The position numbers were made by a program, and so were the translations under genes. Shown piece by piece: positions 1 to 58,861 of a stretch of 58,861 nt of DNA; within the stretch, counting starts at the first letter, position 1, and the number at the start of each line of letters is the position of its first letter. The notes under the pieces were generated by a model. That model ran no database searches, was not told where the DNA came from, and saw only the letters and a program-made list of their open reading frames with translations. The stretch is from Planctomycetota bacterium (GTDB lineage: Bacteria; Planctomycetota; Phycisphaerae; Phycisphaerales; SM1A02). The stretch lies in contig QWPV01000010.1 of NCBI GenBank assembly GCA_003671055.1, positions 1-58,861 of the forward strand, read 5' to 3'.

Positions 1-1259
1 GTTTCTTCGTCGTCGACGACGAGTACGTTTTTGCCAACGAATGCCACATCGATGCAACCTTCGCGGAGCATCTGTTCGATGCCGAGTACTGTCTTTGTGC
101 CCGTCGCGGCATTGCGAATGCGCTCGTCGGTTTTTTCGAGGTTCTCGATGATGCGCTCGACGGAAGTGCGCACTTGCGGATCGATGCCGGTTGAACTTGC
201 GAGCATTCGCGCTTCGCGAACGGCCGCTTCGATCGGTCCAGCCGCTTCGCGTTGAATCGTGGCGGCGACATCGCGATTTGTCGAGACGCGTTCAGCCACA
301 AGCATGTCGAGGATGTTCAAACCGAGCGCGACATAGCGGCCGTAGAGTTCTGCGGCGATGCGATCACCATCGTCAAATGCGTTCGCTTCGTTGCTCTCTG
401 CGTTGAACACACCAACAATGCGATCATGCAATCGAAGCGGCACAGTGAGCGCGCTTCGTGCGCCCGGCAGTCCACCGACGTAGCGCGCATCTTGCGTGAC
501 ATCCCCGCAGATCACGCCTTCGCCAGTACTCGCAACCCAACCTGAAATGCCGTTGCCCTCGGATTTCGCGTAGAGACGTTCGCCGATGCCGAGGGGAACG
601 AGACCTGAGCAGAACACGAGTTCGAGTTGGTTTGAGCGACGATCCGTCAATCGATATTCGAAGTGATCAAAACCGAGCGTTGATCGCGTCTGTCCAACGA
701 CGCGTTCCTCGAGCAAGCGCAAGCGTTCGGCGGAGTTCAGCGCACGGAGTTGATCGGCGTCGAAACTAAGAAGGTCGGTGCCTGCAGCGTCGATGGAATC
801 CAGTCGCTCGTGAATTTGTCGCGTCGCGGTCGCGTCAACAAGCAACGCAACTGCGCCGGTGATTTCATTCTCGCCCTCTTTTGTGCTTCGAAGCGGCGTC
901 ACCACGACATCGAACCAGCAGCCGAGCGAACGGAAGTTGGAACGCATTGTCGAAATCGAAACACTCTTCGCGCGATGCCACACGCCAATCGCTTCCACGC
1001 ATGCATCCGAAAATCGACGCATCGTTTCGGGCGCTTGCGTCGCGAGTCCATGATTCATCCAGACAATCTCGCCGCTCGCTTCGACGATTCCAGCGCCTTG
1101 CCCGAGCAAATCGAGCACGCGACTGGCGGCTTCGTCACCACCACCTTGCGTTCCACCTTCAACGAGTTGGAATCCAGCTTCGCGGAGAGCCGCCTCGAGT
1201 TGGGGGCTCACGGATCCCGTGCCGCGCAGTTCGAAGAAGATCTTGTCGTCAGTACTCAT
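1..1259 (-). CDS. Sensor protein with PAS-like and GAF domains leading into a receiver domain (partial)
   Basis: The reading frame starts at ATG 1259 and runs open off the left edge, so the C-terminus is missing; 419 residues are visible. Residues about 47-145 look like a PAS-type sensor (GAGIVEASGEIVWMNHG). Residues about 195-325 look like a GAF domain (GNGISGWVASTGEGVICGDV, then SALTVPLRLHDRIVGVFNAE). A helical linker follows. The last visible residues, VLVVDDEE, are the acidic start of a CheY-like receiver. The order PAS-GAF-linker-receiver suggests a cytoplasmic signalling protein whose lost part may hold more of the receiver or an output domain. No membrane segment is seen. It is divergent from the ABC operon starting at 1466. 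Domain calls rest on motif reading; the ligand is unknown. Confidence 0.8.
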   Translation of the reverse strand, partial: MSTDDKIFFELRGTGSVSPQLEAALREAGFQLVEGGTQGGGDEAASRVLDLLGQGAGIVEASGEIVWMNHGLATQAPETMRRFSDACVEAIGVWHRAKSVSISTMRSNFRSLGCWFDVVVTPLRSTKEGENEITGAVALLVDATATRQIHERLDSIDAAGTDLLSFDADQLRALNSAERLRLLEERVVGQTRSTLGFDHFEYRLTDRRSNQLELVFCSGLVPLGIGERLYAKSEGNGISGWVASTGEGVICGDVTQDARYVGGLPGARSALTVPLRLHDRIVGVFNAESNEANAFDDGDRIAAELYGRYVALGLNILDMLVAERVSTNRDVAATIQREAAGPIEAAVREARMLASSTGIDPQVRTSVERIIENLEKTDERIRNAATGTKTVLGIEQMLREGCIDVAFVGKNVLVVDDEE

Positions 1260-1465
1260 TGCGGTTCATAGCAAGCGGCGGCGGATTCCTACAGGAGCGC
1301 CGCATGAGACGATGTTTTCGGCACTTCTCTCTACGCAGGATGAGCGAGAAAGGTGCATGGACTCGGCGCAGTTCATACGAAGCGCGCGAGTGTACCTCTG
1401 CCTATCGAAAACTGCGGTGCTTCCGTACACTCCTGAACTCTCGAACGCCGATCTCCTTCCTTCGC

Positions 1466-2431
1466 ATGTCGCACTGCGTTCTCGCCCGAAGCCTCACCAA
1501 ACGATTCGCCGGATTTCCGGCCGTGGATGGCATCGATTTGGAGTTGCCCTCGATTGGAGTCACTGGATTTCTCGGCCCCAACGGCGCGGGAAAGTCCACG
1601 ACGATTCGACTCATCGCGGGAGTGCTTGCGCCAGATGAGGGCTCGCTCTCGGTCCTTGGTCTTGACACGGCGACGCATGGCGCACAGATCCGCGCGCGCG
1701 TGGGCTATCTGCCTGAGTCCGCGCCGCTGCATCCGGAACTGACTGTCACCGAGTTTCTGATGTACCGCGGTCGATTGCGGGGGCTCATTGGACGCGAGTT
1801 GCGGAATGAAGTTGCGGTCGCAGTAGGTCGTTGTGATCTTTCGCAGGTGACGGGAACAGTCACGGGTCGACTCTCCAAGGGATTCCAGCAACGCGTTGGA
1901 CTCGCTGCGTCGATTCTCGGTTCGCCGTCGCTGCTGATTCTCGATGAACCCTCGGTTGGACTTGACCCTTCGCAACTCGTCGCGTTCCGAAACTTGTTGC
2001 GTGAATTCGGCACGACAACAGCCGTGTTGTTTTCCACGCATGTGCTTGCTGAAGTTGCTGCGGTCTGTAACGACGTCGTACTCATTGCTGCGGGAAAAGT
2101 GCTTGCGCACGAGTCGCTTTCGACTTTTCGCGAACGAGGCATGCGCGAAGCGGTCTTCGTGGTGGAGAGTGACAAACCCATCGCTTCGATCGCCGAATTG
2201 CAATCGTGCATGCAGACGACACGCGAGTTCGCGCTTGATGACGGCTGGCATCACACCGAGTTTCGTGCGCGCGATCGTGGAAGCGATCCGCGTGCGCGTA
2301 TTGCAGAGTTGCTGCGTACGCGTTCGATCGCGGTGCGAGAACTGGCACGCGTAGATCCCACGCTTGACGAACTCTTCGTGGGCGCAGTGGAGGCCTCGCA
2401 GCGCCACACGCCAGTGGAGCGCGTTCCATGA
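1466..2431 (+). CDS. ABC transporter ATP-binding protein (GldA/CcmA-like)
   Basis: This is a cytoplasmic ATPase subunit of an ABC-2 type exporter, 321 residues. It has Walker A GPNGAGKST (about residues 39-47), signature LSKGFQQRVGLA, Walker B SLLILDEPSVGLDP and the switch His in STHVLAEV. ATG 1466 was chosen because it sits just ahead of the conserved first strand; the frame stays open upstream without similarity. The stop overlaps the next gene's ATG (ATGA at 2428-2431), which implies translational coupling to the permease/GldG-like protein. The C-terminal 90 residues are an accessory domain common in this subfamily. The substrate cannot be read from the sequence. Confidence 0.93.
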   Translation: MSHCVLARSLTKRFAGFPAVDGIDLELPSIGVTGFLGPNGAGKSTTIRLIAGVLAPDEGSLSVLGLDTATHGAQIRARVGYLPESAPLHPELTVTEFLMYRGRLRGLIGRELRNEVAVAVGRCDLSQVTGTVTGRLSKGFQQRVGLAASILGSPSLLILDEPSVGLDPSQLVAFRNLLREFGTTTAVLFSTHVLAEVAAVCNDVVLIAAGKVLAHESLSTFRERGMREAVFVVESDKPIASIAELQSCMQTTREFALDDGWHHTEFRARDRGSDPRARIAELLRTRSIAVRELARVDPTLDELFVGAVEASQRHTPVERVP

Positions 2432-5274
2432 GCACCGCAACACTCGCTTCTCGAATCGCTCGCGCATTCGCGCCGATGTTGGCGATTGCCGCGCGTGAAT
2501 TCCGCAGTGCGTTCGTCACGAGCACCGGCTGGATCGTGCTCGCGATTGCTGGTCTGGTTGCGGCCTCGACATTCTGTGCAGGAACATTTGCCGATGGCGG
2601 CGCGAGCACGCTGCGTGTGCCGCTTCTCGCTGCGGGTTGGTCACTCATCGTCACTGCTCCAGCGCTTTCGATGCGCACGATTGCGGAGGAGTATCGACAG
2701 AAGACGTGGGAATCGCTGTTTGCGTCGCCGATTTCGAGTGCAAGCATTGTCGCGGGAAAGATCCTCGGTTGCGCAGCGCTTGTGCTGACATTACTGGTGC
2801 CGACGGCGCTGCTCGTGATTCCGTTGGAGTGCTATTCAAACCCTGACTTCGGTGAACTTGCATGCGGGCTCTGTGGATTGTGGCTCTCGGCAACCGCAGC
2901 GTGCGCGCTCGGAGTGTTCATCTCTGCAACAACATCAAGTCAAGTCGTCGCGTATCTCTGCACTCTCTTCGCATGGCTCGCGCTTTCCGTTGGTTCACGC
3001 ATGCTCATTGGCATCGTGCCCGTCGAGTGGGCGCCTTCGATCGCATCGCTTGATCCACTCACGCGACTTGAGACGTTCACCATTGGGCTCTTCGACAGCG
3101 CGGGGCTTGTGTACTTCTTGGCGATCACTTTCGCTTCTGCCCTCGGCGCAACAGTGGTGCTCGAAGGCATTCGTGATCGTGTGCGACGCACTCGACTTGG
3201 CAGAGCAACCGATCGTGTGGAGGCTGTGTGCGTCGTACTAGCGGCTGTGGGGCTTGCCGCGAGCGCAGTCTTCTTCGCAAGCCAGTCAGCTTATCGCGTG
3301 CAACTCGATCTTACGAAGACTCGCGCGTACAGCCTTGCGCCCGCAACCGTGTCGATGCTTGAAGCGCTGCCGCAGGGTGCGTGGGAAATCGATTTGTTCG
3401 TAGAAAGTGCGAGCGTGGATCGTGCGGTGTTGCGTCAAGTGGATGAAGTGTTGCGACGGTTGAGCGATGCGAATCCTCGGCTCAAGACTCGACGCATTGA
3501 TCCAACCGATCCACAACAGGCGGGCGAGTATGAAGCGGCGCTCTCGGCGATTGTTGCGAGAAACACTGAGGAAATGGATGCTTATCGCGCGGCGATCACG
3601 CAGGCGCTTGATGCGTTCAAGCAGTTCAAACAAAGTGCGGGAAGCCAATCGGCAGCAATTCGCGCGTCGGTGCGTCTGCTTCCACAAGAAAACACTGCAC
3701 GACGAACAGCAGAACAGATGGCTGCGTTCTTCGCGCAAGTTGCGAGCGAAGGCGATCGATTCAGCGCACGCGTAGAGGAGTTCCTCACGACAAGTGCTGA
3801 GCGTCCGTTGCCTGAACTCGATAGCGCGCGCAGCGCACTTGCAGCGGCGTTCAAGGCATGGGGCGATCAACTCGCTGGCGCGGCCTCGATACTTTCGCAG
3901 TGGCGAGCTGTGGACGGCATGCCTGAAGCATCGAGGTCGTTTGGGCAGACGAAGTCGCGCGAGTACGAAGTGATCGCAACGGCGTTGCTCACCGCGCGTG
4001 AAGATCTCGAAGCACTTCCTGCGCTCGAGATCGATCGACTCGCGAAGGAACTTCTCGCAGGCGAAGTTGCTGTGATCCTCGCGCCTGATGCAACAGCCGT
4101 GATTCCCGCGTGGCAACTTTTTCCCAAGGCGTCCAAGCGAACCACCGAGAATGAAGTGGTTTCCTTCAACTGGGGATTTCGCGGCGAAGAAGTTCTCGCG
4201 AGCAGTCTGCGCACGCTTTCGGGCGCACTGATGCCGGAAGTCGTCTTCATGCACGCGGAGCAAGTGACCTTACTCAAGAGCGCTGCAGATCGCAGTGATC
4301 TGGTGGCGATGGCGGATGCACTGCGCGCGTCGGGTTCACGCGTTGTTGAGTGGATGCCAGCGAGCGGGAAGCGTCCTGCGAAACCACAGGCAAACAAGCA
4401 GATTTTCGTCGTGCAGCCTCCACTGCGTCGGCGCTCGCTCGAGCCCACGACGGAGGAGAAAGCGCTGCTTGATGCGACGGAGGAATTGATCGAAGAGGGT
4501 GAGTCGGTGCTCATCGCGGAGGGACGAAGCTTGCTTGCGCTCCTCGGGCAGAAGGATCCATGGAGCACGATGCTCGAGCCGCTCGGCGTTCGCGCTGACA
4601 CAGGCAAAGTGATTTTCGAACTTGCGGCGCGCGAAGATGGAACGCCCGAAGCGCAAGCATTTCAATTGCTCGATCGATTCCCGCGAGCGTTGCCGTTCGC
4701 GCCGCGCATGCAAGGTCGTGCGATGCTTGTCCCGCAGCCGATGCCATTGCGTTTCGACGCAGAGCGCGGCGCAACTGCTGGAGTTCGTAGCACGGTTGCG
4801 ATCGAAGTGAGCGCGGATCCTGCGCGTTGGATTGAGGATGACTGGCGCAAAGAAGGCGCGGGCGTCCATGAAGTTCCTGCTGCGAAACGCCTCGACGAAA
4901 CGCGTTCGATCGCGCTGTTGTTGGAGCGCGGCGTGCAGGGCGCGCAGGGAACACTCGAGCAGCGCATCGCGGTTGTTGGTAGCGGTGGATGGATGTTGTC
5001 GAGCGTTGCGGATCTTTCGCAGTCGCTCGGTGGTTCGCGCATGCTGCTGACGAATCCAGGCAATCGTGAGTTTCTACTCGCGAGCGTTGCATGGCTCGCA
5101 TATCGCGATGATTTACTCGGCGCTGGTATGAGTGGACGAGAAATCGCACGCATCGAAGGTCTTGAAGATGCAACGCGAATCGTCTGGCGCGTTGTACTGT
5201 TGACAGTGCTTCCCGCAGCGCCTCTCGCATTCGGAACGATCGTGATGCTGCGTCGCCGAAAGGGGGCACGCTAA
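2428..5274 (+). CDS. ABC-2 permease fused to GldG-like auxiliary domain
   Basis: 948 residues. The first ~240 are a six-helix ABC-2 permease of GldF type, with hydrophobic stretches such as GWIVLAIAGLVAASTFCAG and a typical EEYRQKTWESLFASPIS loop. A seventh helix at about 270 (VVLAAVGLAASAVFFAS) anchors a long extracytoplasmic part of GldG/ABC_transp_aux type, beginning TKTRAYSLAPATVSMLEALP. A last helix lies near the C-terminus (VVLLTVLPAAPLAFGTIVML). In Flavobacterium GldF and GldG are separate proteins; here they are one chain. It overlaps the ATPase gene before it and the DUF4340 gene after it, so the three probably form one complex. The role, gliding-like or polymer/lipoprotein export, is unproven. 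Confidence 0.88.
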   Translation: MSTATLASRIARAFAPMLAIAAREFRSAFVTSTGWIVLAIAGLVAASTFCAGTFADGGASTLRVPLLAAGWSLIVTAPALSMRTIAEEYRQKTWESLFASPISSASIVAGKILGCAALVLTLLVPTALLVIPLECYSNPDFGELACGLCGLWLSATAACALGVFISATTSSQVVAYLCTLFAWLALSVGSRMLIGIVPVEWAPSIASLDPLTRLETFTIGLFDSAGLVYFLAITFASALGATVVLEGIRDRVRRTRLGRATDRVEAVCVVLAAVGLAASAVFFASQSAYRVQLDLTKTRAYSLAPATVSMLEALPQGAWEIDLFVESASVDRAVLRQVDEVLRRLSDANPRLKTRRIDPTDPQQAGEYEAALSAIVARNTEEMDAYRAAITQALDAFKQFKQSAGSQSAAIRASVRLLPQENTARRTAEQMAAFFAQVASEGDRFSARVEEFLTTSAERPLPELDSARSALAAAFKAWGDQLAGAASILSQWRAVDGMPEASRSFGQTKSREYEVIATALLTAREDLEALPALEIDRLAKELLAGEVAVILAPDATAVIPAWQLFPKASKRTTENEVVSFNWGFRGEEVLASSLRTLSGALMPEVVFMHAEQVTLLKSAADRSDLVAMADALRASGSRVVEWMPASGKRPAKPQANKQIFVVQPPLRRRSLEPTTEEKALLDATEELIEEGESVLIAEGRSLLALLGQKDPWSTMLEPLGVRADTGKVIFELAAREDGTPEAQAFQLLDRFPRALPFAPRMQGRAMLVPQPMPLRFDAERGATAGVRSTVAIEVSADPARWIEDDWRKEGAGVHEVPAAKRLDETRSIALLLERGVQGAQGTLEQRIAVVGSGGWMLSSVADLSQSLGGSRMLLTNPGNREFLLASVAWLAYRDDLLGAGMSGREIARIEGLEDATRIVWRVVLLTVLPAAPLAFGTIVMLRRRKGAR

Positions 5275-6632
5275 TGGGTGCGCTCTGTCGAATGCGTTGG
5301 ATTCGTGTTGCATTGGTGCTCGCGTGCGCGCTGCTGTTGCTCGTCATTGCACGCCGCACACAGCAGGATCTAGAGGTCGTCGACGTGGAGGAGATGCTTC
5401 TCACGGGTGAGGCAGCGCAGGCGGATTTGTTGACGCGTGTCGAACTCATGCGCAAAGGATCGACTGGTGCACAAACGACGTGGGTGTTCGAGCGCCGTGG
5501 CGATGTATGGCTTCAAGTGGAACCGTTTGAGCATCCGGTGGATCCGTGGGCAATGCGAAAGTTTGTAACGCTCGCGTCGACGCTCGACATTGTGCGTCGC
5601 GAAACCTCGACTCCAGCTTCGCTCAATGCACTCTCGCTCGCATCGCCTGCTGGTGTACTAACGTTGCATCGCGGCGCCGACGTCACGACATTGGAGTTCG
5701 GCAAGCGCGGACTTGCAGGCAAGGGTTTCTTGCGCCATCAATCAGCGAGCGTCGGCGGTGATGACATCCTTGTTGTCGACGCTGAGTTGCATCATCGCGC
5801 GCTCGGCATTGACCCGCGCGAATGGCGATTGCGCTCGCTGTTCCCTGACGCGACGAATGCGATGTCGGTGCGGTTTGATGGTGGCGCGCTGCCACTCGAA
5901 CTTGCAAAGCAGGGGAATGCGTGGACGCTTGAAGCGCCAGCACGCACGCGCGCGGATCAACAACAGGTCGAAGATTTCCTCGCCGCAGCAGCGCGCGTCG
6001 AGTCGAGCGGTTTTGTTGCAGACACGCCAGCGCAGCTTGCGATGTACGGACTCGATCCTCCTTCGGCGACGCTTGAAGTTCGGTCGCCGACACAAACGCG
6101 AAAACTCCTCATTGGAGATCCGATCGCGATTGGATCGCAGGATCGTTTCGGAATCATTGAAGGCGTGCCGTCGGTCTTGCGGTTGAGCGCGACAACACTT
6201 GCGGGCGTGCTTCCACGCTTCGAACTGCTTGTTTCGCCGCTCGCGTCGAGCGTGCGCGCAGCGGACATCACATCCATCGAAGTGCTGCAGTCGAAGGACG
6301 GGCGCGTTGATTCGTTGCAACTGCTTCGATCGCTTGATGGTTGGTCTGCGTCGACGGCGACGGAAGTGAAGCGCGATGCGATTGAGAGCCTGATTGCGGT
6401 CTGCACCGAGTCTCGTGCGCAATCGCTTGCAGCTGACGCGGCACCTGCGTCAGATGTTGTTGCCACGGTCGTCTTCCGTGGTGTCGGTGGAATCACGCTC
6501 GGCGCGCTCATCGTGTCGCGCGATCCTGCGAGCGGAGCATGGGGACTCGATGACGGATCCCGCGTGCGTCGTGTCTATGCCGCCTCGACGGTGATGCCGC
6601 TGACTGCTGCAGAATTACTGCAATCCAAGTGA
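5274..6632 (+). CDS. DUF4340 domain-containing membrane-anchored protein
   Basis: 452 residues. An N-terminal helix (about 10-28, VALVLACALLLLVIARR) anchors a periplasmic part with the duplicated DUF4340 pattern: a modelled W-x-L step (GDVWLQVEPFEHPVDPWAM), LASTLDIVRRET, and later VEDFLAAAARVESSGFVADTPAQL. DUF4340 proteins are regularly encoded right after GldA/GldFG-like ABC subunits, as here; the start ATG shares one base with the previous stop (TAATG). It is likely the third subunit of that envelope complex. The last 18 bases overlap the convergent ribD gene. The molecular function of the family is not established. Confidence 0.85.
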   Translation: MGALCRMRWIRVALVLACALLLLVIARRTQQDLEVVDVEEMLLTGEAAQADLLTRVELMRKGSTGAQTTWVFERRGDVWLQVEPFEHPVDPWAMRKFVTLASTLDIVRRETSTPASLNALSLASPAGVLTLHRGADVTTLEFGKRGLAGKGFLRHQSASVGGDDILVVDAELHHRALGIDPREWRLRSLFPDATNAMSVRFDGGALPLELAKQGNAWTLEAPARTRADQQQVEDFLAAAARVESSGFVADTPAQLAMYGLDPPSATLEVRSPTQTRKLLIGDPIAIGSQDRFGIIEGVPSVLRLSATTLAGVLPRFELLVSPLASSVRAADITSIEVLQSKDGRVDSLQLLRSLDGWSASTATEVKRDAIESLIAVCTESRAQSLAADAAPASDVVATVVFRGVGGITLGALIVSRDPASGAWGLDDGSRVRRVYAASTVMPLTAAELLQSK

Positions 6633-7754
6633 TGCGAACGATGTGAAGCGGTAGTGCAAGAGCGCATCGCCGTCGCGTCGTCGCACCGCGATCAATCGCG
6701 CATGTACGGCGTCGCTCATGGAGTCTGGTCGAAGTCCGCGCACGCTTGACACTGCGCTTGCGTCCCCAATCACGAGTGGGCCGACAAACGTGAAGAGTTC
6801 ATCCACGAGTCCTTCGGCAAAGAGTTTGCCAACGAGTCCTCCGCCTGCTTCGATGAGCACAGTGGACACGCCCATCGTGAAGAGCGTGCGCATCGCTGGC
6901 GTGATTTCGCCTCGCGTGCCAATGTCAACGAGTGACGCGCCTTTCGCAACGAGTGTTCGAATGCGTGCGCTGGTTGCTTCATCGCGCACGTCTTGCGGCA
7001 GAACAAGCAGCACAGTCTTACCTTCGTCAGCGCGTTCAAGCACCGCAGCGTGTGGCGGTGTATTCGCGAGTGGATCGTAGATCACGCGCATCGCGCGCCG
7101 CTTGAGCGCAACGCCGCGAGCGTTCAGCCGAGGATCATCCGCGAGAATTGTTCCGATGCCAGTCATCACCGCGTCCACTCGGCCGCGCTCACGATGCACC
7201 ATGTGTCGCGCGCGTTCGCCGGAGATCCACTTGGAATCGCGTGAGCTCAGTGCGATTCGACCGTCGATCGAAGCAGCCCATTTCACGGTGATCCAAGGCA
7301 GTTGTTGCGTCATGCACTTCACGAACGGAAGCACGAGTTCCTCAGCTGCGGTTGAGCGAAGTTGATGCACCTCAATGCCCGCATCGCGAAGCCGTTGCGC
7401 GCCACCTGTGGCGAGTGGTGATGGATCACGCACAGCAAAGTACACGCGCCGTACGCCAGCGTTGATCAACGCCTCTGCGCAAGGACCGGTTCGGCCGTGA
7501 TGGTTGCATGGTTCAAGCGTGACGACTGCAGTCGAGCCTTGTGCGCGCGCGCCTGCAGCGCGAAGTGCTTCAATCTCTGCGTGCGCGCCACCACACTTCG
7601 CGTGATATCCGTCGGCAATCGTGCGTAGTTCTGCATCAAGCAAGACACAACCGACCATCGGATTGGGCTCTGCACCACCATGACCGCGCGAAGCAAGCCG
7701 CACCGCACGCGTCATCGCTTGGCGCAATCGATGTTCTTCTTGGAGCGGCGTCAT
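6615..7754 (-). CDS. ribD: Bifunctional riboflavin biosynthesis deaminase/reductase RibD
   Basis: 379 residues carrying out two steps of riboflavin synthesis: deamination of the pyrimidine intermediate from GTP cyclohydrolase II, then NADPH-dependent reduction of its ribose. The N-terminal deaminase has the zinc motif HAE (H58, E60) and EPCNHHGRTGPC with C83 and C92. The C-terminal reductase domain starts near residue 153 (PWITVKWAASIDGRIA) and contains the dihydrofolate-reductase-like GGGLVGKLFAEGLVDEL. Length matches the family. The start overlaps the stop of the upstream SpoIIE phosphatase gene by four bases, so the two are probably co-translated. No other riboflavin gene is in the window. 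Confidence 0.96.
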   Translation of the reverse strand: MTPLQEEHRLRQAMTRAVRLASRGHGGAEPNPMVGCVLLDAELRTIADGYHAKCGGAHAEIEALRAAGARAQGSTAVVTLEPCNHHGRTGPCAEALINAGVRRVYFAVRDPSPLATGGAQRLRDAGIEVHQLRSTAAEELVLPFVKCMTQQLPWITVKWAASIDGRIALSSRDSKWISGERARHMVHRERGRVDAVMTGIGTILADDPRLNARGVALKRRAMRVIYDPLANTPPHAAVLERADEGKTVLLVLPQDVRDEATSARIRTLVAKGASLVDIGTRGEITPAMRTLFTMGVSTVLIEAGGGLVGKLFAEGLVDELFTFVGPLVIGDASAVSSVRGLRPDSMSDAVHARLIAVRRRDGDALLHYRFTSFASLGLQ

Positions 7755-9739
7755 TGCACTGCGCTTGCTGTTGTTTCGTACGCGATGTCGGTCGCTTGCA
7801 TCGACGCCGTCTGCGCCGCGCGGTAGAAAAGTTCAACGATCAAGATGTCATCTTGCTGTTCGCCTGATGCATGCGTGAAGACGAGTTGAGAGAGCACTTG
7901 CACCCACCGACCACCAGGATGCGCGCGGGCGAGTGTTGATTGCAAGCGATCGATTCCGAACCGATCGCCATTGAGTGATGCTGCTTCGATCAAACCGTCG
8001 GTGTACAGAATGACGCTCTCTCCAGGAATGAGCGTGACCGATTCTTCGACCGACCCAAACGCATCGCCGTCCACTGCACCGAGCAAGAATGTCGTGGAAT
8101 CAAGCGGCGTTGTCTTGCGAGAACTTCGCACGAGCGCTGGTGGATGTCCTGCATTGGCCCATCGAAGTTCGCCGGTCTGTGGATCAAGTCGCACGGCGAT
8201 GGCTGTCGCGAAGAGTCGATGCTTCGACAAGAGCCGACGGAAGTAGTGATTGAGTCGATGGAGCAACGCGCCAGGCCCATCGTCAGGATGTTCACTGAGC
8301 AAGCGTTCAAGTTCGCCTTGCACGCGCGCAACGGTGAGCGCGCTTGCGATGCCGTGGCCAACGACATCGATCAGTAAGACGGTCGTGCGTCCAGCACTGT
8401 CCGTTTCACAATGGACGAAGTCGCCACCGATTTGCGCAGCGGGGCGGTAAACGAAGTCAAAGCGAACGCAGGCATCATCGAACGGCTTCGGAAAGAGCGT
8501 CTCATGCAACTTGCGTGCGTGACCAAGTTCTTGACGCAGCAAACGGAATCGATCGCCAGCGAAGCCTGCTTTGAATTCGTTCTCGTGCCAGCGCAAGCGG
8601 TAGTAACACACGAGAAGTCCAGGGCTGAACAGGATGGGCGCGAAGACCACATTGACGCCAACACCAATCCAACCACCTTCGACGGTGGCGATCGCCGTGC
8701 GCACAGCAATCCATGCGAAGAAAAGCGGCCAGATTGGGCGAAGCGATTCGCGCGGACTCCACGGAAGAAAGAGGCACGCGCTGAAATGCCAGAAGCAGAT
8801 CGTGAGCAAGGGAAACACCCACGCATCGCGATCCATCAGCAACGCGCCTGATTCAAACGCGAGTTTCGTTGCGCCCAACCAGAGGATCATTTTCGTTGCT
8901 GCACGAAGCGCGTTACGTCGCGTGGTGAGTCGAGGTCGCTTGATGAGACCGAACCACGCAAGGATCGCAAAGACCGGCGACGCAGAGACGAGTCCCGCCC
9001 AGAGCGGCAGCGAACCACTCGGATTTGCTGCAGCGCTCGGCGGAGCTTGCTTCATTGAAGCGGTGCGATTCGCTCGACGATCCTGCGGCGTTGGCGCAGC
9101 GCTGTCCGACGCATCCGCGCGTCGCTTGGTAGAAGGCGGCACTTCTCGCGAGGTCTTGCGTGGCTCGCGCGGAGGCGTGCCACCGTCGAAACCATTCTTC
9201 AGTCCGTCCACAAATGCGCCCAACGCGAATCCCAACTCGCGACTTGTTGCGCGCTCTGCAGCACCCCATGGTCGGCGTTGCTCATCCCGTCGCGCGCGCG
9301 CTCGTTCGGAGGGTGTGAGGTCGGAGTCGACGAAAGAATCCTTTTCAGTTGACTCTTCGACTGGCGTCAGGAGAAGCAACTCTTCCGGTTCTGCAGCTTC
9401 GAGAAGGACTGGTGGCGGTACTGCGTCTGGCGCAAAGTAACTCTCCACCATCGGCGGCACGAGTTCACGCGCGATCATGCCTCCCACCGCGATCACTTCC
9501 CACAACGCGAATGCGAGGCAAAGCCATCCGAGTCTCCGTCGAAGTAACTTTCCTAACTCGCGGTCGTACTCCGATTGAAACGAAGACCCCGTGATATCAA
9601 GTGGATGCGCTGGCCCCGCGCTGTGTGCGCTTGCGTTCGCGAGTGCGGACAAAGATGGATCATCCCGATGTGCTTGCACGAGTGGGTTAAGGATACAAAC
9701 GAACGAGGCCGCTGTTGCGACCTCGTTCGATGAAGACAA
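7751..9739 (-). CDS. Membrane-bound SpoIIE-type protein phosphatase
   Basis: Up to 662 residues. An N-terminal helix (RRLGWLCLAFALWEVIAVGG) is followed by a charged, Pro-rich linker, then about five more helices. The C-terminal third is a PPM/SpoIIE Ser/Thr phosphatase domain with the metal-site motifs AAQIGGDF, LIDVVGHGIASAL, NAGHPPALV, LYTDGLIEA and the final QQDD. Such proteins usually control an anti-sigma/anti-anti-sigma partner switch; no partner is encoded here. The start is uncertain: the frame opens with TTG 9739, and GTG 9679 is an alternative; neither has a clear ribosome binding site. It is upstream of, and overlaps, ribD. Confidence 0.87.
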   Translation of the reverse strand: MSSSNEVATAASFVCILNPLVQAHRDDPSLSALANASAHSAGPAHPLDITGSSFQSEYDRELGKLLRRRLGWLCLAFALWEVIAVGGMIARELVPPMVESYFAPDAVPPPVLLEAAEPEELLLLTPVEESTEKDSFVDSDLTPSERARARRDEQRRPWGAAERATSRELGFALGAFVDGLKNGFDGGTPPREPRKTSREVPPSTKRRADASDSAAPTPQDRRANRTASMKQAPPSAAANPSGSLPLWAGLVSASPVFAILAWFGLIKRPRLTTRRNALRAATKMILWLGATKLAFESGALLMDRDAWVFPLLTICFWHFSACLFLPWSPRESLRPIWPLFFAWIAVRTAIATVEGGWIGVGVNVVFAPILFSPGLLVCYYRLRWHENEFKAGFAGDRFRLLRQELGHARKLHETLFPKPFDDACVRFDFVYRPAAQIGGDFVHCETDSAGRTTVLLIDVVGHGIASALTVARVQGELERLLSEHPDDGPGALLHRLNHYFRRLLSKHRLFATAIAVRLDPQTGELRWANAGHPPALVRSSRKTTPLDSTTFLLGAVDGDAFGSVEESVTLIPGESVILYTDGLIEAASLNGDRFGIDRLQSTLARAHPGGRWVQVLSQLVFTHASGEQQDDILIVELFYRAAQTASMQATDIAYETTASAVQ

Positions 9740-9789
9740 AAGTTGGAGGCGTGTTCCCCAATGGGTGTTCTACGTGGGAGTCACGCGCA

Positions 9790-11904
9790 TCAGCCTTGCT
9801 TGAGCACTTCTTCCTTGAGACGCTCAGGCATGAGACGATAGGTCAATGGTTCCATCGTGCTTGTCGCGCGACCTTGGGTCATCGAGCGAAGGCTTGTCGT
9901 GTAACCGAAGAGCTCCGAGAGCGGCACTTCAGCGCTGATGATGCGAACGACATTACGCAACTCGGAGTCCGTGATCTGACCGCGACGAGAAGCGATATCG
10001 CCGCTCACGTTGCCGAAGAACTCGTCAGGTGTTGTCACGACGAGCTTCATGATTGGCTCAAGCAACGATACGCCAGCGCGTGAGCACGCTTCGCGGAACG
10101 CGAGCGAGCCTGCTTGTTCGAACGCGATCTGACTCGAGTCAACATCGTGATACGAACCGAACACGAGTTCAACCTTGACGTTGATCAGTGGGTATCCACC
10201 GATGACGCCGCTTGCAGCAGCGGTGCGCACACCGTACTCAATGGGCTTGATGAATTCGCCAGGAATGACGCCGCCGGAGATCTTGTTCAAGAAGACGACG
10301 CCGTCCTTCATTTCAAGTTCTTGTTCCTTCGCTTGCTCTGGTGTGATGGGGCTGACGGTGACAACTGCATCACCGAACTGACCACGACCACCGGACTGCT
10401 TCTTGAACAGACCACGAACATCTTTCGCTGTGCCTGTGATGGTTTCACGATACGACACGCGTGGCTTGCCGACGGTGACGTTCACCTTGAGGTCGCGAAC
10501 GAGCTTGTTCTTGATGATTTCAAGATGCAACTCGCCCATGCCTGCGATGATCGTCTCGCCAGTTTCGTCGTTGTAGTTTGAACGGAACGAAGGATCTTCA
10601 CGGCGAATCTGCGTGAGCGCATCGCCGAGCTTCTTCTTGTCTTCCGCAGAGTTTGGCTCGATTGACATCGAGATGACGGGCTCAGGGAACACCATGCGCT
10701 CGAGAACGATCTGTTGATCTTCATCGCAGATCGTGTCACCAGTGAAGGACTCCTTGAGGCCGACGACGGCAACGATGTTGCCGACCGACGCGAAGTCGAG
10801 TGCGGTGCGAGTGTTCGCATGCATCTCGTAGATACGCGACACGTTCTCGCGGCGACCGTTCGCAGGATTCACGACGCGCGTGCCCTTGCTGATGTTGCCG
10901 GAGTACACGCGAATGTAGGTGAGTGCGCCGTGCGTGTCCGCAACGACTTTGAACACGAGTGCAGAGAAGGGCGCATTCGCCGCATGTGGTCGGCTGAGCT
11001 TGATGTCTGGATCGCGAGGATCCACGCCTTGGACTTCTGCGCGCTCGGTTGGATTTGGGAGGTAGTCGATGACGGCATCGATGACCTTCTGAATACCGAC
11101 GTACTTCAGCGCAGCACCGCAGAGCACAGGGAAGCACTGCAAGTCGATCGTGCCCTTGCGAAGGCCTGCCTTGATTTCAGGGATCGTGATAGTCGACGCA
11201 TCCGTGAGGAACTTCTCGGTGAGTCGGTCGTCGAGTTCGGCGACTTTCTCCACGAGATTCGTGTGCCAGAATTCAACCGCATCGACGCAGTCAGCAGGCA
11301 CTGGGATCTCGGTGATGACTTCGCCTTCATCCGCTTCGTTCCACGTGAATGCACGCTTTTCGACGAGGCAAATGATGCCGATGAAGTCGTTGCCCTTGCC
11401 GATTGGATACTGAATAGGGATGCCGTTGGCGCCGAGACGAGTCAAGATCGACTTAAAGGAGAACTCCCAATCTGCGCCGGTCTTGTCCATCTTGTTGATG
11501 AAGCACATGCGCGGAACGTTGTACCGCTCTGCCTGTCGCCACACGGTTTCAGACTGCGCTTCCACGCCTTCCTTACCGTCGAAGACTGCAACAGCGCCGT
11601 CGAGCACGCGAAGTGATCGCTCAACTTCAATCGTGAAGTCGACGTGGCCTGGAGTATCGATGAGATTCAGTTTGTACTCATGGCCATCCTTTTCCCACGG
11701 GCAAGTCGTTGCCGCGGATTGAATGGTGATGCCGCGCTCTTGCTCTTCTTGGAGGAAGTCCATGGTTGCGGTGCCGTCGTGCACTTCACCAATTTTGTGA
11801 ATGCGGCCGGTGTAGAAAAGAATGCGCTCGGAGACGGTGGTTTTGCCAGCGTCGATGTGCGCGCAGATTCCGAAGTTTCGGATTTTCGTAAGGTCCTGAC
11901 TCAT
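9790..11904 (-). CDS. fusA: Translation elongation factor G
   Basis: 704 residues; a GTPase that drives translocation on the ribosome. The G1 motif is AHIDAGKTT, switch II DTPGHVD, and NKMD gives G4; domains II-V follow to the C-terminal MTQGRATSTMEPLTYRLMP. ATG 11904 (MSQDLTKIRNFGICAHID) was chosen over an upstream in-frame start at 12012 because it matches the family's N-terminus. It is the last gene of the minus-strand housekeeping run. 435 bases separate it from the RNase HII-like gene, with a probable promoter at 12245-12274, so it likely has its own long-leader transcript. Convergence or readthrough into the SpoIIE gene (50 bases downstream) is possible. Confidence 0.97.
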   Translation of the reverse strand: MSQDLTKIRNFGICAHIDAGKTTVSERILFYTGRIHKIGEVHDGTATMDFLQEEQERGITIQSAATTCPWEKDGHEYKLNLIDTPGHVDFTIEVERSLRVLDGAVAVFDGKEGVEAQSETVWRQAERYNVPRMCFINKMDKTGADWEFSFKSILTRLGANGIPIQYPIGKGNDFIGIICLVEKRAFTWNEADEGEVITEIPVPADCVDAVEFWHTNLVEKVAELDDRLTEKFLTDASTITIPEIKAGLRKGTIDLQCFPVLCGAALKYVGIQKVIDAVIDYLPNPTERAEVQGVDPRDPDIKLSRPHAANAPFSALVFKVVADTHGALTYIRVYSGNISKGTRVVNPANGRRENVSRIYEMHANTRTALDFASVGNIVAVVGLKESFTGDTICDEDQQIVLERMVFPEPVISMSIEPNSAEDKKKLGDALTQIRREDPSFRSNYNDETGETIIAGMGELHLEIIKNKLVRDLKVNVTVGKPRVSYRETITGTAKDVRGLFKKQSGGRGQFGDAVVTVSPITPEQAKEQELEMKDGVVFLNKISGGVIPGEFIKPIEYGVRTAAASGVIGGYPLINVKVELVFGSYHDVDSSQIAFEQAGSLAFREACSRAGVSLLEPIMKLVVTTPDEFFGNVSGDIASRRGQITDSELRNVVRIISAEVPLSELFGYTTSLRSMTQGRATSTMEPLTYRLMPERLKEEVLKQG

Positions 11905-12102
11905 GGGTGTAGCCTTTGACTCGGTCGGAGAGAAACGTGAACGGAAGTTCGGGAGAGAAGAGAGACTGATAGGCGGCAGCCTGAAGAACACAGGCGTCGC
12001 GGGTGCAAACAAATTGCGTGGTCGTAAGTTGTAGGTTCCGTGCGGAGAGTTTTGGAACTGGTCACCTTCGCGGTCGCTCGCGACAGGACGCAGAACTCAA
12101 CG

Positions 12103-12131
12103 CCTGTTGCGAGGGATTACCTCGCGTCAGG
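12103..12131 (-). other. Stable hairpin in the fusA leader
   Basis: CCTG..GCGAGG and CCTCGC..CAGG form a 12-position stem with one mismatch and one G-T wobble around a GATTA loop. There is no T-run after it on either strand, so it is not a classic intrinsic terminator. It encloses the stop codon of the small leader frame and sits about 200 bases before fusA. Confidence 0.45.
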
Positions 12132-12213
12132 TAGGTTCGTCGTCGTCGGGTGGTGGGTCGTCGTCGCTTGGCAAAGTCATCTCGGCATCGGCTCTATGTT
12201 TTCCTATCGGCAT
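12127..12213 (-). CDS. Possible leader ORF, 28 residues, Asp/Pro-rich
   Basis: A frame starting at ATG 12213 encodes MPIGKHRADAEM followed by a tail of SDDDPPPDDDEPT and a TGA at 12129-12127. It could extend to ATG 12243, but that codon would be upstream of the predicted transcription start. It lies just downstream of the probable fusA promoter, and its stop codon lies inside the hairpin at 12103-12131. The acidic, proline-rich end could be a chance product of the GAC repeats, or a leader peptide whose translation affects the hairpin. No homologue is recognised and no ribosome binding site is evident. Confidence 0.25.
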   Translation of the reverse strand: MPIGKHRADAEMTLPSDDDPPPDDDEPT

Positions 12214-12244
12214 CTGCCAAACGGGAAACGGTGGAAAGTCCATC

Positions 12245-12274
12245 AGTGTAGCCAACCCTCCCTTCTCGATGCAA
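12245..12274 (-). promoter_or_regulatory. Probable sigma-70-type promoter for fusA transcript
   Basis: On the minus strand TTGCAT (12274-12269) and TACACT (12250-12245) are separated by 18 bases, close to the consensus -35/-10 arrangement. Transcription would start near 12238, giving a fusA leader of about 330 bases. The match is by eye only. Confidence 0.45.
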
Positions 12275-12339
12275 GCGCAGAGTCAACAGGTTATTGAGGT
12301 CGGATCCGTTCCCGAATTCTCTGCTTCAACCCCTCAAAA

Positions 12340-13389
12340 TCACGCCATCCGAACGAAAGTCCGCTCAGGAACACGCTCAAGAACAAGGGTTGGCTGCACC
12401 TGCGCGAGGAATCGGCGCCCATCCTCGACATATCCAGCGGTGGGCTCGAGGCCAGGCTGCCGTGCCAAGAACCAGGCGTTCATGCGGCGCATCGCAAGCT
12501 CTCGGGTGTACTTTGCTGCCATGGACGCGAGCGCGGTGGGGAGGTGACGGTCTTCCGAGCGCGTTGCGAATGCGACATCGAGCTTCCCTTGTGCGCCTTC
12601 GATGCGATAGGTGCTGAGGTCGTCGTCTTCTTTGATGACGAGCACGCTGTCGTGCGGAAATTTCGATTGCAGCGCATGCGCGTACTCGGCGCGTCCACCT
12701 TGTCGATCAATCGCAGCAATCACGCGCGCACCTTGTGCAAGTTCACGCGCGGCTTCTAACTGCGTCATCACGAGTGACATGTTCAACGCGCCCTTGTTGC
12801 CGAGCCGTTCATACAACTGATTGAACGGGCTCGCGTCAAGCGTCGTGACGCGAAGTGCTGCAATCGAGCAATGTGCTTTCGCAAGCGCGCGACGCAGTAG
12901 ATTCGCGGCGATGCGAACATCAGGCAGTTCAATGTTTGACGGAAGTGGAAGCGCGTGTTGATACCAAGGCGCATCATCCACGTGCGGCAACTCCGCACCA
13001 ACCGCGTGGAAGTACGCAGCATCGTCAAGCGGAATCGCAAACGATGGATTGCTGCTCAGTGCTGCAAGTACGCCGCGCTCAAGCAGACGCAGGGGTGATT
13101 CATCCTGGCGCTTCAACTTTTTCGAGTCATCGATCGCCACACGGCGGCGTCGATCATTTCCTTTTCGACACACGCCACCCGAAAGCACACTCCAAAGATT
13201 TGGCGCGAGTGGAGTGAATTGCGTGGACGGCACACGAACCGCACACATGCCGACGCAGAGTGGACCGAGCAACGGACCGTAGCCAGCCTCATCGATGCCA
13301 ACATAGAGGACGTGATCCGTCGAAACCGCAACCTCAGTCGGCGCATCGATGATCGTTGCGGTGAGAATTGCGGCGTCAACGGAGGTCAT
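12340..13389 (-). CDS. Divergent RNase HII-like (RNase H fold) protein
   Basis: 349 residues. Residues 31-44 read GIDEAGYGPLLGPL, matching the DEAGRGPLAGP active-site motif of RNase HII with D33 and E34 conserved but the GRG arginine changed to tyrosine. A DDSKKL motif, a later acidic AAIDRQGG and the ASMAAKYTREL segment match the remaining conserved blocks of the family (DSKKL, acidic residue, SI-AKV-RD). The protein is longer than typical RNase HII (about 200 residues), with insertions between blocks. Expected activity is cleavage of RNA in RNA-DNA hybrids, but the GRG motif contributes to recognition of the ribonucleotide junction, so specificity may differ. It sits 38 bases upstream-to-downstream of mnmA in the same run. 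Confidence 0.75.
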   Translation of the reverse strand: MTSVDAAILTATIIDAPTEVAVSTDHVLYVGIDEAGYGPLLGPLCVGMCAVRVPSTQFTPLAPNLWSVLSGGVCRKGNDRRRRVAIDDSKKLKRQDESPLRLLERGVLAALSSNPSFAIPLDDAAYFHAVGAELPHVDDAPWYQHALPLPSNIELPDVRIAANLLRRALAKAHCSIAALRVTTLDASPFNQLYERLGNKGALNMSLVMTQLEAARELAQGARVIAAIDRQGGRAEYAHALQSKFPHDSVLVIKEDDDLSTYRIEGAQGKLDVAFATRSEDRHLPTALASMAAKYTRELAMRRMNAWFLARQPGLEPTAGYVEDGRRFLAQVQPTLVLERVPERTFVRMA

Positions 13390-13427
13390 GCGTGACGCGC
13401 AGGTTACTCAAATCTCTTGTGATTCTC

Positions 13428-14567
13428 TCAGCGTGCACGAGTGGTGGATTGAATCCATCCGCCGGCCAAAATCTGCTCGTTCTCGCCGGTGTTCGTGTAG
13501 CACACGACCGCTTGACCAGGTGCAACGCCTGATTCCATCTCTTCAAACACGACTTCGAGCGCGCCGTCGGCAGTGCTGCGCATCTGCGCGGGAATCGGTC
13601 GACCATGCGCACGCACTTGCGCATGCACACGCGTCCACGAAGTTGTCGGTGGCGCGTACCACACAGCCTCGGTCGCTTGCACTGCGCACACGTCCAATGC
13701 TTCGCGTGGACCAACCGTGACGGTGTTCAGTTGCGCGTTCTTCTCGATGACATAAAGCGGAATCGTCACGGCGGAAGTTGGAGGCACGGAGATTCCGCGA
13801 CGCTGTCCGATCGTGAATCGTTGATGACCAGCATGACGACCGAGTTCTTCACCGGACTCGTTCAAGATCGCGCCTTCTTCAAACGGAGCAGTGCGGCGAC
13901 CTTCAAGAAACGATGAGTAGTCCTGCGGAACGAAGCAGATTTCTTGCGAGTCGGGTTTGTCGAATACGCGCAATCCATGCTCGCGCGCAATGTCGCGCAC
14001 ATGCGGCTTCTCCATGCCACCGATCGGAAGCATCATGCGTTGCACGGCATCTTTACCGGTGCCGAATAGCACATACGACTGATCCTTCGCGCGATCGACA
14101 CCGCGTGTGATGCGAGGTTGCGATGCGTCGTCGTGCGTGATCTGCGCGTAATGGCCAGTGGCAACGGCTTCGCATCCGAGTTGCGCGGCGTACTCGCGAA
14201 GTTTGCCGAACTTCAACCAGTCATTGCATCGCACGCATGGATTGGGCGTGCGTCCCGCGTCGTACTCATCTGCGAAATACTGAATGATGCGACCGAAGTC
14301 ATTCTTGAAGTTCACCACGTAAAACGGAATGTTCAACTGCGCAGCAACGAGTCGACCGTCCTCGGAATCATTGATCGAGCAGCACCCTTGATGTCCGATC
14401 TTCGCTGGACGCGCCGCACATTGCGCAGCTGCAAGCGGTGCATCGAGCGTTTCGCCAGGCGACCCAAGGCGCATGAAACAACCAATCACTTCGTGTCCGG
14501 CTTGCTTGAGGAGCACTGCCGCGACCGAACTGTCGACGCCGCCAGACATGGCAAGCAGAACTTTCAC
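13428..14567 (-). CDS. mnmA: tRNA-specific 2-thiouridylase MnmA
   Basis: 379 residues; it thiolates U34 of tRNAs for Lys, Glu and Gln in the cytoplasm, using ATP and a sulfur relay. The PP-loop SGGVDSS opens the protein. The catalytic cysteines are in NPCVRCN and in DSQEICFV, and ATGHYAQI and the FTIGQRRGI segment are typical of the family. The start codon is GTG 14567, nine bases after the aldolase stop, so the two genes are very likely co-transcribed. Confidence 0.96.
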   Translation of the reverse strand: MKVLLAMSGGVDSSVAAVLLKQAGHEVIGCFMRLGSPGETLDAPLAAAQCAARPAKIGHQGCCSINDSEDGRLVAAQLNIPFYVVNFKNDFGRIIQYFADEYDAGRTPNPCVRCNDWLKFGKLREYAAQLGCEAVATGHYAQITHDDASQPRITRGVDRAKDQSYVLFGTGKDAVQRMMLPIGGMEKPHVRDIAREHGLRVFDKPDSQEICFVPQDYSSFLEGRRTAPFEEGAILNESGEELGRHAGHQRFTIGQRRGISVPPTSAVTIPLYVIEKNAQLNTVTVGPREALDVCAVQATEAVWYAPPTTSWTRVHAQVRAHGRPIPAQMRSTADGALEVVFEEMESGVAPGQAVVCYTNTGENEQILAGGWIQSTTRAR

Positions 14568-14576
14568 GCGGCTACC

Positions 14577-15647
14577 TTAGGCAATCGTCACGCCAGTGCA
14601 TGCGTAGACATCTTGAATGGCATTGAGAAGCGCGACGCCATCTTTCATCGGCTTCTGGAACGCTTTGCGTCCGCTGATGAGACCAATGCCGCCCGCGCGC
14701 TTGTTGATGACTGCGGTGCGCACTGCATCCTGAAGATCATTCTTGCCGCTTGCACCGCCGGAATTGATGAGCCCCGAGCGACCGCAGTAGCAGTTGAGCA
14801 CTTGATAGCGGCAGAGATCGATGGGGTGATCGGTGCAGAGATCTGTGTACATCCGCGGATCGAGCTTGCCGTAACTTGAATCGCCGGAGTTGAGCGCAGT
14901 GAAGCCGCCGTTGAGTTCAGGGAGCTTCTGCTTGATGATGTCAGCCTTGATCGTGACGCCAAGGTGATTCGCCTGGCCGGTCAAGTCTGCGGCAACGTGG
15001 TAATCCTTGTCGCCGATCTTGAACGCGTTGTTGCGGAGGTAGCACCAGAGCACGGTAGCCATACCGAGCTCGTGCGCTTCTTCGAACGCTTGCGACACTT
15101 CGATGATCTGTCGATCGGAGTTCTCGCTGCCGAAGTAAATCGTCGCGCCCACCGCTGCAGCACCAAGGTTCCACGCTTCGCGCACTGAACCAAACATGAT
15201 CTCGTCGAACTTGTTCGGATAGGTCATGAGTTCGTTGTGATTGATCTTCACAAGAAACGGAATCTTGTGTGCATAGACGCGCGAGCAACTCGCGAGCACG
15301 CCGAAGGTCGTTGCGACAGCGTTGCATCCACCTTCAATCGCGAGCTTAATGATGTTCTCGCCGTCGAAGTAGATCGGGTTCTTCGCGAAGCTTGCGCCTG
15401 CAGAGTGTTCAATGCCTTGATCGACGGGAAGGATCGACATGTAGCCGGTTCCTGCGAGTCGTCCATGTCCGAGCATCGCTTGCAAATTGCGAAGCACTTG
15501 CGGATTGCGATCACTCGGCCCAAAGATGCGGTCGACAAAGTCCGGACCTGGCTTGTGCAAGATTTCGTTGGAGACCTTCGCCTTATGCGAAAGAAGTGCG
15601 TCGGCATCACTGCCAAGAGTTGAGCGAATCGATTCGAGTGTCGACAT
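14577..15647 (-). CDS. Class I fructose-bisphosphate aldolase (DhnA/FbaB type)
   Basis: 356 residues; cleaves fructose 1,6-bisphosphate in glycolysis or condenses triose phosphates in gluconeogenesis through a Schiff-base lysine. [27 protein letters not shown] and [15 protein letters not shown] match the DhnA-type aldolase barrel, and [11 protein letters not shown] plus [15 protein letters not shown] form the phosphate-binding end. ATG 15647 was chosen because an AGGA box lies six bases before it; the frame extends upstream without similarity. It lies between the P-type ATPase gene (32 bases) and mnmA (9 bases). Confidence 0.92.
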
Positions 15648-15679
15648 GGGAATCCTGATTTTAGCAAACTCACATGCGT

Positions 15680-17695
15680 TCAACGCTGCAGTTGGCGGCG
15701 CGGTTTGGCGGCTCGAAGGGCGTCTTGTTCGCGGCGGATTTCTTCGGCGCTCGCGAAGTCTTCGCCGAAACGGACGAGGCGAAGAGAATTCGCGATGACG
15801 AAGACATACGCAGCGGCCTGATAGAACGGCGTGACCCAGATGTAGAGTCGTCCCGTTGCAGCGAGTGCGAGGCCAACCAACGCGAGCATGATTGAGACAG
15901 TGATGTTCTGCACGATCACGCCTTTGGTCTTGCGTGCGAGTTCGAGCAAGAAGGGGATGTTGCGGAGATCGTCGTTCATCAGCGCAACACCCGCGCTGTT
16001 GGTGGCGATGTCGGAACCCGAGAGTCCCATCGCGACGCCAACATCTGCTGTCGCAAGAATTGGACCGTCGTTGATACCGTCGCCGACCACGAGCGTGCGG
16101 TGACCCTTGCGGATGAGGTACTTCAACTCTTCGTGCTTCTCTTCGGGCAAGCACTCTGCTTCAATCGCATCGACACCGACAGCTTGCCCAACGCGCTTGG
16201 CGACTTGCAGACGATCGCCGGTGAACATCACGATGCGACGGACGCCGATTGCGCGCAGTTGCGTGATCGTCTCGCTCGCGTTGCGGCGGAGTTTGTCTTC
16301 GAGTCCGACGGCACCGAGATAGCGACCAGCAAGCATCACATGCACGCTCGACATACCTTCGATCTTCTCTTCGACTGCTTTCACTTCCGCAGCGATGGAA
16401 GGATTGAGTTCGACGAGCCAACCACCGCGTCCTGCCTGAATCTCGCCAGCACTCGTACGAGCGATCACTCCTCGACCGTGGATTTCTCGGTATTCCGTAA
16501 TCGCCGCAGGTGTGATGCGTGCGCGTTCTGCTGTTTCAAGAATCGAGCGCGCGAGCGGATGGTTCGAGGACTGCTCTGCATCTGCAGCGCCTTGAAGCAA
16601 CGCTGCGCCATCGACGCCTTCTGCAGGAGCCAATCGGCTGACCGCAAATCTACCGGTGGTGAGTGTTCCTGTTTTATCCATCACGACGGTGTCAATCGTC
16701 GCGGCAGCTTCAAGCGTGCGCGTCTGCTTAATCATCACACCGAGACGCGCCGCAGCAGCGAACGCTGCAACCATCGCGGTGGGGTAGGCGATGAGGAGTG
16801 CGCCAGGCGCAGTGACGACGAGGACGGTGATCGCGCGTTCGGCAGCACTCGCGCGAGCAATCGGATCGGTTGATTTCGCAGTGAAGAACCACACTGCGAG
16901 TGCGACCATGAGCACCACAGGAACGTAATAGCCCGCGAGTTTCTCGATGAGTTCTTGCTTGCGACCCTTCGCGCTCTCTGCCTCGCGGATGAGTTTTTCA
17001 ACCTTGCCGATCGTCGTGTCGCCCTTTACGGCAACAACTTCGACATCAATCATGCCTGTGAGATTCGTCGTGCCTGCGTAGACGGTCGAGCCAACTTGCA
17101 CTTCGATTGGTACCGCTTCGCCAGTGAGCGACGCTTGATTGATATTGGAGTCGCCCTGTCGAATTTTTCCGTCGACCGGAAGATTCTCGCCAGGACGCAC
17201 GCGAACAATCATGCCTACGCGCACTTGGCTGAGCGAAACTTCGCGCTCCGTGCCGTTGGCTTCCACGAGCCGCGCAATGTCTGGAGTGAGTTCGATGAGA
17301 TTTCGAATTGCTCGTTGCGCGCCCCATGCGGTGCGAGAGAGCACGAGTTCACTAAACCAAAGAAAGAACGCGAGGAAGCCAGCCGCAAGATAAAGTTCGT
17401 TCGCGATCGCTGCGAATACAGCGAGCGTTGCGAGTGAATCGCCGCCCGCGCGACCTTCACGCAGTTCGCCCCATGCACCCTTCGCGAGAGGCACAACCAA
17501 GATCGCCGCACCGAGCAACGCTGGAAGATTGCTCACAGTTTGTTCGATGCCAAATGCGCCAGCGAGCCATGCGGAAAAAAGCAGCATGGCGCCGACGAGT
17601 GCGAAGAACAATTTGCGCTCAAGGCGAACAGCGGTGGATTCGTTGTCCACGTTGGCGGAGCGGGTGTCGACAGGGTTCGCGGTGAGCTGGCTCAT
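15680..17695 (-). CDS. Heavy-metal-type P-type ATPase with a non-canonical APG membrane motif
   Basis: 671 residues from ATG 17695. The actuator domain has [11 protein letters not shown], the phosphorylation site is DKTGTLTTG (D340), SSNHPLARS matches the HP motif of P1B ATPases, and [10 protein letters not shown] is the hinge. Overall it is a P1B-type cation pump in the inner membrane. The helix ahead of the phosphorylation domain, which normally holds CPC, SPC or TPC, reads [13 protein letters not shown], so both metal-binding cysteines are replaced (APG at 296-298). There is no N-terminal CxxC metal-binding domain. The transported ion therefore cannot be inferred. It heads the minus-strand run toward the aldolase and is divergent from gpsA. 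Confidence 0.9.
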
Positions 17696-17823
17696 CGTTA
17701 GGTGCAGCAGTAGGTTTGTGCGGCGCATGGTGCTGCGCTGCGCAGAGAGTCAAGAAGTGACTTGAAAGAGTACCAAACAGCAATGGCGAAGGTACTGAGG
17801 CGTGTGGCGGTATCCTCACACCC

Positions 17824-18873
17824 ATGACGCACGCGAAAGTGCCCCCGCAGGAACACATCGTCATCGCAGGTGACGGGCAAATGTCGCTTGTGCTAGCTGA
17901 TGTACTCGCGTTTCACGAGCACCGTGTCACGATCTGGTCGCCATTTCCTGAATCCGCGAAGGCGCTTGAGGAGGCTCGTGTGAGTCCTCGGATGAAGGGA
18001 CTGCGGCTTCCGGATGCGGTTCGAGTCGTTGCGGATGTGTTGGCGTTCGAGGATGCGACGATCGTCGTGAACGCGCTGCCCACGCAGTACATTCGTGTCT
18101 CCTTCGGTCAACTCGCCTCGCATGTGCAAGACGGCATCGGCATTGTCTGCGTTGCGAAAGGCATTGAACTCGGAACATTCGAGCGGCCCAGTGAAATTTT
18201 GCAGGCGGTGACGAACGGTCGATGTCCGATCGCCGCGCTCTCTGGTCCCACAGTTGCGGCAGAACTCGCGCGACGACTTCCCGCAGTGATGCTCGCAGCA
18301 TCCACCGACGAAGTCTTGCGCGCACGCACGGCGCATCTCTTCACGAGTCCTTGGACGCGCGTGTATCAGTCGGATGATCCAGTGGGTGTTGAACTCGCTG
18401 GCGCGTGCAAGAACGTCATCGCGATCGCTGCAGGCATGATTGATGGACTAGGACTCGGAAGCAACGCGAAGAGTGCGCTCTTGGCGCGTGGACTTTCGGA
18501 GATGGCGCGAGTGGGCGTTGCAATGGGCGGAAAACTAGAGACCTTCTTCGGTGTCGCTGGTGTGGGGGATCTCGCAACGACGTGCTTCGCGCCTGAAGGA
18601 AGAAATCGCGCGTTCGGCGAACGTCTCGCTCGAGCGATGTTGTCATCAAGTGGAGCAACTGCGGCAAGTGCAGTCGAGCGCGCGCTCGCAGAAACATCAA
18701 GCGTTGTTGAAGGCGTTCCGACCTGCAAGGCAGTGGTCGAACTCGCAAGAGCACGCGGCATCGACCTCCCGATCATCGAAGCAGTCCACGGCATTCTCTT
18801 CGAAGGCCTCGCACCTAAAGACGCGATCGCGATCCTCATGTCACGCGCGGCGCATGCCGAGCGCGTGGGTTGA
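17824..18873 (+). CDS. gpsA: Glycerol-3-phosphate dehydrogenase [NAD(P)+]
   Basis: 349 residues; reduces dihydroxyacetone phosphate to sn-glycerol 3-phosphate for phospholipid synthesis. VAKGIE and ELAGACKNVIAIAAGM carry the two conserved lysines, and GLGDL-like GVAGVGDLATTC plus GRNRAFGERL match the substrate site. The N-terminal nucleotide motif reads GDGQMSLVLA where GxGxxGTALA is expected, so the third glycine is lost. The gene is divergent from the P-type ATPase gene (128 bases between starts) and converges on ptsH with a 27-base gap. Confidence 0.93.
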   Translation: MTHAKVPPQEHIVIAGDGQMSLVLADVLAFHEHRVTIWSPFPESAKALEEARVSPRMKGLRLPDAVRVVADVLAFEDATIVVNALPTQYIRVSFGQLASHVQDGIGIVCVAKGIELGTFERPSEILQAVTNGRCPIAALSGPTVAAELARRLPAVMLAASTDEVLRARTAHLFTSPWTRVYQSDDPVGVELAGACKNVIAIAAGMIDGLGLGSNAKSALLARGLSEMARVGVAMGGKLETFFGVAGVGDLATTCFAPEGRNRAFGERLARAMLSSSGATAASAVERALAETSSVVEGVPTCKAVVELARARGIDLPIIEAVHGILFEGLAPKDAIAILMSRAAHAERVG

Positions 18874-18900
18874 CTTGGCACGGGTGGGTTGAGTGAGCGA

Positions 18901-19176
18901 CTATTCCTCTTCGCCGAAGTTCGCATCGATGAGCGCGAGGAGCGCGGCGAGAGTTGCGCTTTCATCCGCGCCAATCGCGGTGATTTCGATTTCGGAACCA
19001 CACGTGCCTGCGAGCATCAGCATTTGGAGGATGGACTTTCCATCGACAGCTTCATCACTGTCGCAACGACGGACGGAGACGTTCGCCGTGAAGCGCATTG
19101 CCTCTTCCACGAATGCCATCGCGGGCCTTGCATGAAGGCCGAGGCGATTGCGGATTGTGGTGATCGCTCGCTGCAA
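18901..19176 (-). CDS. ptsH: HPr-family phosphocarrier protein
   Basis: 91 residues; a small cytoplasmic phosphocarrier of the phosphotransferase system. The active-site motif GLHARPA places the phosphohistidine at H15, and GKSI places the regulatory serine at S48. It follows ptsN (65 bases) and hpf on the same strand, resembling the rpoN-hpf-ptsN-ptsO clusters of the regulatory nitrogen PTS more than a sugar PTS. Enzyme I is not in the window. NPr (PtsO) is an equally good name. Confidence 0.92.
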   Translation of the reverse strand: MQRAITTIRNRLGLHARPAMAFVEEAMRFTANVSVRRCDSDEAVDGKSILQMLMLAGTCGSEIEITAIGADESATLAALLALIDANFGEEE

Positions 19177-19241
19177 TGGATGCTCTCAGCGCAGATGGAA
19201 TCGGCACCGCGGTGCAATGCACTCGCGCGTGAAAGTGGAAG

Positions 19242-19733
19242 TTAGTGACCAGCGTCAGCTTCGTCGAGGATGGTGATGACTTCCGCAACTGTCGATGCTT
19301 GACGCAAGAAGTTTCGGAACTGATCCTTCGACAACTGGGAGTAGATCGATTGGATCGCAGCGAGATGCAACTCTGGACTCTCCTCGGGTGAGATGAGCAT
19401 AAAAATCGAGTGCACGGGTTGCTTATCGATCGAGTTGAACTCGACGCCAGCTTTGGAAACTCCGACGGCGACAAATGGGCGCGTCACACTTTTGTGCTTC
19501 GCGTGTGGCGTCGCAACGCCTTTCCCTAAGCCGGTCGAGCCGCGCTTCTCTCGGTCAATGATCGACTTCAGGAAGGTGGCCTTGATCTGCGGCGAGACTT
19601 TGCCCGCAGCCACAAGCGCATCGAGGAGTTCATGAATGGCGTCATCGCGCTTTGTCGCGACGAGCGTCGGAATGATCGCTTTGTCGATGATGAGCTCGCG
19701 CAACTTCATCGGTTCAGTTTTTGCTGTAGCCAT
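19242..19733 (-). CDS. ptsN: PTS EIIA-like regulatory protein (PtsN type)
   Basis: 163 residues from ATG 19733. The mannitol/fructose/Ntr IIA fold is shown by REKRGSTGLGKGVATPHAKH with the phosphorylatable H77, and by the PEESPELHLAAIQSIYSQL segment. No permease domains are encoded, so a regulatory role like EIIA-Ntr is likelier than sugar uptake. The start lies 14 bases after the hpf stop; MKLREL at residue 9 is an alternative start. The phosphate donor would be the neighbouring HPr. Confidence 0.9.
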   Translation of the reverse strand: MATAKTEPMKLRELIIDKAIIPTLVATKRDDAIHELLDALVAAGKVSPQIKATFLKSIIDREKRGSTGLGKGVATPHAKHKSVTRPFVAVGVSKAGVEFNSIDKQPVHSIFMLISPEESPELHLAAIQSIYSQLSKDQFRNFLRQASTVAEVITILDEADAGH

Positions 19734-19746
19734 AGGAGTGCTTTGC

Positions 19747-20043
19747 TCAGTGCTTCTTGTTGCGGACACGTTCTTTCCAGTCAACGAGGACGCGTGCTTC
19801 CTTGTCCGAAGCGGCATCGATCGCAGCATAGAGATCAGCGTCGCGCGCGTTCACGATGAAGTCCTCGTGATGTTCGACATCGACGATGAACTCGACGTGG
19901 TAGCCGTTGTGTTCCTTCTCAATCACGACATCGATCCCTAGCACGCGGTCGAAGTATCTCGTAAGTCGTTCGGCCTTCTTCGTGGCGTATGCCTCGATTG
20001 CTTCCGTGATTTCGATGTGCTTGCCTTTGACTTTGATCTGCAT
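19747..20043 (-). CDS. hpf: Ribosome hibernation-promoting factor, short form
   Basis: 98 residues from ATG 20043 (MQIKVKGKHIEITEAI). The protein binds the 30S decoding region and promotes inactive ribosome dimers or stabilises them in starvation. IEKEHNGYHVEFIVDVEHH and DADLYAAIDAASDKEARV are typical of the HPF/RaiA fold. It lacks the C-terminal dimerisation domain, so it is the short type. An upstream in-frame ATG at 20100 is less likely because residues before MQI do not fit the family. It heads the hpf-ptsN-ptsH cluster. Confidence 0.92.
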   Translation of the reverse strand: MQIKVKGKHIEITEAIEAYATKKAERLTRYFDRVLGIDVVIEKEHNGYHVEFIVDVEHHEDFIVNARDADLYAAIDAASDKEARVLVDWKERVRNKKH

Positions 20044-20172
20044 GGGATATGGCTGCCTGTCCGGGTTTCGAAGAATAAACGCGGCGCCGACAAAACCCAT
20101 TCGTGCGCACGCGGGTTGGAAGTGTACGCCCTTGCATGGCGTGCGAGGCGGCTTTGATTGCCGGAGAAACAG

Positions 20173-21585
20173 TTAACGCAAAGCTCTCGGTGATACCTGC
20201 ACAGTTGCATCGTCCTTACCACGACGGTATCGGACGGCGATCGCTGTACCGACCTGAAGTTTGGCACATGCCATCTGCAACTCGATTCTGCTTCGTACCG
20301 GTTCATCGCCCACCGCAATGATCACATCATCCTTGCGAAGTCCCGCCGCCTCCGCTGCACTTGACTTGATGAAGCGGGTGATTCGTGCGCCATCACCGGT
20401 GTCTTCAGTCTCCACACCCAACGCCGCATCGCCGCGCTGCACCATGTCGTCGACGGCTCCGCGCGCGAGCACCCATTTGCGCCAGCGCTGTTCGATCTTA
20501 GTGAGCGGTTCGTGGAAGATGCGTTCGAGTGCGGTTGCTCCGGTCGCGTCGAGGTCGTAGGTGAGGATGTACTCGACAAAAAATGCGTCTACCTTCTTCT
20601 CGCGCGCGAGAAACTCGAAGATCGATCGGACTTCTGGATAGAGCGCGTCTGCGTCGCTCATGAAGTCTTTCGCAGAGAGCGCAAATAGCGTTCGCCAGGA
20701 GCGTGCGATGCCTGCTTGCACTTGTTTACGAGCAAAATTGTGCCGCATGTTGGGGCGGAACGTGAAGGTACCGCGTGCGTCGCGGTCATAATCTTCGTAG
20801 AGACTTGCGAGGCCTTCTTGAATCCAAATTGGATGGCGCTGACGGCTTCGTTCCATGAACGCGAAGTGCATGAGGTGGACAAACTCGTGTTGCAAACTGC
20901 CGCCAGTGTCACGCGTGACGAGTCGACGCGGACCATGTTCGTACATCCCACGGACATTGTCGTTCGCGAGATACTTTGACGCGTCGCTCTCACGCAGCAC
21001 CGCAATGAGCACTTCTTCGCGCGGCATCTCGCCAAAGTAGGCGCTGGCGAGATGATCAGCAAGTTGTTCGATCATCAACTTCATTCGCGCGTGCGCAGAC
21101 TCCGGCAGCGCGGTCGCGTACCAGAGTCCGTGCGCAGCATCGTGCTCGTAGCGATAGTGTTCGCCGTGCGATTGCTTGAATGTTTCGAGAGCAGCGGGGG
21201 TCCGCGTACGTGGCTCGCGCGATTTCGGCACAGAAGCTGCCGCTTCAAGAATCGCTGTATAGGTGGGATGCTTGTGCAGTGGATCGAGATCGGGATCGGT
21301 CTCGATCAAGGTGAAGTCGCGGAACCCAGCCTTCACACATGCGACGAGTCGATCCGCAGCGAGGTCGAGTTTTCCAAGTTGGGCGAGCGCGCACGCATCG
21401 TTGTAGAGAAGAACGGTGTCAGTCGGGTTCGCCTTCAGTGATTCAACGATGCGCGCGTGTGCATCATCCCAGCGCCTCGCAAGAAGGAGTCGCTCGATGG
21501 TCGGTGCATCGGGAGGTGGCGCGGCGTCAGTGCGCGCGCCATAGAGGAGCGCGCAGGCGGTGAAGATTGCGATGAGGAGCCGCAC
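20173..21585 (-). CDS. Secreted gluzincin-like peptidase with TPR-like and PDZ regions
   Basis: 470 residues from GTG 21585. A signal peptide (residues 1-22, ending TDAA) is followed by a helical TPR-like segment (about 28-118). The catalytic part has HEFVH at 233-237 and a probable third ligand in WIQEGLASLYE (E257), the arrangement of the MA clan/DUF1570-type peptidases. A PDZ-like domain occupies about 395-465 (RITRFIKSSAAEAAGLRKDD). It most likely acts outside the cytoplasmic membrane; the substrate is unknown. It shares the strand with purN upstream (36-base gap). Confidence 0.8.
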   Translation of the reverse strand: MRLLIAIFTACALLYGARTDAAPPPDAPTIERLLLARRWDDAHARIVESLKANPTDTVLLYNDACALAQLGKLDLAADRLVACVKAGFRDFTLIETDPDLDPLHKHPTYTAILEAAASVPKSREPRTRTPAALETFKQSHGEHYRYEHDAAHGLWYATALPESAHARMKLMIEQLADHLASAYFGEMPREEVLIAVLRESDASKYLANDNVRGMYEHGPRRLVTRDTGGSLQHEFVHLMHFAFMERSRQRHPIWIQEGLASLYEDYDRDARGTFTFRPNMRHNFARKQVQAGIARSWRTLFALSAKDFMSDADALYPEVRSIFEFLAREKKVDAFFVEYILTYDLDATGATALERIFHEPLTKIEQRWRKWVLARGAVDDMVQRGDAALGVETEDTGDGARITRFIKSSAAEAAGLRKDDVIIAVGDEPVRSRIELQMACAKLQVGTAIAVRYRRGKDDATVQVSPRALR

Positions 21586-21621
21586 GCATCGAAGTCTATT
21601 CGGGTTGGATGCGAAAGCGAA

Positions 21622-22239
21622 CTACTTGCGAGCGTGGTTGGGAAACTTTGCGTTGGCGATCCACAGTGCGACGGCTTCGGGGTACGCAATGCACTCGGCT
21701 GCGAACACGCGTTCCGCGAGCGATTCTGGCGTGTCGCCTTTGAGTACCGGCACCCGCGTCTGTGCGATCGTTTCGCCGTGATCGTATTCCTCATCGACGA
21801 GATGCACGGTGCAACCGGTCTCCGTGCGACCTGCAGCAAGCACCGCTTCGTGCACATGCATCCCGAACATGCCTTTGCCGCCGAACGCAGGCAGTAGGGC
21901 GGGGTGCATGTTGAGCACGCGATTTGTCCAGCGCGTACCGACGCGGAATTTACGCAGATATCCAGCGAGGCAGATCAGTTCCGCGTTGGCTCCTTCGAGC
22001 GCGCGATCGATCGAATCATCGAGTACAGGCGTGTCGCGCGGAACGATGATGACTGGCATTCCCGCGGCTCTGCAGTGCGCAACGCCAGAAACTTCTTCGC
22101 GATGCGCGATGACAATTGTGGTGATCGCGTCCACCGCGTGTCGTTGAAACGCTGCGTGCAGATTGAGCGCGGAGCGACCGCCGCCGGAGATCAGCATCGC
22201 GACGCGAACCGGGGATGACGGCACGGATGCGTGTTCCAT
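21622..22239 (-). CDS. purN: Phosphoribosylglycinamide formyltransferase
   Basis: 205 residues; transfers formyl from 10-formyltetrahydrofolate to GAR in purine synthesis. ISGGGRSALN opens the fold, LAGYLRKF and NMHPALLPAFGGKGM carry the catalytic Asn-His pair, and VHLVDEEYDHGETIAQ carries the conserved Asp. ATG 22239 begins one base after the upstream thioesterase stop, which suggests translational coupling. The family length (about 190-215) fits. Confidence 0.95.
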   Translation of the reverse strand: MEHASVPSSPVRVAMLISGGGRSALNLHAAFQRHAVDAITTIVIAHREEVSGVAHCRAAGMPVIIVPRDTPVLDDSIDRALEGANAELICLAGYLRKFRVGTRWTNRVLNMHPALLPAFGGKGMFGMHVHEAVLAAGRTETGCTVHLVDEEYDHGETIAQTRVPVLKGDTPESLAERVFAAECIAYPEAVALWIANAKFPNHARK

Positions 22240-22240
22240 T

Positions 22241-22693
22241 TCAGCTTTGCAAACCAAACGCAGTTGCGATAGGCATGGAGGGCGGCGAGCGGAATGGAAT
22301 TGGTTTTCCCGCAGCGTTGGTGCTGACCATCGTGACTGTCGCTGTCGTGACGTTGATCACATCAGCGGTTGAAAATCGTTCTGCTTCTACTCGTACGTTT
22401 ACCGTGATACTCGTCGTTCCAAATCGCGCGACCTTCGTCCAGCAGGTGAGCATGTCGCCCATCCACACAGGATGTTGAAACTCCACGCGTTCAATCGAGA
22501 CGGTGAGCCAGCGATGCACCCCGTGTCGTCGTGCTTCGACATAAGTTGCTTCATCGATCATCGACAAGATCACGCCGCCGAAGATTGATCCCTGATGATT
22601 CGCGCTCTTGGGTTGCGTGATGTGGCGCAGCGCGAGTGACCAGGTTTCGTCGCGAGCCTCAAACGGAGTTTGCGGATGAGTTGGAGAGGACAT
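22241..22693 (-). CDS. Hotdog-fold acyl-CoA thioesterase
   Basis: 150 residues from ATG 22693 (MSSPTHPQTPF). ANHQGSIFGGVILSMIDEAT matches the NxHGxxFGG helix-turn of YciA/BACH-like acyl-CoA hydrolases, and WLTVSIERVEFQHPVWMGD is the adjoining strand. The enzyme would hydrolyse acyl-CoA to free acid and CoA. Two upstream in-frame ATGs (22705 and 22729 region) are possible but precede the family's N-terminus. It is directly followed by purN. Confidence 0.88.
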   Translation of the reverse strand: MSSPTHPQTPFEARDETWSLALRHITQPKSANHQGSIFGGVILSMIDEATYVEARRHGVHRWLTVSIERVEFQHPVWMGDMLTCWTKVARFGTTSITVNVRVEAERFSTADVINVTTATVTMVSTNAAGKPIPFRSPPSMPIATAFGLQS

Positions 22694-22832
22694 TGCACAC
22701 ATCATGGGGCGAAGACCGACCCATCGCAACTGCGCATTTCAGGCGATTTTGGCGTGAGGGGAATCGAAGTTCTCGGAATTGCTCATCCAGATGCACCTTC
22801 GCGCCGATCTCCATTCCACGCTTGGTTCTCGC

Positions 22833-24377
22833 ATGCCCACTGTCAGCATCATCATCCCTAACTTCAACAACGGTCGTCAGAGCGCGCATGATGGCGCGCG
22901 TGATTTTCTTGGCGAACTGTTGAGCAGCCTTGAGCGAACGCTTTCGCAGGAGTCAGTCTCATTCGAGATCTTGATTGCGGATGACGGTTCGACTGATGAC
23001 AGCCTTACAACGGCGCGAACGTGGGCGGCAAAGCGGTTGCCTGATGGCCGACCGTTTTTGCGTTTGATCGAACTTCCACATTGCGGCGTACTTTCCACCG
23101 TCCTCAATCGATTGCTCGCGGAGGCGAAGGGGAAGTACATCGCGCGCCTTGATGGCGACATCGTGCTTCAGACTCCGAACTGGATCAGCGAACTCATGCA
23201 CGCGTTTGAGACGGATGCAAACATCGGTGTGATCACAGGTGTGCAACTTCTCTCGAATGGCCGCGTGCATGCGTTTGGTGATGATCTCTACGGACCTCGC
23301 GGCTACCGACATACGCATCGCGGTGCGCCGCTTTCTGCGCTTCCCCTGACGCACGAAGTCGATCACGCGATGGGCTGCTTTTACTGCACGCGGCGTGAAG
23401 TGGAACAGACTGCGGGTCTGTACGACGACGCGATGCTTCGCGGACAGACCGAGGAGTACGGCGTTCGTGTGCGGAAGGCCGGTTGGAAGGTGATTGCCAC
23501 GCGCGCCATCGTGTTTGAACACTGGCACATGGAGCGACACCGACGCGCGAACAGTGCAGATGCTTCGGGTGCGCTCGAAGGCATGCTCGCGCGTTTCCGC
23601 TTGAAACATGGCTTTGATCGACTTGCGCCCGATCTCGAAGAAGTGCTCGCGAGTGCTGCGGGAACGCCGATGCTCTGGCGCGATCTGAAGAACGGCGGCG
23701 GTGACTCATCGCCAATGGAACTCGCACATTTCGCGCAAAACACTCGGTTGCAAGCACGACTCGCGGAAGAAATTCTTGCCGTGACGCAAGGTTGTGCATC
23801 GCAAGCGGGTGCCCAACCATGCATCATCGGCTGTGGTGTTGGGCTTCTCCCGAGAGCGCTCGCGAAGCATGGTGTGCGATGCGTCGCGGTGGAGCGCGAA
23901 GGCAGCGCGTGTGCGACAGCGCGCGCGATCCTCGGAAGCGCGGCGGATTTCATTTGCGGCGTGCAGGATCTCGCGAAACTTCCGTTCGCGGATGCATCGC
24001 AACGGTTCATGCTTGTCACCGGCGCACTTGAACGATACTGGAACCCAGTGGGTCTCTTGAAGGAACTTCGTCGCGTGCTCGCACACGATGGACTGCTCAC
24101 GCTGCGCAGCGAAATTCGTCACGACGATGCAGCCGAGGATGTCTCCGATCCGCGCCATCTCTTCACCGTCACTGAACTTCGAGATCTCTTGCAGCACAGC
24201 GGCTTTTTTACCGTTGCGGGAGAAGCGCAATATTTCGAGAAGTCCGGCGTATTGCAGGTTCCATTGCAGTGCGGCACGCAGACGATCGGTCGCGGCTACT
24301 TCAGCGAATTCGGCTCAAACGCCGGGTCTTCGCTGGTGATGCAGTCACTGGAGCACGCGCGCGAAGCATCGGTTTGA
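22833..24377 (+). CDS. Family 2 glycosyltransferase fused to a SAM-dependent methyltransferase
   Basis: 514 residues from ATG 22833 (MPTVSIIIPNFNNG). The N-terminal GT-A domain has EILIADDGSTDDS and ARLDGDIVLQ (the DxD-like motif), and residues to about 250 complete a GT2 transferase. The C-terminal half, from about 340, is a class I methyltransferase: IIGCGVGLLPRALAKHGVRC is the SAM-binding loop, and LKELRRVLAHDGLLTLRSE is post-motif. A two-activity enzyme that adds and methylates a sugar on a surface glycan is plausible. The 3' end overlaps uvrA, on the other strand, by 77 bases. Confidence 0.86.
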   Translation: MPTVSIIIPNFNNGRQSAHDGARDFLGELLSSLERTLSQESVSFEILIADDGSTDDSLTTARTWAAKRLPDGRPFLRLIELPHCGVLSTVLNRLLAEAKGKYIARLDGDIVLQTPNWISELMHAFETDANIGVITGVQLLSNGRVHAFGDDLYGPRGYRHTHRGAPLSALPLTHEVDHAMGCFYCTRREVEQTAGLYDDAMLRGQTEEYGVRVRKAGWKVIATRAIVFEHWHMERHRRANSADASGALEGMLARFRLKHGFDRLAPDLEEVLASAAGTPMLWRDLKNGGGDSSPMELAHFAQNTRLQARLAEEILAVTQGCASQAGAQPCIIGCGVGLLPRALAKHGVRCVAVEREGSACATARAILGSAADFICGVQDLAKLPFADASQRFMLVTGALERYWNPVGLLKELRRVLAHDGLLTLRSEIRHDDAAEDVSDPRHLFTVTELRDLLQHSGFFTVAGEAQYFEKSGVLQVPLQCGTQTIGRGYFSEFGSNAGSSLVMQSLEHAREASV

Positions 24378-27261
24378 GCCACTTTGCCGTCCACGAGGTT
24401 GGATGCAGCGCGACGTCTTCCGGTGTTCCCGCACACACGATCAGTCCGCCGCGATCGCCGCCTTCGGGACCGAGATCGATGATCCAATCGGCGCACTTCA
24501 CAACATCAAGATTGTGTTCGATCACCACGAGCGTGTTGCCAGCGTCCGCGAGTCTGCTGAGTACGCGAAGCAATCGATCGACATCAGCAAAGTGCAAGCC
24601 TGTTGTCGGTTCATCAAGGACATACAGCGTGCGTCCATTCGAAGCGCCTGCACCGAGTTCCGTCGCAAGTTTGATGCGCTGCGCTTCACCGCCGGAAAGT
24701 GTGGTGGAGGCCTGACCAAGTTCGAGATAGCCGAGTCCAACATCCACGAGGCACTGCAGCATCTTGGCAATCTTCGTGTGCGCATCGAAAAACGTGGACG
24801 CGTCTTCGATTGTGGTCGCGAGGAGATCTGCGATGCTCTTTCCTTTGAACTTGATCTCCAGTGTTTCGCGTGCGTAGCGCGTGCCATCGCATACTTCACA
24901 CGGCACGAACACATCAGGAAGGAAGTGCATCTCGATGCGCTTCACGCCTTGTCCTTGACACGCTTCGCAACGACCACCTTTGACGTTGAATGAGAATCGT
25001 CCTGGCTCGTATCCGCGAATCTTCGATTCAGGAAGCATGGACCAGATGCGGCGTACATCATCGAAGATACCTGTGTACGTCGCGGGATTCGATCGGGGCG
25101 TTCGACCGATCGGCGCTTGATCCACCTCAACGATGCGATCAATCGCGCGGAGACCCGTGATTTTTCCATGCTCGCCTGGCGATTCCTTCGCTCCCGTGAG
25201 TGACTTCTGCAACGCCTTGAGCAAGATGTCGTTGACGAGCGTGGACTTCCCGCTGCCGCTCACGCCTGTCACGCAGATCATGCCACCGAGCGGAAAGACC
25301 GCGTCGATCCCCTTGAGGTTATTCGCTTTTGCGCCTTTCACAGTGATCGCGTGATCGAGCGAGAGTGCGCGTCGCGTTGCAGGCACGGCGATGGTTTTTC
25401 GTCCTGCGAGATAATCACCCGTGAGACTCGTCGGATGCATCGCGACTTCATGTGGAAGACCTTGCGCGACGATCTCACCGCCATGCCGACCAGGTCCTGG
25501 TCCGATGTCTATCAGCCAATCCGCTGCGCGAATGACATCTTCATCATGCTCGACCACGATCACGGAATTGCCGACATGACAGAGATTGCGCAGCGTCGCG
25601 AGGAGTCGATCGTTGTCGCGCTGATGTAATCCGATGGTTGGTTCATCGAGGACGTAGCACACGCCAACAAGCCCGCTGCCGACCTGCGTCGCAAGACGAA
25701 TGCGTTGCGCTTCGCCGCCTGAGAGCGTCATGCTCTTACGATTAAGTGAGAGATATTCGAGTCCGACGGACGCGAGAAACCCAAGGCGCGCATGCACTTC
25801 TTTCAGAATCGGCGCGGCGATCGCCTGCTGCTCTTTCGTGAGTGCAAGTGTGCTGACGAACCCGAGTGCACGCGTGACTGTGAGCGCTGCAACATCTGAG
25901 ATCGACAGCGAGAGCGCGCCGCTTTGCAGTTTCACGCCGAGTGCTTCTTTGCGGAGCCGCGCGCCGTCGCAGGCTTCGCACTTTGCGCTGCTCATATAGG
26001 CGTGAAGTCGCTCCTTTACAGCGTCGCTCTCTGTTTCGTTGTATCGCACTCGCAGGCTCGGAATCACACCGTCGAACTTGAAGCCGAGTTCTTTCCGGCG
26101 GTCACCAGTGCCGTGCATCAAGAGCGTGCGCTGGGCATCGGTGAGCGTGGAGTAGATCGTGCTTGCTTCAATCTGCAGCGCCTTGAGCACGACGCGAATC
26201 TGCCTTGCATACCAGCTGTTCATGCGAGGGCCGTTCTTCTTGAACGGCTCAATCGCATCGGTGACTTTCCGCGAGTGGTCGGGAACGACAAGCGCTTCAT
26301 CGAACTCATTGACGGTGCCGAGACCTGCGCAACTCGGGCACGCACCGTGCGGTGAGTTGAACGAGAAAAGCCGTGGCGCGAGTTCTTCAAGTGCGCACTC
26401 GGGGTGTTCGGCGCACGCGAACTTTTCGCTGAATCTATGCTCAACCCATTTTTCTTTAGCCTTCGCATCCTCGATCAACACAGTGAGTGCGCCGGAGGAC
26501 AATCGAAGCGCAGTCTCCACGCTTTCTGCGATGCGTTGTCGGCTGTCACCCTCAAGCGCGATGCGATCGACGACTGCTTCAATGTCGTGCATCTCGTATC
26601 GACCGAGTTCGAGCGGGTTCTCGCCGCCTGCTTTGAGCGTCTCGCGAATGTCCACAATGACCCCGTTCACACGCGCGCGGACGAGCCCTTGCTTCTGCAG
26701 GCTCTCGAGCACATCTTTGTGAAAACCCTTTTTCCCGCGGATAACACTCGCACACAGCATCGCGCGTTGCTTCGGAAACTTCGCGAGCAGCGTTTCGACA
26801 ATTTGGCTCGCGCTCGTCGCTTGAATCGGATTGCCGCAGCGGTGCAGCTTCTTGCCGCGAAGTTCTTCGTGCCAGCAGGTGGGCGTGCCGCAGCGCGCAT
26901 AGAGCAATCGGAGGTAATCCCAAATCTCTGTGGTCGTCGCGACGGTGGAGCGAGGCGAGTGACCGCCGCCGCGTTGTTCGATCGCAATAGTTGGAGGAAG
27001 CCCTTCGATCGCCTCGACATCTGGCTTTCCCATCTGATCGAGGAATTGGCGCGCGTAGGAGCTGAGCGACTCCATGTACTTGCGTTGGCCTTCCGCAAAG
27101 ATCGTGTCGAACGCGAGTGAGCTCTTGCCCGAACCGCTGACGCCTGTAATCACAACGAATCGATCGCGAGGCAGATCGACGCTCAGGTTCTTGAGATTGT
27201 GCTCTTTTGCGCCTCGAACGCGAATCGCGCGGGCAAGATCAATGGGGGTTCCGGCGCTCAT
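24301..27261 (-). CDS. uvrA: Excinuclease ABC subunit A
   Basis: 986 residues; the damage-sensing ATPase of nucleotide excision repair. It has two ABC modules with Walker A GVSGSGKSSLAFDTIFAEGQ and GVSGSGKSTLV, two signature motifs LSGGEAQRI, and zinc-binding cysteine pairs in CEACDGARL and CEACQGQG/CEVCDGTRY. The conserved end (AKWLKPML) is followed by a 20-residue basic tail that lies in the overlap with the glycosyltransferase gene. uvrB lies upstream on the same strand with 504 bases between. Confidence 0.97.
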   Translation of the reverse strand: MSAGTPIDLARAIRVRGAKEHNLKNLSVDLPRDRFVVITGVSGSGKSSLAFDTIFAEGQRKYMESLSSYARQFLDQMGKPDVEAIEGLPPTIAIEQRGGGHSPRSTVATTTEIWDYLRLLYARCGTPTCWHEELRGKKLHRCGNPIQATSASQIVETLLAKFPKQRAMLCASVIRGKKGFHKDVLESLQKQGLVRARVNGVIVDIRETLKAGGENPLELGRYEMHDIEAVVDRIALEGDSRQRIAESVETALRLSSGALTVLIEDAKAKEKWVEHRFSEKFACAEHPECALEELAPRLFSFNSPHGACPSCAGLGTVNEFDEALVVPDHSRKVTDAIEPFKKNGPRMNSWYARQIRVVLKALQIEASTIYSTLTDAQRTLLMHGTGDRRKELGFKFDGVIPSLRVRYNETESDAVKERLHAYMSSAKCEACDGARLRKEALGVKLQSGALSLSISDVAALTVTRALGFVSTLALTKEQQAIAAPILKEVHARLGFLASVGLEYLSLNRKSMTLSGGEAQRIRLATQVGSGLVGVCYVLDEPTIGLHQRDNDRLLATLRNLCHVGNSVIVVEHDEDVIRAADWLIDIGPGPGRHGGEIVAQGLPHEVAMHPTSLTGDYLAGRKTIAVPATRRALSLDHAITVKGAKANNLKGIDAVFPLGGMICVTGVSGSGKSTLVNDILLKALQKSLTGAKESPGEHGKITGLRAIDRIVEVDQAPIGRTPRSNPATYTGIFDDVRRIWSMLPESKIRGYEPGRFSFNVKGGRCEACQGQGVKRIEMHFLPDVFVPCEVCDGTRYARETLEIKFKGKSIADLLATTIEDASTFFDAHTKIAKMLQCLVDVGLGYLELGQASTTLSGGEAQRIKLATELGAGASNGRTLYVLDEPTTGLHFADVDRLLRVLSRLADAGNTLVVIEHNLDVVKCADWIIDLGPEGGDRGGLIVCAGTPEDVALHPTSWTAKWLKPMLRARAPVTASPAKTRRLSRIR

Positions 27262-27765
27262 TTGAGGGGAGATGGTAGGGGCACCGAACAGCGTTCGGCA
27301 CCGGCTTGTTCGAGGAGAGTTCAGGTGTTCTCAACCATCGGCAGAGGCTGAATTTGAGTCAGAGTTTGTCAATTCGCGCCACTTTGTTTCCAGATTCGAA
27401 TACTTCGTGCAGATTAAACGTCAATTGCGACGAACAACAGACGAGCAGAGTGCGTCCCACTCTCGCAGCGACCTGTTCGCCCAGTCTTTGACCTTTCGTA
27501 TGAGCATTGCTTCCCGTCCCACTACTCACCCAACCCACGCATTCGCGAGCCATGGCACGCGAAGCCAGGATGCGGTCGTGTGGTCGATGTGTGCAGTATC
27601 AACGACCGTCTCGACGAAACCTACGACAACCGAAACTGACACATGCAAGGGTTCGAACGAAAGTTCGAGCCCTTCTTCTTTAGCAGTTCGTGCGTCGGCG
27701 GGATTACTTGTGAGCGCAGAATGGCGTGCACTTGCGATTCGCGCGACGCGCCTTCACTTTAGGCG
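27262..27765 (-). other. 504-base region between uvrB and uvrA
   Basis: No recognisable gene. A 64-codon minus-strand frame (27359-27553, starting MARECVGWVSSGTG) has protein-like composition but no recognised family and no ribosome binding site. A hairpin overlaps the uvrB stop, and a strong terminator-like hairpin faces the + strand at 27648-27682. The uvrA promoter should be in this stretch; no convincing -35/-10 pair was seen. No LexA-type operator was recognised by eye. Confidence 0.4.
27648..27682 (+). terminator. Intrinsic terminator, + strand
   Basis: An 11-bp stem (27648-27658 with 27663-27673, one G-T wobble) closes a GAAA tetraloop and is followed by TTCTTCTTT. The T-rich tail is only on the + strand, yet both neighbouring genes are on the minus strand, so it implies a + strand transcript starting between about 27262 and 27640. 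Confidence 0.6.
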
Positions 27766-27766
27766 C
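27748..27766 (-). other. Hairpin at the uvrB stop codon
   Basis: GCGCCT and AGGCGC (27748-27753 and 27761-27766) form a perfect 6-bp stem with a 7-base loop, reaching into the uvrB TAG. No T-run follows, so it may stabilise the mRNA end or be incidental. Confidence 0.35.
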
Positions 27767-29892
27767 TAACGCTTCCGACCTTGTTTTCGACCGCGCGTGT
27801 TGGGCATTCCCGCACTCGATCGTTCCGTCCTTGGAACATCGATGACATCGTTCATCTGCAGCGCGGGGAGTGATTCGAGATGTTTGACTTCATCGCGAAA
27901 CTTCGCTGCGGCTTCGAAGTCGAGTTGCTCGGCGGCGTCGAGCATTGACTTTCGTAGTTCTTCAAGCACGCGCTCTCGATCCGCGGCGAGTTCTTCGGGC
28001 GTGGATTCGTAAAACTCTCGCTCTGGTGCGCGGTTTTCTTTCGAGTGCATCGCCTTCTTCGCCGCTCGACCCGCGGCGAGTTCTTGCGCGATGCCGGAGC
28101 GGATCGCCTTCTTCACCGTGGTGGGCGTAATGCCATGTTGCTCGTTGTAGGCGAGTTGCTTCTTGCGTCGGCGGTCGACCTCCGTGATCGCGGCTTGCAT
28201 ACTTTCAGTCATCGTGTCGGCGTAAAGAATCGCCGTTGCATTCGCGTTTCGCGCCGCGCGTCCCATCGTTTGAATGAGCGCGGACTGACTGCGTAGAAAC
28301 CCTTCTTTATCCGCATCGAGAATGCACACGAGCGAGACTTCAGGGAGATCAAGTCCTTCGCGAAGGAGATTCACGCCGACGAGCACATCGAAGTGTCCTT
28401 CGCGTAAATCGCGCAGGAGTTCGAGCCGCTCGAGCGTTTCAATTTCGCTGTGGAGGTAGCGCACGCGGAGGCCTTGTGCGTCGAGATAGTTGGTGAGTTC
28501 TTCGCACAAGCGCTTCGTGAGCGCTGTGACGAGTATGCGTTCGCCCCGCGCAGCTCGTGCACGGCACTCAATGACGAGATCGGGGACTTGATCGCGCGCA
28601 GAACGCAGTTGAATGGGCGGATCGACGAGTCCAGTGGGGCGGATGACTTGTTCCGCGACGATGCCGTGCGCTTGTTCAAGTTCCCACGGTGCAGGCGTGG
28701 CGCTTACAAAAATAGTCTGTGGCGAAAGTTCGCAGAACTCGTCGAACTTCAACGGTCGATTGTCGAGCGCGCTGGGTAGTCGGAAGCCGTGATCGACGAG
28801 CGTCTGCTTGCGCGCGCGATCGCCGAAGTACATGCCGCGAATCTGCGGCATCGTCACATGAGATTCATCGACGACGACGAGCCAGTCAGAAGGATTCCTG
28901 CCAGGCACCGCGCGGAAGTAGTCAAGCAAGTTCCACGCGCGTTCGCCGGATTGGCGACCGTCAAAGTGTCGCGAGTAATTCTCGATGCCGTTACAGAAGC
29001 CTATTTCAGCCAGCATTTCGAGATCGTGACGCGTGCGCGCGATGAGCCGCTGCGCTTCAAGCAATTTGCCTTCGCTGCGCAGTTCGAGCACGCGCGCGTC
29101 CAACTCCGCGCGAATGCTCGTGAGCGCAGCGTGCTTGCGCTCTTCGGGCATGACGTAGTGCACAGCTGGAAACAAGAACGTGCGCGTCTCGTCTGCAAGA
29201 TGCTCGCCCGACAGCGGCGCGAAGAATTGAATCGATTCAAGCGTGTCGCCAAAGAAATCAAGCCGGATTGCGTGCTTTTCCGAAGCGGGATAGATCTCGA
29301 TGCAATCACCGCGAACGCGATAGTTGCCACGCGTGGGGTCGATGTCGGCACGTGCGTATTGCATGGAGGAGAGTTGAAGCAGAAACGCGCGACGCTCTAC
29401 GCGCATGCCACGTTCAAGCATGATCACGCGGTTGCGGAACTCTTCAGGCGAGCCGAGTCCATACAGGCACGACACGCTCGAAACGACAATGCAATCTTCA
29501 CGACTCACGAGATTGCTCGTCGCGGCAAGTCGCAATCGATCGAGATCGTCGTTGCGCTGCGTCTCTTTTTCGATGTAGAGGTCGCGTGAAGGGATGTAGG
29601 CTTCAGGGAGGTAGTAGTCGTAGAAACTCACGAAGTAACTCACCGCGTTGCGCGGGAAGAGTTCTTTCATCTCTTCGTAAAGCTGCGCCGCAAGCGTCTT
29701 GTTGTGACTCACCAACAATGTCGGGCGATTCGTACGCGCAATGACATTCGCGATGGTGAACGTCTTGCCAGTGCCCGTTGCACCGAGCAAGACTTGATGG
29801 CGACGACCTTCTTCAACACCGCGTGTGAGTTCTTCAATCGCAGTGGGCTGGTCGCCCTTGGGTTGAAATGGTGAGACGAGGTCGAACGGCAT
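27766..29892 (-). CDS. uvrB: Excinuclease ABC subunit B
   Basis: 708 residues from ATG 29892 (MPFDLVSPFQPKGDQ). It receives damaged DNA from UvrA, opens it with a helicase-like motor and recruits UvrC. Walker A is GATGTGKTFT, the beta-hairpin YYLPEAYIPSRDLYIEKE and VSCLYGLGSPEEF are family hallmarks, and the C-terminal UvrC-binding helix pair (LRKSMLDAAEQLDFEAAAKFRDE) is present. The frame extends 49 codons upstream without similarity. It starts 35 bases after the FtsX-type permease stop, so an operon with the ABC genes is likely. Confidence 0.97.
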   Translation of the reverse strand: MPFDLVSPFQPKGDQPTAIEELTRGVEEGRRHQVLLGATGTGKTFTIANVIARTNRPTLLVSHNKTLAAQLYEEMKELFPRNAVSYFVSFYDYYLPEAYIPSRDLYIEKETQRNDDLDRLRLAATSNLVSREDCIVVSSVSCLYGLGSPEEFRNRVIMLERGMRVERRAFLLQLSSMQYARADIDPTRGNYRVRGDCIEIYPASEKHAIRLDFFGDTLESIQFFAPLSGEHLADETRTFLFPAVHYVMPEERKHAALTSIRAELDARVLELRSEGKLLEAQRLIARTRHDLEMLAEIGFCNGIENYSRHFDGRQSGERAWNLLDYFRAVPGRNPSDWLVVVDESHVTMPQIRGMYFGDRARKQTLVDHGFRLPSALDNRPLKFDEFCELSPQTIFVSATPAPWELEQAHGIVAEQVIRPTGLVDPPIQLRSARDQVPDLVIECRARAARGERILVTALTKRLCEELTNYLDAQGLRVRYLHSEIETLERLELLRDLREGHFDVLVGVNLLREGLDLPEVSLVCILDADKEGFLRSQSALIQTMGRAARNANATAILYADTMTESMQAAITEVDRRRKKQLAYNEQHGITPTTVKKAIRSGIAQELAAGRAAKKAMHSKENRAPEREFYESTPEELAADRERVLEELRKSMLDAAEQLDFEAAAKFRDEVKHLESLPALQMNDVIDVPRTERSSAGMPNTRGRKQGRKR

Positions 29893-29927
29893 GCGAGGAA
29901 AATGGTAGTCCGTGTGGTGCGAGACGC

Positions 29928-32504
29928 TCACGCGAGCAGTTCGCGCACAGGGCGTTTCATCAGGCGCCAGGCGGCAGGGAATGCGGCAAGAAGTGCGATC
30001 AAAAGGAGCACGCCACTGCCGAGCGCGAGTGGTTTCCACGGTGCGTACAGCGGAAGTTCAAGCCCTGCGAAGTCGTAATAGAAACGCGTGCCCATCCAGG
30101 CGAGTTGAAGTCCGAGCAGCGTTCCGGCGGTGATTGCGGCGAGCGCGACGAGGAACGTCTCCGCGAGAACGAGTCGCACGAGCAATGCAGGTGACGCACC
30201 GATGGATCGGAGCACGCCAAACTCGCGCGCGCGTGATTGGATTCCTGCGGCGACAACGCTGCCGACACCGCACGATGCGAGCAGCAACGCAGCGAACGCA
30301 ACCGCGAGGGAGAGCCCGAGCGCGGCGCCGCCGATCTCTTCGACGAATCCTTTGATCGCTCGCCCACTGGTGAACACTGCGCCTGCGACCGCGTCGGCAA
30401 CTGCTCGATCGATGCGCGCTTCATCCTCGAGCGTTGCGCCGTCGAGCAATTTCAACTGCATCATGTATGCCGAACGCGTGTCGTATTTCTCCGCCACGGC
30501 GCGCATGTCCATGAACACGCAACTCACGGCTTGCTCCATGTACACGCTGCGCAGTCCGTAGACCTGCGTCGCAAGGTCGAGTCCTGCAGCCGTCACCACG
30601 CCGACAATCTCGAAATCATGCGCGCTCTTTCCACCACCGAGACGAATATGGCTGCCGAGCCCAAGCCCGCGCGCGCGGAGAAACTCTGGCGCAACGAGAA
30701 TTGCATCGCCAGCTTCGAGTCGAGGGATTGCGGTTTCAGGGGCGCCTTGGATCCAATCGAGTTTGTTCATCTCAAGAAACGCGCGCGGCTCAAATCCGAC
30801 GCACACGACGCTCTCCGGTCCGATGCCCTTGACGCCGAAGACCTGCTGATCGAGCACTTTTAGCGGCAAATACCCAATCGGGAGTGCGCTCGAAATACCT
30901 TCAATTGCCGCGATGCGCGCTTGCTCTTCTGGCGAGAGGCCGTTGGTGCACAGTACGAATCCGTCCGCGAACTTCACGCGTTCGCGGAGGTTGTCGATGA
31001 TCGCGCCGCCGTTAGATTGCGTGCTGACGAGTTCAGCGATCGCGACCATGAGCGCGCCTGCGGTGAAGCCGAGGCGATAGGGGACGCGTTGCACATTGCC
31101 GCGCAGCAATCCGCGTGGAATGAAGAGCACGCGTTCGATGAGTTTGCTCAACAGACGCGAGATCAAGAGCGTCGTGGGCACGCTTAAGAGGAACCATCCG
31201 CAGAAGAGAAGCGGGAGACCGAGGAATGCGTAGAGCCAGAATCGTGTGTCGCGCGATTCGGGTGCGAGGAACGTGAGTTGTAGTCCGAGGCAGCCTAGGC
31301 CGAGCACGCTGACGAGCAACAAGCCGCGCGTACTCGGGGCGCGTGCACGAATGGAGATTGCTTCGAGTGGCGAAATCCGCGCTGCATAGATCGCGGGAAA
31401 GAGCGCGCCTGCGACGCCTGCACAGATCGCGCCGCCGACTGCCATGCTGATTCCACCGAGTGAACACGCGAACGGACTGCGAAGATCGTTGCGAAACCAC
31501 CATGCAAGTAGCCATGCGAGCGCAAGCCCGAGTGGAGTGCCGAGGGTGCTTCCCGCGATACCGAGTGCAAGACCAGAGAGCAGTTGTCCGCCCGCAAGTT
31601 GCATGCGACTCGCGCCGATCGATCGCGCGATTCCCATCTCGCGAAGTTGTTCGAGCAGCGCGGTGGTCATCCCAACTGTGACGATCGCCGCGCATGCAAG
31701 CATCCCGATGATCGTGCCGATCCAAGTTGCGAGCCGAGTCGCGACGCGCTGTCGATCGATGCCCGTTCGCACGCGCTCAGCCGGTTCAAGCAGCAGCGAG
31801 TCGCGAAGCACGCCTTGCCGCGCCGCGCACCAGGCTGTGACATCCGTGCCTTCTTTCAGGCGAATAGCGAGTGTGGTGATGCGCCCCGTGCGCTTGATTG
31901 CATCTTCGAGCGTCGGAAGCGAGAGGTATGCGAGCGGTCGTTGCAGCGCGCCGAGGGACGGGCGTTTGTACACGCCGACGACGAGAAGTTCCATCGGCGC
32001 ACCGAAGCGTTGCACGCGCAGCATGTCGCCAGTTTTTGCGCGCAAAGCAAGCGCGGTTGCGGGATCGATGACAAGTTCGCCATCGCGCTCAATGCGACGA
32101 CCTTCGCGCATCTCAAGTTCTTTGAACGACTGATCACGCACGGGATCGACGCCGCGCGCTTGCACAGTGGATCGAAGCACCGCGCCATCGTCATTGTGTT
32201 GCGCGTTGTTCGTGAGTGTGAGCGATCCCGCGAGACCGCCTGTCGCATCTTCAACGTCTTCCCATGCGCGGACCGTGTCGAGCACACTTCGTTCGAATGG
32301 CTCTCCATATCTATGCACCACGCGCGCATCCGCTTCGCCGATTGCGCGTGCGATCGATGTGTCAAAGCTTGCTTGCAATGTCGAGAGCGCCGCCGTCGCT
32401 GCAGCAACAAGCGCTGCGGCGAGCGTGATCGCGAGGACGAGCAAGATCGTCCTAGTGGGTCGCCCGACTAAGTTCCTGTGCGCGAAGCGCCAACTCGCCC
32501 GCAT
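29928..32504 (-). CDS. FtsX-type ABC transporter permease
   Basis: 858 residues from ATG 32504 (MRASWRFAHRNLVGRP). The first helix (about 17-40) is followed by a large extracytoplasmic MacB_PCD-like domain, a three-helix FtsX domain (LATWIGTIIGMLACAAIVTVG), a middle helix group near 420-490, a second extracytoplasmic domain, and a final FtsX three-helix block (about 730-850). This duplicated ten-helix layout matches permeases that work without a channel by mechanotransmission. Its start overlaps the cognate ATPase gene by 53 bases. The substrate, perhaps a lipoprotein or envelope lipid, is not evident. Confidence 0.9.
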   Translation of the reverse strand: MRASWRFAHRNLVGRPTRTILLVLAITLAAALVAAATAALSTLQASFDTSIARAIGEADARVVHRYGEPFERSVLDTVRAWEDVEDATGGLAGSLTLTNNAQHNDDGAVLRSTVQARGVDPVRDQSFKELEMREGRRIERDGELVIDPATALALRAKTGDMLRVQRFGAPMELLVVGVYKRPSLGALQRPLAYLSLPTLEDAIKRTGRITTLAIRLKEGTDVTAWCAARQGVLRDSLLLEPAERVRTGIDRQRVATRLATWIGTIIGMLACAAIVTVGMTTALLEQLREMGIARSIGASRMQLAGGQLLSGLALGIAGSTLGTPLGLALAWLLAWWFRNDLRSPFACSLGGISMAVGGAICAGVAGALFPAIYAARISPLEAISIRARAPSTRGLLLVSVLGLGCLGLQLTFLAPESRDTRFWLYAFLGLPLLFCGWFLLSVPTTLLISRLLSKLIERVLFIPRGLLRGNVQRVPYRLGFTAGALMVAIAELVSTQSNGGAIIDNLRERVKFADGFVLCTNGLSPEEQARIAAIEGISSALPIGYLPLKVLDQQVFGVKGIGPESVVCVGFEPRAFLEMNKLDWIQGAPETAIPRLEAGDAILVAPEFLRARGLGLGSHIRLGGGKSAHDFEIVGVVTAAGLDLATQVYGLRSVYMEQAVSCVFMDMRAVAEKYDTRSAYMMQLKLLDGATLEDEARIDRAVADAVAGAVFTSGRAIKGFVEEIGGAALGLSLAVAFAALLLASCGVGSVVAAGIQSRAREFGVLRSIGASPALLVRLVLAETFLVALAAITAGTLLGLQLAWMGTRFYYDFAGLELPLYAPWKPLALGSGVLLLIALLAAFPAAWRLMKRPVRELLA

Positions 32505-33246
32505 CGAGACCTTTCGTTTCGAAAGAGCCGGCAAGGACGCCGTCTCGCAAGACAAACACCTTCTGACAATGCATCGCGATCGATGCTTCATGCGTGACCA
32601 TCACGATGAGCACGCGTTGTTCGTCGGCGAGTGCGCGAAGCAGCAACGCGAGTCGCTGGCCGTGCTCGCTGTCGAGGCTTCCGGTGGGCTCATCCGCGAA
32701 CAGCACGGGTGGCTCGAAGAGCAGCGCGCGCGCAATCGCCACGCGTTGTTGTTCGCCACCTGAGAGCGCATCTGGTCGATGCGAGATGCGCGCGGAAAGT
32801 CCAAATCGTTCGAGTAATGCAGTCGCGCGCACGAGCATTGCGGCTCGCGGGGCATCATCGAGTTCGGCAGGGAGCAACACATTCTCAAGTGCGGTCATCG
32901 CGCTGAGCAGATTGAATTGCTGGAAGACGATGCCGATGGAACGCCGACGATACTGCGTGAGTTGCGCTTCCGTGAGCGCGTGAATCTGCGCGCCTTGCAC
33001 TTCGATTTCACCTTGATCAGCTCGATCAAGGCCCGCGCAGAGATGGAGCAGTGTGCTCTTGCCGCTTCCGGATGCGCCCATGATCGCGAAGAATCCAGGA
33101 CCCTCAATATCGAGATCGACGCCTCGCAGTGCCTGCACATCATGCTTGGCCTTGCCGCTTCCGATGGTGAAACTCTTGTGGACGCCGCGCACGCGAACGC
33201 GCAGTGTGGGCGGAGCAGATTCACGATCGGTGGAAGCGAGATTCAC
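32452..33246 (-). CDS. LolD/MacB-family ABC ATP-binding protein
   Basis: 264 residues. Walker A GASGSGKSTLLHLCAGLD, Q-loop IGIVFQQFNLLSAMTALENV, signature LSGGEQQRVAIARAL and Walker B PVLFADEPTGSLD are all intact and typical of the LolD/FtsE/MacB group. It is the partner of the FtsX-type permease encoded next, with the genes overlapping by 53 bases. It lies 15 bases after the gcvH stop. Confidence 0.94.
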   Translation of the reverse strand: MNLASTDRESAPPTLRVRVRGVHKSFTIGSGKAKHDVQALRGVDLDIEGPGFFAIMGASGSGKSTLLHLCAGLDRADQGEIEVQGAQIHALTEAQLTQYRRRSIGIVFQQFNLLSAMTALENVLLPAELDDAPRAAMLVRATALLERFGLSARISHRPDALSGGEQQRVAIARALLFEPPVLFADEPTGSLDSEHGQRLALLLRALADEQRVLIVMVTHEASIAMHCQKVFVLRDGVLAGSFETKGLDAGELALRAQELSRATH

Positions 33247-33261
33247 ACGAAGTGCTTGGGA

Positions 33262-33639
33262 TCAGTGATGCTTCATGTCGTACGCCGCAGCATCGAGGAG
33301 GCTGCCTAGACGCGCGGTGTCAGTGGATTCAATCTTCACAAGCCAACCGTTGCCGTAGGGATCGCTGTTGAGAAGCGAGGGATCCTTCACGGCAGCTTGA
33401 TTCACTTCGATGATCGTTCCTGCAACGACTGCATAGATATCGCTCGTGGTTTTCACGCTCTCCACTTCGCCGATTGAATCACCAGCGTTGAGTTTCGTGC
33501 CTACTGGCTTCAGTCCAACGTACGTGATGTCAGTAAGCGCATCTGCGGCGTGCTGGGTGATACCCATCGTCACACCCGTGCTGTTCGTGCGGACCCATTC
33601 GTGTGTTTCAGTGCAACGGCAATCGGAGGGGGTGGACAT
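33262..33639 (-). CDS. gcvH: Glycine cleavage system H protein
   Basis: 125 residues from ATG 33639. It carries the lipoyl arm that shuttles aminomethyl groups between the P, T and L proteins of glycine cleavage. GEVESVKTTSDIYA marks the lipoylated lysine as K63; ETHEWVR and DPYGNGWLVKIE are the flanking family motifs. None of gcvP, gcvT or lpd is in the window. It heads the minus-strand run into the ABC genes and uvrBA. Confidence 0.95.
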   Translation of the reverse strand: MSTPSDCRCTETHEWVRTNSTGVTMGITQHAADALTDITYVGLKPVGTKLNAGDSIGEVESVKTTSDIYAVVAGTIIEVNQAAVKDPSLLNSDPYGNGWLVKIESTDTARLGSLLDAAAYDMKHH

Positions 33640-33735
33640 AGGGCGAAGATGGTAGCGAGAGCGGGGTCGAGTTTGAGAGGTTTGGGAGCAGGGAACTCCA
33701 CGCGCAGAGATCCTCTGACTTATCAGAACTTGCCC

Positions 33736-33764
33736 TTGCACGCGTGCATGAGGGACAGTATTAT
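33736..33764 (+). promoter_or_regulatory. Probable sigma-70-type promoter
   Basis: TTGCAC (33736-33741) and TATTAT (33759-33764) are separated by 17 bases, the ideal spacing. Transcription would start near 33771, directly upstream of a terminator hairpin. Confidence 0.5.
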
Positions 33765-33770
33765 CTACCC

Positions 33771-33843
33771 TTGGGCACCCGTCTGCAACGAATCTTTCTC
33801 CCCTCAGGGAAACGCCGACTTGAAACTCTGTCGGCGTTTTCTT
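33771..33843 (+). ncRNA. Putative short RNA or attenuated leader
   Basis: The stretch between the promoter-like pair and the terminator would make a transcript of about 70-75 nucleotides. It could be a free small RNA, or the leader of the downstream gene at 33986 controlled by conditional termination. No known RNA family (4.5S, 6S, tmRNA, common riboswitches) was recognised. Confidence 0.35.
33810..33843 (+). terminator. Intrinsic terminator
   Basis: AAACGCCGAC (33810-33819) pairs perfectly with GTCGGCGTTT (33830-33839) around a 10-base loop, and TTTTCTT follows. The tail is on the + strand only. Confidence 0.7.
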
Positions 33844-33985
33844 CGCGGATACGCAATGGTGCAAGTCGAGCAGAGTGCAAGAGATCCGAGTATTTCTGCG
33901 TGTGATCGAGAAGTGATTAGCGATTAGGATGCGTGTTGTCGTTGAGTGGCGTGTGCGCGCGTCGAAACCAAGCGGAACCTGAGCT

Positions 33986-34858
33986 GTGCAGAATGAGATC
34001 CTCCTGACCCTTTCCGCGGGCTCGCTCCGATCGATCATCGGAAAGCCCGAGAGCGGCGTACCTGACATCTATGCAGTCCCCGCGTTCACTGAGCGACAAC
34101 TTCGCTTGCGCGGTCTCAATATTCCGACTGACCTGTTGAAGGGCTTCGGCGTGCAGCAGATCGACAAGTTGCGCGACTCTGCAGATCGCGCGGGCTGCCC
34201 TGTGTTGCTGCTTATCGAAGAGAAGCCGGTCGACTTCACCGATCGCAGTCCGACCTGGGCTGAAACGCGACAGCGGCTCAAGGTGCTCGGCAATGCTGCG
34301 AGCAAGTTGCAGTGTCCAGCGCTCGCGGTGCGCTGCTCGGCGCTCGATACCGATGAGGCATTTGAAATGACCGCGCGTGGCGTAAAAACCATCGTCCAAG
34401 ATCTAGATCGATTCGAACTGAATCTTCTCCTCACGCCGCATGAGGGACTGACTGCTGATCCCGCGCGACTGACTGAGCTCATCAAGAAAATCGGCGGGTT
34501 TCGCATTGGAAGTTACCCATCCTTTGCCGCAGCAGCGAAAACGGAAAGTACCGACAAAGCACTGCGTCGACTCGCGCCGTATGCGCAAGCGATTAGCGCA
34601 TCGATCCAAGGATTCAAGGCTGGAAAGCACATTGGATTCGATCTCGATGCGTGCGTCGAGAGCATCCTTGCCGTTGGATACGCGAACACCCTCGCCGTTG
34701 ATTTAGTGAATGTTGGCGCGAAGACGAATGTCGTGAAGGACATCGAAACTGCGCGAGAAATGTTGAGCGCGTTGACATCGCCGCCAGAAACTGAGCTCGA
34801 AGATTTGAAGGACCTCGAAGCACTCTTTGAAGGCGATGAAGAAGAAGTCCGCGAGTGA
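33986..34858 (+). CDS. Sugar phosphate isomerase/epimerase-like (TIM-barrel) protein
   Basis: 290 residues from GTG 33986 with a GGAA box ahead. Alternating strands and helices (GCPVLLLIEEKPVDF, LNLLLTPHEGLTADP, IGFRIGSYPSF-like GGFRIGSYPSF, YANTLAVDLVN) resemble the xylose-isomerase/AP-endonuclease-2-type barrels that are common in planctomycetes. I cannot place the metal ligands firmly, so enzyme activity is not assured. An acidic tail (EDLKDLEALFEGDEEEVRE) ends the protein. It is the first gene of the run leading to cmk, plsC and cca. Confidence 0.5.
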   Translation: MQNEILLTLSAGSLRSIIGKPESGVPDIYAVPAFTERQLRLRGLNIPTDLLKGFGVQQIDKLRDSADRAGCPVLLLIEEKPVDFTDRSPTWAETRQRLKVLGNAASKLQCPALAVRCSALDTDEAFEMTARGVKTIVQDLDRFELNLLLTPHEGLTADPARLTELIKKIGGFRIGSYPSFAAAAKTESTDKALRRLAPYAQAISASIQGFKAGKHIGFDLDACVESILAVGYANTLAVDLVNVGAKTNVVKDIETAREMLSALTSPPETELEDLKDLEALFEGDEEEVRE

Positions 34859-34905
34859 GTTACAGCGTTCCAGATCGAAAGGAACTCTGTGCGAAGTAGG
34901 ACCCT

Positions 34906-35664
34906 ATGCAATTGATGATGACCTTGACCGCAACAGCATCCATCATCGTGACGATCGACGGACCCGCGGGCACGGGAAAGTCCACTGTCGCGTCGTCGTT
35001 GGCGCGTCGGCTCGGGCTTGAGTTTCTCGATACTGGCGCGATGTACCGCGCGATCGCATGGCGCGCGTTAGAGAAGTCGATTGATCCTCGCGATGCTGCG
35101 GCAGTCGCCGCGCTCGCGTTGCGTTCGACGCTTCGATTCGATTGGAAAGTCGATCCACCAGAACTCTTCATCGATGGTTGCGCGTGCGGTGAATCCATTC
35201 GCACGCCCGAAGTGACGGCAGCAGTGGCGATCATCGCGTGCAATCTTGAAGTTCGTCGTGCGATGGTGCGCCAACAGCGTGCGATTGCAGCAGCGCATCC
35301 TCGACTCGTGACAGAGGGTCGCGATCAGGGATCTGCTGTGTTTCCCGATGCAACCGTGCGCATCTACCTTGATGCAGCGCCTGAGATTCGCGCGCGCCGA
35401 CGCGCAGAGCAGTTGCGTGCGAAGGGTGTGAACATCGAGGCTGAGATCATTCTGCAATCGATTCTTTCGCGAGATGCGAGTGATCGCGCGCGAAGCGAAG
35501 GACCGTTGGTTCGGCCTGAAGGCGCGGATGTTGTGGACACGGGCGACCTTGATGTCGAGCGTGTTGTCGATGCGCTTGAAGCCATCGTGCGCATACGTGC
35601 TGGCGCGATGTATGAACTTCCCGCGCACATCGAGAGCGCTGTGGATGATGGTGAAGCCCCGTGA
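34906..35664 (+). CDS. cmk: Cytidylate kinase
   Basis: 252 residues; phosphorylates CMP/dCMP to the diphosphate. The P-loop is GPAGTGKST, followed by FLDTGAMYRAIAW, and TEGRDQGSAVFPDATVRIYLDA matches the CMP-binding GRDIGTVVFPxA region. An AGGA box lies about six bases before ATG 34906. The C-terminal extension of some 30 residues is longer than usual. The stop overlaps the GTG start of plsC (GTGA). Confidence 0.94.
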   Translation: MQLMMTLTATASIIVTIDGPAGTGKSTVASSLARRLGLEFLDTGAMYRAIAWRALEKSIDPRDAAAVAALALRSTLRFDWKVDPPELFIDGCACGESIRTPEVTAAVAIIACNLEVRRAMVRQQRAIAAAHPRLVTEGRDQGSAVFPDATVRIYLDAAPEIRARRRAEQLRAKGVNIEAEIILQSILSRDASDRARSEGPLVRPEGADVVDTGDLDVERVVDALEAIVRIRAGAMYELPAHIESAVDDGEAP

Positions 35665-36347
35665 GATGGTGGCGATTCTCGGAGCGAGTCCCTGGGAAAC
35701 CGAGGCTGCAAGTGTTCTGGTGGGCCTTCGCTGAGGGCTTCATGCGGGTGCCATGTAATGCGGTGTGGGGAATGCGTGTGCGAGGGCGCGAAAACGTGCC
35801 GACGCAGGGGCCCGTGCTCTTCATCTCCAATCACCAGAGCTTCTTTGATCCGATGTGTAACGGCGCCGCGGCTGCGGATCGTCAATTCACCATTATCGCA
35901 AAAAAGGGCTTGTTTAGAGGGCCTTTCGGATGGATCATCAAGTCGCTCGGTGCCAAACCCATCAGCCTAAACGGTGGTGACGGCGAATCGCTTCGGATCT
36001 CCATCGACGAACTGCAAGCGGGCCGCTGCGTGTGCATGTACCCCGAAGGAGCGCGCACCTTCGATGGAACCGTGCAACCGTTTCGACGTGGCGTGCTGCT
36101 GCTCATTCGGAAGGCGAAGCCGCAGATTGTTCCGATCGGTATCGCTGGTAGTTACTCCGCGTGGCCGCGTCCCCGCATGCTGCCGCGATTTGGCGGAAAG
36201 ATCCGCGTGACTGTCGGCGCTGCGTTCGACGGCAACGCGATTGCCGCGATGCCACCAGAGGAAGCGCTCAAAGTGCTTGAGGATTCGGTGAGGGCGCAGT
36301 ATGCGGAAGCACTCGCATGGCGAGGATCACCGGAGATCTCGTTGTGA
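35661..36347 (+). CDS. plsC: 1-acyl-sn-glycerol-3-phosphate acyltransferase
   Basis: 228 residues from GTG 35661, which shares bases with the cmk stop. The acyltransferase motif SNHQSFFDP (NHxxxxD) and the substrate motif YPEGARTFDG are both present, with a later PIGIAGSYSAW block. The enzyme acylates lysophosphatidate to phosphatidate at the inner membrane; the N-terminal amphipathic/hydrophobic part would bind the membrane. Its 3' end overlaps the start of cca by 31 bases. Confidence 0.9.
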   Translation: MRWWRFSERVPGKPRLQVFWWAFAEGFMRVPCNAVWGMRVRGRENVPTQGPVLFISNHQSFFDPMCNGAAAADRQFTIIAKKGLFRGPFGWIIKSLGAKPISLNGGDGESLRISIDELQAGRCVCMYPEGARTFDGTVQPFRRGVLLLIRKAKPQIVPIGIAGSYSAWPRPRMLPRFGGKIRVTVGAAFDGNAIAAMPPEEALKVLEDSVRAQYAEALAWRGSPEISL

Positions 36348-37579
36348 GCGCGGACGTGCGTCCAGTGCGAATGTCGCTTGTGGACGCAGCGAAATCTGTT
36401 GCGATGCAGCTTCGTGCGGCGGGGTATGAGACGTACTTTGCCGGAGGCTGCGTGCGCGATGCACTCATGCAGAATGAGATTCGCGACTACGACATCGCGA
36501 CGAGCGCAACGCCGGAACAAGTGAACAGATTGTTTTCGAACGTGCGCAGCGTGGGTGAAGCGTTCGGCGTGATGTTGGTGCGCAGAGGTGGGCATACGTT
36601 TGAAGTCGGCACGTTCCGCGAAGACCTCGCGTATCACGATGGTCGTCGTCCGAGCGGGATTCGGTTTTCTACCGCAGAACTCGATGTTTCTCGGCGCGAC
36701 TTCACCATCAATGGCTTGTTCATGGATCCTGAATCCGGCAATGTCGTTGACTTTACGAAGGGTCAAGGCGAACGCGACATTCGCGACAAAATCATCCGAG
36801 CGATTGGTGATCCGCATGCGCGGATTGAAGAGGACCGACTTCGAATGCTGCGCGCGGTGCGCTTTGCAGCACGATTCGGATTCACGATTGAAAGCGCCAC
36901 AGCCGAAGCGATTGGCGCGCACGCGACAGAGTTGCGATCGACAAGCCCGGAGCGCATCGGCGAAGAACTCCGCAAGATGTTGACGCACGCATCGCGTGGC
37001 ATCGCCGCCGAGACTCTCGAATCTGTTGGACTTGATGCGACGATCCTCGGCATGCATCTCGAAGGAGTGCACGCACTTCGAGTTTGTGCGCTCTCGGTCG
37101 ACGCACCGTGCGCGTTCGTGACGGCGCTTGCTGCGTGGATCTTGGATCGCGCAGAGCGCGGCGGCGCACTTGGGAATCGCAGTTTGGTTGCGAATCTGCG
37201 CATGCGACTTGTTCTTTCCAACGACGAATCGGTAGCCCTTGATGCGCTGTTCAATGTGCGCAACGCATTGCTCTCGGACTGGGAACGGCTTGGTGTTGCT
37301 GCGCGATGCCGCCTGATCGCGTCGCTTGGATTCGATGAAGCGCTCAAGATTCTTGAGACAGAAGCACCGCATCGCGCGACTGAAATCCGCGCCGAGGCTG
37401 ACCAACTGCTTGCTGAAAGAGTCCTGCCAAGGCCGTTTGTTGACGGGGATTTGCTCATTTCAAAGGGTTTTCAGCCGAGCAAGGAATTCAAGGCTCTGCT
37501 CCACCGCGCCATGGATGCGCAACTCGAAGGGCGCATTGCAAGTGCGGAAGAGGGACTTCGCCTGCTGTTTGGTTCCTGA
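36317..37579 (+). CDS. CCA tRNA nucleotidyltransferase / poly(A) polymerase family protein
   Basis: 420 residues. GGCVRDALMQNEIRDYDIATSATPEQV is the class II nucleotidyltransferase signature with the catalytic DxD (DYD); RRDFTINGLFMDP, IRAIGDPHARIEEDRLRMLRAVRFAARFGF and the C-terminal helices complete the family. It adds or repairs CCA at tRNA 3' ends; a poly(A) polymerase role cannot be excluded from sequence. ATG 36317 overlaps plsC; ATG 36371 (MSLVDAA) is an alternative start. No HD domain was noticed. Confidence 0.92.
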   Translation: MARITGDLVVSADVRPVRMSLVDAAKSVAMQLRAAGYETYFAGGCVRDALMQNEIRDYDIATSATPEQVNRLFSNVRSVGEAFGVMLVRRGGHTFEVGTFREDLAYHDGRRPSGIRFSTAELDVSRRDFTINGLFMDPESGNVVDFTKGQGERDIRDKIIRAIGDPHARIEEDRLRMLRAVRFAARFGFTIESATAEAIGAHATELRSTSPERIGEELRKMLTHASRGIAAETLESVGLDATILGMHLEGVHALRVCALSVDAPCAFVTALAAWILDRAERGGALGNRSLVANLRMRLVLSNDESVALDALFNVRNALLSDWERLGVAARCRLIASLGFDEALKILETEAPHRATEIRAEADQLLAERVLPRPFVDGDLLISKGFQPSKEFKALLHRAMDAQLEGRIASAEEGLRLLFGS

Positions 37580-37636
37580 TTCTGCAGGGTTCTTTCGCCA
37601 CCAAACGCGCTCCTGACCGTAGGATGCCGTATTGCG

Positions 37637-37656
37637 GCGCCTCTGGGTTGAGGCGC
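37637..37656 (+). other. Hairpin between cca and the next gene
   Basis: GCGCCTC (37637-37643) and GAGGCGC (37650-37656) form a perfect 7-bp stem with a 6-base loop. No T-run follows, so termination is uncertain; it lies 31 bases before the next start codon. Confidence 0.35.
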
Positions 37657-37687
37657 TCGAACGGACTTTCGCTGAGGCTTCGTCTCT

Positions 37688-38836
37688 ATGCATCCTTCAC
37701 GCATCCTTCCCACAGTTCTTGCTCTTGTCGTTTCCTCGTGTGCGTTCGCGCAGACCGCTTCGGACGTTTCCCGCAAGGCGCTGCCCTCGACGCTCTCGAC
37801 GCCAAAGGTCTACGTCATTCCGATGCACGGTCAGATGGGCACCGACATTCACCCGCAGCCCTACAAGGCAATAGTCGCCGATGCGAAGAAGGTGAAACCA
37901 GACATCATCATCATCGAGCTCAAGAGCGCGGACATCGACAACAACTTCTACTTGAAGAACGATGACCAAAAGGAAGCCGGTCAAGTGCACATGGAGGAGT
38001 ACCGCGATCTCGTGAAGAGCCTTCGCGAAGAGTTGAGCGATGTGCCGCAAGTGATGTGGATTCAAGACTCTGTGGGCTTCGGTTCACTCATGGCATTCGC
38101 GTGGCCAGACATGTATATGACGAGTGATGCGCGCTTGTGGGGTTTGCAGAAGGTCGCGCAACTCGCATCGGGTTGGTCGGATCCTGATGTTGCGGCAAAG
38201 ATGCTTGCAGCATGGACGGGTATCGGCAAGGGATTCTTACAACAGGGTGGCTACCCACTCGAACTCGGCGATGCGATGCTTCTTCCTGAGAAGACACTCA
38301 GCGTGAAATTCGAAGGACGCGATTCATCGTGGCTTCCCGATACTTCTGGCGTGTGGATCGTGGACAGCAGCAAAGACTCAACAGTCAACTTCGATGCAAC
38401 AACCGCGGAAGACACGGGTCTTGCGGATGGCGTTGCAGATACGCGTGAAGACCTCATGTTCTTGCTCGGTTACCGCGAGTTTGAGAACGCGGACTCGGGC
38501 GAGAAGATCTTCAACGATTACGTCGAGAGCTGGCGCAAGTCGTACGACCGTTGCAAGGAATGGCTTGACGCAGCGCAAAATGTGGACGAAGGCATCAAGG
38601 GCTTCGGACAGCGGAAGTCGCTGTTCGAAAAGGTCATCGGTGCCATGAAGCAGTACCCAGCGGTCGAGCGACGCTTGCAGCGCGAGATGGGACTCACACG
38701 CATTCAACTTGAAATTGAAGTCGACAACATCAAGAAAGAAATCGCACGCAACAAAAACACCGGCGGCAATACCGGCGGTGGTGGTGGCGGCGGTGGGCGT
38801 GGGCTCGGTGGCGGCGGCATGGGTGGAAAGCGCTGA
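37688..38836 (+). CDS. Secreted ClpP/crotonase-fold protein, probably catalytically inactive
   Basis: 382 residues. A signal peptide (to about CAFAQ, residue 22) precedes a fold like the NfeD/SppA ClpP-type domain: KVYVIPMHGQMGTD is the first strand, and IIIIELKSAD occupies the place of the DSPGG oxyanion motif. QDSVGFGSLMAFAWPDMYM stands where active members have a serine in SAAA or SAGA. Both the glycines and the nucleophile position (Gly) differ, so it looks like a pseudo-enzyme. A glycine-rich tail (from about 356) ends the protein. It is followed by a paralogue with a conserved site. Confidence 0.72.
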   Translation: MHPSRILPTVLALVVSSCAFAQTASDVSRKALPSTLSTPKVYVIPMHGQMGTDIHPQPYKAIVADAKKVKPDIIIIELKSADIDNNFYLKNDDQKEAGQVHMEEYRDLVKSLREELSDVPQVMWIQDSVGFGSLMAFAWPDMYMTSDARLWGLQKVAQLASGWSDPDVAAKMLAAWTGIGKGFLQQGGYPLELGDAMLLPEKTLSVKFEGRDSSWLPDTSGVWIVDSSKDSTVNFDATTAEDTGLADGVADTREDLMFLLGYREFENADSGEKIFNDYVESWRKSYDRCKEWLDAAQNVDEGIKGFGQRKSLFEKVIGAMKQYPAVERRLQREMGLTRIQLEIEVDNIKKEIARNKNTGGNTGGGGGGGGRGLGGGGMGGKR

Positions 38837-38946
38837 CGCGATTTTCAACTTGTGGAATGGCGCGTGATGCACGCGCGACCCTCGCTTCCAGTTCTGCTCT
38901 TTAGATTCGACCGTAAACACTCGTCTGCGCTTTGGGACTTTTGATC

Positions 38947-40311
38947 ATGATGATTCGAAACACTCGCTCACTTCTCAAGTGCCTCGCCATCGCCTCTCTC
39001 GCAGTTGCATGCGTGAGCGCGCCCACACTCGCGTTCTCGACGATGCTCGCTCCACCAGTCTCGGTGAAGCTCAAGGGCGGTGCGCAATTCAAGGGTGAAG
39101 TTGGACAGCGTGTTCGCGTCACCTGCATGCAGGGTGCATCAGAGACCATCGTGGAAGGCACGATTGTCAAAGGCGATGCGAAGATGCTTGTGCTCGCCGT
39201 TGAGAAGAGTGGCAAGTCGAGCAACATGACGATTCTCTCGTTTGATTTGCGCAAGATTGAAGCGATCGCCGATGCGACACCGAGTACACCGCTGGTCACG
39301 AATGCGGCAGCGAGCGGCGCGACTGGCGCAGCGAAGCCCGGCGCGACCACCACCGCGACGACAACCGCGGATGCAAGCGGAAAGTTCATTCCAAATATCT
39401 TCGTGCTCCCACTCGAAGGCACCGTTGGCATTGGTACGCGCCATGAGCAGATCGAGCAGATCGGCAAAGAAGCCGACAAACTTGGACCAGGACAGATCAT
39501 CGTCCTCCTCATCGATAGCCCAGGTGGTCTCGTCACCGAAGGCGATGAGATTCACCTGACGATGAAGGAACTCAAGAAGCGTCACCGCGTGGTTGCGTGG
39601 ATCAAGCGCGCGATTTCCGCAGCAGCATTCACAAGCCTTCACTGCGATGAGATTTACTTCATGCGCGTGGGCGCACTCGGTGCGATCACGATGTTCGCCG
39701 GTCAGACCGCAATTTCCGGTGCGGAGTTGGAAGCGTGGCTTCAAAAGGTCGGCGAAGTAAGTGAGATTGGTGGGCGCAGCTCCTACATCGGTCGCGCGAT
39801 GGTGAGTTCGCCGCAACTGCTCAGTTACGACATCCCTGAAGGGGGCACGCGTCAAGACGCCGTCTTCTACAACACGATGCAGGGCAAGTACAAGCTTTCA
39901 AACGAAAAAGAGAACCTCACCCTCAACGCCGACAATGCATGGCACTGCGGCTTCTCTGATGGCACCGCGGACACCGTTGAGGAACTCGCAGTGTGCTTGC
40001 AACTGACGGAGTGGAAAGAAGCGAACGATGTCGGCCGCAAGATCCATGAGAACTGGCAGAAGCTCATCAAGGATTGCGTCGAGCAGAAGACGAAGCTGAT
40101 CGCAGATCTCGAGAATCCAGCAGGATCCGATGACGCAGCCATGCTCGGCGCTCGCATCAAGGCGCTTACGGAGCTCATCCGTTGGTACGACCGCTGCAAG
40201 CCAGCCATGGTGTACGAAGCGCCAAACTTGCCTGAAGATGTTGACATCCTCAAGAAGCAACTCGCGGAAATGAAGAAGGCGCTCGGCGATATGAAGCGCA
40301 ACCGTCAATAA
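38947..40311 (+). CDS. Secreted NfeD/SppA-like ClpP-fold serine protease
   Basis: 454 residues from ATG 38947. A signal peptide (ending near PTLAFS) is followed by a small beta-rich region and an Ala/Thr/Gly-rich linker (about 115-145). The ClpP-type domain has NIFVLPLEGTVGIG, LLIDSPGGLVTEGD (oxyanion glycines) and AISAAAFTSLHCDEIYF with the expected nucleophilic serine. A helical C-terminal part (about 360-454) ends with repeated Lys/Glu heptads. Unlike NfeD there is no membrane-spanning C-terminus. It is the active-looking partner of the preceding paralogue and is followed by a strong terminator. Confidence 0.75.
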   Translation: MMIRNTRSLLKCLAIASLAVACVSAPTLAFSTMLAPPVSVKLKGGAQFKGEVGQRVRVTCMQGASETIVEGTIVKGDAKMLVLAVEKSGKSSNMTILSFDLRKIEAIADATPSTPLVTNAAASGATGAAKPGATTTATTTADASGKFIPNIFVLPLEGTVGIGTRHEQIEQIGKEADKLGPGQIIVLLIDSPGGLVTEGDEIHLTMKELKKRHRVVAWIKRAISAAAFTSLHCDEIYFMRVGALGAITMFAGQTAISGAELEAWLQKVGEVSEIGGRSSYIGRAMVSSPQLLSYDIPEGGTRQDAVFYNTMQGKYKLSNEKENLTLNADNAWHCGFSDGTADTVEELAVCLQLTEWKEANDVGRKIHENWQKLIKDCVEQKTKLIADLENPAGSDDAAMLGARIKALTELIRWYDRCKPAMVYEAPNLPEDVDILKKQLAEMKKALGDMKRNRQ

Positions 40312-40335
40312 TTTTCGAAGAATGAAGCACCCACA

Positions 40336-40370
40336 GCCGCTCGTGCAATTGCGCGAGCGGCTTTCTTTTT
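40336..40370 (+). terminator. Intrinsic terminator
   Basis: GCCGCTCG (40336-40343) and CGAGCGGC (40354-40361) form a perfect 8-bp stem with a 10-base loop, followed by TTTCTTTTT (40362-40370). It terminates the ClpP-fold gene that stops at 40311. Confidence 0.85.
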
Positions 40371-40372
40371 GC

Positions 40373-41029
40373 ATGATGCGCAACATGTCGAATTCACCTG
40401 CTGACGCCTCGCCTTCGCAACCTTATGTGTCGGCGTATGAGATGGGTGTTGAGCCCGCGCGATCAAGTTGGCCGACGATCATCGGTGTGCTCGGCATTGC
40501 GTACGCTGCAGTGGGGTGTTGTATGCAAACCGCTGGCGTTGCCTATGCGAACTTCAACGCGCAGATCATGAAGTTACAAGGTGTGGATGTTCAACTTCCT
40601 CGCGAGATGACGCTCGCGATGAATGTGCAAGGGGGGATTCTGATACCTCTCGGCGTCTTGTTGGCGATCGGATCGATTTTTATTCTCCGACGGCGCGCAA
40701 TCGGACCAAAACTTGTGCTCCTCTGGGCCGCGGCGCGTTTAATCATGGCAGTGGTTGGCTTTGCTTGGGGAATCATGACGATCGATGTGCAGGTGAAGTT
40801 CACGCAAGACACGATGAACGCGCTCGCGAACAGTTCAAACCCTGCTATCGCAAAGGCGATGAAAGAGCAGCTCGCGAGTTACGACCCCGTAACCCTTCGC
40901 CGAGAGGGCGTGCGAAACTTGGCGTTGACGACGGCGGCGTTCACCATCGTTCCCTGCGTGATGGGCTTTATGCTCACGTCGAAGAAACGCAAAGCGGAAA
41001 TCGCGGCGTGGGGTCAAACAGCCGTCTGA
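40373..41029 (+). CDS. Small polytopic membrane protein of unknown function
   Basis: 218 residues from ATG 40373; ATG 40376 and 40385 are alternatives. Four predicted helices are visible: WPTIIGVLGIAYAAVGCC, GGILIPLGVLLAIGSIFIL, LVLLWAAARLIMAVVGFAWG and LALTTAAFTIVPCVMGFM. An extracytoplasmic-size loop lies between helices 3 and 4. No family is recognised. The start codon lies two bases after the T-run of the upstream terminator; an earlier in-frame ATG at 40322 would translate through the hairpin and is rejected. The stop is one base from the end of the convergent ABC permease gene. Confidence 0.7.
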   Translation: MMRNMSNSPADASPSQPYVSAYEMGVEPARSSWPTIIGVLGIAYAAVGCCMQTAGVAYANFNAQIMKLQGVDVQLPREMTLAMNVQGGILIPLGVLLAIGSIFILRRRAIGPKLVLLWAAARLIMAVVGFAWGIMTIDVQVKFTQDTMNALANSSNPAIAKAMKEQLASYDPVTLRREGVRNLALTTAAFTIVPCVMGFMLTSKKRKAEIAAWGQTAV

Positions 41030-41030
41030 C

Positions 41031-42062
41031 TCAACCAACTTCACGGCGCTGAAACAGCGCGACCGCGAGTGCGAGGAGCGCAACGACAAGCAGCGCAGAA
41101 TATGGAACCGCGTACAGGATGTACTCAAGCGGAATCACTTTCTTCTGCGTGAGCGCGTCGGTCATCCAGAAGACTTGAAAGTTTGGCACGACCGATGCCA
41201 GCGTCTCGCATGTCCAATAGAGGATGCGATCTCCCATCGGCGGCGTGATTGTTCCAAGTCGCGCGAATTCATCTGTCAGGCGTGCAACAGTGCGCCCGAA
41301 GAACCAATCGGAGAGCAAGCCGAGCAGCAGTGTGCCGAGGACGACGGTCAATGTGAGGACTTGTCCAAGTCGCGTACTTGCCGCAATCGCAACTGCGTTG
41401 AGCACCATCGTCGCAAGCGCGAGTAATCCGAGTGACTTCCAAATTTCAGCCTCAAACTGCGTCGCGGGGGCTACTTGCTCCCAATCTCCGGTGAAGAAAA
41501 GCGATCCTGTATACGCAATGAGCAACAACGGAATCGCGATGAGGATGCACGATGCAGCAAAGTTTTTCCCATAAAGAAAGTTCATCCACGCGCCCACGGC
41601 GACGCTGATCAACAGCGCAGATCCACCCATGATGATCACAGGGATGTGGAAGGGGGTGCGCACGGTTTGAATCGTGCCGTGCACTTCAACAAGCATGAAG
41701 ACCAACGCCAGCACCGCGAGCGAAACGAGCATCGTGATGGAGACGCCGATGTATTTTCCAACGACAAACACAGGGCGCGGAACAGGTTTCGAAATCACAG
41801 TGAGCACCGTGCGATTGTCAATCTCGCGCGAGATCGCATTGGTCGCGATGAACGCTGCGAGCAGCGCGGTGGAGATGAACACCGTGGAAAGACCGATGTC
41901 CACAAACATGCGCTGATCGTCCTGCATCGTCCATCCCGCAAGCGGATTACTCATGATCGTGAGCAGGATGCCAATGGAGAGGATGACAAGCACGACCGGT
42001 TGGCGGACGCTCTCGAGATAGGTGTTGCGGGCAATTGCCCAGAGTTGCTCGAAGATCGCCAT
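41031..42062 (-). CDS. ABC-2 type transporter permease
   Basis: 343 residues with about six to seven helices: PVVLVILSIGILLTIM, VFISTALLAAFIATNA, VSITMLVSLAVLALVFML, VIIMGGSALLISVAVGAW and LLALATMVLNAVAIAAS among them. The cytoplasmic loop AISREIDNRTVLTVISKPVPRPVFVVGKYIG is the ABC-2 coupling segment. It has no ATPase gene beside it on the same strand. It is divergent (212 bases) from the SPFH-ABC operon, whose ATPase (46883) and second permease (48094) may be its partners; the second permease has the matching loop MVKPISRGHWLLGKCLG. Confidence 0.87.
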   Translation of the reverse strand: MAIFEQLWAIARNTYLESVRQPVVLVILSIGILLTIMSNPLAGWTMQDDQRMFVDIGLSTVFISTALLAAFIATNAISREIDNRTVLTVISKPVPRPVFVVGKYIGVSITMLVSLAVLALVFMLVEVHGTIQTVRTPFHIPVIIMGGSALLISVAVGAWMNFLYGKNFAASCILIAIPLLLIAYTGSLFFTGDWEQVAPATQFEAEIWKSLGLLALATMVLNAVAIAASTRLGQVLTLTVVLGTLLLGLLSDWFFGRTVARLTDEFARLGTITPPMGDRILYWTCETLASVVPNFQVFWMTDALTQKKVIPLEYILYAVPYSALLVVALLALAVALFQRREVG

Positions 42063-42274
42063 GGGAGAAGAGAAGTGGGTTGCAGACGAGAACGGCGCAG
42101 TGGATCGCGCCCCATTGTGGCGCCTTTACCTTACAGTATCCCACGGCTTCCCTCGCAGGCAATCGTGCCTGTGGGGAGCGCACGGGTGACCCACCCAACT
42201 CACTTCTTCGGGTTGCCTGACTGTTTGTCTGTCTTCAACTTTTTCCGTCCGACACGAGAAACGCTAATCGAGCG

Positions 42275-44401
42275 ATGAGAACTGACCATCACGCGTATCA
42301 GCAGGCGACACGCGTCGCGGGCTACGGACTGCTAGGGCAGGCCGCTCTTGGACTTGGGCTTCTCCTTTGGGGATGGCTCGGCGAAGTCACGATCCTGACC
42401 ACCATCGCGACATGGATGATTCCTGGAATCGTCGCATGGCTTGCGCTCGTGATTGTGTTTCATCAGCATCGACTCGAGCGGCTTGAAGCACTCGAACTCG
42501 ATGAAGCATCGACGATGGGCGAAGACGGTCGCATTTTCAGCCTCGACGAAGCACGCATTGCGGCGAAGCGATTGAAGTGGATGCACGCATGGCTCATGCC
42601 GATCGCGAGCATTGTTTACGCACTCCTCCTCATCGGATTCGGTGCGTACACGCTTTCATGGTTCAGCAAACTTGATGATGTCAACGCGGATGTCGGTTCG
42701 TTCAACGCGGGTGACGCATTTGGCTGGCAACTCGCAGCGAGCATGGGACTCGCGGTGCTCGCGTTCATCTTCTCGCGCTGGGTCGCGGGCATGGCGGTGC
42801 ACGCAGCATGGGCGAATCTCCGTGGTGGTGCAGGCATCATGGTTGGCAACGCGCTCACGCTGCTTGCTGCAGCGGTTGGCGCAGTGCTCGCAATGCTAGA
42901 AAAGCCTGCGATTCTCGAAGGAATCTGCCAAGGGATCGCAGTCTTCATGCTCGCGGTTGCTGCCGAGACCGCGCTTGGATTGATTCTGAATCTCTATCGT
43001 CCTCGCCGCGCGAATGAAGTGCCGCGTCCGGCATTCGACTCGCGTGTGCTTTCGCTCTTCGCTGCGCCCGACAACATCGTGCGCTCGATCAACGAGGCGG
43101 TGAACTACCAATTCGGTTTCGATATCTCAAGTTCGTGGGGATATCAACTTCTTCTCCGCAACGCGATGCGACTCGGCATCTTGGGCGTCGGGATCATTCT
43201 CGCGCTCACCACGCTTGTGATCGTTGGCCCTGGTGAACAGGCGATGCGTCTGCGTTTCGGCGCAGCCATCGGCAGCGTCTTGCAGGGCGAGCCGATGTTC
43301 AAACTTCCGTGGCCTATCGATACGGCGATCGTCGAAGATGTGTCGCGCGTTCGAGAGTTGCCACTCGGGCTCACGGCTCGCAAGACTTCGGGTACCGAGT
43401 TGTGGTCAGCAACTGGCGGCGACGATAGTTTCACCAACGTCTTCCTTGTCGCAGCAGGTACGCAATCTGAGCGCGTTTCGGGCAAGGTCGGCTCTGCGGG
43501 AGTCAGCGAGTTGCTTGCGGGCGCACGCGGGACGAATCCGATCGCGGATGAATTCGCAGTCGTCGAAGCGGAAATCGTGCTGCAGTATCGCGTTCGTGAT
43601 CGCGAACTCGACAAGTGGCTGAACTTCTCCGCAGACACGCGCGCTCGTGGCAGCACGCTTGATATGCGAACGCGTGCACTGCGAATGATCGCGCTGCGCG
43701 AAGTGACGCAATTCTTGTCAACGAAGCCGCTCGAGGAAGTTTTCTCGCCGCAAGGACAGTCGCTTCTTGCAGGACTTTCGGAGCGCGTGCAGAAGTCATT
43801 CGATGAACAAGACACGGGTGTTGAACTTGTCGGTGTCGCGATTCCGAAACTTCGTCCGCCTCTTTCCACCGGTGATTACGCAGGACGCTTTGAAGAACTC
43901 TCGATCTCCGCACAGAACGCGCGGCGTGTTGTGGAAGCTTCACGCAGCACGGTGAACACCACGATGTCGCTGCTCATCGGTGACGCGGCCAAGGCGGCCG
44001 AGATTGTGAAGGCGATCGAAGCACTTCGTGAGCTCGAGCGCGCAGGGACAGATCTCACTGGCGCAGCAGAGCGTCGCGCGGCGATCGAAACAATGTTGCT
44101 CGACTCGCGCGCGCAGACGGCGAGTGTGATCAGCGCCGCGCGTGCGAAACGTTGGGAACTGCTGATGGCTGCCAAGCGTCAAGCGGCTGAGGTGCTCGGA
44201 CAAAGCGCATCGTGGGCGGTTTCGCCAGAGCTCTACGAACAGCGCCGCACGATGGAAGCACTTGCGGAAGCGCTGGTCATGGTGCGCGCGAAGTACATCA
44301 TCGGTATTGATCCTGCGCATGTGCGGGTCGATGCTGAGATGAAGGAAGCCGCGTCGGGACTGAACCTCGCGGACTACATGGAGAAGAAGACACTCGAGTA
44401 A
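42275..44401 (+). CDS. Polytopic membrane protein with C-terminal SPFH (band 7) domain
   Basis: 708 residues. About seven hydrophobic segments lie in the first 315 residues (for example GLLGQAALGLGLLLWGWL and AMRLGILGVGIILALTTLVIV). The last leads into GPGEQAMRLRFGAAIG, the start of an SPFH/HflK-like domain (about 310-520), then an Ala/Glu-rich coiled region (about 540-680) as in HflK, HflC and prohibitins. Usual HflK has one helix, so the multi-helix N-terminal part is unusual. It opens the operon with two more SPFH proteins and an ABC exporter. A scaffold role in the inner membrane is inferred. Confidence 0.82.
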   Translation: MRTDHHAYQQATRVAGYGLLGQAALGLGLLLWGWLGEVTILTTIATWMIPGIVAWLALVIVFHQHRLERLEALELDEASTMGEDGRIFSLDEARIAAKRLKWMHAWLMPIASIVYALLLIGFGAYTLSWFSKLDDVNADVGSFNAGDAFGWQLAASMGLAVLAFIFSRWVAGMAVHAAWANLRGGAGIMVGNALTLLAAAVGAVLAMLEKPAILEGICQGIAVFMLAVAAETALGLILNLYRPRRANEVPRPAFDSRVLSLFAAPDNIVRSINEAVNYQFGFDISSSWGYQLLLRNAMRLGILGVGIILALTTLVIVGPGEQAMRLRFGAAIGSVLQGEPMFKLPWPIDTAIVEDVSRVRELPLGLTARKTSGTELWSATGGDDSFTNVFLVAAGTQSERVSGKVGSAGVSELLAGARGTNPIADEFAVVEAEIVLQYRVRDRELDKWLNFSADTRARGSTLDMRTRALRMIALREVTQFLSTKPLEEVFSPQGQSLLAGLSERVQKSFDEQDTGVELVGVAIPKLRPPLSTGDYAGRFEELSISAQNARRVVEASRSTVNTTMSLLIGDAAKAAEIVKAIEALRELERAGTDLTGAAERRAAIETMLLDSRAQTASVISAARAKRWELLMAAKRQAAEVLGQSASWAVSPELYEQRRTMEALAEALVMVRAKYIIGIDPAHVRVDAEMKEAASGLNLADYMEKKTLE

Positions 44402-44449
44402 TCAACGGCAACGCGATCGCGCGCGCCGTGCGTTTGATGGAAGACCGCC

Positions 44450-45406
44450 ATGAAGAATAAAGCCACACTTCTCGTTGGATTTGCAGCACTCCTTGTGGGT
44501 GTCCTGCTCCTCTACAGCGCGACGTACACCGTCCGCTTCAATGAATTCGCGATTCGCACACGCATCGATGGTGACTCGATGGTTGTGCGTGAAGCAGGAC
44601 TGCACTTCAAATTACCCTTCGTTTTCGCGTCTGTCGTGAAGTTCGACAAGCGCCTGCAATTGGTCGAGAGTCCGCTCAAGACCGTGCAGACGAAGGACGG
44701 ACAACAGTTGCTCGTGCAGGCATATCTTCTCTGGAAGGTCGGCGATGGCGATGACAAGGCGCTTGCATTCTTTACGAGTTACGGCGGAAGTCTTGATCAA
44801 GCGTCCTCGCAATTGAAGAGCGCACTCGACGGCGCAATCAGCGAGGTCGGCGGTTTCCGCTTCGACCAACTCGTCGGACCTGAGAGTCGGCTCGCTGACG
44901 CAGAGGCTCGCATTCTCGCGGGTGTGCAGGGCTCAGGAAAAGTCGGCATCGAGTCCGTGCGCGTAGGCATTTCGCAAGTCGTCTTGCCTCCAAAGACCAC
45001 GATCTCTGTGCTCAGCCGTATGGCCGAAGTGCAGAACACGATTGCCAAACTTGAAGAAGCGCGTGGCAGCAGTGAAGCGGCGGCGATCACCAGTCAGGCA
45101 ACAAGTCAAGCAGATCTCATTCGGCACTTCGCAGAGCAATGGGCTGCGCGCATCGAAGCACGCGGCAACGAAGAGGCTGCAGCAAGTTACGAAGAGATGA
45201 AGCAGCATGCGGACCTCGCAGTCTTCCTCTCGTGGCTTGATGCGATGAAGTCTGGCCTTCGCGGTTCGACAACATTCGTCACAGACACGACCAAAGCTCC
45301 ATTCCATCTTCTCAACATTGACGCGCAGACTGGACCGACCGGCATTCCGCTTCCTCCCGCAGGCTTGGCGCCTCAAGGCGAGCAGGTCGTGAAGGGGGCT
45401 CAGTAA
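44450..45406 (+). CDS. HflC-like SPFH domain protein
   Basis: 318 residues. One N-terminal helix (ATLLVGFAALLVGVLLLYSA) precedes RFNEFAIRTRIDGDSMVVREAGLHFKLPF, the SPFH core with the KFDKRLQLVE strand, and a coiled helix region (about 195-265, with EAARGSS-type heptads). In E. coli HflC pairs with HflK to cage FtsH; no FtsH gene is seen here. A GGAAG box lies about six bases before ATG 44450. The stop is directly followed by the start of the third SPFH gene, suggesting obligate co-expression. Confidence 0.85.
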   Translation: MKNKATLLVGFAALLVGVLLLYSATYTVRFNEFAIRTRIDGDSMVVREAGLHFKLPFVFASVVKFDKRLQLVESPLKTVQTKDGQQLLVQAYLLWKVGDGDDKALAFFTSYGGSLDQASSQLKSALDGAISEVGGFRFDQLVGPESRLADAEARILAGVQGSGKVGIESVRVGISQVVLPPKTTISVLSRMAEVQNTIAKLEEARGSSEAAAITSQATSQADLIRHFAEQWAARIEARGNEEAAASYEEMKQHADLAVFLSWLDAMKSGLRGSTTFVTDTTKAPFHLLNIDAQTGPTGIPLPPAGLAPQGEQVVKGAQ

Positions 45407-46837
45407 ATGGCAGCGCTTGATCCGATGGATGCATCAACGAGCCGACCGCTCGAAGTAGAGGACGCGCCGCGTCGAGCCGCAAGCGCGGACTTTGGCACGC
45501 AGAATTCCTCCGATGGTGATATGCGCGATGCGCTCGATCCTGCGAATCAATCGCTCGGCGAAGCGCTGAAGCTTTCGTATCGCATTCTGCAACTCGGCGT
45601 ACTCGCACTCGTCGTGACGTTCTTGTTCTCCGGATTTCAGAGCGTTGAAGAAGGCTTCACTGGCGTGAAAACTTTGTTCGGCGAGATTGAAGGCGAAGGC
45701 ATCGATCGACAATTGGAGCCGGGATTTCACGCAACATGGCCCTATCCAGTCGGTGACATCGTCGCCGTTGAATCGCGCCGCACCGTTCGTCTTGAAACAG
45801 AGTTCTGGCCCGCAGTGAAGCCATCCGCGCAAACCGCGGAGCAACAGATTGAGGGCGCGACGCTCACAGATCCGCTTCGACCAGGCTCCGATGGTTCACT
45901 GCTCACACGCGATGGTGATCTCGCACATGCGAAGATTGAAGCGACGTACGCAGTCGATGATGTCGTCGAGTTGCTCGAGGTTGCATCTCGCGAGCGGATG
46001 GACAGCATCGTGAAGCACACGTTGATGCAAGCAACAGTGGAAGCCGCAGGCGCGCTCACGCTCGCTGAGTTGGTGGACACGCAGCGCGATCTCCTTGCGG
46101 ATCCGATTCGAGAACGCGCGAATGCACTTCTGCAAGGGATGCATCTCGGCGTGAGCATCGTTGAAGCGAAGGCATACGAGCGAAGCTATCCATTTGCAGT
46201 ACGCAATCGATTCCTCGAAGCGCAGGCGATGCGCGAAAACGTAAAGGCGGGCGTGGAGCGTGCGCGACAGGCTGCAGCGACGCAACTCACCTCCATCGCA
46301 GGTGAACGCGCGTACGGAGATCTCGTGCGGCTCGTTGCGGAGTATGACAATGCATTGACGGCGCAGAATATTGAGAAGGCGGACGCAACGCTGCTCGCGA
46401 TCGGCGCACGATTTGAATCGGCGGATGTTGGCGGCGAGGCTGCAACGATTATCAATCGCGCGAAGGCAGCGCAGGGTGCCCTTGAAGGAAAACTCGCGCG
46501 TGAGTTGCGACGCCTTCAAGGTCTCGCGCCAGCCTATAAGGACAATCCACGCCAAGTCATTCGTCAACTGTGGTTGGCAGCCGTGAGCGATGTACTTAGT
46601 CAGCCGTACGCTGAAGTGTTCTCTGTGCCGCCATCCCTCGCAGACTTCAGTATTCAGCTGACGAGTAGCGAAAAGCTCATGCAGTTCCGTCGCGATGCGC
46701 AACTTGAAGCAGAGAAGCGCGGCGCGGAAGCGCAGGGCTTCGACAATGGACTCTACAACCCTTCGGGGCGCCAGATCATGATCGATCAAGCAGGTCGTCG
46801 GCTTGAGCGTGATGCATCGAAGGGTTTTACGCGTTGA
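45407..46837 (+). CDS. HflK-like SPFH domain protein
   Basis: 476 residues. A charged cytosolic-type N-terminus (about 60 residues) is followed by one helix (LGVLALVVTFLFSGFQ) and FTGVKTLFGEIEGEGID, PGFHATWPYPVGDIVAVESRRTVRL, which match the HflK SPFH start. The coiled part carries VRNRFLEAQAMRENVKAGVERARQ (about 265-290). The start ATG abuts the previous stop with no gap. HflK/HflC-type pairs form large membrane cages, so this and the preceding gene product probably oligomerise together. Gene symbols hflK/hflC are not assigned because orthology is unproven. Confidence 0.85.
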   Translation: MAALDPMDASTSRPLEVEDAPRRAASADFGTQNSSDGDMRDALDPANQSLGEALKLSYRILQLGVLALVVTFLFSGFQSVEEGFTGVKTLFGEIEGEGIDRQLEPGFHATWPYPVGDIVAVESRRTVRLETEFWPAVKPSAQTAEQQIEGATLTDPLRPGSDGSLLTRDGDLAHAKIEATYAVDDVVELLEVASRERMDSIVKHTLMQATVEAAGALTLAELVDTQRDLLADPIRERANALLQGMHLGVSIVEAKAYERSYPFAVRNRFLEAQAMRENVKAGVERARQAAATQLTSIAGERAYGDLVRLVAEYDNALTAQNIEKADATLLAIGARFESADVGGEAATIINRAKAAQGALEGKLARELRRLQGLAPAYKDNPRQVIRQLWLAAVSDVLSQPYAEVFSVPPSLADFSIQLTSSEKLMQFRRDAQLEAEKRGAEAQGFDNGLYNPSGRQIMIDQAGRRLERDASKGFTR

Positions 46838-46882
46838 GAAGTATGAACGATTACCAGTTCGCCTTCCGTTGGAGATTCTGTC

Positions 46883-48097
46883 GTGCCTGAATCCGACCTC
46901 ATCGTTGAAGCAGTAGGCCTCGAGAAGACCTTCACGGACTTTTGGATGCGTGCTCGCGCGCGTGCGGTCGATGGCATCGACTTCCACATCGATCGTCACG
47001 AGATCTTCGGCTTGCTCGGTCCCAATGGCAGCGGCAAGAGCACGACGATCAAGATGATTCTTGGATTGCTGCGGAAGTCGCGTGGCCGATTGCTCGTCTT
47101 CGGACGGGATCCATCGGACACGGCGGTGAAAGCGAAGATTGGATATCTCCCTGAAGAGACCTATCTCTATCGCTTCTTGAATCCAGTGGAAACACTTGAT
47201 TACTACGGAAAACTCTTCGGACTCGACCGACGCACGCGCCGACGACGCACCGATGAACTCCTCGACATGGTGGGATTGACGCAAGTTGCGCACCGACCCA
47301 TGGGCGAGTTCTCCAAGGGAATGGCGCGTCGACTCGGGCTCGCACAAGCACTGGTGAACGATCCAGAACTCTTGATTCTCGATGAGCCCACGAGTGGTCT
47401 TGATCCACTTGGCACGAAGCAAGTGAAAGATCTTTTGCTCGAACTCGGTCGCCGTGGCAAAACCATTTTGCTGTCGTCGCACTTGCTTGCGGATGTCGAA
47501 GATGTCTGCCATCGCATGGTGATCTTGTACGGTGGTCGTGTGCGTGCAGAGGGCACGGGCGACGAACTTCTCGCGGACACAACCCACACAGTCTTACGGA
47601 CGAAGCGGTTGAAGAGCGAGACGATTCAAGCGATCGATGCGTTGCTGCATGAGCGTGAAGGCATCGCGCTTGAGGGCGTTGAAGCACCGCGCCAATCGCT
47701 TGAAGCACTCTTTCTTGAGATCGTCGAGAAAGCGCGCCTTGAGCACACAGACACATCTGGCGCGCGTTCTGGTGGCGATATCGCAGCGTTCCTCCGAAAG
47801 GGTGAGGATGGCGCGGAAGGCGCGGCAGTCGTCGACTTGCTCGTGAAGGCGTCCAACGAACCGGCACGAGTCGCGGAAGTTTTGAATACTTCAGCGACCA
47901 ACGCGGCAGCTGTGCAGGACGATGTTCTGCGCACGCTCGTGGACGGTGCTGGCAAGACGCCCTTGAAGCCTGAAACAACATTCACGCGTGCGGATGCGAA
48001 CTCGGGAGCGGGCGCGAAGGCCACTCCGAAATCTGGTGTGGATCGTTCATTGATTGATGGATTGCTTGGCGATTCCTCGAAAGAGACTGACGCGTGA
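46883..48097 (+). CDS. ABC transporter ATP-binding protein with long C-terminal tail
   Basis: 404 residues from GTG 46883, with a GGAG box seven bases ahead. Walker A GPNGSGKSTTIKMILGLL, signature EFSKGMARRLGLAQAL, Walker B ELLILDEPTSGLDPLG and the switch His are intact. After the ATPase core (about 300 residues with its accessory part) comes an Ala/Asp-rich tail of about 110 residues, ending RSLIDGLLGDSSKETDA; such a tail is unusual for this class and could be a docking segment. The stop overlaps the GTG start of the permease gene (48094), so these two form one exporter. Confidence 0.92.
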   Translation: MPESDLIVEAVGLEKTFTDFWMRARARAVDGIDFHIDRHEIFGLLGPNGSGKSTTIKMILGLLRKSRGRLLVFGRDPSDTAVKAKIGYLPEETYLYRFLNPVETLDYYGKLFGLDRRTRRRRTDELLDMVGLTQVAHRPMGEFSKGMARRLGLAQALVNDPELLILDEPTSGLDPLGTKQVKDLLLELGRRGKTILLSSHLLADVEDVCHRMVILYGGRVRAEGTGDELLADTTHTVLRTKRLKSETIQAIDALLHEREGIALEGVEAPRQSLEALFLEIVEKARLEHTDTSGARSGGDIAAFLRKGEDGAEGAAVVDLLVKASNEPARVAEVLNTSATNAAAVQDDVLRTLVDGAGKTPLKPETTFTRADANSGAGAKATPKSGVDRSLIDGLLGDSSKETDA

Positions 48098-50145
48098 TTC
48101 GACTCTTCAAGCGCATGTACGCCCGAGTCGATGCGATGCAGCGAGGCACGATGTTTCGCCTCATCGTTTCTGGCGTGCTCAGCGTGGCAATACTCGTCGC
48201 CGCGCTCATCTGTTCGAGTACTGCAACGATGTTGCATCGCGATGGCGAATTGCTCGTCGAGGCGCTGAAGACTGCTAACAGCATTGAGAAGAACGCTGTC
48301 ACCAAGGAGTTGCTTGAGCAAGGCACGGTGACCCTTGGAACGCGTGTCTACGGCAGTGCAGATCTCGCGACGCAGTGGACAGCAGCATTTGCCGACAGCG
48401 GGCGCATCGAGCGCGTGACCGAAGTTGCCGCGATGCTCTTAACGACGCAAATCCCTGCATGGATGCCGGGCGTCTTCATTGATGATCCGTACACATCGCT
48501 CTCGACTGCAGCAACGCTCATCGTCTTCTTCAATCTTCTAGTGTGGAGCGGACTGTTCCTGCAAGGCACGCTCACGATCCTGTGCGCAATCTGCGCTGGC
48601 GCGCTTGCGTGGTGGGCGGGTGAACGATCTTGGGCAGTCGCAGCCTTGGGTATTCCGCTTGCAATGCTCGCATTTTTCCTTTCGATTCGGATCGTGCTCA
48701 CATTGCTCGATCGGCGTCTCGGAATCTTGGCAGTTGCAAGTACGGTGATCAAAGAAGCGATGGCGCAACGCATTGCCGTCGCCTTCGCATTTGTGGCGCT
48801 TGGTGCGATTCCGCTCCTACCGATGACGCTCGACGCATCCTCGCCACTGCGCTACCAAGTGCAAACATTCCTCTCGACGAGTTTGGGTGTCTCGTATGGC
48901 GTCATCGCGGTGATGACACTGCTTCTCGGCTGCGCGACGGTTTCCTTCGAGATCCGCGACCGAACCGCGTGGATGACGATGGTCAAGCCCATCTCGCGAG
49001 GGCACTGGTTGCTCGGCAAGTGCCTTGGCATCGTGGCGCTTTCGTCGGTGTTCCTTCTTGTTGCGACACTCACGACCTACGCATGCTTGCTTGAAGTACG
49101 CACGCGACCTGCGCAAGACATCTTTGATGCACTGGCGGTGCGCGAAGAAGTTCTGGTTGCACGCATTGGAACCTTTCCGCGATACGTACCACTTCCATCC
49201 GAGCAGTTGCGCGCGATGGTTGAGAAGACAGTCACGACGGATCCTGCAATTCGCGAGGATCTCGATTCGGGAGCTCGCCGTGAGCAAGATGTGAAGCGCG
49301 AACTTGCGCGCGAGTATCAGATGAACTGGCTGAAGCAGCAGCGCTCGCTTGCACCAGGCGCGGAGCAGGAATACACGTTCTATGGATTGAGTGAGGTGAA
49401 GCGCGCCAACACCGCGCTTGCGCTTCGCTACAAGTTCTTCTCCGGCGCGAGCGACTCGCACGATCTGTATCCAGTCGTCTTCATCTTTGATGGTGAAGTC
49501 GGATGGACGGACAGCAAGTTTGTCGCTGCGCAGACGAATGTCTTGCCCGTTCCGCCTGCTGCGATTGCCGCCGACGGCAGCATGAAAATCCGCATTCAAA
49601 ATGTGCGATTCGATCCGAGCGCAGGTGATGGCGGCCAGTTTTTCCCCGGCGGGGCGACGATTATGTTCGATCACGATGGCCTCGAACTCATGCATGAAGA
49701 AGGTGGCTTCGAAGCAAATCTCGTTCGCGCGCAACTCGTCAACCTCTGCAAGATCACATTTCTCGCGATGCTCGCAGTTTGCGCCGCGAGCATCTTGTCG
49801 TTCCCCGTCGCAGCGCTGGTGTGCTTCGCCATTTTCGCAGCTGGAAGCATCGCACCGTTCCTCGCACTCAGCATCGCGGAGTACAACATTCGAACGGAAG
49901 AATGGGCGCCCAACGCATTCGAGTTTGTGATTCGCTCGATCTCAAGCGTTGTGGAATTCATGCTCCGACCTTTCGGTCAAGCGGTGTCCACAGGCTCGCT
50001 CGTGCAAGGGCGACTTGTTTCGTGGTGGGAGCTCGCGCGCGCATTCGCACTCATCGGCGTCGGCTGGTCCGTGCTCGTGTTCATTGTTGGATGGAGCGCA
50101 TTCCGCCGCAAAGAACTTGCCATTTACAGTGGGCAGGGAGGTTGA
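48094..50145 (+). CDS. ABC transporter permease with large extracytoplasmic insertion
   Basis: 683 residues from GTG 48094, overlapping the ATPase stop. Helices near residues 25-45, 135-215, 225-250 and 265-285 precede the coupling loop FEIRDRTAWMTMVKPISRGHWLLGKCLGIVA, which is typical of ABC-2 permeases. A soluble domain of about 220 residues (about 350-560) with YTFYGLSEVKRAN and beta-rich segments lies between two membrane parts; three to four helices finish the protein. The substrate is unknown. Three bases separate it from the next gene. Confidence 0.85.
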   Translation: MIRLFKRMYARVDAMQRGTMFRLIVSGVLSVAILVAALICSSTATMLHRDGELLVEALKTANSIEKNAVTKELLEQGTVTLGTRVYGSADLATQWTAAFADSGRIERVTEVAAMLLTTQIPAWMPGVFIDDPYTSLSTAATLIVFFNLLVWSGLFLQGTLTILCAICAGALAWWAGERSWAVAALGIPLAMLAFFLSIRIVLTLLDRRLGILAVASTVIKEAMAQRIAVAFAFVALGAIPLLPMTLDASSPLRYQVQTFLSTSLGVSYGVIAVMTLLLGCATVSFEIRDRTAWMTMVKPISRGHWLLGKCLGIVALSSVFLLVATLTTYACLLEVRTRPAQDIFDALAVREEVLVARIGTFPRYVPLPSEQLRAMVEKTVTTDPAIREDLDSGARREQDVKRELAREYQMNWLKQQRSLAPGAEQEYTFYGLSEVKRANTALALRYKFFSGASDSHDLYPVVFIFDGEVGWTDSKFVAAQTNVLPVPPAAIAADGSMKIRIQNVRFDPSAGDGGQFFPGGATIMFDHDGLELMHEEGGFEANLVRAQLVNLCKITFLAMLAVCAASILSFPVAALVCFAIFAAGSIAPFLALSIAEYNIRTEEWAPNAFEFVIRSISSVVEFMLRPFGQAVSTGSLVQGRLVSWWELARAFALIGVGWSVLVFIVGWSAFRRKELAIYSGQGG

Positions 50146-50148
50146 CGC

Positions 50149-52368
50149 GTGTTTCGTGAACGCCTCGTGCAATTGATTTGTGTTGTGCTCGCGATTGCGT
50201 GCTTCATCTTCAGTGGGCGGATGCTTCCGCGCATGAATGTTCTCACGGGTGAGCAGTACCTCATGCTCACCATCGAGAAGCCCACGGACGCGCTCGCAAC
50301 GAATGCCGTGCAGCGCCGTGTACCGATCTCCAAGATTTATCAGATGGAGACGACGCGCGCCGTGGAGCGCGGTGAAGCACTGACGGTGATGTTCGATGGA
50401 GGCCTTCGCAAGTGGGAAGGTCATATCGGTGACGAGATCGCGCTGACTTGGCGCACGAGCGAGGGCGAAGAAATTGGACGCGCGCGCATCGATGCGCGTG
50501 GCGGTTACGGTCTTCGCTATACAGATGATTCTGTCGCAGGCGCGCCGCCCATTGTCGCGATTGGCACTGCGCTTGGCGCGCTTCGCGGATTGCTCGTTGA
50601 TTATCTGTGGCTCAAAGTGACGTGGATGAAAGAGAAGGGCCTCTTCTATGAGGTTATGGCAGATGCGGATCTCATCACGCGGCTGCAGCCACGATTCCCC
50701 GAAGTGTGGGCGTTCCATGGTCACAACATGGCGTACAACATTTCTGTCGTGACGAATACGCCAGAGGAGCGGTGGGCGTGGGTGAATGCGGGCATTGAGT
50801 TGGTGCGCAATAAGGGCATTCGCTACAACCCCAACGATCTCGTGTTGCACAAGGACCTCGCGTTCTGGTTTGCGCACAAACTTGATGGCGTCGCTGATGA
50901 CGCGCATCTCTTTTACAAGCGAGAGTTCGCGCGGGAGTGGCAGTTCATTCTTGGAACACCGCCTTACGACATTGATCAACGAAGAGCATGGATCAAACGT
51001 ATCGCAGATGCGCCGGTGACGATCGCGCAACTTGAAGGCACCGATCCCGAGATGCGTCCGTTCCTCAACAAGCTTGAAGAGCAGACGAAGGTGCTCGCTG
51101 CCCGCTATCGCTTCGACGAACGCGGCGATTTCAAGCGGTTCCTCATGCTCCACGGCGAGTGGGATGCGCGACGCACAAGCGCGTATGCGAAATTGTTAGG
51201 CATGCGACCGAGCGACGAAGCAGCGCCAGGTATTGCCGCGCTCGACGCAACGTTTGGTGACAAGGTCTACGCGAAACAAGCGGAGGCGCTGCTTGATTTC
51301 ATGCGGCGCAAAGTGTTGTTGGATGACTACAACATGGATCCGCGTTTGATGTTTGAGTACACGCGCGACACGGGACCACTCGACTGGCGGCATCCACAAG
51401 CGCATGCGTTGTACTGGGCTCGACGAGGCGAACAGTTCGGTCAGGATCGGCTCGACAAGGGCAACGACATCTACAAGGCGATTAACAATAGCCGCGTGGA
51501 AATTCAGGCAATGCAAGCGCTCGCACGATCAGGGCTGGTGGGCTACGACCCATTCAGCGGCGACAACGTGACGCGACTCAACGACCCGCGTTGGATCAGG
51601 GTCATCGATCGCAAGTTCCGCAAACTCTACGATCAGTACTACACCACGCGCGGAAGCGGCTCGGATTCCTTCACGGACTTCCACGAGAACTTCATGAAGG
51701 GCGCAATTCGCGAACTCTTCCACTCTGGCGATGTGGACGGCGCAAAGCAGATTCTCGATGAACTCGATTCGCTGTACGGTCGAGGTGGCACTGTTCCCAA
51801 CGAGCAATACGCGATCGATCTCCCGACGTTTGTGCGCAATGTCACCTTCGGCGAATACGAGCAGCAGCCAGATGTGGCGCGCACGGATGTGTACACGGTG
51901 CTTGAGCGTGGATTCCGCGAAGGTCTGTTGCTTGATCGCAAGGAGGTGCTTGATGAGGCACTGCGATTTGCGGCAGAGCTCACAACCTTCTTCCGTGGCG
52001 CGCGTTGGAACGACTTCGTGAACGCCTTCGGCGAAGGGCGCATGAAGGAACTGCTCGGCGAACTTGATGACAGTGTTCCCGCGGTGTTTGCGAAGGTGTT
52101 GACGGATGCGAACACACCGTTGCTCGATCGCTTGGTGATCTATGGGAAGGCTCCCGAAGATCTGCGCGCATCGGTGTATGACCGCGTTCTCCCTCAACTC
52201 GAAGTGGAGTTCAAGGGCAGTCGACTTTCTAACAGCAGTCTCACCGTGGATCGTGTGTTCCCTGAACCTCCTGGTCTTGATGAGTACCGTCGCGTTGCCG
52301 CGGCGCGCGCTGCAGCACGAGTTGCGGAGCGCAATGATGCGGAGCGTTCGGCAGCGCAGCGCAAGTAA
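50149..52368 (+). CDS. Large membrane-anchored helical protein of unknown function
   Basis: 739 residues from GTG 50149. One N-terminal helix (LVQLICVVLAIACFIFSG) is followed by a small beta-rich domain (about 70-140) and a long helical, TPR-like part. ALRGLLVDYLWLKVTWMKEKG and LITRLQPRFPEVWAFHGHNMAYN resemble a segment seen in other TPR-type inner-membrane proteins with LRG-x-x-x-D-x-LW, but I recognise no named family. The C-terminus is Ala/Arg-rich. It is co-transcribed with the exporter (three-base gap) and most likely acts outside the membrane together with it. Function is unknown. Confidence 0.75.
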   Translation: MFRERLVQLICVVLAIACFIFSGRMLPRMNVLTGEQYLMLTIEKPTDALATNAVQRRVPISKIYQMETTRAVERGEALTVMFDGGLRKWEGHIGDEIALTWRTSEGEEIGRARIDARGGYGLRYTDDSVAGAPPIVAIGTALGALRGLLVDYLWLKVTWMKEKGLFYEVMADADLITRLQPRFPEVWAFHGHNMAYNISVVTNTPEERWAWVNAGIELVRNKGIRYNPNDLVLHKDLAFWFAHKLDGVADDAHLFYKREFAREWQFILGTPPYDIDQRRAWIKRIADAPVTIAQLEGTDPEMRPFLNKLEEQTKVLAARYRFDERGDFKRFLMLHGEWDARRTSAYAKLLGMRPSDEAAPGIAALDATFGDKVYAKQAEALLDFMRRKVLLDDYNMDPRLMFEYTRDTGPLDWRHPQAHALYWARRGEQFGQDRLDKGNDIYKAINNSRVEIQAMQALARSGLVGYDPFSGDNVTRLNDPRWIRVIDRKFRKLYDQYYTTRGSGSDSFTDFHENFMKGAIRELFHSGDVDGAKQILDELDSLYGRGGTVPNEQYAIDLPTFVRNVTFGEYEQQPDVARTDVYTVLERGFREGLLLDRKEVLDEALRFAAELTTFFRGARWNDFVNAFGEGRMKELLGELDDSVPAVFAKVLTDANTPLLDRLVIYGKAPEDLRASVYDRVLPQLEVEFKGSRLSNSSLTVDRVFPEPPGLDEYRRVAAARAAARVAERNDAERSAAQRK

Positions 52369-52401
52369 GCGATTCCAATTCTCAGCAACGCGAGTACACC
52401 C

Positions 52402-53061
52402 ATGATGCAACCACCAACCGCAATTCTCGCCATCGGGCGAAACTATAGTGATCACGCCGCAGAGATGGGCGGTGTGACAGATGAGCGCCCGATGGTGTTC
52501 ATGAAGAACCCTGCATCTGTTGTGGGCAACGGCGACTTGATTCGCATCCCGCGCATCTGTCGTGAGCACGGACCGCAAGTGGATTACGAAGGTGAGTTGT
52601 GCGTTGAGATCGATCGCGACTGTCGTGATGCGACTGAGGAGAACGCACTCAGTTTCGTTCGCGGATACCGCGTCGCAAACGATGTCTCTGCGCGCTGGTG
52701 GCAGAAGGACGGCTCTGGTGGTCAATTCTCACGTGGTAAGAGTTTCGACACCTTCTGCCCGGTGAGCGAACTTGTTGCTGCCGCGCGCGTGCCTGATCCC
52801 AACGCGTTGAAGATCGAAACACGACTGAATGGTGTGACGATGCAATCCGCGTCAACGAGCCTCATGGTCTTCCCCGTGCGTCGATTGATCGTGGATCTCT
52901 CGCGCGGCATGACGCTCATGGCGGGCTCGTTCATTCTGACGGGTACCCCGAGCGGTGTTGGCGCTGCACGCAAGCCCCCCGTGTTTCTCAAAGAGGGCGA
53001 TGAGGTTGAGATTGAAATCGAGAACGTCGGCGTGCTTCGGAATCGCGTAACGGAAGAGTGA
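52402..53061 (+). CDS. Fumarylacetoacetate hydrolase family protein
   Basis: 219 residues. IGRNYSDHAAEMG, YEGELCVEIDRDC with the acidic metal ligands, RGYRVANDVSARWWQ and RGKSFDTFCPVSE match the FAH fold; SFILTGTPSGVGAARKPPVFLKEGD completes the active-site end. Members are hydratases, isomerases or acylpyruvate hydrolases of aromatic or keto-acid catabolism, so the exact substrate cannot be given. It follows the SPFH-ABC operon by 33 bases on the same strand and may be read with it. It converges on yidD with an 8-base gap. Confidence 0.88.
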   Translation: MMQPPTAILAIGRNYSDHAAEMGGVTDERPMVFMKNPASVVGNGDLIRIPRICREHGPQVDYEGELCVEIDRDCRDATEENALSFVRGYRVANDVSARWWQKDGSGGQFSRGKSFDTFCPVSELVAAARVPDPNALKIETRLNGVTMQSASTSLMVFPVRRLIVDLSRGMTLMAGSFILTGTPSGVGAARKPPVFLKEGDEVEIEIENVGVLRNRVTEE

Positions 53062-53069
53062 CCTGCGCG

Positions 53070-53300
53070 TCAAGGCACAGGATCGTGACCGTGTCCGCCC
53101 CATGGATGACAACGCACGAGACGTTTCATCGTGAGTTTTCCGCCGCGCCATGCACCGTGTTGTCGCAGCGCGTCGAGCGCATAGAACGAACACGAGGGAC
53201 TGAAACGACATGATCCACCGAGAATCGGACCGAGCACTATTTGATAGCCGCGCACGCAGGCGATCAGCATTCGCGCAGCGATAGACGGTCGAGCGCTCAC
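53070..53300 (-). CDS. yidD: Membrane protein insertion efficiency factor YidD
   Basis: 76 residues from GTG 53300, whose GTGA overlaps the rnpA stop. GYQIVLGPILGGSCRFSPSCSFYALDALRQHG and LTMKRLVRCHPWGGHGHDPVP contain the conserved cysteines and the C-terminal HPxxxxGHDPVP motif of the family. ATG 53270 is an alternative start. YidD aids YidC-mediated insertion of inner-membrane proteins; no yidC is visible here. Confidence 0.9.
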   Translation of the reverse strand: MSARPSIAARMLIACVRGYQIVLGPILGGSCRFSPSCSFYALDALRQHGAWRGGKLTMKRLVRCHPWGGHGHDPVP

Positions 53301-53773
53301 GATTCTTCGATTTGCTTTCTGTTCTTTCGTTCCTGACGCTTCATCCACAGCGCATGCAGTTCCGCCAATGCGCCGTCGAGTGCGTTGCGATACTGCGCGA
53401 GTTCGAGGGGAAGATGATGCTTGACGATGAGCACCACGTCGTAGGGCGCGTCCCACGCAGGCGAGCCCAATCGGAACGCTTCGCGCAGCATGCGCTTGAT
53501 GTGATTTCGGACGTTTGCCTTTCCAACTTTGCGAGAGACGCTCAAACCCAGTCGCGAGTAGGCGCGTGTGGTTGGATTTGTGTGCGCTGCGAAGTAGGGG
53601 GTGAGCACTTTCGCGCGGCCAGACATCACTTCGCCGAATGTGCCTTCGCCAGTGAGTCGACGCGATCGTGGAAATGCGTACTCGCGTTGCACAGGCTTTG
53701 CCCCGCGTGTCGCTGGCGAAGGTGTTGGATCAGTCGCGCTCAATCGTCGCGCTCCAATGCGTTGCGCCAACAC
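53297..53773 (-). CDS. rnpA: Ribonuclease P protein component
   Basis: 158 residues from ATG 53773, or 131 from GTG 53692. FPRSRRLTGEGTFGEVMSG, SRLGLSVSRKVGKANVRNHIKRMLREAFR (the RNR motif) and DVVLIVKHH are typical of the protein that binds RNase P RNA and helps tRNA 5'-end processing. The ATG start overlaps the ClC gene by 34 bases, and the GTG start would fit the usual family length of about 110-130, so the start is unsettled. rpmH and dnaA are absent nearby, unlike the canonical rpmH-rnpA arrangement. Confidence 0.93.
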   Translation of the reverse strand: MLAQRIGARRLSATDPTPSPATRGAKPVQREYAFPRSRRLTGEGTFGEVMSGRAKVLTPYFAAHTNPTTRAYSRLGLSVSRKVGKANVRNHIKRMLREAFRLGSPAWDAPYDVVLIVKHHLPLELAQYRNALDGALAELHALWMKRQERKNRKQIEES

Positions 53774-55707
53774 TCCATGACACTCTTGCGCGTCACAAGT
53801 CCGAGGAACTTACCATCGCGATCGACAACCGGCAGTGATTCAACATCTGCATGCGTGAACGCATCGACCGCGTGCTGCAGCGGATCCGTGCGGCGAAGCG
53901 CCTTCACGCGCTGTGCGAAGAGATCGCTGACGCTCAGCACTTGCAGCGACGCGCGATGGATGAGTGCTTGTTTGAGATCAGCCGCGTTCACGATTCCCGA
54001 GAACATACCTTCCGCAGTGACGCCGACAAAATCCTCGCTACTGCTACTTGCTGAGAGTTCAACGAGTCGCTCCGCAGACTCTGAGGCCAGCATGGTGATC
54101 GGAGTGAGAAGCCCCGCGTCCTCCACATGAAGTTGTCGCAGCACACTTGCATCCGCTGGTGAGCCAAGACGAACGCCGAGTGCAGCGAGTTCAGCGGTGT
54201 AGAGGCTGTGTCGTTCAAACAGTCGGCAGGTCACCGTCGCGATTGCTGCGACGAGCACGACAGGCAAAAGAATCGTCGGTTCTTGCGTGAGTTCATACAC
54301 GAGGATTGCGCCAGCGAGCGGCGCGTGCGTGGTTGCAGCGACAACGCCCGCCATTCCAGCAAGTGCGCAGGTTGCGGGCGCGACAGCATTGAGTACAGGG
54401 ATGTCGATGACGAACGAACCGTAACTTCCACCGAGCAGCGCGCCAATGAGCAGGCTTGGCGCGAAGAGCCCGCCGATCGACCCAGAGCCGAGTGTGATGC
54501 AAGTCGCGACTGCTTTGAAGAGTGCGAGTGCCACGAGCAGCGTTGCGAGTGGAAGGAGGCTAGAGGATGGATACGACTGCGGATCCATCGCCGCGCGCGC
54601 GACGCTGTATCCATTGCCGTAGAAGGGCGGAGTGAGCGATGCTCCATCCTTTGCGGCAAATGCAAGCGAAGGCGATGAGTCCTGCGCGAGCATCGCATAT
54701 GCGAGTCCGAGTGCGACGAGCATCAACGCACCGAGTGCTGGCTTGAGCCCTTGGTGGACGCGCAATCGACTGAACGCATGTTCGCTTGATTGCAACAGTC
54801 GAATGAAGGCGACTGAGATCGCGCCACAGACAACGCCCAAGAGCGCGAGCGCTGGCAGTGAACCGATACTCACCGCATGTGTGTGTGTTGCTGCAAGTTG
54901 CGCGACAGCGCCGAAGAGTGGCTCCGATGTTCCGAGCATGCTTTGCACAGTTGCTGCAGCAAACACCGCCGCAATCACGATGGGCATGAAGGTACGCAGC
55001 GAGAGGTCGCGAAGGACGACTTCAAGTGTGAAGAAGATTCCAGTGAGTGGCGCGTTGAACACGGCCGCGAGTCCGGCTGCTGACCCACAACCGACAAGCG
55101 TTGTCATGCGGGTAGGATCAAGCCGTAACACTCGTCCAACAACACTCGCGAAAGTTGCGCCGATGGTGACGATCGGTCCTTCGGGTCCTGCGGATCCGCC
55201 CGAGACAATCGTCGCTGATGCGCCCAGCCAGGTGCGTATCGCGAGTTTGAAAGGCAGTACTGCGTGCTTGCGATGGATCGCGTACAGCACGCTCGAAACA
55301 CCGTGCGCCTTCAGTTGCACCTTCAGCGTTGTGATGACGATGCCGCACAGCAAAGCGCCGACGATCGGACCGATACCAATGAGCAGAAGTCCGGTGGTTC
55401 GGTCGCGAACGCCAAGCAGCGCGAGTTGATGCTCAGCCCATTGAATCGGCAAGATGAAGGCGAGCGCGACGAGTGCGACAACGACTCCGGTGATCGCAGC
55501 AAGGACGAGAAGTCGCCGCTCGCGATCGATCCCGCATCGCTCCGTGAGTCGCCGAAGCTTCAATTGCCAAGGGATTTCTGCGTGCATCGTCACGGAGGGC
55601 AGATCGTCCGAGGAGGCGTCGGGGTCTGCGTTACGGGGGATTGAGGGGGGATGGGACACGGGCGAAGGTATAAAGGGAGTTTCGCGCATTATCGTCGCAT
55701 CGCGCAT
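53740..55707 (-). CDS. ClC-family chloride channel/antiporter with CBS domains
   Basis: 655 residues from ATG 55707; ATG 55689 or 55587 are possible starts because the first 40 residues are Pro/Ser-rich and not conserved. Ten or more helices form the ClC core: SGGSAGPEGPIV carries the gating glutamate motif, GSGSIGGLFAPSL is the GGxFxPxL motif, and THAPLAGAILVYELT lies near the C-terminal half. Two CBS domains occupy about 510-650 (DAFTHADVESLPVVDRDGKFLGLVTRKS). The protein moves chloride across the inner membrane, as a channel or as a Cl/H exchanger. It precedes rnpA on the same strand. Confidence 0.92.
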   Translation of the reverse strand: MRDATIMRETPFIPSPVSHPPSIPRNADPDASSDDLPSVTMHAEIPWQLKLRRLTERCGIDRERRLLVLAAITGVVVALVALAFILPIQWAEHQLALLGVRDRTTGLLLIGIGPIVGALLCGIVITTLKVQLKAHGVSSVLYAIHRKHAVLPFKLAIRTWLGASATIVSGGSAGPEGPIVTIGATFASVVGRVLRLDPTRMTTLVGCGSAAGLAAVFNAPLTGIFFTLEVVLRDLSLRTFMPIVIAAVFAAATVQSMLGTSEPLFGAVAQLAATHTHAVSIGSLPALALLGVVCGAISVAFIRLLQSSEHAFSRLRVHQGLKPALGALMLVALGLAYAMLAQDSSPSLAFAAKDGASLTPPFYGNGYSVARAAMDPQSYPSSSLLPLATLLVALALFKAVATCITLGSGSIGGLFAPSLLIGALLGGSYGSFVIDIPVLNAVAPATCALAGMAGVVAATTHAPLAGAILVYELTQEPTILLPVVLVAAIATVTCRLFERHSLYTAELAALGVRLGSPADASVLRQLHVEDAGLLTPITMLASESAERLVELSASSSSEDFVGVTAEGMFSGIVNAADLKQALIHRASLQVLSVSDLFAQRVKALRRTDPLQHAVDAFTHADVESLPVVDRDGKFLGLVTRKSVMECWRNALERDD

Positions 55708-55885
55708 CCGTGCAGCAGACTGCGCCTTGGGGTCGATCTTGGGCTATCATGGTGACCCCCGTCTCAGCGCTGTCCGCGGAAGTCCGCGATGCTCAGTTCG
55801 GGATTCGTCTCCGCTTTTTCCCGCTACCGTCCTCCTACCATTTTTTCCCCACCATTTTCCCATTTAGGGGGCACAGACCTGCACC

Positions 55886-56128
55886 ATGATTGACGCACTC
55901 AAGAGCGATGAAATTGTTGACAAGCTCGGTGGTCGGTTCAAACTGACTGCGCTCATCCAGCGCCGCCTTGTCGAGATTATCGATGGCGCACGGCCACTCG
56001 TGGACCGTGAAGGTCGTTCTGATATCGAACTCGTGATCGAAGAGATTGTGCAGAACAAGATCACGCTCGAAATCGATCCAGCGGCGATCAAGACGATGCA
56101 GGGCACGCCTGCGAAGCGTCGCGCGTAA
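55886..56128 (+). CDS. rpoZ: RNA polymerase omega subunit
   Basis: 80 residues. GGRFKLTALIQRRLVEIIDGARPLV is the omega signature with RFKLT and the R-R-x-x-x-I-x-x-G-A-R helix, followed by the acidic IELVIEEI region. It stabilises the beta' subunit of RNA polymerase. It is followed 53 bases later by the PPC decarboxylase gene, an arrangement like the common rpoZ-coaBC linkage. It is divergent from the ClC gene (178 bases between starts). Confidence 0.87.
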   Translation: MIDALKSDEIVDKLGGRFKLTALIQRRLVEIIDGARPLVDREGRSDIELVIEEIVQNKITLEIDPAAIKTMQGTPAKRRA

Positions 56129-56160
56129 ATCCGCGTAAATCTACGCATTTCTACGCAACG
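56121..56160 (+). repeat. Four tandem 10-base units at the end of rpoZ
   Basis: From 56121 the sequence runs in four decamers: GCGCGTAAAT, CCGCGTAAAT, CTACGCATTT, CTACGCAACG. The first two are near copies and the third and fourth share CTACGCA; GCGTA and TACGC are inverted to each other. The rpoZ stop TAA lies in the first unit. It may be chance or a small hairpin-prone spacer. Confidence 0.4.
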
Positions 56161-56181
56161 ACCTCTACGAGTTTCATTCGT

Positions 56182-56769
56182 ATGTACCAACGCGATCCCG
56201 CGAATCTCACCACGCTCAACGGCGTGGATGTTTGCGTGTGTGTGACGGGTGGAATTGCGGCGTACAAGATGTGCTCCGTTGTGTCGACGCTCGCGCAAGC
56301 TGGTGCGGTTGTGCACGTTGCGATGACGGAAGAAGCAACGCGCTTCGTCACTCCTCTCACCTTCGAAGCACTCGCCGCGCGCGCCGTGCATTTGAGTGCA
56401 TGGTCGAGTGTTGACCGAAGTGATCCGCAGCATGTGAGGCTCGCGAAGGCGTGTCGCGTTGTGCTCGTCGCGCCCTGCAGCATGGACATGCTGAGTCGAC
56501 TCGCGACAGGTCGCGCGGATGAGATCGTTTCGCTCATCGTTGCGGCAACCGATCGAACAAAGACGCCTGTGCTCCTCGCGCCGTCGATGAATGAGACGAT
56601 GTGGAAGCAGCCAGCGACGCAGCGGAATCTCGCGCAACTGATGTCCGACGGATTTCAGATCGTCGCGCCCGTCGAAGGTTGGCAAGCGTGCCGAACCGTC
56701 GGTGATGGGCGGCTTCCCGAGAGTGACGATCTCGTCGATTCAATCGTCACCGCGCTCAATCGTGCGTAG
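56182..56769 (+). CDS. Phosphopantothenoylcysteine decarboxylase (CoaC, stand-alone)
   Basis: 195 residues. VTGGIAAYKMCSVVSTLAQAGA is the flavin-binding start. DPQHVRLAKACRVVLVAPCS carries the conserved His, APSMNETMW the catalytic Asn-containing motif and WQACRTVGDGRLPE the substrate-clamp cysteine. It decarboxylates phosphopantothenoylcysteine in coenzyme A synthesis. The synthetase (CoaB) half of the usual bifunctional protein is absent, so a separate coaB should exist elsewhere. It follows rpoZ. Confidence 0.9.
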   Translation: MYQRDPANLTTLNGVDVCVCVTGGIAAYKMCSVVSTLAQAGAVVHVAMTEEATRFVTPLTFEALAARAVHLSAWSSVDRSDPQHVRLAKACRVVLVAPCSMDMLSRLATGRADEIVSLIVAATDRTKTPVLLAPSMNETMWKQPATQRNLAQLMSDGFQIVAPVEGWQACRTVGDGRLPESDDLVDSIVTALNRA

Positions 56770-56896
56770 ACCCCCGTGCAGGATCATGGTGCGAGCGCCT
56801 GATTCGTTCCCAAACATCCAAATTTGTCCGGTAAGTGTTGAGAACTCCCGCGAAGTTGCTTGATTCGTTGTCGGAATCATGCACTCTACAACCGCA

Positions 56897-56926
56897 CTCT
56901 CGGACTCTAAGGATCCTGAGAGTTTT
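56897..56926 (+). terminator. Possible intrinsic terminator after coaC
   Basis: CTCTCGGA (56897-56904) pairs with TCC-T-GAGAG (56914-56922, one bulged T), and TTTT follows. The stem is moderate and the T-run short; it lies 128 bases after the decarboxylase stop. Confidence 0.4.
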
Positions 56927-56977
56927 CGCGTGCTATTTGCTTGTCCTGCCTGATCACCTTCAAGGAGTTCGAACGCC

Positions 56978-58519
56978 ATGCGTAGAGAGAATTCACCGCA
57001 CCGAACCAATGCTGCGCGCCTGCTGAGTCTGCTGCTCTGCGCGCCTGCGCTCCTCACCGCATCCTCTTTTGCGCAGAAGAGTGGTGGACAGGAATCAGGA
57101 AGTCGCTTCACTCCGATCGATGTCAAACTCAAATCGATTCCGAAATTCAATGTGAAGGTGACGCCAAGGGGTGGCGCGGAACTTCCTGAAGGTGGAATCG
57201 CAGGAAGTTGCTCGCCCGTCGTCTCATCATTGACGAACGCGAATTTCGAAGGTGGACAATTCGTCGTACAGGCAGGCTTCGGCGAAACTGAAATGGCTGG
57301 CGCGACCTACACCGCCGCCGCATCAGACTTCCCGATCAAGATCGAACTCGCGGAGATGATCTTTGCGACGAGCGCTGCGACGGTGACGACAACGACAGAG
57401 TGGTCGATCCTCTTCTATGAAGGAACGCCAACCACCGGAACCCTGATGTACACGTTCTCTTCCAACGGCATCGACTTGCCACACTTGGTGATTCCACCAG
57501 GAACAAACGGCGTGAACGTGCAAGTGATGGTGGACCCCGGTGATCCTGAGCAGATCATTCTGCAAGACAACGGATCGCATATGTTCACGATGGCGTATCG
57601 CATCGACAACCACAACAATCAAGTGCAGAGCCCGTGCGTCGTTGGACCTCCAACTGGTTCGAATGCGTTTCCCACTACAGATGTCGGCGGATTGCAGAAT
57701 CCCACGAAAAACTGGCTGTGGGCGATCAATTGCGGCGCACTCGGTTGCGCCAATGGATGGGTGACCTTCTCGCAAATTCCTTCACTCTGTCGACCCACTG
57801 GCGACTGGGTGATGCGCTGCACATGGACTCCATTCAGTTGCACCGCGCCAGGCGCATGCTGCTTGCCCAATGGCTCGTGCATGAGTTTGTCATCAGTGGA
57901 TTGCGGCACGCAGGGCGGAATCTTCCAAGGTGAAGGTGTCGCTTGCACGAGTTCTACATGCACGCAAGGCCAAGGCCCATGCTGCTTCATCACGACGGGC
58001 GGTTGCCTCACATTGCCCGCAGCAACATGCGTGGCTGCAGGCGGAATTCCTGGACCAGATGGTCAATCATGCACCGGTTATGTCTGCTTCCCAACCGGCG
58101 CATGCTGCATGCCTAACGGCGCATGCATCGGACCAGTGAGCCCTGGCGATTGCGCGAATGTCGGCGGAAACTTCAAAGGTAACAACACGAGCTGCGCATC
58201 GACCACCTGCCCGCAGCCCATCGGCGCATCATGCTTCAGCAACGGGTTCTGCTTGATCTTAAGTGAAGCGCAAGCAATCTCAGCAGGCGCGTCATGGCAA
58301 GGCCCCGGCACAACATGCGCTGACGCGAACGGCAACGGCATGGCAGACGCATGCGAAGGCAGTCCTGCAGATTTCAACAACGATGGCGTTGTCAACGCCG
58401 CCGATCTTGCGGTCCTGTTGAATGTATGGCAAACAACGAACGCGCAAGCGGATCTGAATAATGACGGCACCGTCGGAGCAGCCGACTTGGCAATCTTGCT
58501 GAATGCATGGAGTTTCTAA
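56978..58519 (+). CDS. Secreted protein with four Cys-rich repeats and a dockerin-like EF-hand pair
   Basis: 513 residues, with a good AAGGAG box nine bases before ATG 56978. A signal peptide ends near SSFAQ (residue 33). The first 290 residues are a beta-rich domain with no recognised family. Four repeats of the type GACCLPNGSC..C..GG.....C....C start at residues 292, 333, 374 and 416 (periods 41, 41, 42); the fourth is degenerate. The C-terminus has two calcium-binding loops (D465 FNNDGVVNAADL and D492 LNNDGTVGAADL) of dockerin type. This pattern is common in Phycisphaerae cell-surface proteins. The function is unknown; surface attachment through the EF-hand pair is an inference. Confidence 0.85.
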   Translation: MRRENSPHRTNAARLLSLLLCAPALLTASSFAQKSGGQESGSRFTPIDVKLKSIPKFNVKVTPRGGAELPEGGIAGSCSPVVSSLTNANFEGGQFVVQAGFGETEMAGATYTAAASDFPIKIELAEMIFATSAATVTTTTEWSILFYEGTPTTGTLMYTFSSNGIDLPHLVIPPGTNGVNVQVMVDPGDPEQIILQDNGSHMFTMAYRIDNHNNQVQSPCVVGPPTGSNAFPTTDVGGLQNPTKNWLWAINCGALGCANGWVTFSQIPSLCRPTGDWVMRCTWTPFSCTAPGACCLPNGSCMSLSSVDCGTQGGIFQGEGVACTSSTCTQGQGPCCFITTGGCLTLPAATCVAAGGIPGPDGQSCTGYVCFPTGACCMPNGACIGPVSPGDCANVGGNFKGNNTSCASTTCPQPIGASCFSNGFCLILSEAQAISAGASWQGPGTTCADANGNGMADACEGSPADFNNDGVVNAADLAVLLNVWQTTNAQADLNNDGTVGAADLAILLNAWSF

Positions 58520-58574
58520 CTCGCGCTAGTCAGGAATCCGCAGTTGGCGAATCTGTCCTCCCCCTCATCTACGG

Positions 58575-58606
58575 GCAGATGTGTCTACAAAACCATACAC
58601 ATCTGC
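58575..58606. other. Hairpin after the EF-hand protein gene
   Basis: GCAGATGTGT (58575-58584) and ACACATCTGC (58597-58606) form a perfect 10-bp stem with a 12-base A-rich loop. There is no T-run after it on either strand, so it could be a weak terminator, an mRNA stabiliser or a protein-binding palindrome. Confidence 0.5.
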
Positions 58607-58669
58607 ACTTAGAGATTGAGGCAATGCGCGCAAGCCACCAGATGAAAGCCTAAAGCCCCAGATTTTGGA

Positions 58670-58697
58670 TTGCCTTTGAACTGCGTTGATGTATTCT
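58670..58697 (+). promoter_or_regulatory. Possible promoter of the last gene
   Basis: TTGCCT (58670-58675) and TATTCT (58692-58697) are separated by 16 bases and lie about 52 bases before ATG 58750. The match is moderate. Confidence 0.35.
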
Positions 58698-58749
58698 GTT
58701 CACGGTCAAGAGTTCGGAGATAGTCCACAACTTTGTAAGGATTCGAAGC

Positions 58750-58861
58750 ATGAAATCGTTGCGCGTTCTTCTGTCCGCCGTTGTCGCGGTCGCGATGGTC
58801 TTTGGTTTTTCACCTTCCACAGCGCAGGGGCAGGGGAGTTGCGCGGGCGACATTAGCGGCG
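58750..58861 (+). CDS. Secreted protein, N-terminal part only
   Basis: 37 residues are visible before the window ends. ATG 58750 opens MKSLRVLLSAVVAVAMVFGF, a clear signal peptide with a likely cleavage after STAQG. The start of the mature part (QGSCAGDISG) resembles the opening of many planctomycete secreted proteins with EF-hand ends (a Cys-x-Gly-Asp start), but nothing more can be said. The preceding gene is a dockerin-type secreted protein, so this may be another of that class. Confidence 0.7.
   Translation, partial: MKSLRVLLSAVVAVAMVFGFSPSTAQGQGSCAGDISG

Follow-up and report, generated by a model that had tools for sequence, protein, structure and literature searches.

The locus described here raises the question of whether a protein that resembles ribonuclease HII (RNase HII), with a tyrosine in place of the arginine of the GRG motif, belongs to an enzyme family with a different substrate recognition or is the form in which the Planctomycetota carry RNase HII itself. 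The locus lies in the window, the whole stretch of 58,861 nucleotides that was analysed (contig QWPV01000010.1 of assembly GCA_003671055.1, a planctomycete of the Phycisphaerales), and its product is referred to as P0001. The open reading frame has an ATG start, and the stop codon is counted within its coordinates. The first motif block reads GIDEAGYGPLLGP and holds D33, E34 and Y37, and further motifs follow as DDSKKLK (D88-S89-K90), AIDRQGGR (D228), ASMAAKYTRE (E297) and PTAGYVED (Y320). The first-pass annotation had described the catalytic D33/E34 pair with the remaining conserved blocks, as well as GYG replacing GRG, and a direct reading of P0001 agrees on both points.

Relatives of P0001 were read in two sets. 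The close alignment has 61 members, namely that of the window and 60 from the best 80 of 512 confirmed loci (an earlier alignment had 28 sequences). The distant set consists of 30 members fetched from the phylum, 29 of which were read (L176 was left out), giving a total of 90 sequences. The central residue of GxG is Tyr in 81 of these, Leu in 7, Phe in 2 and Arg in none. The features of the gene are arranged as follows.

12340..13389, reverse strand: P0001, ORF of 349 aa encoding the divergent planctomycete type 2 RNase H
13273..13302, reverse strand: motif VGIDEAGYGP, codons 30-39, with D33 and E34, GYG replacing GRG, and Pro after GxG; roles as described for T. maritima RNase H2 (PMC3025331)
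13111..13131, reverse strand: DDSKKLK, the DSK motif of type 2 enzymes, codons 87-93; D88, S89 and K90 in 61/61 close and 29/29 distant members
12931..13110, reverse strand: insertion between the DSK motif and the canonical helix, approximately codons 94-153; a gap in the RNase HII and HIII alignment rows
12691..12708, reverse strand: motif DRQGGR, codons 228-233, with the third carboxylate D228; 61/61 close and 26/29 distant members
12499..12525, reverse strand: motif SMAAKYTRE, codons 289-297, with the putative fourth carboxylate E297; Asp in the RNase HII rows (7/7)
12421..12441, reverse strand: motif TAGYVED, codons 317-323, with Y320, which aligns with the junction-sensing Tyr of RNase HII; role as described in PMC3025331

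The earlier statement that the protein is about 150 residues longer than RNase HII holds for the comparison with the E. coli enzyme (349 against 198 aa). Approximately 25 of the extra residues form an N-terminal tail that is missing from most aligned relatives, and the others fall at about codons 55-82, 94-153 and 237-275, as judged from the alignment with boundaries drawn by eye. The second of these insertions contains a conserved LERGVL stretch and W142, and is modelled with a pLDDT of 83-98 per 10-residue block. The extra length varies, since the chain measured from close to the first motif runs to 316-345 aa in complete close members and to 262-373 aa in distant ones, and part of the insertions is absent from distant members such as L172.

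Profile searches place P0001 near RNase HII at low scores. The Pfam model RNase_HII (PF01351) gives 37.5 bits (cut-off 25.8; E 3.1e-9), its best stretch covering only residues 30-53, and in six-frame searches it reached the gathering score in 39 of 61 near genomes and missed it in 22. The NCBIfam models for RNase HII and HIII all score well under their cut-offs; the best reaches 28.5 of 167 bits and another RNase HII model 26.4 bits (cut-off 123.3), and these models would therefore not label P0001 rnhB. When close members are taken singly, two NCBIfam RNase HII models match 61/61 at E <=0.001 and the RNase HIII model 19/61. Against the PDB, the single sequence gives weak matches led by RNase H2 and HII (best E 0.1). 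The 61-member profile gives 20 matches at E <=0.01, which are only RNase HII, H2A and HIII chains, with an archaeal RNase HII at the top.

The AlphaFold2 model built on the 61-row alignment has a pLDDT of 92.5 and a pTM of 0.90, with pLDDT below 50 only at residues 1-20, and is thus predicted with confidence as a type 2 RNase H fold. The first PDB matches found by Foldseek are an RNase H3, human H2A and an archaeal HII. In VIA-align, a second pass over Foldseek's own matches, M. jannaschii RNase HII (1eke) leads with Z 17.6 (202 residues, 2.6 Å), followed by A. fulgidus HII and B. stearothermophilus HIII (both 16.9), human H2A (16.6) and bacterial HII (10.7-13.6). Type 2 and type 3 RNases H fill the top 25 rows, after which Z falls from 10.7 to 6.4 with other folds. 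Since rows within Z 1 count as tied, the model points to a type 2 or 3 RNase H and gives no choice among archaeal HII, H2A and HIII. The N-terminal TBP-like substrate-binding domain of RNase HIII is absent from the model, which opens with the strand formed by residues 26-35; 25 of 28 aligned rows begin at the same strand, but their starts were picked near the first motif. On the PF01351 score, the predicted fold and four aligned carboxylates, the family fits the type 2 RNase H superfamily.

Across the 61 close members D33, E34, G36, G38, D88-S89-K90, D228, R296 and Y320 are invariant, a pattern which, in an alignment of this depth, is not due to chance. Position 37 is Tyr in 59 and Phe in 2 of the close members, and Tyr in 22 and Leu in 7 of the 29 distant members. 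P39 is Pro in 59 and Ser in 2 close members and Pro in all 29 distant ones, and Y320 is likewise kept in 29/29 distant members. The glycines of GxG, the Pro that follows, the DSK motif and the junction Tyr, which are the residues of junction specificity, are thus kept in the family. Position 297 is Glu in 60 close members, Asp in one, and Glu in 29/29 distant members, and is Asp in 7/7 RNase HII rows. E297 was considered as a feature of RNase HIII and rejected, as the alignment places the Glu at the Asp column of HII. Planctomycete RNase HIII rows (n=17) have Asp after GxG in 17/17 and no junction Tyr (16 with a letter, 1 gap).

The third carboxylate is replaced by Gly in three of the 29 distant members (L151, L168 and L172), where the motif reads GKQGGR or GKHGGR. 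In the tree L172 stands apart from L151 and L168, which are sisters. The 78 genomes with PF01351 matches at E <=1e-8 include none of the three concerned (G069, G104 and G150), and by that search no other type 2 or 3 enzyme is seen in these three. These three members fit a non-catalytic protein of RNase H fold with a structural or regulatory role, a reading which is very improbable for the family as a whole, since the four carboxylates are present in 61/61 close members (counting the one with Asp for E297) and in 26/29 distant ones.

The relationship to RNase HII and HIII, which the first-pass annotation had proposed to settle by phylogeny, was addressed with a 73-row tree over 197 columns. This includes 46 rows of the family (the window, 16 of 79 near members and 29 distant ones), 17 of 65 RNase HIII, 7 RNase HII and 3 GTG forms. 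The family forms one clade (support 100/99) apart from the RNase HII and HIII rows, and the RNase HIII clade (99/93) and the bacterial HII clade (100/100) are similarly recovered. In the free tree the family, RNase HIII and the GTG forms are grouped (96/90) and the stem of the family carries 1.26 changes per column; the bootstrap had not settled. Trees in which the family is joined to archaeal HII, bacterial HII or HIII are none of them rejected (AU p 0.43, 0.468 and 0.494, with 7 HII rows). By this sequence comparison the family is distinct from RNase HII and HIII, and more than one sister group is compatible with the data. The proposal of a separate clade is therefore upheld, and the AU test is compatible with joining that clade to either archaeal or bacterial HII.

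The same results bear on whether P0001 is simply a canonical RNase HII with a common substitution. PF01351 scores over its cut-off, a GLG variant on a bacterial HII framework does exist in the phylum (L210), and the AU test permits the two unions with HII (p 0.43 and 0.468). Nevertheless, the 46-row clade (100/99) excludes the HII rows of bacteria and archaea, P0001 reaches only 28.5 of 167 bits with the best-scoring NCBIfam HII model, and the insertions are missing from the HII alignment rows. This explanation is extremely improbable and the least credible of those considered.

The distribution of the gene was followed in 393 Planctomycetota genomes with a completeness of at least 90%, and the family was found in 385 of them. 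As the first search scored at most five candidates per genome, the eight genomes without the family were searched again with all candidates scored; six gave nothing, and the weak matches in the other two are canonical RNase HII. In the near set the gene occurs in 41/41 genomes, that of the window included, and in single copy except for one genome where it was matched as two pieces. The titles of the best 80 of the 512 loci are mostly planctomycetes or uncultured bacterium; the exceptions are L035 (Limnohabitans) and L089 (Vicinamibacteraceae, which looks mislabelled).

A second canonical rnhB in the same genome, suggested earlier as a check, was sought with PF01351, and none was found, as both matches fall within the P0001 ORF. 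The best PF01351 match among the 61 genomes nearest to the window has E 1.6e-6, and for the 41 of them also searched for the family the best match lies in the family gene. Across the phylum sample PF01351 at E <=1e-8 gives 80 matches in 78/393 genomes, the search being positive in 14/14 control genomes. That these strong matches are canonical HII was considered and rejected once they had been read: 67 of the 80 are RNase HIII (GKGD), 2 are GRG RNase HII and 1 is a bacterial-type HII with GLG, and the rest comprise 3 members of the planctomycete family, 3 long GTG forms, 3 short GKGE forms and 1 other divergent protein (L219). The RNase HIII genes (among L115-L142 and L177-L216) are fairly common in the phylum and stand beside the family in 67 of the 393 genomes, none being in a genome that lacks it.

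A GRG RNase HII (E <=1e-8) occurs in only two of the 393 genomes, G063 and G085, both of which are among the eight without the family. The mutual exclusion gives a Fisher p of 3.6e-4, which rests on two genomes and ignores shared ancestry. The genome G213 carries the GLG bacterial-framework HII (L210) together with a family gene and RNase HIII. In the six remaining genomes without the family, which are 90-96% complete, no RNase HII was found either, and incompleteness may be the reason that neither enzyme is seen. The two GRG genes, L113 (G085) and L114 (G063), are sisters in the tree and have an archaeal-type look, L114 matching T. kodakarensis HII at about 4e-37 and E. coli HII only at 6e-11. 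This look and the closer match to the archaeal enzyme suggest, from sequence, that both were acquired by lateral transfer.

Further PF01351 proteins stand beside these. L217 (G108), L220 (G092) and L225 (G132) are long proteins that have a C-terminal extension and the motif DETGTGELLG or a similar one; all three GTG forms come from one family (f43), lie in genomes that also have a normal planctomycete family gene, and form a clade of their own. Four genomes of the window's own family (G199, G303, G345 and G347) have an extra match at E 1e-10 to 1e-13. Three of these proteins (L218, L221 and L222 respectively) are RNase HIII-like with GKGE for GKGD and end early or are cut, and the fourth (L219, in G347) is a divergent GVG form. 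These four genes may be decaying or repurposed.

The surroundings of the gene were compared in the same loci. In the window the two neighbours are:

13428..14567, reverse strand: mnmA, tRNA 2-thiouridine(34) synthase, 38 bases upstream of P0001 on the same strand
9790..12012, reverse strand: elongation factor G (EF-G), downstream of P0001 on the same strand

With flanks of up to 6 kb on each side, the best 80 of the 512 family loci include 47 with a MnmA match (18 on the same strand), 69 with EF-G (tblastn E <=1e-8) and 46 with an aldolase. None of the three was matched in the 30 distant loci, for which the flanks were 1.5 kb. One neighbour was read from each of 10 of these 30: semialdehyde dehydrogenase in three, MnmE, CBM9, HEAT and TPR in one each, and nothing in three. 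The neighbours in the best 80 of the 512 loci and in the 10 distant loci give no functional hint, and the family gene has the look of a relocated housekeeping gene rather than of part of a dedicated system. A mobile origin was also considered and rejected: plasmid and phage collections gave no tblastn match to the family at E 0.01, 31 stretches of viral contigs matched a pattern and none was confirmed as the family, no viral fold matched the P0001 model at E <=0.001, and PADLOC and PHROGs gave no match for P0001.

Taking sequence, model and distribution together, the family is probably the RNase HII-equivalent of the phylum, which would nick DNA at embedded ribonucleotides. In the mechanism proposed, the enzyme would find ribonucleotides embedded in duplex DNA and place a nick 5' of the ribonucleotide by metal-ion catalysis, and this nick would start ribonucleotide excision repair. 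By analogy with published structures, D33, E34, D228 and E297 would hold the metals, E297 presumably serving as the fourth carboxylate. Similarly, the backbone amides of GxG together with Y320 would recognise the junction ribonucleotide by its 2'-OH, along with the deoxyribose that follows, and the Tyr, Leu or Phe at position 37 would occupy the minor groove where RNase HII has Arg. The insertions (about codons 55-82, 94-153 and 237-275) may, at a guess, provide extra contacts to substrate or partner.

How much the Arg matters can be judged from work on known enzymes. Reading of the 2'-OH at the junction is ascribed, for T. maritima RNase H2, to Tyr163 and the backbone amides of GRG; Y163F seriously reduced activity on all substrates tested, and R22A had no effect on activity for most substrates but slightly lowered it for a single ribonucleotide (PMC3025331). 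RNase H3 is reported to retain only the two glycines of GRG (PMC3025331, PMC4132731), and in yeast RNase H2 the P45D change together with replacement of the junction Tyr is reported to give RNase H1-like activity (PMC4132731). Because GRG contacts the substrate by its backbone and R22A is mild (PMC3025331), the change from Arg to Tyr probably matters little. Since the family keeps both the Pro and the Tyr, incision at the junction is to be expected, and loss of the Arg is expected to be tolerable. The absence of Arg from every member read is a weak basis for a new specificity. Thus of the earlier suggestion of a distinct RNase H family with different substrate recognition, the distinct clade stands (100/99, against 7 HII and 17 HIII rows), and the different recognition finds no support in that form, the junction Tyr and the Pro being retained.

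A type 2-fold enzyme with changed specificity would cut mainly longer RNA/DNA hybrids, as RNase HI or HIII do, or some other structure, and single ribonucleotides would be handled otherwise, for example by nucleotide excision repair. This is unlikely. The lack of Arg in GxG and the presence of insertions would suit it, as would the Glu at the fourth carboxylate, RNase HIII being likewise described as DEDE (PMC9719913), and the long stem branch (1.26 changes per column) on the RNase HIII side of the free tree (96/90). The HIII side, however, is not significant (AU p 0.43 to 0.494), and the Glu of the family aligns with the Asp of HII, that of RNase HIII lying two residues earlier in what is presumed to be its catalytic position. 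Moreover, the Pro after GxG and the junction Tyr, which are known to set specificity, are kept. RNase HI is present in the genome of the window and in 50/61 near genomes, and the 67 RNase HIII among the 80 strong PF01351 matches stand beside the family, so the hybrid-cutting niche is often filled. RNase HI with the planctomycete family as HII-equivalent would give the common set of HI plus HII.

Counted against the HII-equivalent reading are the Glu as fourth carboxylate, the Gly at the third carboxylate in 3/29 distant members, G213, where the family occurs with a GLG HII and an RNase HIII, the six genomes in which neither the family nor RNase HII was found, and the lack of a functional hint from the neighbours. 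A bolder proposal, which is possible but doubtful, is that the family is a separate, phylum-wide branch of type 2 enzymes with a recognition chemistry of its own, made up of an aromatic or aliphatic residue at the GxG bulge, a Glu-containing metal site and the added segments. A single enzyme of this kind would either handle both tasks, nicking at single ribonucleotides and cutting longer hybrids, or link ribonucleotide repair to a partner specific to planctomycetes, and it would have taken the place of RNase HII early in the history of the phylum, close to its base.

A survey from 2007 reports RNase HII in nearly all of 235 bacterial species, and lists a single planctomycete among the 6 species of its Group E (PMC1950709). 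As Groups A, B, C, D, F, G and H are defined otherwise there, Group E is read, by elimination, as having RNase HI only (PMC1950709). Among the papers listed by searches of the open-licence literature, none beyond this survey was seen to treat a planctomycete RNase HII. A family that is present in 385/393 genomes, yet scores far under the RNase HII equivalog cut-offs, would explain why the survey shows no RNase HII for its planctomycete. As the family appears to stand in for ordinary RNase HII in nearly all the genomes sampled, the repair step that seems to be absent from the Planctomycetota is probably carried out by this variant. The family also offers a natural experiment on GRG, with no Arg in 90/90 sequences, three distant members without the third carboxylate, and a GRG enzyme replacing the family in two genomes. 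Provided that its members are active, the family would reveal which elements of junction sensing such an enzyme cannot do without.

Among known enzymes, the archaeal-type RNases HII (M. jannaschii 1eke, A. fulgidus 3p83 and T. kodakarensis 1io2) share the highest structural scores with several other enzymes (Z 16.7-17.6, tied) and give the best profile matches. They share with the family GPxLGP or GPxIGP after the catalytic motif and DSK, as well as GYPxD in 20/29 distant members. They differ in having GRG where the family has GYG, GLG or GFG and Asp rather than Glu as the fourth carboxylate, and the family is roughly 50-150 residues longer and forms a separate clade. Bacterial RNase HII (E. 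coli RnhB and T. maritima RNase H2) is like the family in the catalytic D-E-D, DSK, the junction Tyr and the presumed role. Its structural scores are lower (Z 10.7-13.6), and the E. coli and Azospirillum rows have GPLVG or GPLAG after GRG. Otherwise it differs from the family as the archaeal enzymes do, in GRG, the Asp fourth carboxylate, a shorter chain and a separate clade. The features of canonical RNase HII without a match in the family are thus the Arg of GRG and the Asp as fourth carboxylate, and the junction Tyr is matched.

RNase HIII (B. stearothermophilus 2d0a and 3asm, T. ammonificans 4py5) has similar structural scores (Z 16.7-16.9), and is described as sharing with the family a GxG with a free central residue (PMC4132731) and a DEDE set (PMC9719913). 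Unlike RNase HIII, the family has, according to the model, no N-terminal substrate-binding domain, and has Pro and not Asp after GxG, the junction Tyr, and its Glu at the HII column. The N-terminal domain, the acidic residue after GxG and the missing Tyr, all features of RNase HIII, are therefore absent. The eukaryotic RNase H2 subunit A (human 3puf, mouse 3kio) has the type 2 fold (Z 16.4-16.6) and GxGPxLGP as in the family, but differs in GRG and an Asp fourth carboxylate. Subunit A acts together with subunits B and C. Set among these enzymes, the planctomycete family is probably a variant of type 2 RNase H that works like RNase HII.
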